Part shown: piece after piece, positions 1-41,307 of the stretch
Position numbering within the stretch: position 1 is the first letter of the stretch
How the letters are laid out: every line of letters starts with the position of its first letter
NCBI GenBank assembly: GCA_003643835.1
Contig: QMKX01000013.1
Coordinates: forward strand, 1-41,307
Source of the DNA: Campylobacterota bacterium
GTDB taxonomy: Bacteria; Campylobacterota; Campylobacteria; Campylobacterales; Arcobacteraceae
Length of the DNA stretch: 41,307 bases
Direction: 5' to 3'
The notes under the pieces: model-generated
Seen by the model: the letters and a program-made list of their open reading frames with translations, nothing else
Told to the model about the DNA's origin: nothing
The model's database searches: none
Translations under genes and position numbers: made by a program

Positions 1-1961
1 CTTGGGTGTTTGTCGTATTTCGATGGAGGCGGAGTTATGCCTATGATGCCATCTCCACCATCTGATATATTTCCATATATATCGTGTATGATATTATCAA
101 CTATGCTTACATTTGAAGCTCTTATACTTATAGCTCCACCATCATTTAAGTTTTGCATGGTTTTATGAATATAGTTATTTTTTATCTCAACATCATTTCC
201 CATAAGCTCTATTCCTGCGTAACCTGTATTTGATATATAGTTGTTTTTTATCTTTAGAGATTTTGCTTTTAGAGTTTTGATGCCTATGCCATTGACATAT
301 ACTTCGTTATCATTTCCGTATACACGATATACACCAGTATCTACAATGGAGTTGCCCGATATGCTTGCACCTTTTCCGCTTATCAATATACCATTTAAAT
401 ATGAATTCTTGATACTATTATTGGTTATAATATTATTGTCAGCTTTAAAGGCTGTTATGCCACTTGTACAATTTTGAACACTGTTTGATGATATAGTTGT
501 ATATGGTGCTTGATTTGGAAAGATACAAGAACCACCGTAATTTTTAAATGCTAAACCTTCTATTTTAGTTTTCTTGTTAAATAGCACACTGATACCAACT
601 GGGTATGTGACACCCTCTATTGAAGTTTTGGTAGGATTTACTCCAGATGGTGGATAAAAATATATTTTATTTGTTTTTTTGTCAAAAAACCACTCACCTG
701 GGTAATCCAACTCTTCGAGTTTATTGTCTATATAATAACCCCAATCTTTATATGGAAAAAATGGAACTCCTTCACTTAGTGTCAGTTTTCCAGCACTATA
801 TGCCTTTATAGGTCTTGCTGAGTATTGCCAGCTATATGTCCTACCACGAAAAGTAGCCCCCACCCAGTAATTTGAGGGTTTTTTATAGTTATGTAGCTCT
901 TTATCATAAAATGCCTTACTAGAGACTTTTTTATCAATTTTTAGCCATTTGTAGCTTTTTGGTGAACTTACATTCGGATATCTTGCTTTTGTCATCATTT
1001 TACCATTTAGAAAAAGATATTTGATAGGATGGATTTTTTGTTTTCTTTTTGTCCCTGTTTTTGCAAGGCTATCTGTGTTGATTTGTGCTTCATATATTTT
1101 AGAGCGTTTTTTGAACTTGCCGTTTGTTGTTTTTTTCCAATTATTTATCTTAATACTACCCAAAAATAAAGGCTTTGCACCTTTGCCATAACTCTTGTAT
1201 GTATGGCTATCGCCTTTTTTTGTTTTGATACTGCCTCTAAATGTATCACCTGACTTAAAATGAAATGTTATGCCATTTTGTTTGTTGATTTTGGCTTCAT
1301 TATATTGTTCCAAATTCCAAGGTGTGCTTGTGGTTGTGCCGTCGTTTGTAGGCTTGCCACTTGTAGATATATAATAATTTTTTGATATTTTTACTGGTTG
1401 TTTTTTTTCTTTTTGTTTTGGTTGTTTCTTCTTTTGATTGTTAGCATTTGCCTTTGTTGCCTTTGGTTGCTTTACTAGATTTTTATCTTTTTTTATTGTT
1501 TTCTTTTTGCTATTTTTATCCTGTTTGTTTTGTTTTGTTTCTGCTTTTTTTGAGGTTTTTTTGATAGGTTTGCTTTGAAATTTCTTTGACCATATTGCCT
1601 TGCTATCAATACCTACTTGCTTATAGGCCAAATTTTTGTCTTTTTTGCATTTGTTTTTTGCATTTTTGTCTTTTTTTGCATTTTTTCTACATTTTTTGTC
1701 GTCTATGCCTGCTTGCTTTCTTTTTTGTTTGTTTGCTTCTCCTATCTCTTTTCTTAGTTTTTTAATATCTGTTTGCTTGTTTTTTCTACAACTACTCCTA
1801 TCTTTTGAAGTTTTTGCTTTTTCGTTACATTTATTAAATATATTTTCAACACCTTCTCTTTTGTCTTGATATGTTTTGACAAACTTATCATCCGCTATAG
1901 CAATAGCACCTAAACCCAAATTAAACACTATAAATAGTGTCAAAATTTTTATCATTTTCAT
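1..1961 (-). CDS. Secreted right-handed beta-helix protein (3' part beyond window)
   Basis: This reading frame is open from an ATG at 1961 to the window edge, about 653 codons, so its C terminus is missing. A GGAG Shine-Dalgarno lies 5 nt before the ATG. Residues 1-23 look like a signal peptide (MKMIKILTLFIVFNLGLGAI). A strongly basic Lys-rich segment with several Cys follows, to about residue 160. Then comes a domain opening with NYYISTSGKPTNDGTTT, typical of secreted parallel beta-helix proteins. The C-terminal half repeats Asn/Ile/Gly rungs such as NNYISNTGYAGIELMGNDV, as in NosD/pectate-lyase-like beta-helices. The substrate is unknown; a surface polysaccharide lyase or adhesin is possible. 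It is the last visible gene of a four-gene run starting at 3320. Fold call confident, function not. Confidence 0.82.
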   Translation of the reverse strand, partial: MKMIKILTLFIVFNLGLGAIAIADDKFVKTYQDKREGVENIFNKCNEKAKTSKDRSSCRKNKQTDIKKLRKEIGEANKQKRKQAGIDDKKCRKNAKKDKNAKNKCKKDKNLAYKQVGIDSKAIWSKKFQSKPIKKTSKKAETKQNKQDKNSKKKTIKKDKNLVKQPKATKANANNQKKKQPKQKEKKQPVKISKNYYISTSGKPTNDGTTTSTPWNLEQYNEAKINKQNGITFHFKSGDTFRGSIKTKKGDSHTYKSYGKGAKPLFLGSIKINNWKKTTNGKFKKRSKIYEAQINTDSLAKTGTKRKQKIHPIKYLFLNGKMMTKARYPNVSSPKSYKWLKIDKKVSSKAFYDKELHNYKKPSNYWVGATFRGRTYSWQYSARPIKAYSAGKLTLSEGVPFFPYKDWGYYIDNKLEELDYPGEWFFDKKTNKIYFYPPSGVNPTKTSIEGVTYPVGISVLFNKKTKIEGLAFKNYGGSCIFPNQAPYTTISSNSVQNCTSGITAFKADNNIITNNSIKNSYLNGILISGKGASISGNSIVDTGVYRVYGNDNEVYVNGIGIKTLKAKSLKIKNNYISNTGYAGIELMGNDVEIKNNYIHKTMQNLNDGGAISIRASNVSIVDNIIHDIYGNISDGGDGIIGITPPPSKYDKHP

Positions 1962-1977
1962 ATATTCTCCTTTTGTC

Positions 1978-2361
1978 CTATACTAGACTTGTTGCGATAT
2001 CTTTTATAAACAAGACACCATCTATCGCATCATATGCTATCTTTTCTATCTCCTCTTTTGATGAGATAGCCACTAATATCTTGCTATCAAACATATAATC
2101 ATCCGCTATATTTTGTGCTTGTTTAGCTATATTTTTATGAACCAATATATAAGTAGCTTTCAATATATTTGCATATATTAGATCTTGTATATTTTCAACC
2201 TGAACTATACACTCTATATCGTTAGATACAAGTTGTTTAAGGTAGCCTACATCGTAGTTTAGTTTTATTATATCATTTGGCGAGCTATTTTTTACATCTT
2301 GAAAGTTACTAGAATACACTATTGATTTAGTGTCTATTTTCTCGTCACCTAAAACAATCAC
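1978..2361 (-). CDS. Conserved hypothetical protein
   Basis: A protein of about 127 residues with no signal peptide or membrane segment. It has alternating beta/alpha character (for example IECIVQVENIQDLIYANILK and DYMFDSKILVAISSKEEIEK), suggesting a small TIM-barrel-like or Rossmann-like fold. I chose the GTG at 2361, which overlaps the TGA of the upstream PP0621 gene as GTGA and gives the N terminus MIVLGDEKID. A longer reading from a TTG at 2382 adds seven residues but would overlap the neighbour by 25 nt. From memory, similar proteins occur in Campylobacterota genomes without a known role. Translational coupling suggests co-expression with the PP0621 protein. Confidence 0.7.
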   Translation of the reverse strand: MIVLGDEKIDTKSIVYSSNFQDVKNSSPNDIIKLNYDVGYLKQLVSNDIECIVQVENIQDLIYANILKATYILVHKNIAKQAQNIADDYMFDSKILVAISSKEEIEKIAYDAIDGVLFIKDIATSLV

Positions 2362-2567
2362 TTCAAACACTCTTTGCTGCAATAGTATCTTGCATTACTC
2401 AATATAGCTTCATTTTTTGATATCAAAGTTCCACACTTATCACATGCACTCATAGTCTCTATTTGGTTGTCTTGATTTTTTTTTGTTATATTGTTCTGTC
2501 TTGATTTTTTGAAAAAAACAATATATATCAAAAACAAAACAACAGCAAATATAACTAACTTTATCAT
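2358..2567 (-). CDS. PP0621 family membrane-anchored zinc-ribbon protein
   Basis: A 69-residue protein with one N-terminal membrane helix (MIKLVIFAVVLFLIYIVFF), a short basic linker and a C-terminal four-cysteine module, CDKCG then YCSKEC. That is the layout of the PP0621 family, small proteins common in Proteobacteria and Campylobacterota with no established function. The four Cys probably bind zinc. It begins 6 nt after the stop of the upstream barrel gene and its TGA overlaps the next start, so it sits inside an operon. Family assignment is by pattern recognition of the TM plus CxxC/CxxxC layout. Confidence 0.75.
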   Translation of the reverse strand: MIKLVIFAVVLFLIYIVFFKKSRQNNITKKNQDNQIETMSACDKCGTLISKNEAILSNARYYCSKECLK

Positions 2568-2573
2568 GATAAA

Positions 2574-3320
2574 CTAAAAAAAGTATTTCACTCCAGCTAC
2601 TACTGCTATAGTTGGATCGAAACTCCAAGTAACATCTACAGTATTATCATCGTTGACATCAAAATCGTTGTATTTCATAACTCTTACCATGGCATTCCAT
2701 GAAAGTTTAGGGTCTATTTGTCCGTCAATTCCAGCGCTAATATGATAAGCAGTTGTGCTATAATCTGAAAAACCATTTTTAACTCTTGAACCACCAACAC
2801 CCAGCCCAAGTATTGGCGAAAGCTTACTTTTATTTGCTCTATGATAAAAGCTTACAAGTAGTGAATCAAAATACAAAGTTCCACTATTATCAATATCGGC
2901 TTTATTTTTATGTGTGAAATACTCTAACTCTACACGGTTGTTGTTAAACTTATAGCCACCCAAAGCAGAAATTCCAGCATAAATTTTAAATGGCAAAGGT
3001 TCATGTTCATTTATTTCATCTTCTCTTGTCAAATCACCTTGCTTCACTATAGCAAAATTTCCACCAGCATAAAACCCGTATTTTTTAGGCGAAGTTAATA
3101 CTTTTTTCTTTGTTCTTTTGTATACTTTTTTTCTATTTTTTCTTTTTTTATATACTTTTGTATAATGTTTCACACATCTGTTATATGTTTTTGTTTTTCT
3201 CAGCTTTTTGTAGATTTTACATTTATTATATATTTTGGGATTTATTTTCGCAAAAGCTGCCGTTGTTGTAAACATAAAAAATATTGCGCCAACCAATAAA
3301 ATTTTAATAAATTTTTTCAT
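2574..3320 (-). CDS. Outer-membrane beta-barrel protein with Lys-rich linker
   Basis: A 248-residue exported protein. Residues 1-24 form a signal peptide ending AAFA. Residues 25-80 are extremely basic (repeated KKR/YKK motifs with two Cys). From about residue 84 (KYGFYAGGNFAIV) alternating amphipathic strands begin, and the chain ends VVAGVKYFF, with the C-terminal aromatic residue typical of outer-membrane barrels. The length of the barrel part suggests 8 strands, as in the OmpX/OmpA-like or porin-like small barrels. It has its own promoter (TATAAT at 3343-3348) and an AAAGGA ribosome site. It leads the operon that continues with the PP0621 protein. Specific function unknown. Confidence 0.75.
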   Translation of the reverse strand: MKKFIKILLVGAIFFMFTTTAAFAKINPKIYNKCKIYKKLRKTKTYNRCVKHYTKVYKKRKNRKKVYKRTKKKVLTSPKKYGFYAGGNFAIVKQGDLTREDEINEHEPLPFKIYAGISALGGYKFNNNRVELEYFTHKNKADIDNSGTLYFDSLLVSFYHRANKSKLSPILGLGVGGSRVKNGFSDYSTTAYHISAGIDGQIDPKLSWNAMVRVMKYNDFDVNDDNTVDVTWSFDPTIAVVAGVKYFF

Positions 3321-3342
3321 TATTTTTTCCTTTTTTCTTTGA

Positions 3343-3348
3343 ATTATA
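3343..3348 (-). promoter_or_regulatory. -10 element of the barrel-protein operon
   Basis: On the minus strand the sequence reads TTGTTGGTATAATTC, an extended -10 (TGGTATAAT), about 25 nt upstream of the start codon at 3320. A T-rich stretch stands in for a -35 box, as is usual in Campylobacterota. It separates this operon from the dnaE superoperon. Confidence 0.65.
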
Positions 3349-3378
3349 CCAACAAATTCTTAAACTAATTCAAATAAA

Positions 3379-3394
3379 AAGCAAAGTTTTGCTT
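3379..3394 (-). terminator. Weak terminator overlapping the dnaE stop
   Basis: On the minus strand AAGCAAAACTTTGCTT folds into a 6-bp stem with a 4-nt loop and is followed by TTTATTTG. The stem begins within the dnaE stop codon. It is short and low in GC, so termination is probably partial. Confidence 0.45.
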
Positions 3395-6300
3395 ATATTA
3401 TATCAATGTTATCTATTTTTTCAAGTTCTTTTTTTATTTTGTTGCTTACAATATCACCATAACTTAATACAATTTCTTCTTTATTGTTGTATATTATAAG
3501 TTTAAGTTCAATATCGCCTTGATTATTTGATACTATATCAAATATATTTTTGATTATACCAATATTTGAACTATCTCTCACTCTTATGCTTACAGACTCT
3601 TTTGTTTGTTTTGATCTTTCCTTTTTCAACACTTTGAAACCTTTTGTAGTAAATTTCACTCCAAAATTATCAACCTTTACAATCATATCAAACACAATTG
3701 GTTTTGATAAATCAAACTTATTTTCAAGTTTTATCTTATCTTTTTCAAACATCATAAAGTTATAACTTCCGTGTAAATCGATACAGTTTATTATAAAATA
3801 CGGATTACCTTTTTTGCTGATTTTACTTTCTATTTTTTCGATTTTACCTATTATTGACACTGCTTGACCATCTTTTAGCTCGCTAAATTCGCTACTTTTA
3901 ATATGCCCTACACTATCAAATATGCTCCTGTATTTATCAAGCGGATGTCCCGATACATAAAAACCCAATGATTCTCTTTCAAGTTCAAGCATATGTTTAT
4001 CATCATACTCATTTAGTTCATTTAAGTTCAAATCAATTCTTTGTAGTTCTTTATCATCGCCAAAAAGCGAGCCCTTGCTTAACTCTTTTGCTTTTGAAGC
4101 ATTTGCTGCTTGTGCTATTATGTATTCTATTTGGTCTAACAAAGCTGCCCTTGTATGACCAAAACTATCAAATGAACCTGATTTTATAAGTGCCTCTATC
4201 ACTCTTTTGTTTACTTTTGAAGCATCTATTTTAGATATAAAATCAGCCATATCTTTAAATTCACCATCAAGCCTTGAGCTCAATATAGACTTAACTACTT
4301 TGCTTCCTATACCTTTCAAGGCACCCAAACCAAATACCACAACCTCTTTTTCATTTAAAATATCAGCGCTAAAAATCATTTGCGATTTATTTATATGTGG
4401 AGACACAAGTTCATATCCCATTCTTTTTAGTTCATCTACATACTTGACTACTTTTTCCGTTTTTTGACTTTCAGAGGTCAAAAGTGAAGCCATAAACTCC
4501 GTAGGATAATAACACTTCAAAAAAGCTGTATAAAATGTTACCATAGCATATGCAGCCGAATGAGATTTATTGAACCCATACCCAGCAAACTTCAAAATCA
4601 ATTCAAAAAGATCTTCACAATGTTGTTTATTGTAACCCTTTTTTACGCCGCCATTTGCGAATTGACTTTTAAGTTTGCTTAACTCTTTTGGGATTTTTTT
4701 TCCCATTGCGCGTCGGACAAGGTCAGCACCGCTTAAACTAAAACCGCCAATTGTTTGAACTATTTGCATGACTTGTTCTTGATATACAATCAATCCATAA
4801 GTCTCTTTTAGTATTGGCTCGAGTGGTTTATTGAACTCATCATAAAAGTAGCTAACCTTTTGTCTTTTATGTTTTCGTTCTACAAAATCATTTACCATAC
4901 CAGCTTCAAGAGGACCTGGCCTATACAAAGCAAGAACCGCTACAACCTCTTTAAAGCTATCTGGTTTTAGTCTTTTGCATAATTCTTTTACGCCATTTGC
5001 CTCTATTTGAAACAATCCAATTGTTTCACCTCTTGATATAAGTTTGTATACATTTTCATCATTTATATTTTCTTGATCAAAATTTATATTCTTACCGTAT
5101 CTTTGTTTGATTAGATTTAAAGTATCATCAATCACCGTCAGTGTTTTAAGCCCCAAAAAATCAAACTTGATAAGATCAACATCTTCTATGTATTTGCCAT
5201 TGTATTGTGTAGCTATCACATTGTCATCGCCAGTAGGACGGAAAAGAGGTGTTTTTTGATACAAGGGTTCATTTGATATCACTACGCCAGCCGCATGAGT
5301 GCCAGCATTTCTATTTAAACCCTCCAATGCCAGAGCATGTTTCCATACTTTTTGTGCGAGTGCGTTGTCTTTGCAGTATTCGTTTATTTTTGGTTCCTCT
5401 TGTTGTGCTTGCTCCAAACTTATGCCTATCTTGTCTGGTATCATTTTTGCCATCTTGTCTGCTTCAGATAATGGCAAATCAAGCACTCTTGCTACATCTC
5501 GTATCACGCCTTTTGCCAAAAGTTTGCCAAAAGTTATTATTTGTGCGACATTTTGCCTGCCATATATATCTACAACATAGTCTATAACCTCCTGTCGTCT
5601 ATGCTGACAAAAATCCATATCTATATCTGGCATAGATACCCTGTCTGGGTTTAAAAATCTCTCAAATATCAATCCATGCTCTATTGGGTCTATATTTGTG
5701 ATACCCAAACAATATGCCACTAAACTTCCAGCAGCCGAGCCTCGTCCGGGTCCTACTGGTATAGGTGGCTTTGTATTTTTTGCATAATAAACAAAATCCC
5801 AAACAATAAGCATATATCCAGCAAATTTCATATTGTTTATTATGTTTACTTCTTCATTTATTCTTTCTTGATATATCTTGTGATGATTAGTATCTATATT
5901 GGTTAATATTTTTTCTAAACCAATTTTACACATTTGCTCAAATAATTTTTTGTCATTTTCCAAAGAGTATGTGATATTTGGTTCAGGTAAGATTATGCTG
6001 TATTCATCTGCTTTTTGTATGGCAAATTTAAAATTTGGCGGCGTTGGATTACCCAGTTTTATCTCTAAGTTACATTTGTTTACTATCTTTTGTGTATTTT
6101 CAATAGCTTGCGGTATATCCGCATACAGTTTTTCTATCTGTTTTGGTGATTTTACATAAAATTCATGCACACTATGTTTCATTCTTTTTGGGTCATCAAA
6201 GAGTTTATTCATAGCAATACACATAAACGCTTCGTGGGATGTAGCATCTTTTTTTTCTGTGTAGTGAGTATCATTTGTAGCGACAAGAGGTATATTTGTT

Positions 6301-6917
6301 TGTTTGGATATTTTTATGATTTGCTCATCTATGAAGTGTTGATCATTGATACCATGTCGCATAATCTCAAGATAAAAGTCATCTTTAAAAATATCTTTGT
6401 ATTGTAAGGCTACTTTAACTGCCTCATCATAACCTTTGGCACCATTTTTGATATTTTTTTCATTTTTTGTATTTAGGTGCCAACTAACTTCGCCTTGTAA
6501 GCATGCACTTGTAGCTATTAAACCTTCACTATGATTTTCAAGTAGCTTTTTGTTTATTCTTGCGTTATAATAAAATCCTTCTGTGTATGCCTTGCTACTT
6601 AGATACATAAGATTCTTATATCCAATCTCGTTTTTTGCAAATAAACAAAGATGAAATCTTTTTTTTGTTGTTTTATCATCTAATTTATCGCTGTTGTGTA
6701 TATATGTTTCTATACCAATTATCGGTTTTATGCCGACATCTCTCATCTTGGTATAGAACTCAATAGCACCAAACATATTACCGTGGTCTGTTATAGCTAC
6801 ACTATTCATACCCAGTTGTTTGATTTTTTTTACCAAGTTATCAATTTTATTTGCTCCATCAAGCAAAGAATACTCTGTATGAAGATGCAAATGCGTAAAT
6901 ACAGAACTATCTATCAT
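3393..6917 (-). CDS. dnaE: DNA polymerase III alpha subunit
   Basis: A 1174-residue replicative polymerase, the usual DnaE length. The N-terminal PHP domain begins with HLHTEYSLLDGA at about residues 11-22. The polymerase active-site motif PDIDMDF lies near residue 430, preceded by the GPGRGSAAGSLVAYCLGI palm motif. The finger, beta-clamp-binding and helix-hairpin-helix regions (GALKGIGSKVV, near residue 870) are present. An OB-fold follows near residues 985-1060. It elongates the chromosome as part of the Pol III holoenzyme. The ATG at 6917 overlaps the parB stop (ATGA), so it is the last gene of the superoperon. In Campylobacter jejuni parB is followed by ATP-synthase genes instead. Confidence 0.97.
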   Translation of the reverse strand: MIDSSVFTHLHLHTEYSLLDGANKIDNLVKKIKQLGMNSVAITDHGNMFGAIEFYTKMRDVGIKPIIGIETYIHNSDKLDDKTTKKRFHLCLFAKNEIGYKNLMYLSSKAYTEGFYYNARINKKLLENHSEGLIATSACLQGEVSWHLNTKNEKNIKNGAKGYDEAVKVALQYKDIFKDDFYLEIMRHGINDQHFIDEQIIKISKQTNIPLVATNDTHYTEKKDATSHEAFMCIAMNKLFDDPKRMKHSVHEFYVKSPKQIEKLYADIPQAIENTQKIVNKCNLEIKLGNPTPPNFKFAIQKADEYSIILPEPNITYSLENDKKLFEQMCKIGLEKILTNIDTNHHKIYQERINEEVNIINNMKFAGYMLIVWDFVYYAKNTKPPIPVGPGRGSAAGSLVAYCLGITNIDPIEHGLIFERFLNPDRVSMPDIDMDFCQHRRQEVIDYVVDIYGRQNVAQIITFGKLLAKGVIRDVARVLDLPLSEADKMAKMIPDKIGISLEQAQQEEPKINEYCKDNALAQKVWKHALALEGLNRNAGTHAAGVVISNEPLYQKTPLFRPTGDDNVIATQYNGKYIEDVDLIKFDFLGLKTLTVIDDTLNLIKQRYGKNINFDQENINDENVYKLISRGETIGLFQIEANGVKELCKRLKPDSFKEVVAVLALYRPGPLEAGMVNDFVERKHKRQKVSYFYDEFNKPLEPILKETYGLIVYQEQVMQIVQTIGGFSLSGADLVRRAMGKKIPKELSKLKSQFANGGVKKGYNKQHCEDLFELILKFAGYGFNKSHSAAYAMVTFYTAFLKCYYPTEFMASLLTSESQKTEKVVKYVDELKRMGYELVSPHINKSQMIFSADILNEKEVVVFGLGALKGIGSKVVKSILSSRLDGEFKDMADFISKIDASKVNKRVIEALIKSGSFDSFGHTRAALLDQIEYIIAQAANASKAKELSKGSLFGDDKELQRIDLNLNELNEYDDKHMLELERESLGFYVSGHPLDKYRSIFDSVGHIKSSEFSELKDGQAVSIIGKIEKIESKISKKGNPYFIINCIDLHGSYNFMMFEKDKIKLENKFDLSKPIVFDMIVKVDNFGVKFTTKGFKVLKKERSKQTKESVSIRVRDSSNIGIIKNIFDIVSNNQGDIELKLIIYNNKEEIVLSYGDIVSNKIKKELEKIDNIDII

Positions 6918-7768
6918 ACAAACAACATATTTAGTTTTTCTATATCCTCGTCGCTTGATATGTTTATATGCAAACCTTTTTTGTTTAAAGTAGTTTTTAG
7001 ATTTTTATTTTTTAGTATAAATATAATTTTTTTTAGTTTGTTTTCATCAAAATCCCACTTGTTTGATTGTTTGTTCGCAGTTGGCTCTTTTTTCTCTTTT
7101 ATTTGTTGTATTAGTTTTTGTGACTGGGCTATATTAAGTTTTTGCGATACCATGCTATCTGTGGCTATTTGTTGTTGCCTTTCATCTAATACTACCAACA
7201 TTTTTGCATGACCAAAACTTATATGATTGGATTGTAGTTTTTGCTTGACATAATCACTCAACAAGAGAACTCTGAGTGTGTTCGTGATAGCTGAACGACT
7301 TTTTGACAACTTATGTGATAACTGCTCATGAGTGATATTGTGTTGTTTTATAAGTTTTTCATAAGAGAGTGCTAACTCAACAATACTTAGATCCTCTCTT
7401 TGGATATTTTCTATCAATGCCAATTCGCTGATCTTATTTCTGTCTATATTCAATATGATTGATTTTATAGTTTTATGATTGATTTGTTTTGTAGCTCTAA
7501 GTCGTCTCTCTCCAGAAACTAAAGTATATCTATTTTCATCTCTTATTACAACAATTGGCTGTAAAAGACCGTGCTCTTTTATAGATAAACTAAGCTCATA
7601 GATAGAAGCTTTATCAAAATTCAATCTTGGTTGATTTGGATTTGGATCAATTTTTTTTGTATCTATTTCATCTACTGTTTCAACATATTCACTATTTTCA
7701 TTTTCGTATGCTATGCTTACTTCATCGAGAAGTTCTCCAAGTCCTCTGCCCAAAGCTTCTCGTTTCAC
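6914..7768 (-). CDS. parB: Chromosome-partitioning protein ParB/Spo0J
   Basis: A 284-residue centromere-binding CTPase. The N-terminal ParB/Srx domain contains the CTP-binding motif GERRLRA at residues 86-92 and ALIENIQREDLSIVE at 117-131. A helix-turn-helix (HEQLSHKLSKSRSAITNTLR) lies at about 147-166, followed by a C-terminal dimerisation segment. The start is GTG, overlapping the parA stop as GTGA. It loads at parS sites and works with ParA to segregate the origin region. I found no convincing parS site in the window. Usual length and domain order. Confidence 0.96.
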   Translation of the reverse strand: MKREALGRGLGELLDEVSIAYENENSEYVETVDEIDTKKIDPNPNQPRLNFDKASIYELSLSIKEHGLLQPIVVIRDENRYTLVSGERRLRATKQINHKTIKSIILNIDRNKISELALIENIQREDLSIVELALSYEKLIKQHNITHEQLSHKLSKSRSAITNTLRVLLLSDYVKQKLQSNHISFGHAKMLVVLDERQQQIATDSMVSQKLNIAQSQKLIQQIKEKKEPTANKQSNKWDFDENKLKKIIFILKNKNLKTTLNKKGLHINISSDEDIEKLNMLFV

Positions 7769-8553
7769 GATATTTTCCTTTTCAGGATAGTATTAGCAAG
7801 ATTTCTATATGCCTTTGAACCGGTAGAATTTTTGTCGTATTGTTCCACTGTTTTACCAAAACTAGGCGACTCTGCTAAAGTTATATTCCTAGGAACTACG
7901 ATATATGAAGTTTTATTTATCTTGAAAAGCTTACTATCAAAATGCTGTATCAAATCGTTTAAAACTTGTTTTGATAAGTTATTGTTTTTTGCATACATTG
8001 TAGGCAAAAATCCTTTTATTTTTAGTTCTGGATTTGTTGTTTGTTTTATAAGTTTTATTGTATTCAAAAGCAAAGCAAGCCCTTCAAGTGCAAAAAACTC
8101 ACATTGTATAGGAATTAGCACAGATGTTGAAGCCGTCAATGTATTTATGGTCAAAGGACCCAAAGCTGGCGGAGAGTCTATTATCACATAATCATAATTT
8201 TCTTTTATTTCACTTATTAGTTTTTTTAATACAAATTTATTCTTATTTTTATTTGTATAATAATTTTTCTCAAAACCTACCAGCCCTATACTTGAAGGTA
8301 TCAAATCCAATTTTTGTATATCTGTATTTAATATAGTATCTTGAATATTTTGTTTTCCTATCATTGCTTGATATAGATTTTTTTCATATTTATCTCTCGC
8401 AAAACCCAATGAAGTAGTAGCATTTGTTTGAGGGTCAGCATCTACGAGCAAAACTTTTTTGTTTTTCATAGCAAGCGCACCAGCTAAATTTACTGCCGTA
8501 GTAGTTTTGCCTACACCACCTTTTTGATTGGCTATCGTTAATATCTCTGTCAT
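7765..8553 (-). CDS. parA: Chromosome-partitioning ATPase ParA/Soj
   Basis: A 262-residue MinD/ParA-type ATPase. The deviant Walker A KGGVGKTT is at residues 11-18, Walker A' LLVDADPQTNAT at about 35-46, and Walker B DYVIIDSPPALGP near 115-127. It has the small, single-domain Soj form, without the N-terminal HTH of plasmid ParA proteins. ATG start overlaps the birA stop (ATGA). It forms DNA-bound ATP dimers whose hydrolysis, stimulated by ParB, moves origin regions apart. Confidence 0.96.
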   Translation of the reverse strand: MTEILTIANQKGGVGKTTTAVNLAGALAMKNKKVLLVDADPQTNATTSLGFARDKYEKNLYQAMIGKQNIQDTILNTDIQKLDLIPSSIGLVGFEKNYYTNKNKNKFVLKKLISEIKENYDYVIIDSPPALGPLTINTLTASTSVLIPIQCEFFALEGLALLLNTIKLIKQTTNPELKIKGFLPTMYAKNNNLSKQVLNDLIQHFDSKLFKINKTSYIVVPRNITLAESPSFGKTVEQYDKNSTGSKAYRNLANTILKRKIS

Positions 8554-9194
8554 CTTAAGCTATACTCCTTTTTTCCATCAATCAAAAGCGAACCGTCGTT
8601 TTGCAACATCTCTGGTTTGAGTGATATTATTTTGCCATTTATGCTTGTTTTATGGCTTGAACAATTGTTATGATATTCTAACATAAATTTCTTAAAGATA
8701 GTTGCAAAAGATAGATATTTTTCTATCAAATTTGTAAAATCATCTATTAATTGTCTTTTATCTATATTGATATCTAACTTACCAAAATTCTTATTTGGTT
8801 CATATATGTTCAAACCTATACCACAATACAATAGATTTGATGAAACTTTTGTTATGGTTCCACCTATTTTTTTATTTTTGATATAAAAATCATTTGGCCA
8901 CTTTATATAACATTTTGAACCCCTTGACGACAAAATATGCTTCAAAAGAAAGCTAAAATATATTGAAGCTGACTGCAAGGGCAAATCATTTGTAAGTTTA
9001 GCTATAGGCAAAACAAAAGAAAAATACAGGTTTCCAACTACACTTTCCCAGCAGTTGTTTTTGCTACTTATGCCATGTGTTTGATTATCTGTCACAACAA
9101 TAAGTGGCGTTTTGTATCCATACTTTTTAATATAATCTATAAGATACAATTGAGTAGAATCAACTTGCGTTAAAAATATTTTTCTAAAAGCCAA
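8550..9194 (-). CDS. birA: Biotin--[acetyl-CoA carboxylase] ligase
   Basis: A 214-residue biotin protein ligase of the short class without a DNA-binding domain. It shows the substrate motif VDSTQ at residues 11-15, a diverged biotin/ATP loop GISSKNNCWES at 41-51 (usually GRGRRGRxWxS), and the catalytic KWPND at 99-103 followed by KKIGG. It transfers biotin to the AccB carrier; the carboxylase subunit AccA is encoded at 36652-37584. No ATG is present near the homologous N terminus, so a TTG at 9194 is the likely start. It overlaps the 3' end of murI by 25 nt. The birA-parA-parB order is typical of Campylobacterota. Confidence 0.92.
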   Translation of the reverse strand: MAFRKIFLTQVDSTQLYLIDYIKKYGYKTPLIVVTDNQTHGISSKNNCWESVVGNLYFSFVLPIAKLTNDLPLQSASIYFSFLLKHILSSRGSKCYIKWPNDFYIKNKKIGGTITKVSSNLLYCGIGLNIYEPNKNFGKLDINIDKRQLIDDFTNLIEKYLSFATIFKKFMLEYHNNCSSHKTSINGKIISLKPEMLQNDGSLLIDGKKEYSLR

Positions 9195-9925
9195 GATTTT
9201 GCTCTAATTTTTAATTGTGCTGGTGCATCCGATGCATAAAATTCAATTTTTGATAAATTTTTTGCTTTTTTATATTTAAACTTTTTTTTAAGCGTCTCAA
9301 CAATAGCTTCACCACTTTGTATAGTTGTAGCGCTATCAAAATATGTAGCTATTTGTTTTGATATTATAGGAAAATGCGTGCAACCTAATATGACGTATTC
9401 TATATTTTCAAGACCATTAAAATAGTAATTCATAGTTTCTTGCAGTATAGGTGTATTTTCAAGTTCTTGCTCTACTATAGGCACAAAGAGTGGCGTAGCT
9501 ATACTTATGGTATTTGTAAAACCCAATAATTTTAATTTAGTGTCGTATATTTTGCTCTGTATTGTGCCTTTTGTTCCTATTGTTAATATCTTAGAAGTTT
9601 TTGATATGACTTTTTTAGATGCCATATCAACTCCAGCTTCTACTACACCAATGACTGGCACTTTTGAACTTTTTTGCATCTGCTTTAAAGCAAATACACT
9701 AACCGTATTGCAGGCTACTATTATGATATCTATATCAAAATTTTCAAAAAACTCAACTGCTTCGAGCGAATATCTTATGATAGTATTTTTGTCTTTATTT
9801 CCATATGGAACTCTTGCTGTATCACCAAAATAGATGATTTTATCAAATATATTGTGCTCCAAAAGAGTTCGCACAACAGTCAAGCCACCAACCCCACTAT
9901 CAAATACACCCGCTATTTTATTCAT
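9170..9925 (-). CDS. murI: Glutamate racemase
   Basis: A 251-residue enzyme that makes D-glutamate for peptidoglycan. Catalytic cysteines are in ACNT (Cys72) and GCTH (Cys182), and the N-terminal signature FDSGVGGLTV is at residues 8-17. I chose the ATG at 9925, preceded by GGAGTT at a normal distance, over an upstream in-frame start at 9943 that would add MTRSFY with no support. The start lies 8 nt inside the end of lptD, so translation is coupled. Length is typical. Confidence 0.95.
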   Translation of the reverse strand: MNKIAGVFDSGVGGLTVVRTLLEHNIFDKIIYFGDTARVPYGNKDKNTIIRYSLEAVEFFENFDIDIIIVACNTVSVFALKQMQKSSKVPVIGVVEAGVDMASKKVISKTSKILTIGTKGTIQSKIYDTKLKLLGFTNTISIATPLFVPIVEQELENTPILQETMNYYFNGLENIEYVILGCTHFPIISKQIATYFDSATTIQSGEAIVETLKKKFKYKKAKNLSKIEFYASDAPAQLKIRAKSWLLEKYF

Positions 9926-12032
9926 ATAAAAACTCCTTGTCAATACCGCCTATTGGTTTGAGTAAAAAATTAAAATATAGTATCTTTTCTCTTGTTGCTT
10001 CGTTTTCAATAGTTGGTGTTGATACTATTTGGTCTTTAAGTCCCACTTTTATAGCCCAACATCTTTTTTGTATATCTACAAAATACTCTTTGAGCGATGA
10101 TACATCATCAAGAATATTGTAGTTTTGTTCGTAACCTATGCCATAATATTTATTGAATTTTAAAGTAGTTTCAATTATGATTGTTTCATCTTTTTTGAGG
10201 TCATTTTTCACATTTTCTTTTGTTTTGCTATGTTTTAAGCTTAAATTAAAGTAGTCATTTGTATCTTTTAGCTCACTTATATTAGATATGATTTCATTTG
10301 TGTTGTTGCTGTATTTTATTTTATTTGTCATATACCCACCTTTTGTATAATATATAATTTCATTTTCAAGAGCTTTCTTGTCTTGTTCATTTGTATGCTC
10401 ATCTATAGTGATAAGCTGTCTTATCTTATGATTAAATAGATGCCTTAAAGTAGTTTTGTCATAAAATGACTGATTGAAAAGTATATTTATATTTTTTTCT
10501 ATTTTTTCAAATCCAAAAGGCTTCAAAATTAAACTGTCATCACTATTTGTATAAATATCTCCATCTTTATCTATCTCATTGGGTGATACAAAATCAACTT
10601 TTAGGCCAATTGTGTGGTGTAAGGTATCAAAACTTTTCAATAAATTTGCAGACAAAGATAGCACATCTTGACTTTGCAAATATTTTGCATCTTCGTAGGT
10701 TTGTGGTTCTTGATTATATTGTATTAGTTTAGAGTGCAAATTTTTTCCCAGTGATATATTGATGAACTCATCAAACATATGAAACGAATAAGAAAAATCA
10801 AGCTTGGTATCAACCGTTTTTGCTGTTGGTTTTGTGTCGTCATCATTTGTATAGTTATTTGACTCAATATCAAAAGAAGTAGTAAAATTTGTGCCAAACC
10901 AAGATGTAAGATAATTGTGGTATTTAAGCTTAGGCAACTGCTGGAGTATCTCTTTTTGTTTGATATCAAGACCATACTCATCTTTGTTTCTTGTGTCTTT
11001 GTAGTATTTAAATTCAACCATAGCAAAATGTCTATTTTGGTTGTAAAAATAGTTTATTTTAGATGTTAGCTTTGAACCATTTAGTGTTTCACTATTATTG
11101 TCCAAGTCTTGAAAATTTTCATATCCTATATCGTTCATATCGTTTATTGAAATTGTCAAGCCATCTTGACTATCTTTTGAAGCAAACAAATTATCTCTTA
11201 TATAGTCAATGTTATAACCTTTGTGTATTTGATTTTTGATATCATTGTCTAACTGATATTTTCTTTTTTCATTAAACCCACCCGTTTTGATTTGCAAAAA
11301 AGAGTATGGACTATCAGCCCAACGATATTGAACATATCCACCCTCTCCTCTTTTTGTTCTAAACTGCGGTGTCAATTCAAAATCCCAATTTTTGAAAGGT
11401 GCTACAAACAGCGACTGTGAGTATAAAAATCCCTCTTTGTTTGACAAGCCAATTCTCGGATGCAAAACTCCTGTTCTTCTGGTATCATCTGTAGAAAATC
11501 CAAACCAAGGCAAATACAACACCGGAACCTTTTTTATATACAATCTTGTATTATATGTATTGACCCACTTGTCTTGCGTATCATAATCACCTGAAGTAAA
11601 TTTTATACTCCAAAGTGGCGACTTACAATCACAACTTGAGAGTCTTGATTGTTTTAGATGGTATGTTTGCTTGGTTTTATTTGCATCTTGTGATTTTATC
11701 CATACTCCTGTATTGTTGTCAAATATAGTAACATTGCCTAAATTTGCAGTATCTTTTTCAAAATTTATAAATATATTACTGGATAAACTAAAAAAATTGT
11801 TATCTCTCAAAATTGATACATCTTTTTTTAGATCTAATGTTTTTTTTGTTTTGTCATATACAATTTCTTTGGCAGTTAGATAATATTGTGGAGAAAATAT
11901 CACGACATTGCCAAAGCCTTTAATTTTATCTTTGGTGGTTTTAATACTTTTTGAAAGAAGTTGCACATCATTGGTATTTTCTGCGATAAGCATACTACAC
12001 AAAAACAAAAATACAACGACAATTTTTTTCAA
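9918..12032 (-). CDS. lptD: LPS-assembly outer-membrane protein LptD
   Basis: A 704-residue protein with a signal peptide (KKIVVVFLFLCSMLIAE). An OstA/LptA-like beta-jellyroll follows (about 20-120, for example VVIFSPQYYLTAKEIVYDKT). The rest is a large barrel with LptD hallmarks such as KVPVLYLPWFGFSTDDTRRTG. It inserts lipopolysaccharide into the outer leaflet. It starts at TTG 12032, three nt after the RDD gene stop; no ATG fits the signal peptide. Cys pairs (for example SSCDCKSP near residue 133) are present but the disulfide pattern of E. coli LptD cannot be judged by eye. Confidence 0.9.
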   Translation of the reverse strand: MKKIVVVFLFLCSMLIAENTNDVQLLSKSIKTTKDKIKGFGNVVIFSPQYYLTAKEIVYDKTKKTLDLKKDVSILRDNNFFSLSSNIFINFEKDTANLGNVTIFDNNTGVWIKSQDANKTKQTYHLKQSRLSSCDCKSPLWSIKFTSGDYDTQDKWVNTYNTRLYIKKVPVLYLPWFGFSTDDTRRTGVLHPRIGLSNKEGFLYSQSLFVAPFKNWDFELTPQFRTKRGEGGYVQYRWADSPYSFLQIKTGGFNEKRKYQLDNDIKNQIHKGYNIDYIRDNLFASKDSQDGLTISINDMNDIGYENFQDLDNNSETLNGSKLTSKINYFYNQNRHFAMVEFKYYKDTRNKDEYGLDIKQKEILQQLPKLKYHNYLTSWFGTNFTTSFDIESNNYTNDDDTKPTAKTVDTKLDFSYSFHMFDEFINISLGKNLHSKLIQYNQEPQTYEDAKYLQSQDVLSLSANLLKSFDTLHHTIGLKVDFVSPNEIDKDGDIYTNSDDSLILKPFGFEKIEKNINILFNQSFYDKTTLRHLFNHKIRQLITIDEHTNEQDKKALENEIIYYTKGGYMTNKIKYSNNTNEIISNISELKDTNDYFNLSLKHSKTKENVKNDLKKDETIIIETTLKFNKYYGIGYEQNYNILDDVSSLKEYFVDIQKRCWAIKVGLKDQIVSTPTIENEATREKILYFNFLLKPIGGIDKEFLYE

Positions 12033-12035
12033 ATT

Positions 12036-12476
12036 TTACTCTATATTTTTTATTACCAAAGTTTTTGACAATTTGTCATGAAAAGTTTGTCTTGAAGCTG
12101 TAAAAAATGCTATAGTAAATCCAATATAAAAATAGAACTCACTTATCACTCGTCCAACTGCTCTAATAGCACTTTTCAATAAACTGATATTTTTATATGT
12201 ATCAAAATCTACGACTCGTATCTTCACCACTATTTTTCCTATGGTTGCACCATAATACCACACAAACAAAGTATGATAAACAAACTTCAAAAACACAATT
12301 TTAAGCAAGTTATCATTTATAATCGAAGTTATATTGTCGCTATTTACACCAACTAAGCTATCCCACAATACTGCTATAGCCACCAGTGTTATAAGTATAT
12401 CATCTACTACGAAAGCGATAGCTCTTGTCCGTGTCGTTGCTAACGATAAACTATTTATATCTATGTTGTTGTTCAT
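12036..12476 (-). CDS. RDD family membrane protein
   Basis: A 146-residue integral membrane protein. The RDD signature reads TRTRAIAFVVDDILITLVAI at about residues 15-34. Two further hydrophobic segments and the C-terminal GATIGKIVVKIRVVD pattern complete the domain. Some RDD proteins are ion transporters or antiporters; for this small one the role is unknown. The ATG overlaps the ligA stop (ATGA). The RDD-lptD pairing recurs in Campylobacterota, which may mean an envelope role. Confidence 0.88.
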   Translation of the reverse strand: MNNNIDINSLSLATTRTRAIAFVVDDILITLVAIAVLWDSLVGVNSDNITSIINDNLLKIVFLKFVYHTLFVWYYGATIGKIVVKIRVVDFDTYKNISLLKSAIRAVGRVISEFYFYIGFTIAFFTASRQTFHDKLSKTLVIKNIE

Positions 12477-14419
12477 TTTATCTCTCCTATATCTTCGTAT
12501 TTCAATATCTCTATTTCTAATTTTTTTGCTTTTTCATATTTGCTACCACTATTGTCCCCTACGATTAAAAAATCGGTATTAATAGAAACAGAAGAACCTA
12601 CTTTCGAGCCAAGTTTTTCAAATATATCCTTGAGAGCATTTCTGTTTATTGGCATAGCTCCAGTTATAACAACTGTTTTATTTTTAAATCTATTGTTTAA
12701 AACATCTTCAAACTTATCTTCTACTGGCTTGATTGTATCCAAAAGTTGCTTGATAAACTCGTCGTTTATTTGTAAAAATTCTATAAAACTATCTGCTACT
12801 ATATCTCCAAAGCCATCTATAGCGACTATTTGTTCTTTCGTAGCCGATACAAAATCAAAACCAAACTTTTTTGATATATCTAAACTTGCCACTTCACCTA
12901 TATGTAAAATACCGAGACTATTTATAAACTTTGATAGTTTCAAACCCTTGCTATTTTCTATAGCTTTTAGAAGATTGTTTATTTTTTTATCTTTAAAACT
13001 ATCAATTGTTATTAGATTTTCTTTTTTTATATTGTATATGTCAAGGATATTTGTAATTATTTTTTTGTTGTATAAAGTTTTTATTATTTTTTCGCCAAGC
13101 CCATCTATATTTGCACAACCCTTACTAGCAAAAAATGCAATGCTATTGACCATCTTATCAGGGCAAGCTAAGTTTTGACACTTTATCAATATATCTTCAC
13201 TATGAAGCATCTCTTGGCATGCTGGGCATTTTATAGGTCTGTTTATAGATATTTGTTTGCCGTCTCGTCTATCTTTTAAAACTTTGGTAATCTTTGGTAT
13301 TATATCTCCACTTTTCAATACTACAACTTCATCGTTTATTTTTAAATTTAGTCTATCTATCTCATCAAAGTTATGCAAAGTTGCTTTTTGAACGGTTGAG
13401 CCATCTATAAATACAGGCTCTAATACAGCCACAGGTGTTATAACTCCAGTTCTACCTACTTGAAGTGATATACCCAATAGTTTGGTTGTCTTCTCAACTG
13501 CCGGAAATTTATAAGCACATGACCACTTTGGATATTTGATAGTCCAACCCAAAGCTTTGTGATAGTTTATATTATCATATTTTATCACCATACCATCAAG
13601 AGTTATATCAATATTTTCTCTATTTTTTATCATATGCTGATAAAACTGTTCAATTTGCGATATATTTTCACACTTTTTGCTCATAACTGGTTTTTCAAAC
13701 CCGAGAGAATAGATAAAATTTAACATATTTGAAACCCTATCAAACTCCAAGCTATTCTGCCCTATTCCCCATAATACAAAGTCAAGCTTACGGTTTTTTG
13801 TGATATCGCTATTTAATTGTTTTAAACTTCCTGCTGTCATATTTCTTGGATTTGCAAACAGAGGTTTATTTTCTAAAGCTCTTTTTTTGTTTATGCTTTC
13901 AAACTGTTTTTTCTTTATGACAACTTCGCCGCGTATTTCTATTGTATCATTATAGTTTATGCTTTTTGGTATAGAGTTTATCATCATGGCATTTGAAGTT
14001 ACATCTTCACCAATTTTACCATCGCCTCTTGTGATAGCCTTGAACAGTTTGCCATTTTTATATATGATATTCAAGCTAACTCCATCGTATTTTGGTTCGC
14101 ATATTAGTGTATCTGGTTTGATAGTTTTTTCACATCTTTTTATCCAGCTGTCAAGTTCGCTTTTGTTGAACACATCTTCAAGAGACCACATAGGTGTCAT
14201 ATGTTCAAATTTTTCAAATTTTTCCAACACCGTTGAGCCTACTTCTGTTGTAGGTGAGTTTTTTAGCTTTTGTTTTGGATAAAGCTTTTCATATTTTTGA
14301 ACTTGTCTATAGACATTGTCCCACTCATCGTCTGTGGCTATTGGATTGTCAAACTTATAATAAGCCTCTTGCCATCTATTTAAAGTTTGTATAGCTTCTT
14401 TATATAGCTCTTGTGTCAA
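12473..14419 (-). CDS. ligA: NAD-dependent DNA ligase
   Basis: A 648-residue LigA. The adenylated lysine lies in CEPKYDGVSLN (Lys110). An OB fold, a four-Cys zinc finger (CPACQEM...CQNLACPDK), helix-hairpin-helix repeats (GLGEKIIKTL, DGFGDIVADS) and a C-terminal BRCT domain (KTVVITGAMPINRNALKDIF) follow in order. It seals Okazaki fragments and repair nicks. The start is TTG at 14419, overlapping the rmuC stop as TTGA, with GAGGAAA upstream. Length is slightly below the usual ~670 because several loops are short. Confidence 0.96.
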   Translation of the reverse strand: MTQELYKEAIQTLNRWQEAYYKFDNPIATDDEWDNVYRQVQKYEKLYPKQKLKNSPTTEVGSTVLEKFEKFEHMTPMWSLEDVFNKSELDSWIKRCEKTIKPDTLICEPKYDGVSLNIIYKNGKLFKAITRGDGKIGEDVTSNAMMINSIPKSINYNDTIEIRGEVVIKKKQFESINKKRALENKPLFANPRNMTAGSLKQLNSDITKNRKLDFVLWGIGQNSLEFDRVSNMLNFIYSLGFEKPVMSKKCENISQIEQFYQHMIKNRENIDITLDGMVIKYDNINYHKALGWTIKYPKWSCAYKFPAVEKTTKLLGISLQVGRTGVITPVAVLEPVFIDGSTVQKATLHNFDEIDRLNLKINDEVVVLKSGDIIPKITKVLKDRRDGKQISINRPIKCPACQEMLHSEDILIKCQNLACPDKMVNSIAFFASKGCANIDGLGEKIIKTLYNKKIITNILDIYNIKKENLITIDSFKDKKINNLLKAIENSKGLKLSKFINSLGILHIGEVASLDISKKFGFDFVSATKEQIVAIDGFGDIVADSFIEFLQINDEFIKQLLDTIKPVEDKFEDVLNNRFKNKTVVITGAMPINRNALKDIFEKLGSKVGSSVSINTDFLIVGDNSGSKYEKAKKLEIEILKYEDIGEIK

Positions 14420-15762
14420 CTATTTTCCTCTATTAAATTTTTGTTTATATCACTTTTTGATTTGATATTAGAGACTTTCTTCAGCATCATAACTTGATTT
14501 ACAAGATTACCACCACCACTGCTCAATTTTTTCAAAGTCTCATCGTAACTTTCTTTTGCTATATCAAGCCCTTTGCCAATTTTAAGCATATCATCTGTAA
14601 ATCCAACAAACTTATCGTATAATTTTTCAGCTCTGCTATAAACTTCATTGATATTTTTGACCTGTTTTTCATATCGCCAACTATTTTCAACAGCTCTAAG
14701 TGCTACGAGCAAGGTTGAAGGACTTACTAATATAATTTTTTGTTTAAATGCATCATCAAAAAGCGATACATCGTTTTCAAGTGCCAAAAGCAATGCACTT
14801 TCTATAGGCAAAAACATAAATACAAAATCCAAACTATTTATTTCTTGAAGTTTTTCATATTCTCTTGATGATAATCCTTTTATGTGTTCTTTTATTGAGT
14901 TTATATGCTCTTTTAGGTGCCTTTTTTTATTTTCTTTGTCATTTTCATTTATGTATTGATTATAAGCCACCAATGATGTTTTTGCATCTATTATTATATG
15001 CCTATTGTCTGGTAAATACACTACAACATCGGGTAAAAATATTTTAGAATTTTTATCTTTTAAACTTACTTGTTTTTTATATTCATGATTCAATCTAAGC
15101 CCAGAACTTTCGAGAACCTTATCAAGCACTACTTCACCCCAACTACCTTGTGTTTTATTATCATATTTTAAAGCATTTGTCAAATCTTTTGCTTCTTTTG
15201 ACATTTTCAAGTTTAACTCTTTTAAGCTTTGTAGCTCAAAAGACAATCTTGCTCTATCTTGGCTATCTTTATCGTATATGTATTCTACTCTTTTTTTGAA
15301 CTCCTTTAACTCTGTTTGCATAGGAGTTATTATATTTTGCATACTCTTTTTGTTTGATTCATCAAGTGTTGCTGTATTTTTTTTTGTAATTTCTGATGAC
15401 AATTGTTCAAACTGAAATTTTAATTTTTTCTCACTTTTTGCTATATATTCTAACTTCTCTTGCATAAAAATATTTTGTTCTGCTAATTTTGTAGCTAAAT
15501 GCTGATTTTTTTCTTTTGAGCTGACAAACTCTTTGTTTATATTATTATATTTTGTTTGCATATCAAGCAAAAAAGATAATTTTTCGCCTAATTGTGCTTT
15601 TTGAATATCTGCGTTGTATAATCGTTTTGCTGTTTCATTGTATTTTGATTTAAATTTATTTAGTATCTTTTTTTGCTCTAAAATTTTATTATAAAAAACA
15701 AATAACAAAACTAAACTAAAAAAAAACAAACAGCCAAACACTGCAGCCACAATCAAATTCAT
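14416..15762 (-). CDS. rmuC: DNA recombination protein RmuC
   Basis: A protein of about 448 residues. An N-terminal membrane anchor (IVAAVFGCLFFFSLVLLFVF) is followed by a long coiled coil (about 30-190) and the RmuC nuclease-like domain (LKYDNKTQGSWGEVVLDKVL, then DVVVYLPDNRHIIIDAKTSL with PD-(D/E)XK-like residues). RmuC limits inversions and genome rearrangement in E. coli. I prefer the ATG at 15762, which overlaps the apt stop as TGATG, over the TTG one codon earlier. Its position between apt and ligA suggests a shared DNA-metabolism operon. Confidence 0.93.
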   Translation of the reverse strand: MNLIVAAVFGCLFFFSLVLLFVFYNKILEQKKILNKFKSKYNETAKRLYNADIQKAQLGEKLSFLLDMQTKYNNINKEFVSSKEKNQHLATKLAEQNIFMQEKLEYIAKSEKKLKFQFEQLSSEITKKNTATLDESNKKSMQNIITPMQTELKEFKKRVEYIYDKDSQDRARLSFELQSLKELNLKMSKEAKDLTNALKYDNKTQGSWGEVVLDKVLESSGLRLNHEYKKQVSLKDKNSKIFLPDVVVYLPDNRHIIIDAKTSLVAYNQYINENDKENKKRHLKEHINSIKEHIKGLSSREYEKLQEINSLDFVFMFLPIESALLLALENDVSLFDDAFKQKIILVSPSTLLVALRAVENSWRYEKQVKNINEVYSRAEKLYDKFVGFTDDMLKIGKGLDIAKESYDETLKKLSSGGGNLVNQVMMLKKVSNIKSKSDINKNLIEENS

Positions 15763-16298
15763 CAAAATTCCAACACACTATATATAGGAGCAATTTGTTT
15801 TAATTTATCTTTACCTTTTAAGTCTTTTAAACTAATAATAAAACAAAACTCTACGACAACCGAACCTAACATATCTATAAGCTCGCTTGAAGCTTTTGCG
15901 GTGCCACCTGTGGCTAATAGATCGTCCACTATAAGCACTTTTGCTTTTTTATTTCCAAAGCAATTTGTTCTAAGTTCTACTTCATCATGCCCATACTCAA
16001 GCATATATTTTGCTCTAATTGTATCGCCCGGCAATTTACCCTTCTTTCGTATTGGCACAAAACCTTTTTTCAATCTATCAGCTAATGCACTACCAAATAT
16101 AAATCCTCTTGCATCTAATCCTACGATAAAATCAATATCAATATCTTTATATCTTTTTTCTAAGTGGTCTAACAACAACGAAAATGCGATAGGATTACTT
16201 AATAAAGTAGTAATATCTCTAAACAATATACCTTTTTTTGGAAAATCAGGCACTGTGTCTATGCTATTTATAAGTAAATCTTTGAGCTTTTTTGTCAA
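15762..16298 (-). CDS. apt: Adenine phosphoribosyltransferase
   Basis: A 178-residue purine-salvage enzyme that converts adenine and PRPP to AMP. The PRPP-binding loop is VLIVDDLLATGGTAKA, and the flexible loop (RKKGKLPGDTIRAKYMLEYG) and N-terminal FPKKGILFRDITTLL are typical. Length matches the family. It starts with TTG at 16298 overlapping the bioF stop (TTGA), with AAAGGA 9 nt upstream. Confidence 0.96.
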   Translation of the reverse strand: MTKKLKDLLINSIDTVPDFPKKGILFRDITTLLSNPIAFSLLLDHLEKRYKDIDIDFIVGLDARGFIFGSALADRLKKGFVPIRKKGKLPGDTIRAKYMLEYGHDEVELRTNCFGNKKAKVLIVDDLLATGGTAKASSELIDMLGSVVVEFCFIISLKDLKGKDKLKQIAPIYSVLEF

Positions 16299-17413
16299 AT
16301 TTTTTCCTTTGTTTTTATTGTGTGCTTTATGATATCTAAAATTGCTTTAAAACTCATTAATTTTATATTTAATTTTGGAATTATTCTTATGATTGGTTTT
16401 TTGACTGTTGGTTGGCGTATGGCACCTACTAAAAATTTATGCTTTTTTAATTTTTGTTGTATATATTTTGTTGATTTATTCGTATTTTGTTCTATAGGTA
16501 GTATTAGTGCTGGCATATCTATATTTAACTTCTCTTTGACGATATTTTGTATTTTATTTATTTTTTTATTTATTTTTTGCTTATTTTTTTTGATATACCT
16601 TATAGCAAAATAAGCATATGCTGTATCAAATAAAGACAAAGCGGTGCTGTATATAACAGGTTTTGCTCTGTTTTCAAGATAACTTATAGTTTGCTTTGTG
16701 CTTAGTATATATGCCCCATAGCTACCATATGCTTTGCTAAAAGTTGCCATCTTTATGTGGTTTTCTTTTATCTCAAAATTGTTATAATCAAACCAACCAT
16801 TTAAATTTTTGCCAATCACTCCAGAACTATGAGCTTCATCAACTATCAGCATACATTTATATTTATTGCAAAGTGAATAAATTTTCGGGTTTGCCATATC
16901 TCCACTCATAGAATACACTCCTTCTGCGGCGACTATTATTTTGTTGTATTTGTTGTGATATTGTATCAACAAACTCTCTAATTCTTCAATATCGTTGTGT
17001 TTAAACACTCCGACCTTGCCTTTACTCAACTTAGAAGCCATCAATCCACTTGCATGGTAGTTTTCATCTAAAAGTAACATATCGTTGTTTCTTGGCATAG
17101 ATTCAAACATAGCTATATTTGCCAAAAAACCACTTCCTACTATAATACCATCTTCAAAACCATTCATATCGCACAATAGCTTTTCCAATTTTTTATGTAT
17201 TTTATGATATCCATTGACCATTGTTGAAGCTTTTGGTGAAAAATATCTCTGTTTTGTTAGATATCTACAACTTTTATTAAATATCTTTTTATTTGTTGAC
17301 AATCCCAGATAGTCATTTGAAGCAAAATCTATAAGCTCGCTGTCAAATAGTTCTCTTTTTCTATATATATTTGCCTTTTTTATAGCATCAAGTTCTTTAT
17401 CAAAATAACTCAT
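16295..17413 (-). CDS. bioF: 8-amino-7-oxononanoate synthase-like PLP enzyme
   Basis: A 372-residue alpha-oxoamine synthase. It shows the start motif DFASNDYLGLS, the cofactor motif VDEAHSSGVIG (residues 191-201) and the PLP lysine in TFSKAYGSYGAYI (Lys227). BioF condenses pimeloyl-ACP/CoA with alanine in biotin synthesis, which fits the biotin ligase encoded in the same transcript. Other members of the fold (KBL, HemA, SPT) are longer or differ around GSYGAY, so BioF is the best call. The ATG overlaps the nth stop (ATGA). Confidence 0.88.
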   Translation of the reverse strand: MSYFDKELDAIKKANIYRKRELFDSELIDFASNDYLGLSTNKKIFNKSCRYLTKQRYFSPKASTMVNGYHKIHKKLEKLLCDMNGFEDGIIVGSGFLANIAMFESMPRNNDMLLLDENYHASGLMASKLSKGKVGVFKHNDIEELESLLIQYHNKYNKIIVAAEGVYSMSGDMANPKIYSLCNKYKCMLIVDEAHSSGVIGKNLNGWFDYNNFEIKENHIKMATFSKAYGSYGAYILSTKQTISYLENRAKPVIYSTALSLFDTAYAYFAIRYIKKNKQKINKKINKIQNIVKEKLNIDMPALILPIEQNTNKSTKYIQQKLKKHKFLVGAIRQPTVKKPIIRIIPKLNIKLMSFKAILDIIKHTIKTKEKI

Positions 17414-18057
17414 ACAGGCTTAAAACCTTGTTTAGTTTGGCAAAACTCTACAACCAAACATTTATCACAATCAGGTTTTTTTGCCTTGCATATATACCTC
17501 CCAAACAAAACAAAAGCTTGGTGAAGTATATTTAAGTTTGTCTTAAAAATTTTTTCTAATTTTATTTTTGTTTGCTCTACTGTTTTATCTTTGCTTAAAC
17601 CCAATCTATGAGACACACGAAAAACATGAGTATCTACAGCCATTATATTAGCGCCATATAACTCTATTAGATATACGCATGCTGTTTTTTCTCCTACGCC
17701 GCTGAGTGTTTGAAGCTCTTTTTGTGTATTTGGTATTTGGTTGTTGTATTTTTCTTTGACTTGTGTCGCCATACTTAAAAGATTTTTTGCCTTGTTGTTA
17801 AAAAAACTACAACTTTTTATGAAGTGTTTTATATCATCAAGCCTTGCTTCACTCAATGATTTAATATCCGGATATTTTAAAAAAAAATTTTGTGTTATAA
17901 TATTTACACGCTTATCGGTGCATTGTGCGGATAAAATTATCGCTACGAGCAACTCGTAACCACTTTTATAATCAAGCTCTGTTATGGCATCTTTATAATT
18001 TGCCACAAATATATCTTTTATTTGTAAAAAATCCTTTTTTGCAAGAGTTTTGATAAT
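17410..18057 (-). CDS. nth: Endonuclease III (base-excision repair)
   Basis: A DNA glycosylase/AP lyase for oxidised pyrimidines. The helix-hairpin-helix LSGVGEKTACVYL carries the catalytic Lys, the catalytic Asp is in AVDTHVFRVSHRLGL, and the C-terminal [4Fe-4S] motif is C-x6-C-x2-C-x5-C. The only conventional start is GTG at 18006. However, the in-frame sequence upstream (KKDFLQIKDIF) matches the family's first helix, and Nth proteins normally have about 16-20 residues before this point. I therefore extend to an ATT at 18057, with AGAGG just before it. The true start is uncertain. The extension overlaps the upstream stop slightly or abuts it. Confidence 0.9.
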   Translation of the reverse strand: MIKTLAKKDFLQIKDIFVANYKDAITELDYKSGYELLVAIILSAQCTDKRVNIITQNFFLKYPDIKSLSEARLDDIKHFIKSCSFFNNKAKNLLSMATQVKEKYNNQIPNTQKELQTLSGVGEKTACVYLIELYGANIMAVDTHVFRVSHRLGLSKDKTVEQTKIKLEKIFKTNLNILHQAFVLFGRYICKAKKPDCDKCLVVEFCQTKQGFKPV

Positions 18058-18062
18058 GCCTC

Positions 18063-19481
18063 TTAATATATGGCTTGTGGTATTTTATTTTTATACTTTG
18101 TCATAGTTTCACCTATGTTAGCATTTGTAAATGTAGGATCAGCTACATAATATATCTTGCCATTTACCTTATATCCATCACCTTTTATTCGCGAACTCAA
18201 AGCCACTGCCGAAGCTATATGATCTTTGTATTTTAAACCTATTACATCTATGTTTAATAAATTTTTGACTAAATAACTAAACAATATCGTCCTATCTTCA
18301 CAATCGCTATATCTATAATACAAGGTCTCTTCAGGAAACAACACTTTTTCATATTTGAAGTGATTTTGATCTGTTTTATACTCAAAAGAGTTTTGAACAA
18401 ATCTTAAAAGTATGTTTACTGCTTCTACTTCTTTTTTACCATCAATAATTTTTCTCAAACTTTCAAGTAGTTTATCTTTTGTTAGACTTGATACTTTAGT
18501 ATCAAAATATACTTTATAATCACTTTGTGGATATGAATGATAAAAATCTATCAAATTTTTGTTTAGTGTAGCTTCAACATTGTGTGTTTTTTTGTAGTAT
18601 CTAAAACTATATTTTTTTGCGAGTATTTTATTCTCAAATTTCAATGGCTTTTCTATTTTGAAGCTTAATTCTTGAAGTTTTTTGCTATAGCTTGTCTTGT
18701 ATGTTCTTATATTTGATAAGTTCTTTGCTCTTCCTGTTGGGTCAAGAACATAGTATCTTTTGTCGTTGATATAAAAATAAGAAACTTGATACAGTTTGTG
18801 CGATATACCGCTAAGCAGATAAACTTGTTGCGTGTTGTATCCAATTTTTGTATCCAATCCTAACTTTGTCAGCACAAACCAAGTGAAAAGATTTGCTTTG
18901 TTTTTATTTGAATAAAACTTCATACCCATTTTATAAACAAACTGGTATTTTGCCCAGTCGTTCAATTGCATATTGCTAAAATGAAACTCAAATTGTCTTA
19001 TAAGAGGTTTGTAATCCTTTTTTGAAAAATCAAACCAAAATTTAGCTATTGTATTTTTTGATATGTCATTTATAAAAAAATCAAATTTTTTATTGTATGC
19101 TACTTGAGATATAGTGCCAAAAAAGCTTATACCCACAAGCATATCTTTGTTTAACAATTTTATATCTTTTTTTAGCAAGTCTTTTATTTTTCTTTTTTTG
19201 ATTGGTTTTATTTTGATTGTTTTTGAATTTTTTATATCTGCTGCTCTTTTTTTAGTCTCTTTGTTTTTAGAAGGCAATTTGTTTGGTTTTGTTTTTTTGT
19301 ATCTTGTTTGGTTTTGTTTTAACTTATACTCTTTCCAGCTTTTTTTCAAACCATTTGCAAATGCCCTGTCTTGATTTGCTTTATAAGTGTCATATTTTTT
19401 ATTTTGCTTTTTAGCCCACTCATCGTATGAGACAGTATATGCAAGCGATATAACCAAACACAAGCTTATAAATATTTTCAT
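18063..19481 (-). CDS. Secreted transglutaminase-like protein
   Basis: A 472-residue exported protein with a signal peptide (KIFISLCLVISLAYT), a Lys-rich basic segment (about 20-110) and a C-terminal transglutaminase-like domain. The candidate triad is Cys394 in YSDCEDRTILFSYLV, His421 in KYKDHIASAV and Asp448 in YYVADPTF. A region at about 195-250 (LFTWFVLTKLGLDTKIGY, RYYVLDPTG) resembles the same domain but lacks the Cys and His. It could be a peptidase or protein cross-linker of the envelope. It is the first gene of the superoperon, with ATG at 19481 and AAGGA upstream. The family call is good; the substrate is unknown. Confidence 0.78.
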   Translation of the reverse strand: MKIFISLCLVISLAYTVSYDEWAKKQNKKYDTYKANQDRAFANGLKKSWKEYKLKQNQTRYKKTKPNKLPSKNKETKKRAADIKNSKTIKIKPIKKRKIKDLLKKDIKLLNKDMLVGISFFGTISQVAYNKKFDFFINDISKNTIAKFWFDFSKKDYKPLIRQFEFHFSNMQLNDWAKYQFVYKMGMKFYSNKNKANLFTWFVLTKLGLDTKIGYNTQQVYLLSGISHKLYQVSYFYINDKRYYVLDPTGRAKNLSNIRTYKTSYSKKLQELSFKIEKPLKFENKILAKKYSFRYYKKTHNVEATLNKNLIDFYHSYPQSDYKVYFDTKVSSLTKDKLLESLRKIIDGKKEVEAVNILLRFVQNSFEYKTDQNHFKYEKVLFPEETLYYRYSDCEDRTILFSYLVKNLLNIDVIGLKYKDHIASAVALSSRIKGDGYKVNGKIYYVADPTFTNANIGETMTKYKNKIPQAIY

Positions 19482-19518
19482 TTTATTCCTTAATCTTCAC
19501 AACTATCTCATATATTAA

Positions 19519-19527
19519 ATAATACCA
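19519..19527 (-). promoter_or_regulatory. Promoter of the 16-kb superoperon
   Basis: The minus strand reads CTGGTATTATTTAATA, an extended -10 (TGG TATTAT) about 40 nt upstream of the start at 19481. It lies between the lipoprotein terminator and the transglutaminase-like gene and is the only good promoter before a series of coupled genes ending at 3393. Confidence 0.55.
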
Positions 19528-19561
19528 GACATTTATAGAACTTCTAATCATAAACAAAAAC

Positions 19562-19590
19562 AAATCAAGAGAACAAAAATCTCTTGATTT
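19562..19590 (-). terminator. Terminator of the lipoprotein pair
   Basis: AAATCAAGAG and CTCTTGATTT form a 10-bp stem with a 9-nt loop, followed on the minus strand by GTTTTTGTTT. It lies 7 nt after the stop of the small lipoprotein gene. Confidence 0.8.
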
Positions 19591-19596
19591 GCTAAT

Positions 19597-19767
19597 TTAT
19601 TTATTTAGCTCTTTGTCAAGTGCTTTGTCAGCCTGATCGGCTTTAAACTCTTGATACATCTGTTTCTCTTTTGGGTCCTTTTTTGGTTGTGGTTTTGATG
19701 CACATCCAGCAAACAAACCAATCGCTAATCCACATACTACTATGGTAGACAATATATTTTTCAACAT
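19597..19767 (-). CDS. Small lipoprotein resembling the tail of LPP20
   Basis: A 56-residue lipoprotein. The N terminus MLKNILSTIVVCGLAIGLFA leads to a lipobox LFAGC with Cys22 as the lipidated residue. The mature part is a short hydrophilic helix (KEKQMYQEFKADQADKALDK). That helix matches the last 25 residues of the upstream LPP20-type protein (EQAMYQRF...QA...LNKELEK) at about 13 of 23 positions. The ATG at 19767 is close behind the upstream gene's stop at 19771, so the two are co-transcribed. Probably a partner or truncated paralogue of its neighbour; function unknown. Confidence 0.8.
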   Translation of the reverse strand: MLKNILSTIVVCGLAIGLFAGCASKPQPKKDPKEKQMYQEFKADQADKALDKELNK

Positions 19768-19770
19768 AAT

Positions 19771-20358
19771 CTACTCGCTTGCTTTTTCAAGCTCTTTGTT
19801 TAGCTCACCATTTGCTTGTGAAGCGAGAAATCTTTGATACATAGCTTGCTCATTTTTAAATGATGTTTTGATGGCTTTCTTCATAGAATTGCCAACATCT
19901 CCTGACTTGACTACTACCAAAAGATACATCTCTTTTGTTGTTGGGTGTATCCACATCTCTACAGATTTTGAACCACTTAAAGTTTCATTTGTCAGCTGTT
20001 TTGATACCGATGATGTTGCTTTGTCAAATGTGCTATCAGCTTCACTTCCTGTAGTGCCTTTATATTGTTTAAATAAATTTGCAACTTTCACTCTTATTTG
20101 CGATGCTAATTTGTCTCTTCCATCGGCTAAAGCTTCACTTCTTTGAAATGACACATCTTTGCCTGCATTTGGCTTTGATATACCAACCTCTGCTATTGAA
20201 CCCTCTGATTGTGGATTACATGTCCATTTTGGTGCTAATACACCATGCCACTTACAAGTAAAATCATCTTTTGTAGGTTCAGTGGGTTTGCTTGAACAAC
20301 TCACTAAAAAAAACACCGAAATTATTGTAATTATACTTATATTTATGAAATTTTTCAT
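19771..20358 (-). CDS. LPP20 family lipoprotein
   Basis: A 195-residue lipoprotein with signal KNFINISIITIISVFFLVSC and lipidated Cys21. The mature domain (about 34-165) has the LPP20 pattern GSIAEVGISKPN followed by QRSEALADGRDKLASQIRVK and a VEMWIHPTTKEMYLLVVV strand. A C-terminal helical tail follows. In Helicobacter pylori Lpp20 is an outer-membrane lipoprotein and antigen; its function is not settled. It has its own promoter at 20385-20390 and GGAG before the ATG. Confidence 0.85.
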   Translation of the reverse strand: MKNFINISIITIISVFFLVSCSSKPTEPTKDDFTCKWHGVLAPKWTCNPQSEGSIAEVGISKPNAGKDVSFQRSEALADGRDKLASQIRVKVANLFKQYKGTTGSEADSTFDKATSSVSKQLTNETLSGSKSVEMWIHPTTKEMYLLVVVKSGDVGNSMKKAIKTSFKNEQAMYQRFLASQANGELNKELEKASE

Positions 20359-20384
20359 AATACTCTCCTTTTAAATAGTTGTGA

Positions 20385-20390
20385 ATTATA
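20385..20390 (-). promoter_or_regulatory. -10 element of the LPP20 operon
   Basis: The minus strand reads TTGTAGTATAATTC, an extended -10 about 27 nt upstream of the LPP20 start, with a T-rich upstream tract. It fits sigma-70 promoters of Campylobacterota. Confidence 0.6.
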
Positions 20391-20456
20391 CTACAATATG
20401 CTTAAACGAAACTTTTAATCAAAAACTAATAAAATATTTAAAGCAACCTTAAAATA

Positions 20457-20954
20457 TTACTGACAAACAATAGATGTAAGTTTTTTTTCTTTATAATAAT
20501 ATGTAGTGTTTATATAATCATATTCAAATTGTTCAAAGTGGCTTTTTGCACCATCACTACAAAGCTTAAAATACTCTTTGTTTGGATATATTTCGTTGTT
20601 TTGTTTACCTTTTTTGCCTACATATACGATACAATCGTTTAAAATTTGATTCTCATATGTCGTTACTTTTCCATCTTTTATTGGTGTTCTGTCATATCCT
20701 CTTTCTCTTATGTCAAGGCTTTTAAAATACTCTTTTGATAAATTTAATATAGCAATAGCATTAAACCACGAGTTTTTTTCTTGTTTTATATTCATAACAG
20801 CTCTATATATACTATCAGATTTTCGCCAAGATGGTTCTTGGTCAAATACTCTTTTGTATCCGCTAACCTTAACATATTTTATCATATCGTTGGTGATGCC
20901 GTGCTTATACAACTCATCTGGGTGCAAAAGCGAACCAAATACTATCAAGTTCAT
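20457..20954 (-). CDS. Gamma-glutamylcyclotransferase-like (AIG2/GGCT fold) protein
   Basis: A protein of 165 residues from the ATG at 20954 (MNLIVFGSLLHPDEL). The FGSLL motif matches the [YF]GSL substrate loop of the GGCT/AIG2 fold. SLDIRERGYDR provides the RE..YxR pattern with the candidate catalytic Glu. Family members release 5-oxoproline from gamma-glutamyl amines or peptides, or degrade glutathione. An in-frame ATG at 20987 would add 11 residues and overlap the kamA-like gene by 23 nt; the motif position favours 20954. It is the third enzyme of the GntR/ATP-grasp/KamA cluster, suggesting it trims or recycles a gamma-glutamyl-type conjugate. That pathway role is inference. Confidence 0.75.
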   Translation of the reverse strand: MNLIVFGSLLHPDELYKHGITNDMIKYVKVSGYKRVFDQEPSWRKSDSIYRAVMNIKQEKNSWFNAIAILNLSKEYFKSLDIRERGYDRTPIKDGKVTTYENQILNDCIVYVGKKGKQNNEIYPNKEYFKLCSDGAKSHFEQFEYDYINTTYYYKEKKLTSIVCQ

Positions 20955-20964
20955 ATTTTTGCTT

Positions 20965-22557
20965 TTATTGATAGTTTTCAAATCCATAAGACTTGTTATA
21001 CTCTTGCATACTCATATCAGGATATGGAACCTCTTCATCACTCCAAGGTTTTTTCAATATATAATCTCCGCCCTCATTTATCTGCTTGACATTGTCTTTA
21101 TGCAGAGGTATCTTGCCGCCAGCAGTTGCTAAATATCTAGGAATTGCATCGCCACTTATGTTGCCATACATACTCTCTACTATATCTCGCCCCACACTTA
21201 TAGGCACTCTCATATGACCAAATTCTGGGTTTCTAAAACTACAATTAAACAGATAATACGGTCGTATATAACACTCTTGTAGCAGTTCGCATAGTTTCCA
21301 CATCTTTATTTTATCATCATTTATACCTCGAAGCAACACCGCTTGATTTAGTATAGCGCTTGTGACGCCGCTTAGTTTTCTAAATGCTTCTTTGACTTCT
21401 GGAGTTATCTCTTGGGCTGTGTTGATTTGGGTTACAAATCTAAGTGGTTTTATATCGTTTGATTTTCTGCATATTTCTAAAAACTTGTCATCTATTCTTT
21501 GTGGTGTCATCACAGGAATTCTACTGCCTATTCGTTTGATTTTTATGTGGGGTATTTTGTCTAACTCTTCAAACAAATACTCCAACCTTTTGTTTGAGAG
21601 TGCCAAAGCATCGCCACCTGTTATGAGAACATCTCGCACTGTTGTATCTTGTCGTATATAATCCAAAGCTTCTTCATAAGTTCCCTTGCTACTCACCCAG
21701 TCTTTGTCTGATATGTGATCAAGTCTCAAACAATAAGTGCAAAACATAGCACACATATTGGTTGCTTTTATTGTCAGCACTCTTGGATAAAATTGATCTA
21801 TCAATCTTGCAGGCGAATGATCACTTGCTACTGGTTCTATATTTATACCTTTATTGTCTATCATATCTCCCGTTGGCACGCTTTGTAAAAGTATTGGATC
21901 ATTTACAACACCTGGTATTATCAAACTTGCATAATATGGTGAAATTCTCATACGAAATACTCCTACTACTCTTTGGATATCATCTATAAGTTTTTGTGGT
22001 ATTTCCAGTATTTGTGCCAATTGCTCTCCTGATGTTATTGCATATTTTATCTGACCAGCATAGGAGTTCCACGATTCATCACTCATATTTAATTTTTTTT
22101 GAATTTTTTCTCTATTTTTTTTCATTTTAGATTGTAAGTCAAATCCACTTGGTGCTACTTTGGTATGATTATTTATATAATCTTGCACTCTTATATTTGC
22201 ATTTTCAACGATAGGCAAGGCAGAAAACACCCTGCCACCTACACTAACACCATGTTCATCGGTGCTTTTATGCTTGTGTGCCATTAGTTTAATCTCATAT
22301 TCATCTAACCCTATGTCTGTTGGGGTTGCTCCATATTGTTCTTTTATTTTTTTAAGTTTGACAAACAACTCTACTATTGGCTTGGTTAATTTATTTGAAG
22401 TTTTTGAAAACTCAAGCCACTGTTTTGCCTCGTCTATATCTATTTTTGACACCTCTTTTTTTTCTATTTTTGTTTCATATAAAAAATCAAAAAAAATTTT
22501 ATCAAATTTATCTAATTTATTTATATCTATACTGCCTTGTTCGCCACATTCCATCAT
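20965..22557 (-). CDS. KamA family radical SAM protein (non-lysine 2,3-aminomutase-like)
   Basis: A 530-residue radical SAM protein. The [4Fe-4S] motif CAMFCTYC gives Cys269, Cys273 and Cys276. The KamA region FRMRISPYYASLI, DVLITGGDALAL and the PLP-lysine motif AGGKIPL (Lys482) are present, so it should bind SAM, an Fe-S cluster and PLP. It is about 110 residues longer than classical lysine 2,3-aminomutase, with an N-terminal extension to about residue 165. The two aspartates that bind the lysine side chain (Asp293 and Asp330 of the clostridial enzyme) align with Ser440 and Thr478 (or Tyr475 in an ungapped alignment). Lysine is therefore an unlikely substrate. The start overlaps the ATP-grasp stop (ATGATG) after AAAAAGG. 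Confidence 0.85.
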   Translation of the reverse strand: MMECGEQGSIDINKLDKFDKIFFDFLYETKIEKKEVSKIDIDEAKQWLEFSKTSNKLTKPIVELFVKLKKIKEQYGATPTDIGLDEYEIKLMAHKHKSTDEHGVSVGGRVFSALPIVENANIRVQDYINNHTKVAPSGFDLQSKMKKNREKIQKKLNMSDESWNSYAGQIKYAITSGEQLAQILEIPQKLIDDIQRVVGVFRMRISPYYASLIIPGVVNDPILLQSVPTGDMIDNKGINIEPVASDHSPARLIDQFYPRVLTIKATNMCAMFCTYCLRLDHISDKDWVSSKGTYEEALDYIRQDTTVRDVLITGGDALALSNKRLEYLFEELDKIPHIKIKRIGSRIPVMTPQRIDDKFLEICRKSNDIKPLRFVTQINTAQEITPEVKEAFRKLSGVTSAILNQAVLLRGINDDKIKMWKLCELLQECYIRPYYLFNCSFRNPEFGHMRVPISVGRDIVESMYGNISGDAIPRYLATAGGKIPLHKDNVKQINEGGDYILKKPWSDEEVPYPDMSMQEYNKSYGFENYQ

Positions 22558-23930
22558 TTGTCCTTTTTATTATCTTGTGTGATAGTCCAAGCTATCAGTT
22601 TTTTTCCCATATCTACACCTGCCTCTACATCTTTGTAGTTTTGCCCTGTAGCGATAACGCGTGCTAAAAATGAGCCTTCATTTACAAAAAACTCTTGTCC
22701 TACATGCTCCAATATCATATACTCCTTTGTTAGTTTACTTGAAGCTACTGCTTCAAACATCTCTATTTCGCCTCGTTGTTGAGGCAAATAGCTTATCGTT
22801 TTTAGTCTATTTTTTAGTTTTTGATTATAAGTCGCCCAATATATATTTTGTTTCAAAGCTTCTATATTTACCATATTTGGTGCTTTATTATCTTTAATCA
22901 CTGCATAAAATTCAATCTCTGGTAAATTTGGTGCGCCAACAGGCAACATAGTATGCAAACTGCAACAAAACTCCATAGTGGTGCCTTGTTTTCGTGGATT
23001 TACTTCTATAAAATAAATCTTATTTTTATTTGTAGTGATAAAATCACACCCATATATGCCTCTATATCCCATCTTTGCCATAGCAAGTCCTACTTGTATT
23101 GTCTGTTTTTTTATCTCTTGCTGTATATGCGGTGGTGTTTTAGATGGGCAAGTTGAACCTCTAAAGCTAGTTCCTTCTATACTCTGGTCAGCAATACCAG
23201 CAAAATATACATAATTTTCATTTATAACAACCGCAAGAGATGTAGGATCACAAGTATGTTTTATATATGAAGTTATCAAAAATATATCTTGAGTTTTGTT
23301 TTCAAATCTATTTTTGATATCATTTATGTTTGATGCAATTATGCTATTTGCTCCAGCAGCACTTTGCTCCAATGACACAAAAAGTTTATCGTGTGTTTGA
23401 AAAAGTTCATTTGCTTTTTTTATAAGTTCGACATAATTATTTGCTACAAAATGATCAGCCATAGGCACGATACTGCTAAAAATCTCATACAATGATATCT
23501 TATTTGATAGGGTTTTCACTATATCACTCTTTGGGCCAACTACTACTATATTATTTTTTTTATCAATTGTCATAAATTCGCTTGATTCAAACATATATAC
23601 ATACAATTTTGTTTGATTTTTTAAAATTTTATCGGTTAGTTTATCTAAGTAACTACTATTTGATATATCTTTCATAAACTCATCGTGTGGTTTTCTTTTG
23701 TTTTCTTTTGTTTTGATATGGTTGATTATAATCAAATTTTCGTAGTTGTATTGTTCAAATATATCAGGAGCTATTGTAATACAAACAATTTTATACTCTG
23801 GTATATCCAATGCTTTTGATATAGCTATCTTGAAAAAATGCCCCAATCCATAAGCTTTGAGCTCGCTTATAAATAGAAAATGATACTTGCCTTTATCATA
23901 TACAAAGTTAGTCCATCTTATATCTTTCAT
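22554..23930 (-). CDS. ATP-grasp ligase
   Basis: A 458-residue ATP-grasp protein. After an N-terminal Rossmann-like part, the nucleotide-binding lysine is probably Lys144 (LSNKISLYEI). A Gly-rich segment SAAGANSII follows near 190-198. The metal-binding strand GYRGIYGCDF (Asp296) and IYFIEVNPRKQGTT (Glu309, Asn311, Arg313) complete the fold. Such enzymes join a carboxylate, through an acyl phosphate, to an amine. The substrate cannot be read; carboxylate-amine or peptide ligases are closest in layout. It is coupled to gntR (ATGA) and to the radical SAM gene, so the two enzymes are probably made together. Confidence 0.8.
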   Translation of the reverse strand: MKDIRWTNFVYDKGKYHFLFISELKAYGLGHFFKIAISKALDIPEYKIVCITIAPDIFEQYNYENLIIINHIKTKENKRKPHDEFMKDISNSSYLDKLTDKILKNQTKLYVYMFESSEFMTIDKKNNIVVVGPKSDIVKTLSNKISLYEIFSSIVPMADHFVANNYVELIKKANELFQTHDKLFVSLEQSAAGANSIIASNINDIKNRFENKTQDIFLITSYIKHTCDPTSLAVVINENYVYFAGIADQSIEGTSFRGSTCPSKTPPHIQQEIKKQTIQVGLAMAKMGYRGIYGCDFITTNKNKIYFIEVNPRKQGTTMEFCCSLHTMLPVGAPNLPEIEFYAVIKDNKAPNMVNIEALKQNIYWATYNQKLKNRLKTISYLPQQRGEIEMFEAVASSKLTKEYMILEHVGQEFFVNEGSFLARVIATGQNYKDVEAGVDMGKKLIAWTITQDNKKDK

Positions 23931-24595
23931 ATATTTTTTTCTACCAGCTTTGCTATTTTTTTGCCTGTTTGTATGTAGTGGTCTCTTATGGCTCTTTCTA
24001 CTTTTTTTGCGTTTTTTGATTTTATACTATCTATTATAACTTGGTGTCTGTCTATGATATTTTGTTTTGAATACAATTTTGACCAGTTTTCAAAAAATAA
24101 CAACTTTGATTTTATATTAACTTGGTCAAGAGTATTTAACAAAACTTTATTGTAACTATATTTTAGCACTGATTTATGAAATTTTGTTCCTATATCTATC
24201 TGATTTTCTCCATCGTTTAAAATATCTTGCTTCATATTGGTGACTATATTTTCAAGCAGTATTATATCCTCTTTGTCATGTTCTCTCATAAAATCATTTG
24301 ACAAATAACCCTCGACTAAACCTTTGGTATGATAGGTATCTAACACTTGAGCTGGTGTGATGGTGTTTAGAAATATGCCCACTCTATCTACTTTTATAAG
24401 TATGCCAACAGCTACTAACTCAGATAAAGCTTCTCTAACAGGAGCACGGCTTATACTTAGTTTATTGCTCAACGATGTTTCCGTGATATGCTCTCGTGGC
24501 TTATACTTTTTATCTATTATAGCTTGGTATATATAGTTTATAACTACTTGTCTCAAAGACATTTTATCGTGAGTATAAAGTCCGTCTATATTCAT
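23927..24595 (-). CDS. GntR family regulator, FCD type
   Basis: A 222-residue regulator. The N-terminal winged helix (about 12-75) includes ETSLSNKLSISRAPVREAL, the GntR recognition helix. The C-terminal all-helical FCD ligand-binding domain contains FHKSVLKYSYN and RDHYIQTG near its end, consistent with the metal/acid-binding His residues of the fold. Such proteins usually respond to organic or amino acids of the pathway they control. It leads the operon, with AGGAG before the ATG at 24595. Two palindromes upstream at 24838-24878 are probable operators. Confidence 0.9.
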   Translation of the reverse strand: MNIDGLYTHDKMSLRQVVINYIYQAIIDKKYKPREHITETSLSNKLSISRAPVREALSELVAVGILIKVDRVGIFLNTITPAQVLDTYHTKGLVEGYLSNDFMREHDKEDIILLENIVTNMKQDILNDGENQIDIGTKFHKSVLKYSYNKVLLNTLDQVNIKSKLLFFENWSKLYSKQNIIDRHQVIIDSIKSKNAKKVERAIRDHYIQTGKKIAKLVEKNI

Positions 24596-24707
24596 ATATC
24601 TCCTTTTTTGTTTTCTTTAGTTTTCATATATAGTTTATAACTACTTGCCTCAAAGACATTTTACTACGAGTATTGTTTATGCTCATATTCATATATCTAC
24701 TTTTTTG
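24529..24707 (-). repeat. Tandem copies of the gntR 5' end
   Basis: Segment 24529-24610 (the first 22 codons of gntR and its ribosome site) and segment 24626-24707 align without gaps at an offset of 97 nt, with about a dozen mismatches. A third short match (TTCATATATCT) lies at 24800-24810. The upstream copy is clipped by a stop after VVINYI. Confidence 0.85.
24624..24692 (-). pseudogene. Truncated gntR 5' copy (22 codons)
   Basis: The upstream copy reads MNMSINNTRSKMSLRQVVINYI then TGA, against MNIDGLYTHDKMSLRQVVINYI in the intact gene. The last 11 residues are identical, with at least one synonymous change. The divergent residues 3-10 suggest a remnant of a second regulator gene rather than a fresh duplication. 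Its ATG and start context resemble the intact gene, so it might still be translated as a leader peptide. Confidence 0.6.
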
Positions 24708-24837
24708 CTTCTATGGCGATATCATACACGATAAAAGCAAATTTTGTTCTCCTCGTCTATCGCTATAGTTGGTAAATTGTTGTTTAATTGCCTATATAAT
24801 TCATATATCTATTATTGACAAACACCGCTACATAAAC

Positions 24838-24878
24838 ATTGTCGACAATTACATAAACATTGTCGACAATGTTTATGT
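24838..24878. promoter_or_regulatory. Paired operator-like palindromes
   Basis: ATTGTCGACAAT occurs at 24838-24849 and again at 24859-24870, 21 bp apart centre to centre, about two helical turns. The second is the core of a perfect 28-bp palindrome, 24851-24878, whose left half is ACATAAACATTGTC. The core fits the t.GTNNAC.a pattern of FCD-type GntR operators. The sites lie directly downstream of a TATAAT facing gntR. Confidence 0.7.
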
Positions 24879-24881
24879 GAA

Positions 24882-24887
24882 ATTATA
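24882..24887 (-). promoter_or_regulatory. -10 element of the gntR/ATP-grasp/KamA operon
   Basis: The minus strand reads TTATTGTGTTATAATTTCAC, an extended -10 in T-rich context. The expected start of transcription, near 24876, falls inside the 28-bp palindrome, so a bound regulator would block initiation or escape. This leaves a leader of about 280 nt before the gntR ATG. Confidence 0.6.
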
Positions 24888-25060
24888 ACACAATAAACTA
24901 AAACGAATTGAAAAATTGAAAAATTTTTAAAATATATGAATATAAAGCAATCAAACCAAAGGTCAAGTATATACAAAAATATAGGGTGCGAATAGAACAA
25001 AAATGACAAATATAGCTATTTGAAATATATCAATATCTAAAGACAAATAAATTCAATCTT

Positions 25061-25093
25061 ATATTTTGCCCCAGACAAGTCAGGGGTTCCGAG
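25061..25093. repeat. Dispersed hairpin repeat, type A copy 1
   Basis: ATATTTTGCCCCAGAC then AAGTCAGGGGTTCCGAG. CCCC pairs with GGGG and GAC with GTC around an A-A mismatch. It is identical over 33 bp to the copy at 26415-26447. Confidence 0.85.
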
Positions 25094-25316
25094 AACAAAC
25101 AAAAATATATTTTATTTTGTTGGTTGGTTTATATATTATATCATTGTGAGGCAAAGCCGATATAAAAGTTAATTTTTATTGGTTTGGCTAAATACTTTGA
25201 AGTTTTTTTGTATCGCTTGTATTTGAGTTAATACGTGTGTATGATATTATAATTGGTTCGAACACCAATAGATTTACAATCTGTTTTGTTTTAAAAATTT
25301 CTTTTTTATTTATTTT

Positions 25317-25344
25317 CCACCTAAACTATGATTAGTTTAGGTGG
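25317..25344. terminator. Strong inverted repeat, possible terminator
   Basis: CCACCTAAACT and AGTTTAGGTGG form an 11-bp perfect stem around ATGATT. It lies downstream of the phase-variable barrel gene. The flanking T-runs suit the plus strand better than the minus strand, so whether it ends that gene's transcript is unclear. Confidence 0.5.
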
Positions 25345-25395
25345 GTATTTTATGCTTAAATTATAAAATAGTTTTGATTTCGAAATGTTTGTTTA

Positions 25396-26185
25396 TCAAA
25401 AATACTTTACTATACCTATCATAAGATCAATACCGCCGCCATCTACTGTCTCTACTTCTGTATTGTCAATAGTTCTTCCATCTACTACAAATGTCTTTTT
25501 TTCTTTATAGCTTACACTATAGGCTTTGGCTCCACCTACGAAATATAAACTGGGATTAATCTCAAATTCGTCTTGTAACATAACATGCACTCCAGTTGCG
25601 CTTTCATACTCTTGCTCATATTTTAAAGCGTTTATTAAATTAATGTCATCGAATGTCATCTCAAGTTTAGCTCCACTATATGTGCCAAATCCACCACCAA
25701 ATTTTAAGTTATGTTTACCTGCAACTTGTTTTTTCATCAATATTGACAAAAGAACAGTATTTCTACTAAAATCGCCAGTGGCATTGCTCACAGGTGTCAT
25801 AGACGAAGTTTGCTTTCCCACTGATAACTCTACATCAAAAGTTGGATTTATAACATATCCTATATACAATGAGCCACCAAAACCGCCACCAGCTGATAAG
25901 GTTATATCATCACCATTTGTTGCTGTGCCAATTTTATCATCTTTAAAACCAAAGCCGGCTGCCATATTTGCTCCAACATAAATGTTGCCTTTGTTTGCAC
26001 TACTATCTTCAGCAAAACTGCTTGTGGTTGTTGCTAAAACTATAGCAGATGTGAGACCTACTACTCGTAGTAAGTCTTTGCTAGTTTTTTGAAAACTATT
26101 TAAGAAGAAGCGACTATGTGTCCCCCCCCCCACAGGTTTTGTCTTGGTTGAAACTATTTTCACTCAAGTTTGTCATTTTTTTCAT
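25396..26185 (-). CDS. Phase-variable outer-membrane barrel protein (poly-G, OFF as sequenced)
   Basis: The barrel frame runs 25396-26163. It contains a hydrophobic export segment (LLRVVGLTSAIVLATTTSSFA, shown split: residues LLRVVGLTSAI and VLATTTSSFA), then amphipathic strands rich in Gly, ending LMIGIVKYF with a C-terminal Phe. The only start with a ribosome site is the ATG at 26185 (GGAGAAAAT ATG). That frame passes through a run of ten G (26122-26131) and stops at TAG 26114-26116. With nine G it would fuse to the barrel frame and give about 262 residues. An internal ATG at 26163 is in the barrel frame but has no ribosome site. The gene is therefore probably switched by slippage and OFF here. 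The long n-region before the export segment is unusual. Confidence 0.8.
26122..26131 (-). repeat. Poly-G phase-variation tract
   Basis: Ten consecutive G on the minus strand (C on plus), within codons 19-22 of the ribosome-site frame. G-tracts of this length in 5' coding regions are the main contingency loci of Campylobacter and Helicobacter. Confidence 0.85.
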
Positions 26186-26282
26186 ATTTTCTCCTTTTAT
26201 TTATCTAAACTATGAAAACAATTTAGAAGTGAAGCCATTTTACTCAAACAAACTTAAAAGAACTTATATTTCAATATATATA

Positions 26283-26325
26283 TGCTATTTCTACATTTTG
26301 CCCTAAATAAATTTAGGGTTCCGAG
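26283..26325. repeat. Dispersed hairpin repeat, type B copy 1
   Basis: A 43-bp unit ending CCCTAAAT AA ATTTAGGG TTCCGAG; the CCCTAAAT/ATTTAGGG arms pair perfectly. It is identical to 26769-26811. An inverted relative (CTTCGGAACCC...TTCGGGGCCAAAG) follows at about 26338-26368. Confidence 0.85.
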
Positions 26326-26414
26326 AAAATACAATCACTTCGGAACCCGCAACTTGTTCGGGGCCAAAGTTTCATACTACTACAAATAAAAATATATTAT
26401 TTTGTTGCTTATTT

Positions 26415-26447
26415 ATATTTTGCCCCAGACAAGTCAGGGGTTCCGAG
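26415..26447. repeat. Dispersed hairpin repeat, type A copy 2
   Basis: Identical over 33 bp to 25061-25093, with the TTTTGCCC head and GGGTTCCGAG tail shared by type B copies. Confidence 0.85.
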
Positions 26448-26480
26448 TATATAAATATATTCTATTTTATTGATTATTAA

Positions 26481-26600
26481 TATTTTGCCCTAAACCAGAA
26501 AAGCTGGTGCGGTTTGCGAAGCAAATTTCTCTGATAAGTAGTTTAGGATTTCGAGATATCTATAATAGTCTCGGAACCAAAGAACTTGTTCGGGGTAAAT
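26481..26600. repeat. Dispersed hairpin repeat, expanded copy
   Basis: Begins TATTTTGCCCTAAAC and its arm returns as GTTTAGGATTTCGAG at about 26541-26555, with about 45 bp of other sequence in the loop. An inverted copy of the tail (CTCGGAACC...TTGTTCGGGG) follows at about 26570-26595. Confidence 0.65.
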
Positions 26601-26768
26601 CGTTCGAGCTACTATAAACGGAAAATATCTTGATATTATTCAAGGGAACTTCTAAATACCACTCCCAAACCCCAATTTTATTCAAAACAAGAGAATCGCT
26701 TTTCACGAAGTGAAAATGTTTCTATAAAAGCTTAAACAACCTACAACTATAAACAACCCAAAATATAT

Positions 26769-26811
26769 TGCTATTTCTACATTTTGCCCTAAATAAATTT
26801 AGGGTTCCGAG
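26769..26811. repeat. Dispersed hairpin repeat, type B copy 2
   Basis: Exact 43-bp repeat of 26283-26325, including the TGCTATTTCTACA flank outside the hairpin, which marks the mobile or recombining unit as larger than the hairpin alone. Confidence 0.85.
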
Positions 26812-26914
26812 TGTAAAAAATATATACTATTTTGCTGATTAGTTTATATTGTGAAATAAACACATGATATATAAATTTAGTAAAAAAGAGACTTAAGTAT
26901 AAAAATATAAGGCA

Positions 26915-27260
26915 GGTATGATAGTAAGCTGTGTTTTGTATTTGATGATAATTTATCTAATCTTTAAATCGCTTTAAAGCTTATGCGACAAGCTAATAGA
27001 ATATAAAAAACTATATCCCAAAGTGAAGTTTACCATACTTGTCTTGCTACAGGTTGGGTTTACATAGCTATATGAATTGCTTCAAATACTGGTGAGCTCT
27101 TGCCTCACCTTTTCACCCTTGCCTTTTGGTTTCCCAAATGGTGGTTTGTTTTCTGTTGCACTTATCCCTTAGGTTGCCCTAGCCATCGGTTAGATGGAAC
27201 CATACTTCACAGTAGCACAGACTTTCCTCTTGAGAAACTCAAGCTATCATCTATCATACC
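26915..27260 (-). ncRNA. rnpB: RNase P RNA (type A)
   Basis: The catalytic RNA that matures tRNA 5' ends, about 346 nt. The ends pair to form P1: GGTATGATAG at the 5' end (27260-27251) with CTATCATACC at the 3' end (26924-26915). Conserved elements in order on the minus strand are GAGGAAAGTC (P4 5' side, 27231-27222), AGTGCAACAGAAAACAAACC, GGTGAAAAGGTGAGGCAAGAG then CTCACCAG (shown in parts), GTAAACCCAACC, and a 3' region ATACAAAACACAGCTTAC (P4 3' side). It stands alone between the repeat region and the divergent gene run. The variable helices are very AT-rich. End positions follow from the P1 pairing and the promoter spacing. Confidence 0.93.
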
Positions 27261-27266
27261 TTTTGT

Positions 27267-27272
27267 ATTTTA
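27267..27272 (-). promoter_or_regulatory. -10 element of rnpB
   Basis: The minus strand reads TATTTTATGATAAAATACAA; TAAAAT lies 6 nt before the predicted first base of the RNA at 27260, the expected distance. Confidence 0.6.
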
Positions 27273-27308
27273 TCATAAAATATTTAAGGACACCTCAAAA
27301 AAAATAAT

Positions 27309-27338
27309 TTACTTGTATTTATGAAAAGATGATATAAT
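27309..27338 (+). promoter_or_regulatory. Promoter giving a leaderless transcript
   Basis: A perfect TATAAT at 27333-27338 with a TTACTT -35-like element at 27309-27314, spaced 18 nt. The expected first transcribed base coincides with the A of the ATG at 27345. Confidence 0.6.
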
Positions 27339-27344
27339 AACACT

Positions 27345-27464
27345 ATGATAAATATCGACAAACCAAAACCACAAACAAACAAAGCTTGGATACCATTCAA
27401 ACCAAACAATACAATACTTTTTGCTTTGTATATTTATGGCATACATAAAGATATAAATATATGA
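27345..27464 (+). CDS. Small 39-residue protein, coupled to the sugar transferase
   Basis: A 39-codon reading frame (MINIDKPKPQTNKAWIPFKP...NTILFALYIYGIHKDINI). The stop overlaps the next start as ATGA at 27461-27464, the same coupling used by known genes here. It has no ribosome site; TATAAT ends 6 nt before the ATG, suggesting a leaderless mRNA. The C-terminal half is mildly hydrophobic. I do not recognise it. It could be a true small protein or a leader that couples translation to the transferase. Confidence 0.5.
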   Translation: MINIDKPKPQTNKAWIPFKPNNTILFALYIYGIHKDINI

Positions 27465-28393
27465 TAGTATTAGGCCAAAAATATGTTTTCACTTCGCTTG
27501 AGACGAAACAATTAAGCAAAAAATTTAGCACTATCGTAGATGTTGTATACAAAGACAAAAATCCAGACGATGTCATAACACAAATAGAAAATAATCTAAA
27601 TGGCAGTTTTGTAACCATTGTGCTAAATACAAAAGTAAAAGTAGATGATAAAATTATCAAATATCTTACTAACCTGAAGTTTAGAATCAACAACTCCAAG
27701 CTTAAAATTATGTCTATTGAGCATTTTTTAGAAGAGTATTTATATAAGTGTTATATACCTCAAGACAACGATGATCTACACTATCTTGATGATATTCAAA
27801 AGTTTAATATATATGTCAGGCTTCAAAAAAGAGTTATAGACATACTTGGTGCTGTTGTTTTGTTTGTTGTTTTGTTTTTTGTGAAGTTTAAAGTCAAAGC
27901 AAATATAAAATCCCAATCACCCGGGTATTTGTATTTTCATCAAACAAGAGTTGGACTAAACAATAAAAAATTTACTATAATCAAGTTTAGAACCATGCAT
28001 ATACACGATACACATAGTGATATTCGCACCGCCACAAAAGATGATGAAAGAGTTTTTGAGTTTGGCTTGAAAATACGAAAAAACAGAGTAGATGAGATAC
28101 CACAAGTTTTCAATCTGATAAAAGGTGATATCAGTTTGATAGGTCCAAGAGCAGAATGGGATAAACTTGTAGATGAATATGAAAACAACATACCATACTA
28201 CAATCACAGACACATAGTCAAGCCTGGTATCACTGGTTGGGCTCAAGTGATGTTCACGGAAGGACGAAGCAAAGATGATACAAGACAAAAACTCATGTAT
28301 GATTTGTATTATATCAAACATTGGAGCTTGAAGCTTGAGTTTAAAATCATATTTAAAACAATAACAGTAATGTTTAGCAAAAAAGGAATATAA
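27461..28393 (+). CDS. Undecaprenyl-phosphate sugar-phosphate transferase (WcaJ/PglC-like)
   Basis: A 310-residue initiating transferase of the bacterial sugar transferase family. An N-terminal part (1-115) of unknown fold precedes a membrane helix (RVIDILGAVVLFVVLFFVKF, about 124-143). The catalytic domain then shows FTIIKFRTMH, KNRVDEIPQVFNLIKGDISL followed by IGPRAE, and KPGITGWAQV. It attaches a sugar phosphate to undecaprenyl phosphate, beginning a surface glycan or glycoprotein pathway. No glycosyltransferases adjoin it, so the target glycan is unknown. The start overlaps the small upstream ORF (ATGA). Confidence 0.9.
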   Translation: MIVLGQKYVFTSLETKQLSKKFSTIVDVVYKDKNPDDVITQIENNLNGSFVTIVLNTKVKVDDKIIKYLTNLKFRINNSKLKIMSIEHFLEEYLYKCYIPQDNDDLHYLDDIQKFNIYVRLQKRVIDILGAVVLFVVLFFVKFKVKANIKSQSPGYLYFHQTRVGLNNKKFTIIKFRTMHIHDTHSDIRTATKDDERVFEFGLKIRKNRVDEIPQVFNLIKGDISLIGPRAEWDKLVDEYENNIPYYNHRHIVKPGITGWAQVMFTEGRSKDDTRQKLMYDLYYIKHWSLKLEFKIIFKTITVMFSKKGI

Positions 28394-28398
28394 AAACC

Positions 28399-29307
28399 AT
28401 GGACAAAAATAAAAATCAATTTACACAATATCTAAAAGCAGTTGGAACTGGACCAAAACACAACTACGATATGACTAAAGAGCAAATAACAGACTGTTTT
28501 GAGATGATATTGAGCGGTGAAGTATCACCTGAACAAATAGGTGCTTTTCTTATAGCTTGGAGATTAAAACCAGAAACCAACGATGAATTTAAGGCGGTTG
28601 TAGAACTATTCAATACTAAAACAACAAAACAAACCGTGCAAAACTCATGTGAGATAGGTTATCCATACGATGGCAAAAGAAACAACCCATATATGTTTGT
28701 GTCAATCGCTAAAATGCTTTTAAGTTTTGGTATAAATATAGTTGTCACTGGCGATGAGCTACAGCCAAGCAAAAATGGAGTAACAGTCAAGGATATAGCT
28801 ACCAACATTGTCTTACCTTCAAACTTATACTATTTTGATAGAACGAAAATATTTAAATCACTTAGTAGTTTGACATCATTGCGAAACAATCTTGGCATAC
28901 GAACTGGTTTAAATACAATTGAAAGACTATCAAATCCTGCTAATAGTTCTGTAGGTATCACTGGTGTGTTTCACAAACCATTTATGGAAAAATACAAAGC
29001 TATGTTTGAAAACCAATACGACAAACTTGTCATAATCAAAGGCAACGAAGGCACAAGCGAGATATACAGCAAGACACTTTTTTGGGTAATACAAAATGGC
29101 AAAGCAGTTGAGCAAAAAATTGACCCGTCACGATATGGCATAACATACCAAAAATCTTGGGACAACATAACATTAGATGAATCACTAGAGATGATAAACA
29201 ACCCAACAAAAGAGTTTTTGCATATTGTTAGACTAAACAGTGCTCTGGTATTGTTTATCATGAATAAAGCTAATTCAATAAACGAAGCTTATGAAAAACT
29301 GATATGA
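28399..29307 (+). CDS. TrpD2/YbiB-like glycosyltransferase-fold protein
   Basis: A 302-residue protein with the fold of anthranilate phosphoribosyltransferase. The N-terminal helical domain includes MTKEQITDCFEMILSGEVSP and QIGAFLIAWRLK. The PRPP motif GTGGD of true TrpD is absent; the equivalent position reads YPYDGKRNNPYMF, typical of the YbiB/TrpD2 group. E. coli YbiB binds nucleic acid and is SOS-linked, so a role in tryptophan synthesis is unlikely. It begins 5 nt after the sugar transferase and overlaps the peptidase gene by 4 nt. Confidence 0.85.
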   Translation: MDKNKNQFTQYLKAVGTGPKHNYDMTKEQITDCFEMILSGEVSPEQIGAFLIAWRLKPETNDEFKAVVELFNTKTTKQTVQNSCEIGYPYDGKRNNPYMFVSIAKMLLSFGINIVVTGDELQPSKNGVTVKDIATNIVLPSNLYYFDRTKIFKSLSSLTSLRNNLGIRTGLNTIERLSNPANSSVGITGVFHKPFMEKYKAMFENQYDKLVIIKGNEGTSEIYSKTLFWVIQNGKAVEQKIDPSRYGITYQKSWDNITLDESLEMINNPTKEFLHIVRLNSALVLFIMNKANSINEAYEKLI

Positions 29308-30605
29308 AACATATATTATTTACTATACTATTTACAGGAGCAATTTTGGCAAACAATCTACCACAACACTATACAAAAGTATTAGACAACGGACTTAAAA
29401 TAGTCGCAATACCTATGAAAAATGGCACAAGTGTTATAAGCACAAATATATTTTACGATGTAGGAAGTCGTGATGAAACTATGGGCAAAAGTGGTGTAGC
29501 ACATATGTTAGAGCATTTAAACTTTAAATCAACCAAAAACTTAAAAGCCGGCGAGTTTGATACAATCGTCAAGGGATTTGGCGGAGTTAACAATGCCTCA
29601 ACAAGTTTTGATTATACACACTACTATATAAAATCGAGCACAAAAAATATCTCTAAATCTCTTGAGTTGTTTAGTGAGCTTCAGGCAAATTTAACCCTAA
29701 ATAACGATGAGTTTCAAAAAGAACGAGATGTAGTAGCTCAAGAAAGATTATGGCGAACTGACAATTCTCCTATGGGATTTATGTATTTCAAGTTATTTAA
29801 CAATGCTTTCACATATCACCCATATCACTGGACGCCTATAGGATTTATGAACGATATAAAAAACTGGAACATAGATGATATCAAAGATTTTCACAAAAAG
29901 AACTACAATCCAAACAACTCTATAGTTGTGGTATCGGGTGATATAGAAAAGGAAGTTGTATTTGACGAAGCTACAAAATGGTTTGAAAATAATAAAAATA
30001 ATAATGAAAAACGACAACATGTATTACACACAACAGAACCAAAACAAAATGGTGAGAAAGTCATAGTCATAAAAAAACAAACAGCAGAGCAGATGTTTGC
30101 TCTATCTTACCATATACCAAATTTTCAACACAAAGACCAAGTTGCTTTGTCGGCTTTAAGCGAACTTCTAAGTAGTGGAAAAAGTAGTTTGTTGCATAAG
30201 ATACTGATAGACAAAAAACAACTTCTAAGTAGCATATATGCTTATAATATGGAACTAAAAGACCCCGGTGTATTTTTGTTTGTAGGAGTTTGTCAAAATA
30301 AAAATAAAGCCAAAGACGCTATAAAAGTCATAAAAAATATCATTAAATATATTCAAACCGATGGAACCACAAACAAAGAGATAAAAAAAATTAAAATCAA
30401 CACAAAAAGCGACTTTGTGTTTTCACTTGAAGACAGTAGTTCTGTGGCATCATTGTATGGACACTATCTTATACGAGGAGATATTTCGCCGCTTATGAGA
30501 TATGAAGATGCCATCAAAAACCTAACAACCAACGACATAAAAACTGTTGCAAAAAAATACTTGATAAATGACAACCTAACTACAATAATACTAAAAAATA
30601 AATAA
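29304..30605 (+). CDS. Zinc-dependent M16 family peptidase
   Basis: A 433-residue periplasmic M16 (pitrilysin-type) peptidase with a signal peptide (KHILFTILFTGAILA). The inverted zinc motif is HMLEH at residues 67-71, with the third ligand in VAQERL downstream. A second, catalytically inactive M16 half (ALSYHIPNFQHKDQVALSAL onward) completes the clam-shell. Its substrates are probably small peptides or envelope protein fragments. The ATG overlaps the preceding stop. Often two such genes lie side by side; here only one is present. Confidence 0.92.
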   Translation: MKHILFTILFTGAILANNLPQHYTKVLDNGLKIVAIPMKNGTSVISTNIFYDVGSRDETMGKSGVAHMLEHLNFKSTKNLKAGEFDTIVKGFGGVNNASTSFDYTHYYIKSSTKNISKSLELFSELQANLTLNNDEFQKERDVVAQERLWRTDNSPMGFMYFKLFNNAFTYHPYHWTPIGFMNDIKNWNIDDIKDFHKKNYNPNNSIVVVSGDIEKEVVFDEATKWFENNKNNNEKRQHVLHTTEPKQNGEKVIVIKKQTAEQMFALSYHIPNFQHKDQVALSALSELLSSGKSSLLHKILIDKKQLLSSIYAYNMELKDPGVFLFVGVCQNKNKAKDAIKVIKNIIKYIQTDGTTNKEIKKIKINTKSDFVFSLEDSSSVASLYGHYLIRGDISPLMRYEDAIKNLTTNDIKTVAKKYLINDNLTTIILKNK

Positions 30606-30628
30606 ATCAGCACTTATTTTTGACATAA

Positions 30629-30660
30629 AAAAAGGGACAGCATATTTGCCGTCCCTTTTT
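30629..30660. terminator. Bidirectional terminator
   Basis: AAAAAGGGAC and GTCCCTTTTT form a 10-bp stem around a 12-nt loop, with A and T runs in both directions. It ends the peptidase transcript (plus) and the cytochrome c transcript (minus). Confidence 0.88.
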
Positions 30661-30679
30661 CTTATGAAAAATAGTTTGA

Positions 30680-30952
30680 CTATTTTCCTATTCCTGTACC
30701 TGCTAAATCAGCATCGCTGTATTTTGCAACTTGCGCTTTCATGAGGCCTTTTTGTGCGCCACCATATGTTCCTGCTTTGTAACCTTTAAGAGCCGCTGTA
30801 ACATCTGCTTTTGACATACTTGCAACTATTTTTGAAGTTCCAAGAGCTTTTTTCTCCCACTTTTGTCCATGACAACCCTTGCAAGCTCCAAGATTGACAG
30901 CAGCAAATGCTACGACACTACATACCAATGTTCCTAATACGATTTTTTTCAT
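30680..30952 (-). CDS. Periplasmic cytochrome c (class I, c553-like)
   Basis: A 90-residue monohaem cytochrome. The signal peptide is KKIVLGTLVCSVVAFA; the haem site is CKGCH, immediately after a short N terminus. The distal Met is probably in KGLMKAQV. It ends DLAGTGIGK, like the short c553 proteins of Campylobacterota that carry electrons from the bc1 complex to terminal oxidases. It is monocistronic, with AAAGGAG, a TATAAT at 30978-30983 and the terminator at 30629-30660. Confidence 0.92.
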   Translation of the reverse strand: MKKIVLGTLVCSVVAFAAVNLGACKGCHGQKWEKKALGTSKIVASMSKADVTAALKGYKAGTYGGAQKGLMKAQVAKYSDADLAGTGIGK

Positions 30953-30977
30953 ACTTTCTCCTTTTTGTTGGTGTGAT

Positions 30978-30983
30978 ATTATA
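30978..30983 (-). promoter_or_regulatory. -10 element of the cytochrome c gene
   Basis: The minus strand reads TATGTTATAATATCACACC, TATAAT 25 nt upstream of the start codon, with an AT-rich upstream region. Confidence 0.6.
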
Positions 30984-31049
30984 ACATATTTAAATTAAAG
31001 TTTATTAAGGTAAAATAACTAAATTTACATAGTTAAAAGATGAGTAAAA

Positions 31050-31631
31050 ATGACACAATTAAACATATCAAATCTTTGTTTTGCCTACAACAATGACAAG
31101 CAACTTTTTCATAATTTTAGCATAAATCTAAATAAAAACGAGCTGAAAACTATTGTAGGCCAAAGTGGTAGTGGCAAAAGCACTATTTTTGCTTTGATTT
31201 CTGGCAAACAAAAACAACAAAGTGGAAAAATCAAAATAAAAAAATTTTCTATAGTTTATCAAGATCCATATAGTTCATTTCATCCAACTTTTTCTATATA
31301 TGAGCAAATTTTAGATGTAGTGTATAACATAGATGATATAGATGATATATTGAAAAAACTTAATCTAAACAAAGAACTTTTATATAAAAGGCCAAAAGAC
31401 CTAAGTGGTGGCGAACTTCAAAGGTGCAGCATACTTCGTGCTGTGCTTATGAAACCAAAAGTTCTTTTACTTGATGAACCTACATCGGCTTTGGATAATA
31501 TAGTAGCATACAATGTCATGTCCATGCTTAAAAGTTTTTTATATAAATTTTCCATACTTCTTATAACCCACGATAAGGATTTGGCTTCGTGGTGCGAAGG
31601 TGAAATTATTGATATTGGGACAAAAACTTGA
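31050..31631 (+). CDS. ABC transporter ATP-binding protein
   Basis: A 193-residue stand-alone ATPase. Walker A GQSGSGKS at residues 37-44, Q-loop YQDPYSSFHPTFS, signature DLSGGELQRCSILRA, Walker B VLLLDEPTSALD and the H-loop LLITHDKD. The Q-loop and signature resemble the DppF/NikE oligopeptide and nickel importers, but it lacks their C-terminal extension and no permease gene adjoins it. Its stop overlaps hemH by 4 nt, so it may serve haem-related or peptide uptake with partners elsewhere. Confidence 0.88.
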   Translation: MTQLNISNLCFAYNNDKQLFHNFSINLNKNELKTIVGQSGSGKSTIFALISGKQKQQSGKIKIKKFSIVYQDPYSSFHPTFSIYEQILDVVYNIDDIDDILKKLNLNKELLYKRPKDLSGGELQRCSILRAVLMKPKVLLLDEPTSALDNIVAYNVMSMLKSFLYKFSILLITHDKDLASWCEGEIIDIGTKT

Positions 31632-32545
31632 AAAAAGCTTTAATAATCATGAATATGGGTGGCTCACGAAACAAAGATGAACTAAAAGAGTTTTTGACAA
31701 ATATGTTCAACGACAAAAACATCATCAATATAAAAAATGATAAATGCAGATCAATGCTGGCAAATTTTATAGTCAAAACTCGATTGAACAATGCTTGGCT
31801 TGGATACAAAGCTATAGGCGGTGCTTCGCCACTACACAGTATCACAAACAAACTTATAGTCAAACTTACATTAAAGCTCAAAGACTATAAAGTTTTGTCA
31901 GTTATGCGATATACCAAACCAAACGCACAACAATGCATAGACAAACTAAAAAAACTAAACATTCAAAAGGTAACCTTACTGTCTTTATATGCTCAATACT
32001 CTACTACTACAACTAAGTCAAGTATAGAAGAGTTTATGCATCTGTCAAATGGTAAGTTAAATATCACTACTATAAATAACTTTTATAAAAATGACAGGTT
32101 AAACAAAATTATTTGCGATGAGATTATTAAAAGGACAAACAACGCAAGTGACTTCAACTTGATATTTTCAGCTCACGGCTTACCTCAAAGTGTCATAAAT
32201 AGGGGCGATCCATACCGTATACAAATCCAAGAACACATAGAACTTATAAAAGATAAACTCAAAAAAACAAACACTAAATTTGAGACTATATCTTTAGCAT
32301 ATCAATCAAAAGTAGGTCCCGCGGCATGGCTAACTCCCAGTTTAAACGATGCTCTTATAAAATATAAAAATAAAAAAGTGCTTATATATCCAATATCATT
32401 TATAATTGACAATAGTGAGACAATATATGAGCTGTGTGTCGAATATAAATTAGTAGCCAAAAAAATTGGGCTCAAAGAATACAAAGTATGCAGTTGTCCA
32501 AACGACAAAGATGAAGTAGTAGATATGATAAGAAATTTGCTTTGA
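31628..32545 (+). CDS. hemH: Ferrochelatase
   Basis: A 305-residue enzyme that inserts Fe(II) into protoporphyrin IX. It opens ALIIMNMGGS, the family's LLxNxGTP region, and carries the metal-binding His in FSAHGLPQSVINRGDPY and the acidic helix IDNSETIYEL. Cytoplasmic or membrane-peripheral. Haem made here is required by the cytochrome c just upstream. It overlaps both neighbours by 4 nt. No Fe-S cysteine set is seen. Confidence 0.94.
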   Translation: MKKALIIMNMGGSRNKDELKEFLTNMFNDKNIINIKNDKCRSMLANFIVKTRLNNAWLGYKAIGGASPLHSITNKLIVKLTLKLKDYKVLSVMRYTKPNAQQCIDKLKKLNIQKVTLLSLYAQYSTTTTKSSIEEFMHLSNGKLNITTINNFYKNDRLNKIICDEIIKRTNNASDFNLIFSAHGLPQSVINRGDPYRIQIQEHIELIKDKLKKTNTKFETISLAYQSKVGPAAWLTPSLNDALIKYKNKKVLIYPISFIIDNSETIYELCVEYKLVAKKIGLKEYKVCSCPNDKDEVVDMIRNLL

Positions 32546-34860
32546 AGCTAGTAGTATATCCAACCTCAAGAGCTATAAGAAAACATATAGAAAATCAAAA
32601 AGAGACAAACCAACTGTTTCCAAAACTAATAACAATAGCAGATATGTTTAATAGGTCTGTAGATATTGCAGATAAAAAGTTTATAGATAGCTCAATGCTT
32701 ATGATATATTTATATAAAGCTATAAATTTCTCTGGATTTGACATATTGGGTTTGAAAAATAGTTTTACTGAGCAGTTTATAAAATCAAATGATATATTAA
32801 ACACTCTCAATGAATTATCTTTAGAGGGTGTCAATATCGATAAACTATTTGATAATCAAAGTTATAGTTTATACAAAAAACATATACAAGTGCTAAAACA
32901 AGTAAGACAAAATTTGCTAAATCAACTTGACCGTGAAGGCTATGTAGGCAAAGTAAATCTACCTCAAAATTATAAACTAAATAAAAGCTTTGTATTAAAT
33001 TACAGTCAAGTTGTTATGTATATTGAAGGTTATTTAAGTGGGTTTGAAATACGAATTATAAACGACATTTGCAAGGTTGTAGATGTTGTGCTTGAGTTTA
33101 ACTATACAAAATACAACAAAGAAAATATAGATAAACTTTTGCTTAATAATTTATGTTTGGATTATAATTATAGCTACAATATCACAACAAAACAAATACT
33201 TCATAAACATAAACTTCAAGCTATCACTTCAAATATCAAAATAAAAACATTTGATTCTGAAATAGATGAGATAGCATATATCAAGCACTCAATATACGAT
33301 GCCGTTAATAATCAACAAATAAAACCAGAAAATATCGCAGTCATTTTGCCAGATGAATCTATGGCAAAATATTTACGATTATTCGACGATAAACACAATT
33401 TTAACTACGCTTTTGGATTTGATATACTTTCAAGCAAGCTATATCAAACAATCAAAACAATTGAAAACAATATAATAAATACTGACAAACAACAAGAAAG
33501 TTTGTATAAGTTTTTAGAGATAAACGATGAGTTTATGCATTTTGTAAAAACATCATATGACAAGATAATAGATAAAAATTTGTGTCAAAAATTTAGCTTG
33601 TTTGTGTTTCCGCTATGCGATACAAAAGAGTTACGAGATATTGTTGATCATGTTATATATGACCTGACTTTGATATCAAACCACATCAATATAAACTTAA
33701 AAGATTATTTAAAAATATTTTTATACAAACTTTCAATAGAAACCACAGATGACACATCTGGTGGCAAAGTCACGATTATGGGATTACTTGAGACAAGAGC
33801 TATGAAATATAAGGCTGTGATTGTTTGTAATTTCAACAACCATTTGGTGCCAAAACAACTCCAAAAAGACAAACTTCTAAACTCAAATATAAAAACAAGC
33901 ATTGGTTTGCCTACTTCTACAAACAGAACAAATCTACAAGCATACTATTATGATATGCTTTTTAAAAATGCAAAACATATATATATAAGTTATGACAAAA
34001 CTCAAGATAGTTATATAAGTAAATTTGCAAAGCTTGTGTTAAACTATCAAGCAAAAGATCATCAAACACAATATAAATATAGAACTATTTTATATAAACA
34101 GCAAACATATACTCATATTGATGAGGATATTGTGTTAAACATTGACTTATCAATTAGAAGTTGGTCATCATCAAGCTTAGAAACATACCTTTCGTGTAAA
34201 AAAAAGTTCTTGTTTGCCAATATATACAACATAAAAGAACCAACAAATATTTACAAACCAAAAGGTTATGAAATAGGCAACATACTTCATAAAGCACTTG
34301 AAAATACATACAAACAAAAAAATAGTTTTTTTGATGAAAAACAACTATACGAAACTATTGTAGAAAATATAAAGGTAGAAAACATAAAAAATCCATATAC
34401 TATATTTGATATACAATTATGGAAAGATAGATTAAGAAAATTTGTAAAAAATGAAATAACAATGTTTAAAAATGGTATCAAAATAGATAAAATAGAACAT
34501 AGCTTCGTTGATGAAAAATACGGTATTAAGATATCTGGAAAAATTGATAGAATCGATATGCTACCAAACAATACTATAAATATCATTGACTACAAAACAT
34601 CAAAAAAAACAATAGTAAATGAAAATAACTACCAGCTTGTATTTTATTATTTGGCTATGAATCAACAAAACATAAAAGGTTTATACTACTATAATATCTA
34701 TCACAATAAACTTTTAAAGCTGTTGGATATTCAAGATAGATTAAATGAGCTACAAAAGATATTTAAACAACTTAAAACAGCTTCAGTTAGTTTTGATAAA
34801 TGTGAGGGTTTATCTTATTGTCGTCATTGTGCTTATAAAACTATTTGTCAAAGAGATTAG
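32542..34860 (+). CDS. addB: AddB-like PD-(D/E)XK nuclease/helicase subunit
   Basis: A 772-residue protein like the AddB subunit of Campylobacterota recombinational repair. The N-terminal helicase-like part has no Walker A (VVYPTSRAIRK). The C-terminal nuclease shows GYEIGNILHKALE, ISGKIDRIDMLP, INIIDYKTSKK and QLVFYYLAM, the RecB-type catalytic order. Iron-sulfur cysteines are Cys552, then Cys760, Cys763 and Cys769 (C-x2-C-x5-C). It processes double-strand ends with AddA. The usual downstream addA is absent; instead the 3' end overlaps convergent dxs by 20 bp. Confidence 0.85.
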   Translation: MKLVVYPTSRAIRKHIENQKETNQLFPKLITIADMFNRSVDIADKKFIDSSMLMIYLYKAINFSGFDILGLKNSFTEQFIKSNDILNTLNELSLEGVNIDKLFDNQSYSLYKKHIQVLKQVRQNLLNQLDREGYVGKVNLPQNYKLNKSFVLNYSQVVMYIEGYLSGFEIRIINDICKVVDVVLEFNYTKYNKENIDKLLLNNLCLDYNYSYNITTKQILHKHKLQAITSNIKIKTFDSEIDEIAYIKHSIYDAVNNQQIKPENIAVILPDESMAKYLRLFDDKHNFNYAFGFDILSSKLYQTIKTIENNIINTDKQQESLYKFLEINDEFMHFVKTSYDKIIDKNLCQKFSLFVFPLCDTKELRDIVDHVIYDLTLISNHININLKDYLKIFLYKLSIETTDDTSGGKVTIMGLLETRAMKYKAVIVCNFNNHLVPKQLQKDKLLNSNIKTSIGLPTSTNRTNLQAYYYDMLFKNAKHIYISYDKTQDSYISKFAKLVLNYQAKDHQTQYKYRTILYKQQTYTHIDEDIVLNIDLSIRSWSSSSLETYLSCKKKFLFANIYNIKEPTNIYKPKGYEIGNILHKALENTYKQKNSFFDEKQLYETIVENIKVENIKNPYTIFDIQLWKDRLRKFVKNEITMFKNGIKIDKIEHSFVDEKYGIKISGKIDRIDMLPNNTINIIDYKTSKKTIVNENNYQLVFYYLAMNQQNIKGLYYYNIYHNKLLKLLDIQDRLNELQKIFKQLKTASVSFDKCEGLSYCRHCAYKTICQRD

Positions 34861-36646
34861 CAATTTTATCTGTTGATATGCCCATCTCATCTTCTATTGA
34901 TGTTTTATCTCCATGTTGAATATATATGTCGTCATATTCAAATGTTTTTAGATTTATAATTTTGTTTTGTTTGCTGAACATTTCCAATATAGCACTGCCA
35001 ACTCCACCCATAGCTTGACTATCACTAAATACATACCAATCTTTGTGTTTTTTTTGCAACTGGAGTAATAATTTTTCATCGAGTGGTTTGACAAACTTCA
35101 AATCTAATATAGCAACATCTTCTTTGATGATATTTGCTACATCAATAGCCTTTGATACACCGCTACCATATCCTACAAATATTTTCTTAGATTCGCTTTC
35201 TTTTAGAAGTTCGGCTTTGCCTATTTGGAAACCATTTGCTTTGTATTCTAATCTTTTAAAACAACCTCTTGGATACCTTATAGCGCAAGGGGTTTTCATA
35301 GCTTCAGCAAACTTTAAAGCTAATTTCATAGTGTCATCATCTCTAGGAGCAAATATAGTCATATTTGGCAAAATTCTCAAATAAGATATATCAAATTGTC
35401 CCTGATGTGTCTCGCCATCTGCTCCAACTATACCTGCTCTATCTATGGCAAAAACAACAGGTAGATTCATCAAACAAACATCATGCACAATTTGATCAAA
35501 TCCTCGCTGCAAAAATGTAGAGTATATCACTACAAATGGTTTAAATCCGATTTTTGCCATAGATGCCATAGAGGTTATGGCATGTTGTTCTGCTATTGCT
35601 ACATCCCAAAATCTATCAGGAAAATTTTTTATAAGTTTATCTACGCCGGTGCCATTTGGCATGGCTGCTGTTACTCCAACAATTTTATCATTGTTTTTTG
35701 ATAGCTCTAACAAACAATCAGCAAATACTTCTGTAGTATCTTTTTGTTTTCTTTTGTTTAGGAACTCGCCTGTACTTGCATCAAATGGACCAACACCATG
35801 CCAAAGCTCATGATGTCCTTCTGCTATACTATAACCTTTTCCTTTCACTGTTTTTGCATGAACAATAACTGGCTTTTTCATAGCTTTTGCTATTTTTAAA
35901 GTTTCAATAATCTCTTGTATGTTGTGGCCATCAATTGGTCCTATATAATCACATCCCATCTCTTCAAATATCAAACCAGGAGTGATAAGTTTCAAGCTCT
36001 CTTCCAATCGCTTAGCGATATACACACCACTGTTTGGACTATACTTCTTTAAAACTTTTTCAACCTTTTTTTTGAAACCTTGATATGTTTGACCTGCAAG
36101 TAGTCTACTTAGATACTTACTTATAGCTCCAATTGGTTTTGCTATGCTCATCTCATTGTCATTTAGTATTATCACTACTGGTAGTTTCAAATCACCCAAT
36201 TCATTTAAAGCTTCATATACAAGTCCGGCACTCATAGAACCATCGCCTATCATCACTACAGGAGTATTGTCGGTGGAGTTTAGACGAAATGCTTTCGCAG
36301 CACCAACCGCAAGTGATATAGATGTAGAACTATGTCCACTTACAAAATAGTCATATTTTGACTCTCTTGGTTTTGAAAAGCCGCTTAAACCTTTGTATTG
36401 TCGTATAGTTTTAAATTTGTCCCATCTTTTTGTTAGAAGTTTATGTGCATAGCATTGGTGAGATACATCAAATATAATTGGATCATTTTCTATGTCAAAA
36501 ACTTTATGTATGGCGATTATAAGCTCAACAGCACCCAAAGAGGAGCTTAAGTGCCCACCGTTTTTTGATACCACATTGATGATTTTATTTCGTATTTGTG
36601 AACTTAAGTATTCAAGCTCCTGAACTGTTTTATTTTTGATATCCAT
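34841..36646 (-). CDS. dxs: 1-deoxy-D-xylulose-5-phosphate synthase
   Basis: A 601-residue thiamine-diphosphate enzyme starting the MEP isoprenoid pathway. It carries FVSGHSSTSISLAVG, the Mg-ThDP motif GDGSMSAG followed by NDNEMSIA, the catalytic Glu in AIAEQHAITSMASMAKIG and the transketolase C-terminal domain. Length is slightly shorter than the usual ~620. It begins 5 nt after the accA stop. Its 3' end overlaps addB on the other strand. Confidence 0.96.
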   Translation of the reverse strand: MDIKNKTVQELEYLSSQIRNKIINVVSKNGGHLSSSLGAVELIIAIHKVFDIENDPIIFDVSHQCYAHKLLTKRWDKFKTIRQYKGLSGFSKPRESKYDYFVSGHSSTSISLAVGAAKAFRLNSTDNTPVVMIGDGSMSAGLVYEALNELGDLKLPVVIILNDNEMSIAKPIGAISKYLSRLLAGQTYQGFKKKVEKVLKKYSPNSGVYIAKRLEESLKLITPGLIFEEMGCDYIGPIDGHNIQEIIETLKIAKAMKKPVIVHAKTVKGKGYSIAEGHHELWHGVGPFDASTGEFLNKRKQKDTTEVFADCLLELSKNNDKIVGVTAAMPNGTGVDKLIKNFPDRFWDVAIAEQHAITSMASMAKIGFKPFVVIYSTFLQRGFDQIVHDVCLMNLPVVFAIDRAGIVGADGETHQGQFDISYLRILPNMTIFAPRDDDTMKLALKFAEAMKTPCAIRYPRGCFKRLEYKANGFQIGKAELLKESESKKIFVGYGSGVSKAIDVANIIKEDVAILDLKFVKPLDEKLLLQLQKKHKDWYVFSDSQAMGGVGSAILEMFSKQNKIINLKTFEYDDIYIQHGDKTSIEDEMGISTDKIANLFDK

Positions 36647-36651
36647 AAACT

Positions 36652-37584
36652 CTAATCAAAACTGCCAAGCGACAAAAGTTTGTCATATCGTTGTGCTAAT
36701 CTGTCTTGTTTTGTCATAGTTTTTAGTTCATTTATACTATTGATTATATAATTTCCAACTGCTTTGTAAGCTTCATGTTTTTTTCTGTGTGCTCCTGTAA
36801 GTGGCTCGTCAATAATATCATCTATTAAGTTCATATTTTTTAAGTCTTCTGGCACGATCTTTAAAGCTTTTGATGCTATTTCAACTTTTGAAGGGTCATC
36901 CCAAAGTATAGCAGCGCAACCTTCTGGCGATATCACAGAATAAACACTATATCTCATCATAGCTAACCTATCAGCGACACCGATAGCCAATGCTCCTCCT
37001 GATCCACCCTCGCCTATAACTATTGATATAGTTATTGTGTCAAGGTCGCTAAACTCAAATAGATTTTTAGCTATTGCTTCACTTTGGCTTCTCTCTTCAG
37101 CTTCTATACCCGGATATGCCCCGGGTGTATCTACAAACATAACTATAGGTATATCAAATTTCTCTGCTATTTTAGCTACTCTTAGAGCTTTTCTATATCC
37201 TTCTGGATTTGGCATACCAAAGTTTCTTTTTATTTTATTTTTAACTCCTCTGCCTTTTTGTTCACCGATGATCAGTATTTTTTGATCACCCAATAAACCA
37301 AAAAAACACACTATGGCATTGTCATCGCTTAGGTGTCTGTCGCCATGTATTTCATAATAATTTGTAAGCAATGCTCTAACATAATCAAGAGCATATGGCC
37401 TATCTATGTGTCTTGCGAGTTTTAACTTTTGGAAGTCATTTAAGCTACCGTAAGTTTTTTCTACCTCTTTTTCTAACTTTTTTTCCAACGAAGCGACTGT
37501 ATGTTCGTCTGCTCTTGCTTTAGCAGATATTATATCCTCTTCAATTAGTTTGAGGTTTTGCTCAAAATCTAAATATGTAGCCAC
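36652..37584 (-). CDS. accA: Acetyl-CoA carboxylase carboxyltransferase alpha subunit
   Basis: A 310-residue carboxyltransferase subunit that, with AccD, makes malonyl-CoA. Signatures are [32 protein letters not shown], the oxyanion loop [16 protein letters not shown] and [12 protein letters not shown]. It sits 3 nt after fabF in an acpP-fabF-accA-dxs run, an arrangement familiar in Campylobacterota. Its biotin carrier partner would be charged by BirA (8550-9194). Confidence 0.97.
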
Positions 37585-37587
37585 ATT

Positions 37588-38841
37588 TTATCCTTTGTAA
37601 TTTTTTAGTATTATCACAGCATTTGTGCCGCCAAAACCAAAGGAGTTTGACATCACTATATCAATTTTTTGTTTTCTTGCTGTATTTGGCACATAATCCA
37701 AATCGCACTCATCGTCACTTGAGATTTGATTTATTGTTGGTGGTATTATCGCATTTTCCATAGCTTTTATAGCGATAACAGCCTCTATTGAGCCAGCGGC
37801 ACCCAAACAATGGCCTATTTGGCCTTTTGTTGATGATACAGGCGGACAAGACTGCTTATCTTTAAATAACTGCTTGATAGCTGCTGTTTCATTTTTATCA
37901 TTTACTGGGGTGCTTGTGCCGTGTGCATTGACATAATCAATGTGTAGCTCACCATTGTTGTTTCGTTTTGCCATATCATATGCTGCTTTCATAGCCCTAT
38001 ATGGCCCGTCTTGTGTGGGTGTGGTTATATGATTTGCATCTCCACTTTCACCAAATCCTAAAATTTCAGCATATATTTTCGCTCCTCTTTTTTTAGCTGA
38101 TTGTAAACTCTCTACAACTAATGCTCCAGCACCCTCACCCATGACAAAACCATCTCTATTTTTATCAAATGGTCTGGAAGCTTTTTTAGGATCATCATTT
38201 CTTGTTGACAGAGCTTTCATGGCTGCAAATCCACCAATACCAGCACCTGTGATAGCTGATTCAGCTCCTATTACGAGCATTTTTGTTGCACCTTTAAGTG
38301 CTATAGTTTTATATGCTTCTGCAATCGCATGTGTGCCAGCAGCACAAGCGGTAACCACAGATAAGTTTGGACCTTTTATGTTGTGTTGAATTGTCACAAA
38401 GCCACCAAGCATATTCACAAGCGATGATGGTATAAAAAATGGCGATATTTTATTTGGTGAACGATTTGAACATGTTACTGAATTTTTTTCAATATTTGGT
38501 AAACCGCCAATACCAGATGCCGACACTATACCGATATCATTTGCTATATCATCACTGACTTTATTATCGTGTAAAAGTCCTGCATCGTTCATAGCTTCTG
38601 CACTTGCGTGGATGCCAAGCTGTATAAAACGGTCTGCTTTTTTTGCTTCTTTTTTACCTAATATCGTTGTAGGATCAAAATTTTTAACTTCAGAAGCAAT
38701 TTTTGCTGAAAACTCATTTATATCAAATAGCGTCACGGTATCAATACCTGTCTTGCCATCAACAATAGCATCAAATGATTCATCGGCATTTTGACCCAAA
38801 CCATTTATCATACCAATCCCTGTAATAACAATTTTTTGCAT
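37588..38841 (-). CDS. fabF: 3-oxoacyl-ACP synthase II
   Basis: A 417-residue elongating condensing enzyme. The Cys-His-His triad is Cys166 (VVTACAAGTHAI), His307 (NAHGTSTP) and His344 (KGQIGHCLGAAGS). It extends acyl-ACP using malonyl-ACP, and its carrier gene lies just upstream. It starts at ATG 38841 after AAAGGAG. A hairpin at 38898-38921 separates it from acpP. Confidence 0.97.
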   Translation of the reverse strand: MQKIVITGIGMINGLGQNADESFDAIVDGKTGIDTVTLFDINEFSAKIASEVKNFDPTTILGKKEAKKADRFIQLGIHASAEAMNDAGLLHDNKVSDDIANDIGIVSASGIGGLPNIEKNSVTCSNRSPNKISPFFIPSSLVNMLGGFVTIQHNIKGPNLSVVTACAAGTHAIAEAYKTIALKGATKMLVIGAESAITGAGIGGFAAMKALSTRNDDPKKASRPFDKNRDGFVMGEGAGALVVESLQSAKKRGAKIYAEILGFGESGDANHITTPTQDGPYRAMKAAYDMAKRNNNGELHIDYVNAHGTSTPVNDKNETAAIKQLFKDKQSCPPVSSTKGQIGHCLGAAGSIEAVIAIKAMENAIIPPTINQISSDDECDLDYVPNTARKQKIDIVMSNSFGFGGTNAVIILKNYKG

Positions 38842-38897
38842 TTGTGCTCCTTTTTTGCCTTTTAAAAATATAATATTCTTTTATATTTTTAAAAAGC

Positions 38898-38921
38898 AAG
38901 ATAGCCAAAAAGCTATCTTGT
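38898..38921 (-). terminator. Intergenic terminator/attenuator between acpP and fabF
   Basis: CAAGATAGC and GCTATCTTG form a 9-bp stem with a 6-nt loop; on the minus strand CTTTTTAAAAA follows. Placed 10 nt after acpP, it would end most transcripts there and allow partial read-through to fabF, matching the need for much more ACP. Confidence 0.75.
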
Positions 38922-38931
38922 ATAATTATAA

Positions 38932-39156
38932 TTATTTGTGATCTTCAATATACTTGAGTGCATCAGCAACTGTCAATATACCTTCAGCATCGTCATCTGG
39001 TATCTCGATATCAAACTCTTCTTCAAGAGCCATAACCAACTCAACTACATCTAAGCTATCAGCTCCTAAATCCTCAACAAATTTTGAATCTTCTTTAACT
39101 TCATCTGCATTACAATCGAGTTGCTCCACAACTACTTTCTTGATTTTGTCCAACAT
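38932..39156 (-). CDS. acpP: Acyl carrier protein
   Basis: A 74-residue acidic carrier protein. The phosphopantetheine attachment site is Ser34 in [10 protein letters not shown]. It carries growing acyl chains for FabF and others. AAAGGA before the ATG, -10 TATAAT at 39183-39188, and a terminator at 38898-38921 together suggest a highly expressed, mostly monocistronic message. Confidence 0.98.
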
Positions 39157-39182
39157 ATTTATCCTTTCTTAAAATGTAATCA

Positions 39183-39188
39183 ATTATA
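39183..39188 (-). promoter_or_regulatory. -10 element of acpP
   Basis: The minus strand reads TTCAGTATAATTGATTAC, TATAAT about 27 nt before the acpP start, in the 88-nt divergent gap with aroE. Confidence 0.65.
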
Positions 39189-39244
39189 CTGAAAATTTCT
39201 TAAAACTATTATATTTTTTAGATATTATATTCAAAAAGGCACAT

Positions 39245-40045
39245 ATGAATAGATACACTATATTTGGTAATCCTGTTTCACATTCAAAATCGCCAAGTAT
39301 GCAAAATGCTGGCTTTAAGTATCTTGGACTTGATTGTTTATACGACAAAACACAAATAAAAAAACAAAATATTAAAGATATTTTCAAACAAAGAGACTTA
39401 AGTGGTGCTAATATCACGCTACCACACAAGGAAGTAGCTTATGAATTAGCAGACATAGTTGTAGGAGAGGCAAATAAAATAAAAGCCGTAAACACTTATA
39501 TAAAAAGAGGTGATAAAATAGTAGCCTACAACACAGATGGAAGTGGTTTTATGATGGCTATAAAAGAGTTTTTACCTATATCATCTGCTTTGATCATAGG
39601 TGCTGGTGGCACTGCTAAAGCTATAGCTGTAGCTCTAATAGAAGCAAACATTCAAACGACTGTCGCAAATAGAACAGCAAGTAAACTTAAGTTTTTTAAA
39701 GATATTGGAGCGAAAACCACAAGCACAAAAAATTTAAACACAAACTATATTTATAATTTAATAATAAACGCCACAAGTGTTGGACTAATAGATGACACAA
39801 CTCCTATACCGATAAACAATCTAAAAAAAATTTTGAAAAATTGCTCGTATGCTTTCGACTGCATATACAACAAAAATACAAAATTTTTATCTTTATCTAA
39901 AATGTTTTGTATCAAATGTAAAAGTGGTGAAGATATGCTACTATATCAAGGTGTAAAGGCACTTGAACTTTGGACAAATACAAAAGCAACAAAAGGTCTG
40001 ATAAAATGTATGAGAGACGCCCTTGTTAACAATACAATATCTTAA
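39245..40045 (+). CDS. aroE: Shikimate dehydrogenase
   Basis: A 266-residue NADP-dependent enzyme of aromatic biosynthesis. Shikimate-binding Ser14/Ser16 lie in SHSKSPSMQN, catalytic Lys62 in NITLPHKEV, Asp98 in NTDGSGF, and the nucleotide loop is GAGGTAKA. The start has AAAAAGG upstream. It is divergent from acpP and not obviously in an operon. Confidence 0.95.
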   Translation: MNRYTIFGNPVSHSKSPSMQNAGFKYLGLDCLYDKTQIKKQNIKDIFKQRDLSGANITLPHKEVAYELADIVVGEANKIKAVNTYIKRGDKIVAYNTDGSGFMMAIKEFLPISSALIIGAGGTAKAIAVALIEANIQTTVANRTASKLKFFKDIGAKTTSTKNLNTNYIYNLIINATSVGLIDDTTPIPINNLKKILKNCSYAFDCIYNKNTKFLSLSKMFCIKCKSGEDMLLYQGVKALELWTNTKATKGLIKCMRDALVNNTIS

Positions 40046-40104
40046 ATACAATCATCAAATCATAAATATATTATTTCATAAAGGTGCGTTTAAGAATAAT
40101 ACAC

Positions 40105-40110
40105 TATAAT
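40105..40110 (+). promoter_or_regulatory. -10 element upstream of the 13-codon ORF
   Basis: TATAAT at 40105-40110 (ACACTATAATAAC), 28 nt before an ATG with a strong ribosome site. Confidence 0.6.
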
Positions 40111-40137
40111 AACAAAATAACACCCAAAAGGAGCTCT

Positions 40138-40179
40138 ATGCCTGCTAAATTATCTTATATACTTGATATATTTCTATGA
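40138..40179 (+). CDS. 13-codon ORF with strong ribosome site (leader peptide or gene remnant)
   Basis: AAAAGGAGCTCT ATG starts MPAKLSYILDIFL then TGA. The ribosome site is among the best in the window and a TATAAT lies upstream, so it should be transcribed and translated. It ends 63 nt before the recombinase-like gene. It could be a leader peptide regulating that gene or the 5' stub of a lost gene. Confidence 0.4.
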   Translation: MPAKLSYILDIFL

Positions 40180-40242
40180 CTATAAACACTATAAAAATAC
40201 ACAAATGCATTTTTTGTGTCGTATGTAGTTAAAACAAAGTAA

Positions 40243-40872
40243 ATGAGGTACGACAACAATATGAATACATATACGCTTATCAAATATAGCATCTATGACA
40301 AAAGTTATGTAGAAAAACAAATAATCTCTATAAAAAACTACAAAAACTCAAAAAAAATAGAGTTTAACTCTATTATCAAATATGAACAAAAGACAAAAAA
40401 TAGCAAAGAGGAGATTATTGATATAACATCGCATATGCAAACTGGTTCTAAACTTATTGTTGCAAATCTGGCTGTCTTGGGTAGATATACTGATGTTATA
40501 TACGATACTATTTTATATCTTTTAAATAAAAACATTACAATAATAGCTGTCGATGACAAATATGAACTAACAAAAGATGACAAATTTACAAAGTTTATTT
40601 TGAAACTATACAAACATGCTGTAGATATAGAAAAAGAGCTTTCAAGCCACAGGACAAAAGAAGCACTATATTATAAAAAATTGTCTGGCCAAAAACTTGG
40701 CAAGCCGATAGGCACAGTGCAAAAATCAAAATTTGATAAAGATTTAAATAAAATTCAAGGTTATTTAAGAAGCGGACAAAGCATAAGACAAATCAGCAAA
40801 CTACTTGGATTCAACAATCATATAGGATTAAACAACTACATAAAAAAAAGAGGTATAAGAAAAAGTTTATAA
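40243..40872 (+). CDS. Degenerate serine-recombinase (resolvase/invertase)-like protein
   Basis: A 209-residue protein that aligns with small serine recombinases. The region LIKYSIYDKS places Ser16 where the nucleophile lies; VANLAVLGRYTDVIYDTILY matches the (K)LDRLGRS helix region; and GKPIGTVQKSKFDKDLNKIQ followed by SGQSIRQISKLLGFNNHIG is the C-terminal helix-turn-helix. The first conserved Arg of the DRLGR motif is replaced (Val78) while Arg81 remains, so strand exchange may be impaired. An alternative start at ATG 40261 has a GAGG 12 nt upstream. It has no mobile-element neighbours; a DNA-binding regulator role is possible. Confidence 0.65.
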   Translation: MRYDNNMNTYTLIKYSIYDKSYVEKQIISIKNYKNSKKIEFNSIIKYEQKTKNSKEEIIDITSHMQTGSKLIVANLAVLGRYTDVIYDTILYLLNKNITIIAVDDKYELTKDDKFTKFILKLYKHAVDIEKELSSHRTKEALYYKKLSGQKLGKPIGTVQKSKFDKDLNKIQGYLRSGQSIRQISKLLGFNNHIGLNNYIKKRGIRKSL

Positions 40873-40873
40873 C

Positions 40874-41307
40874 TTATATCTTGTATCGCAAACCTACCAT
40901 AATATTTGTCTGCAACCCATGCTCAAGTGTATTTTGTGTATCTTTTACTTCCAGTGTTTGATTTAGCATAAGCCCTTGTGCTTTTAAAGTCATATCAAGA
41001 TTGTCGCTAAAACCAAACAGTATACCAACTTGAGCACCATACAATACAGCTTCTTGTTTTATATCTTCATAGTTATCTCTCGCAAACTCAAGCGGGGCTT
41101 CACTCCACTTTAACATACTAACCCCTGCGATAGCTCCTATTTTGAACCTTATGGTTTCGCCTGATGTTATATAGTTGATACCAGCATAAAGATTTGTAAT
41201 CTTTGCTAAACCTTGTTTTGTGTGTTGTATATTTCCTGTCGCTGTTAAATTTTTATTTAAAACTACTCCAGCACCTATATCTACTATATTTCCAGAGGCT
41301 TCGTCTA
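40874..41307 (-). CDS. Outer-membrane barrel protein, C-terminal part (5' end beyond window)
   Basis: The minus-strand frame is open from the window edge to a stop at 40874. The visible 143 or so residues alternate amphipathic strands (ITNLYAGINYITSGETIRFK, YGAQVGILFGFSDNLDMTLK) and end TNIMVGLRYKI, a typical barrel closing strand. Its N terminus and signal peptide lie outside. Probably a small porin-like or OmpA-like surface protein; no closer call is possible. It converges on the recombinase-like gene with 1 nt between stops. Confidence 0.7.
   Translation of the reverse strand, partial: DEASGNIVDIGAGVVLNKNLTATGNIQHTKQGLAKITNLYAGINYITSGETIRFKIGAIAGVSMLKWSEAPLEFARDNYEDIKQEAVLYGAQVGILFGFSDNLDMTLKAQGLMLNQTLEVKDTQNTLEHGLQTNIMVGLRYKI

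Follow-up and report, generated by a model that had tools for sequence, protein, structure and literature searches.

An Operon of a GntR Regulator, an ATP-Grasp Ligase, a KamA-Family Radical SAM Protein, and a GGCT-Fold Protein: A Candidate Pathway to a Conjugated Beta-Amino Acid

The Locus and Its Four Genes

What does a KamA-family radical SAM protein produce, when it is encoded together with an ATP-grasp ligase and a protein of the gamma-glutamyl cyclotransferase (GGCT) fold? The question is raised by four co-directional, tightly packed genes on the minus strand of a 41,307-nucleotide stretch of Arcobacteraceae DNA (the window), which occupy positions 20457-24595 in the order gntR, ATP-grasp ligase gene, kamA, and GGCT-fold gene. 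An earlier note on this DNA had proposed that the operon makes and conjugates a beta- or otherwise isomerized amino acid, possibly a compatible solute or a small peptide.

The tightly coupled arrangement described in that note was confirmed, with 4-bp overlaps at both the gntR/ATP-grasp and the ATP-grasp/kamA junctions (Table 1). Its gene identities were borne out as well: both domains of the GntR/FCD regulator scored above the Pfam cut-offs, the ATP-grasp and KamA radical SAM proteins passed their Pfam and TIGR00238 cut-offs, and the GGCT-like assignment was supported by an AlphaFold2 model. The GGCT reading frame is open from within kamA; orthologs begin at Met12, so the start likely lies directly after the kamA stop codon. 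Searches of the operon at the level of open reading frames and domains revealed no gene for a beta-lysine acetyltransferase, in agreement with the earlier note, and the KamA of the operon is the only one in the genome. An Rfam scan of positions 18000-28000 detected no riboswitch; its sole match was a class A bacterial RNase P RNA gene (26909-27262, minus strand; RF00010, 233.7 bits).

Table 1. Features of the operon and of its upstream region, in window coordinates.
Feature	Coordinates	Strand	Length, evidence, or remark
Tandem operator-like site	24829..24870	-	Two perfect 21-nt repeats, each with the palindrome ATTGTCGACAAT (24838-24849, 24859-24870)
Partially duplicated gntR 5′ end, soon stopped	24626..24673	-	48 nt, 90% identical to 24529-24576
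GntR/FCD-family transcription regulator, likely autoregulator	23927..24595	-	222 aa; PF00392 and PF07729 above cut-off
ATP-grasp amino-acid/peptide ligase (predicted), nearest BesA and PGM1	22554..23930	-	458 aa; PF02655, profile against PDB, model
KamA-family radical SAM aminomutase (predicted)	20965..22557	-	530 aa; Radical_SAM, TIGR00238, residues, tree
GGCT/AIG2-fold protein, probable gamma-glutamyl(amine) cyclotransferase	20457..20954	-	Alignment, Foldseek; ORF open from 20987 (176 aa)

Lineage of the KamA-Family Protein

The KamA protein passed the Pfam Radical_SAM model and TIGR00238 (237.6 bits against a cut-off of 199.2), and gave a 207-bit match to 2a5h. Its best equivalog was glutamate 2,3-aminomutase (TIGR04368), with a score of 323.4 bits that is half of the cut-off of 650, while its score against lysine 2,3-aminomutase (TIGR03820) was 265.6 bits, below the cut-off of 525. 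In an alignment that uses 2a5h numbering, the CxxxCxxC motif and the equivalents of the PLP-binding Lys337 and of the carboxylate-binding Arg134 were all retained. Positions 293 and 330, which we take to be the sites where Asp293 and Asp330 of 2a5h bind the lysine side chain, are Asp/Asp in all aligned members of the lysine clade and Lys/Asn in 30 of the 30 inspected glutamate mutases that exceed the TIGR04368 cut-off. The window protein has neither pair, carrying Ser at 293 (with an Arg two residues on) and Thr at 330, and a sister group of KamAs that is linked to M20 hydrolases carries Lys/Thr. Since the TIGR04368 score reaches 323 of 650 bits and the Lys/Asn pair is absent, the enzyme may act on something other than glutamate itself. 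The protein also has a long N-terminal extension.

A maximum-likelihood tree placed the ligase-linked KamAs in one clade (support 99/98), which is nested inside the glutamate 2,3-aminomutases (98/97), with the lysine mutases standing apart (96/90). The window-type branch is long (2.56), so the depth of the nesting is less sure than the exclusion from the lysine clade. Judged by tree and residues, the KamA is derived from the glutamate 2,3-aminomutase lineage and is not a lysine 2,3-aminomutase, and we infer that it acts as an aminomutase.

The Ligase and the Putative Release Enzyme

The ligase passed the ATP-grasp_3 model (PF02655) with 44 bits, and five Mg/ATP residues (K144, E309, N311, R313, and K314) were invariant in all 12 family members aligned. 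A profile of these 12 sequences, searched against the PDB, matched BesA first (8yi6, E = 1.7e-9; its database name is propargylglycine-glutamate ligase), and PGM1 at E = 5e-4, in both cases over no more than about 100 residues in the catalytic region; PurT-like and carboxylase ATP-grasps were also matched after BesA. The structure model (pLDDT 87) covers the ATP-grasp ligase fold in full, with Z scores of 23-25 to ATP-grasp enzymes. Its top structural matches were PurK, PurT, and biotin carboxylase, and an amino-acid ligase and a peptide ligase followed about 2 Z units lower. Because BesA is nearest by profile, yet PurK, PurT, and biotin carboxylase are nearest by fold, the protein is likely, rather than proven, to be an amino-acid ligase. 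A relative of the ligase also adjoins a gene for a B12-binding radical SAM protein in three Desulfobacterota genomes that lack this KamA (L154, L155, and L156), where the radical SAM family scan covered one of the three loci.

The GGCT gene product had no Pfam match, and a profile of the family matched nothing significant among PDB sequences; its fold emerged only from the structure model. The AlphaFold2 model (pLDDT 81) was matched by Foldseek to the gamma-glutamyl cyclotransferases 3cry/2rbh (E = 4.6e-8, probability 1.0, TM 0.6). Sequences of this type mostly fall below the Pfam cut-offs; an ortholog in another genome passes GGACT (PF06094). The aligned orthologs share an invariant GSLL loop and an LDxRExGY motif, within which the invariant Glu95 would fit the catalytic Glu by motif. 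These features, from model and alignment, make a gamma-glutamyl(amine) cyclotransferase the probable identity.

Occurrence in Other Genomes

KamA homologs that exceed about 50% identity came from a single Arcobacteraceae genus (4 of 4 genomes), Sulfurospirillum-like metagenome-assembled genomes (MAGs), Desulfobulbales, other Desulfobacterota, and one archaeal-MAG contig. The gene is rare: in the class to which the window belongs, 4 of 397 genomes had a match above about 45% identity, two further matches there being distant KamAs, and in the phylum of Desulfoprunum 4 of 395 genomes did. The archaeal contig (L019) is binned as a Micrarchaeota archaeon; its protein groups with those of Desulfobacterota, so a binning error or contamination is probable. 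No ligase was found beside this gene or beside the KamA relative of L074 (G705), both contigs being short there. The L074 protein is of the window type, 45% identical, with an altered cluster region, CPVHCAHC.

The full order GntR-ligase-KamA-GGCT was found in the window and in four further loci (L013-L016), while L017 begins inside the ligase. Compared with the closer Sulfurospirillum-like MAGs, the proteins of the window showed identities of 81-82% for KamA, 60-62% for the ligase, 52-58% for the GGCT protein, and 43-46% for GntR. Among Desulfobacterota, the ligase lies upstream of KamA in L018, L020, L072, L073, L076, and L077, and in L077 the two are fused in a single 922-aa ORF. Other loci carry a D-Ala-D-Ala-ligase-like ATP-grasp in place of the window-type ligase (L021 and L078), which in L079 is fused to an M20 domain, beside a KamA. 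The slot after KamA is taken by GGCT in Campylobacterota, and by a glutamate-carboxypeptidase-like M20 hydrolase in Desulfobacterota and a third lineage (L018, L020, L076, L077, L021, L078, and L079; L072 contains the first part of an M20 gene), and no such hydrolase was detected after KamA in L073. The two M20 proteins tested had PRK07338, an unnamed hydrolase, and then glutamate carboxypeptidase as best models, below cut-off. A second KamA type (600 aa, with the signature FNTKGKEET) is encoded divergently beside the cluster in two lineages (L018:3052-4851 and L079:4251-6044).

The earlier note had named rare neighborhood and grouping with the characterized lysine 2,3-aminomutases as the two findings that would undo its proposal. 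Neither was obtained: all four genes stand in this order in Sulfurospirillum-like MAGs, the ligase-KamA pair is linked in both Campylobacterota and Desulfobacterota, and the KamA falls outside the lysine clade with both lysine-binding Asp residues replaced. The link to GGCT proved weaker than the earlier note had assumed. GGCT was present in 9 of 9 Campylobacterota carriers tested, of which those belonging to the same genus do not count as independent, and in 0 of 8 carriers elsewhere, and it is adjacent and co-directional in the window and in L013-L017. However, it lies unlinked, on another contig, in three sister genomes from the same genus as the window (G001-G003), and a close GGCT also occurs in three genomes of the class that lack KamA (335 KamA-free genomes were in the class sample), so that the link is strong but not exclusive. 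In G003, 6 bp separate the GGCT ortholog from a preceding gene for an EctB-like diaminobutyrate transaminase (L157:2313-4103), an arrangement that could hint at diaminobutyrate as a partner amino acid; no further ectoine gene was recognized in the 8-kb stretch around it.

A Candidate Operator Upstream of gntR

The tandem ATTGTCGACAAT site lies about 235-275 bp upstream of gntR, with its palindromes 21 bp apart, and two matches were reached in 0 of 100 shuffles. The same tandem, with a 21-bp repeat, was found upstream of gntR in L012-L016, several of them Sulfurospirillum-like, and a single copy upstream in a Desulfobulbus (L020); gntR orthologs occupy the equivalent position in L010-L016 and L020. 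Elsewhere in the genome of the window there was one more match, to the related pattern ATTTGTCGACAAA (C29), and it falls within a coding gene. The arrangement is most naturally read to mean that GntR would autoregulate the operon through this predicted tandem operator, which could serve to find the inducer. The partial duplication of gntR sits in the leader, between the operator-like site and the gene.

A Tentative Pathway and Its Alternatives

We infer the substrate, the conjugate, the order of the steps, the binding of the regulator, and the physiological role, and our preferred reading, a regulated module that isomerizes, conjugates, and releases a glutamate-type beta-amino acid, is held at slightly short of an even chance. 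The KamA, with SAM, PLP, and a [4Fe-4S] cluster, would shift the alpha-amino group of an amino acid to the beta carbon; this amino acid would be acidic or neutral, with glutamate or something closely related to it the likeliest. The ATP-grasp enzyme would join this amino acid to another through an amide bond at the expense of ATP, with a glutamyl cap as the best guess, and the GGCT-fold protein, or the M20 hydrolase in other lineages, would cleave the conjugate to yield the free amino acid. The FCD regulator would control the operon through the tandem operator. A glutamate theme runs across the parts, from the mutase lineage and the BesA-like ligase to the glutamyl-cleaving folds and the TAXI transporters that lie nearby in several loci; the TAXI family includes glutamate binders. 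The interchange of GGCT and M20 in the release slot suggests that the conjugate is reversible, and, together with the exchange of ligase types while the KamA lineage stays constant, it suggests a shared logic in which substrates are joined, isomerized, and split. On chemical grounds, a GGCT would be unable to liberate a beta-glutamyl residue as 5-oxoproline; for GGCT to act on the cap, the cap would therefore have to be a normal gamma-glutamyl group. The product might serve inside the cell as a solute or reserve, or it may be a nutrient intermediate or a specialized metabolite. The compatible-solute reading is weakened by the carriers Desulfoprunum benzoelyticum and Desulfobulbus Tol-SR, which we take to be freshwater isolates.

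The order of the steps might differ, with the ligase first making a gamma-glutamyl dipeptide, whose glutamyl end retains free alpha-amino and alpha-carboxyl groups, the KamA isomerizing the bound residue, and GGCT or M20 clearing or releasing it, in the manner of the butirosin BtrJ/BtrG, BesA, and LysW pathways; the modifying enzyme would be a radical mutase. Such an order, unlikely but deserving serious weight, would fit an active site that is altered at the side-chain end while R134 and K337 are kept, a ligase-KamA fusion that suggests channeling, the ligase-KamA-release order of loci with the window-type ligase, and BesA as the nearest ligase. However, reaction order is not proven by gene order, the isomerized residue itself would not be releasable by GGCT as 5-oxoproline, and we know of no aminomutase that acts on a dipeptide. 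The wider notion of a carrier-protected route, in which a radical SAM aminomutase would act on a dipeptide-held amino acid before its release, with ligases and release enzymes interchangeable across phyla, is rated as rather doubtful. The preferred reading of the release enzyme would also change if GGCT were a passenger, and a functional unit of GntR, ligase, and KamA had landed beside a local GGCT, a suggestion that is compatible with other readings of the ligase-KamA pair. The unlinked copies of G001-G003 speak for it, as does G360, in which GGCT lies alone between prs and mnmA; nevertheless, its occurrence in all nine carriers with just three close homologs among the 335 KamA-free genomes of the class, its adjacent and co-directional placement in the window and L013-L017, and the M20 gene in the equivalent slot elsewhere make it improbable. 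The prs and mnmA genes flank the whole cluster in other Sulfurospirillum-like genomes, and around the lone GGCT of G360 (L165:7282-7797) the remainder of the cluster has either been lost or had not arrived.

The operon could also be catabolic: a conjugate or amino acid would be taken up through a TAXI TRAP or amino-acid ABC transporter and processed as a source of carbon and nitrogen, an FCD repressor would be in control, and ligation would activate the substrate, as it does in the Puu pathway for putrescine. FCD repressors are common in catabolic operons, and the cluster has a TAXI receptor and permease as neighbors in L014-L016 (divergent) and in L018 and L020 (downstream), the latter two with an amino-acid ABC binding protein upstream; in L076, a TAXI receptor lies 4.4 kb away, beside genes for an enoyl-CoA hydratase and an acyl-CoA ligase. 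The presumed freshwater carriers, which argue against a salt role, point the same way. We nevertheless consider this unlikely. In the window, no TAXI or CoA-enzyme gene adjoins the operon; TAXI as part of the window operon was rejected, as the TAXI genes of the genome lie on another contig, without the operator. A lysine 2,3-aminomutase of an N-acetyl-beta-lysine system, or an EpmB-type protein-modifying enzyme, would share the superfamily and the 2a5h match with our KamA, but both lysine-binding Asp residues are lost, the protein lies outside the lysine clade, and no acetyltransferase is present, which leaves that explanation extremely improbable. Identities as AblA and EpmB were rejected on equivalog cut-offs missed by a wide margin, in addition to residues and tree.

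Relation to Characterized Systems

BesA was the best match to the ATP-grasp family among solved structures by sequence, with PGM1 weaker, and the BesA pathway conjugates, modifies, and releases; the window ligase differs in having a KamA as its partner. GGCT, GGACT, and BtrG share with the window protein the fold and the GSL loop, and by motif the Glu of LDxRE would correspond as well, whereas the window-type sequences mostly lie below the Pfam cut-offs. Eam (TIGR04368) is the nearest characterized KamA lineage, and the window-type KamA falls within its clade, but differs in carrying Ser/Thr rather than Lys/Asn, an N-terminal extension, and linkage to a ligase and a release enzyme. No homologs of these ligases, of GGCT, or of M20 were found within about 1.5 kb of 30 Eam loci.

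The literature backs only a neighboring idea, that eam and ablA supply osmoprotectants. The eam gene has been proposed to supply the osmoprotectant beta-glutamate, under the control of Na+ riboswitches (PMC9337991), which is the only role named for it in the literature searched, and ablA has been described as an osmoprotectant supplier (PMC1224877). The AblA/AblB module for N-acetyl-beta-lysine likewise unites an aminomutase and a capping enzyme in one operon (PMC1224877), but the window mutase is not of the lysine type, and its cap would come from an ATP-grasp ligase rather than an acetyltransferase. The operon is a real, conserved, and rare one that extends the aminomutase-plus-capping-enzyme theme. 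The linkage of a glutamate-mutase branch to a ligase and a likely peptide-cleaving enzyme leads to the prediction of a conjugated beta-amino acid, for which the operon points to an undescribed pathway and provides a testable gene set, and the easy annotation "lysine 2,3-aminomutase" is corrected.

No described equivalent of the operon was found in open-access full text, a scope outside which most subscription journals lie. Within that scope, yodQ together with kamA returned nothing, and BesA returned only unrelated uses of the name. The sole co-mention of an aminomutase or KamA with ATP-grasp concerned the Pbo cluster of a plant-pathogenic Pseudomonas, where each word occurs once. Genes for glutamate 2,3-aminomutase were common, with 104 carriers among the 299 genomes sampled from the phylum of Lachnospiraceae.
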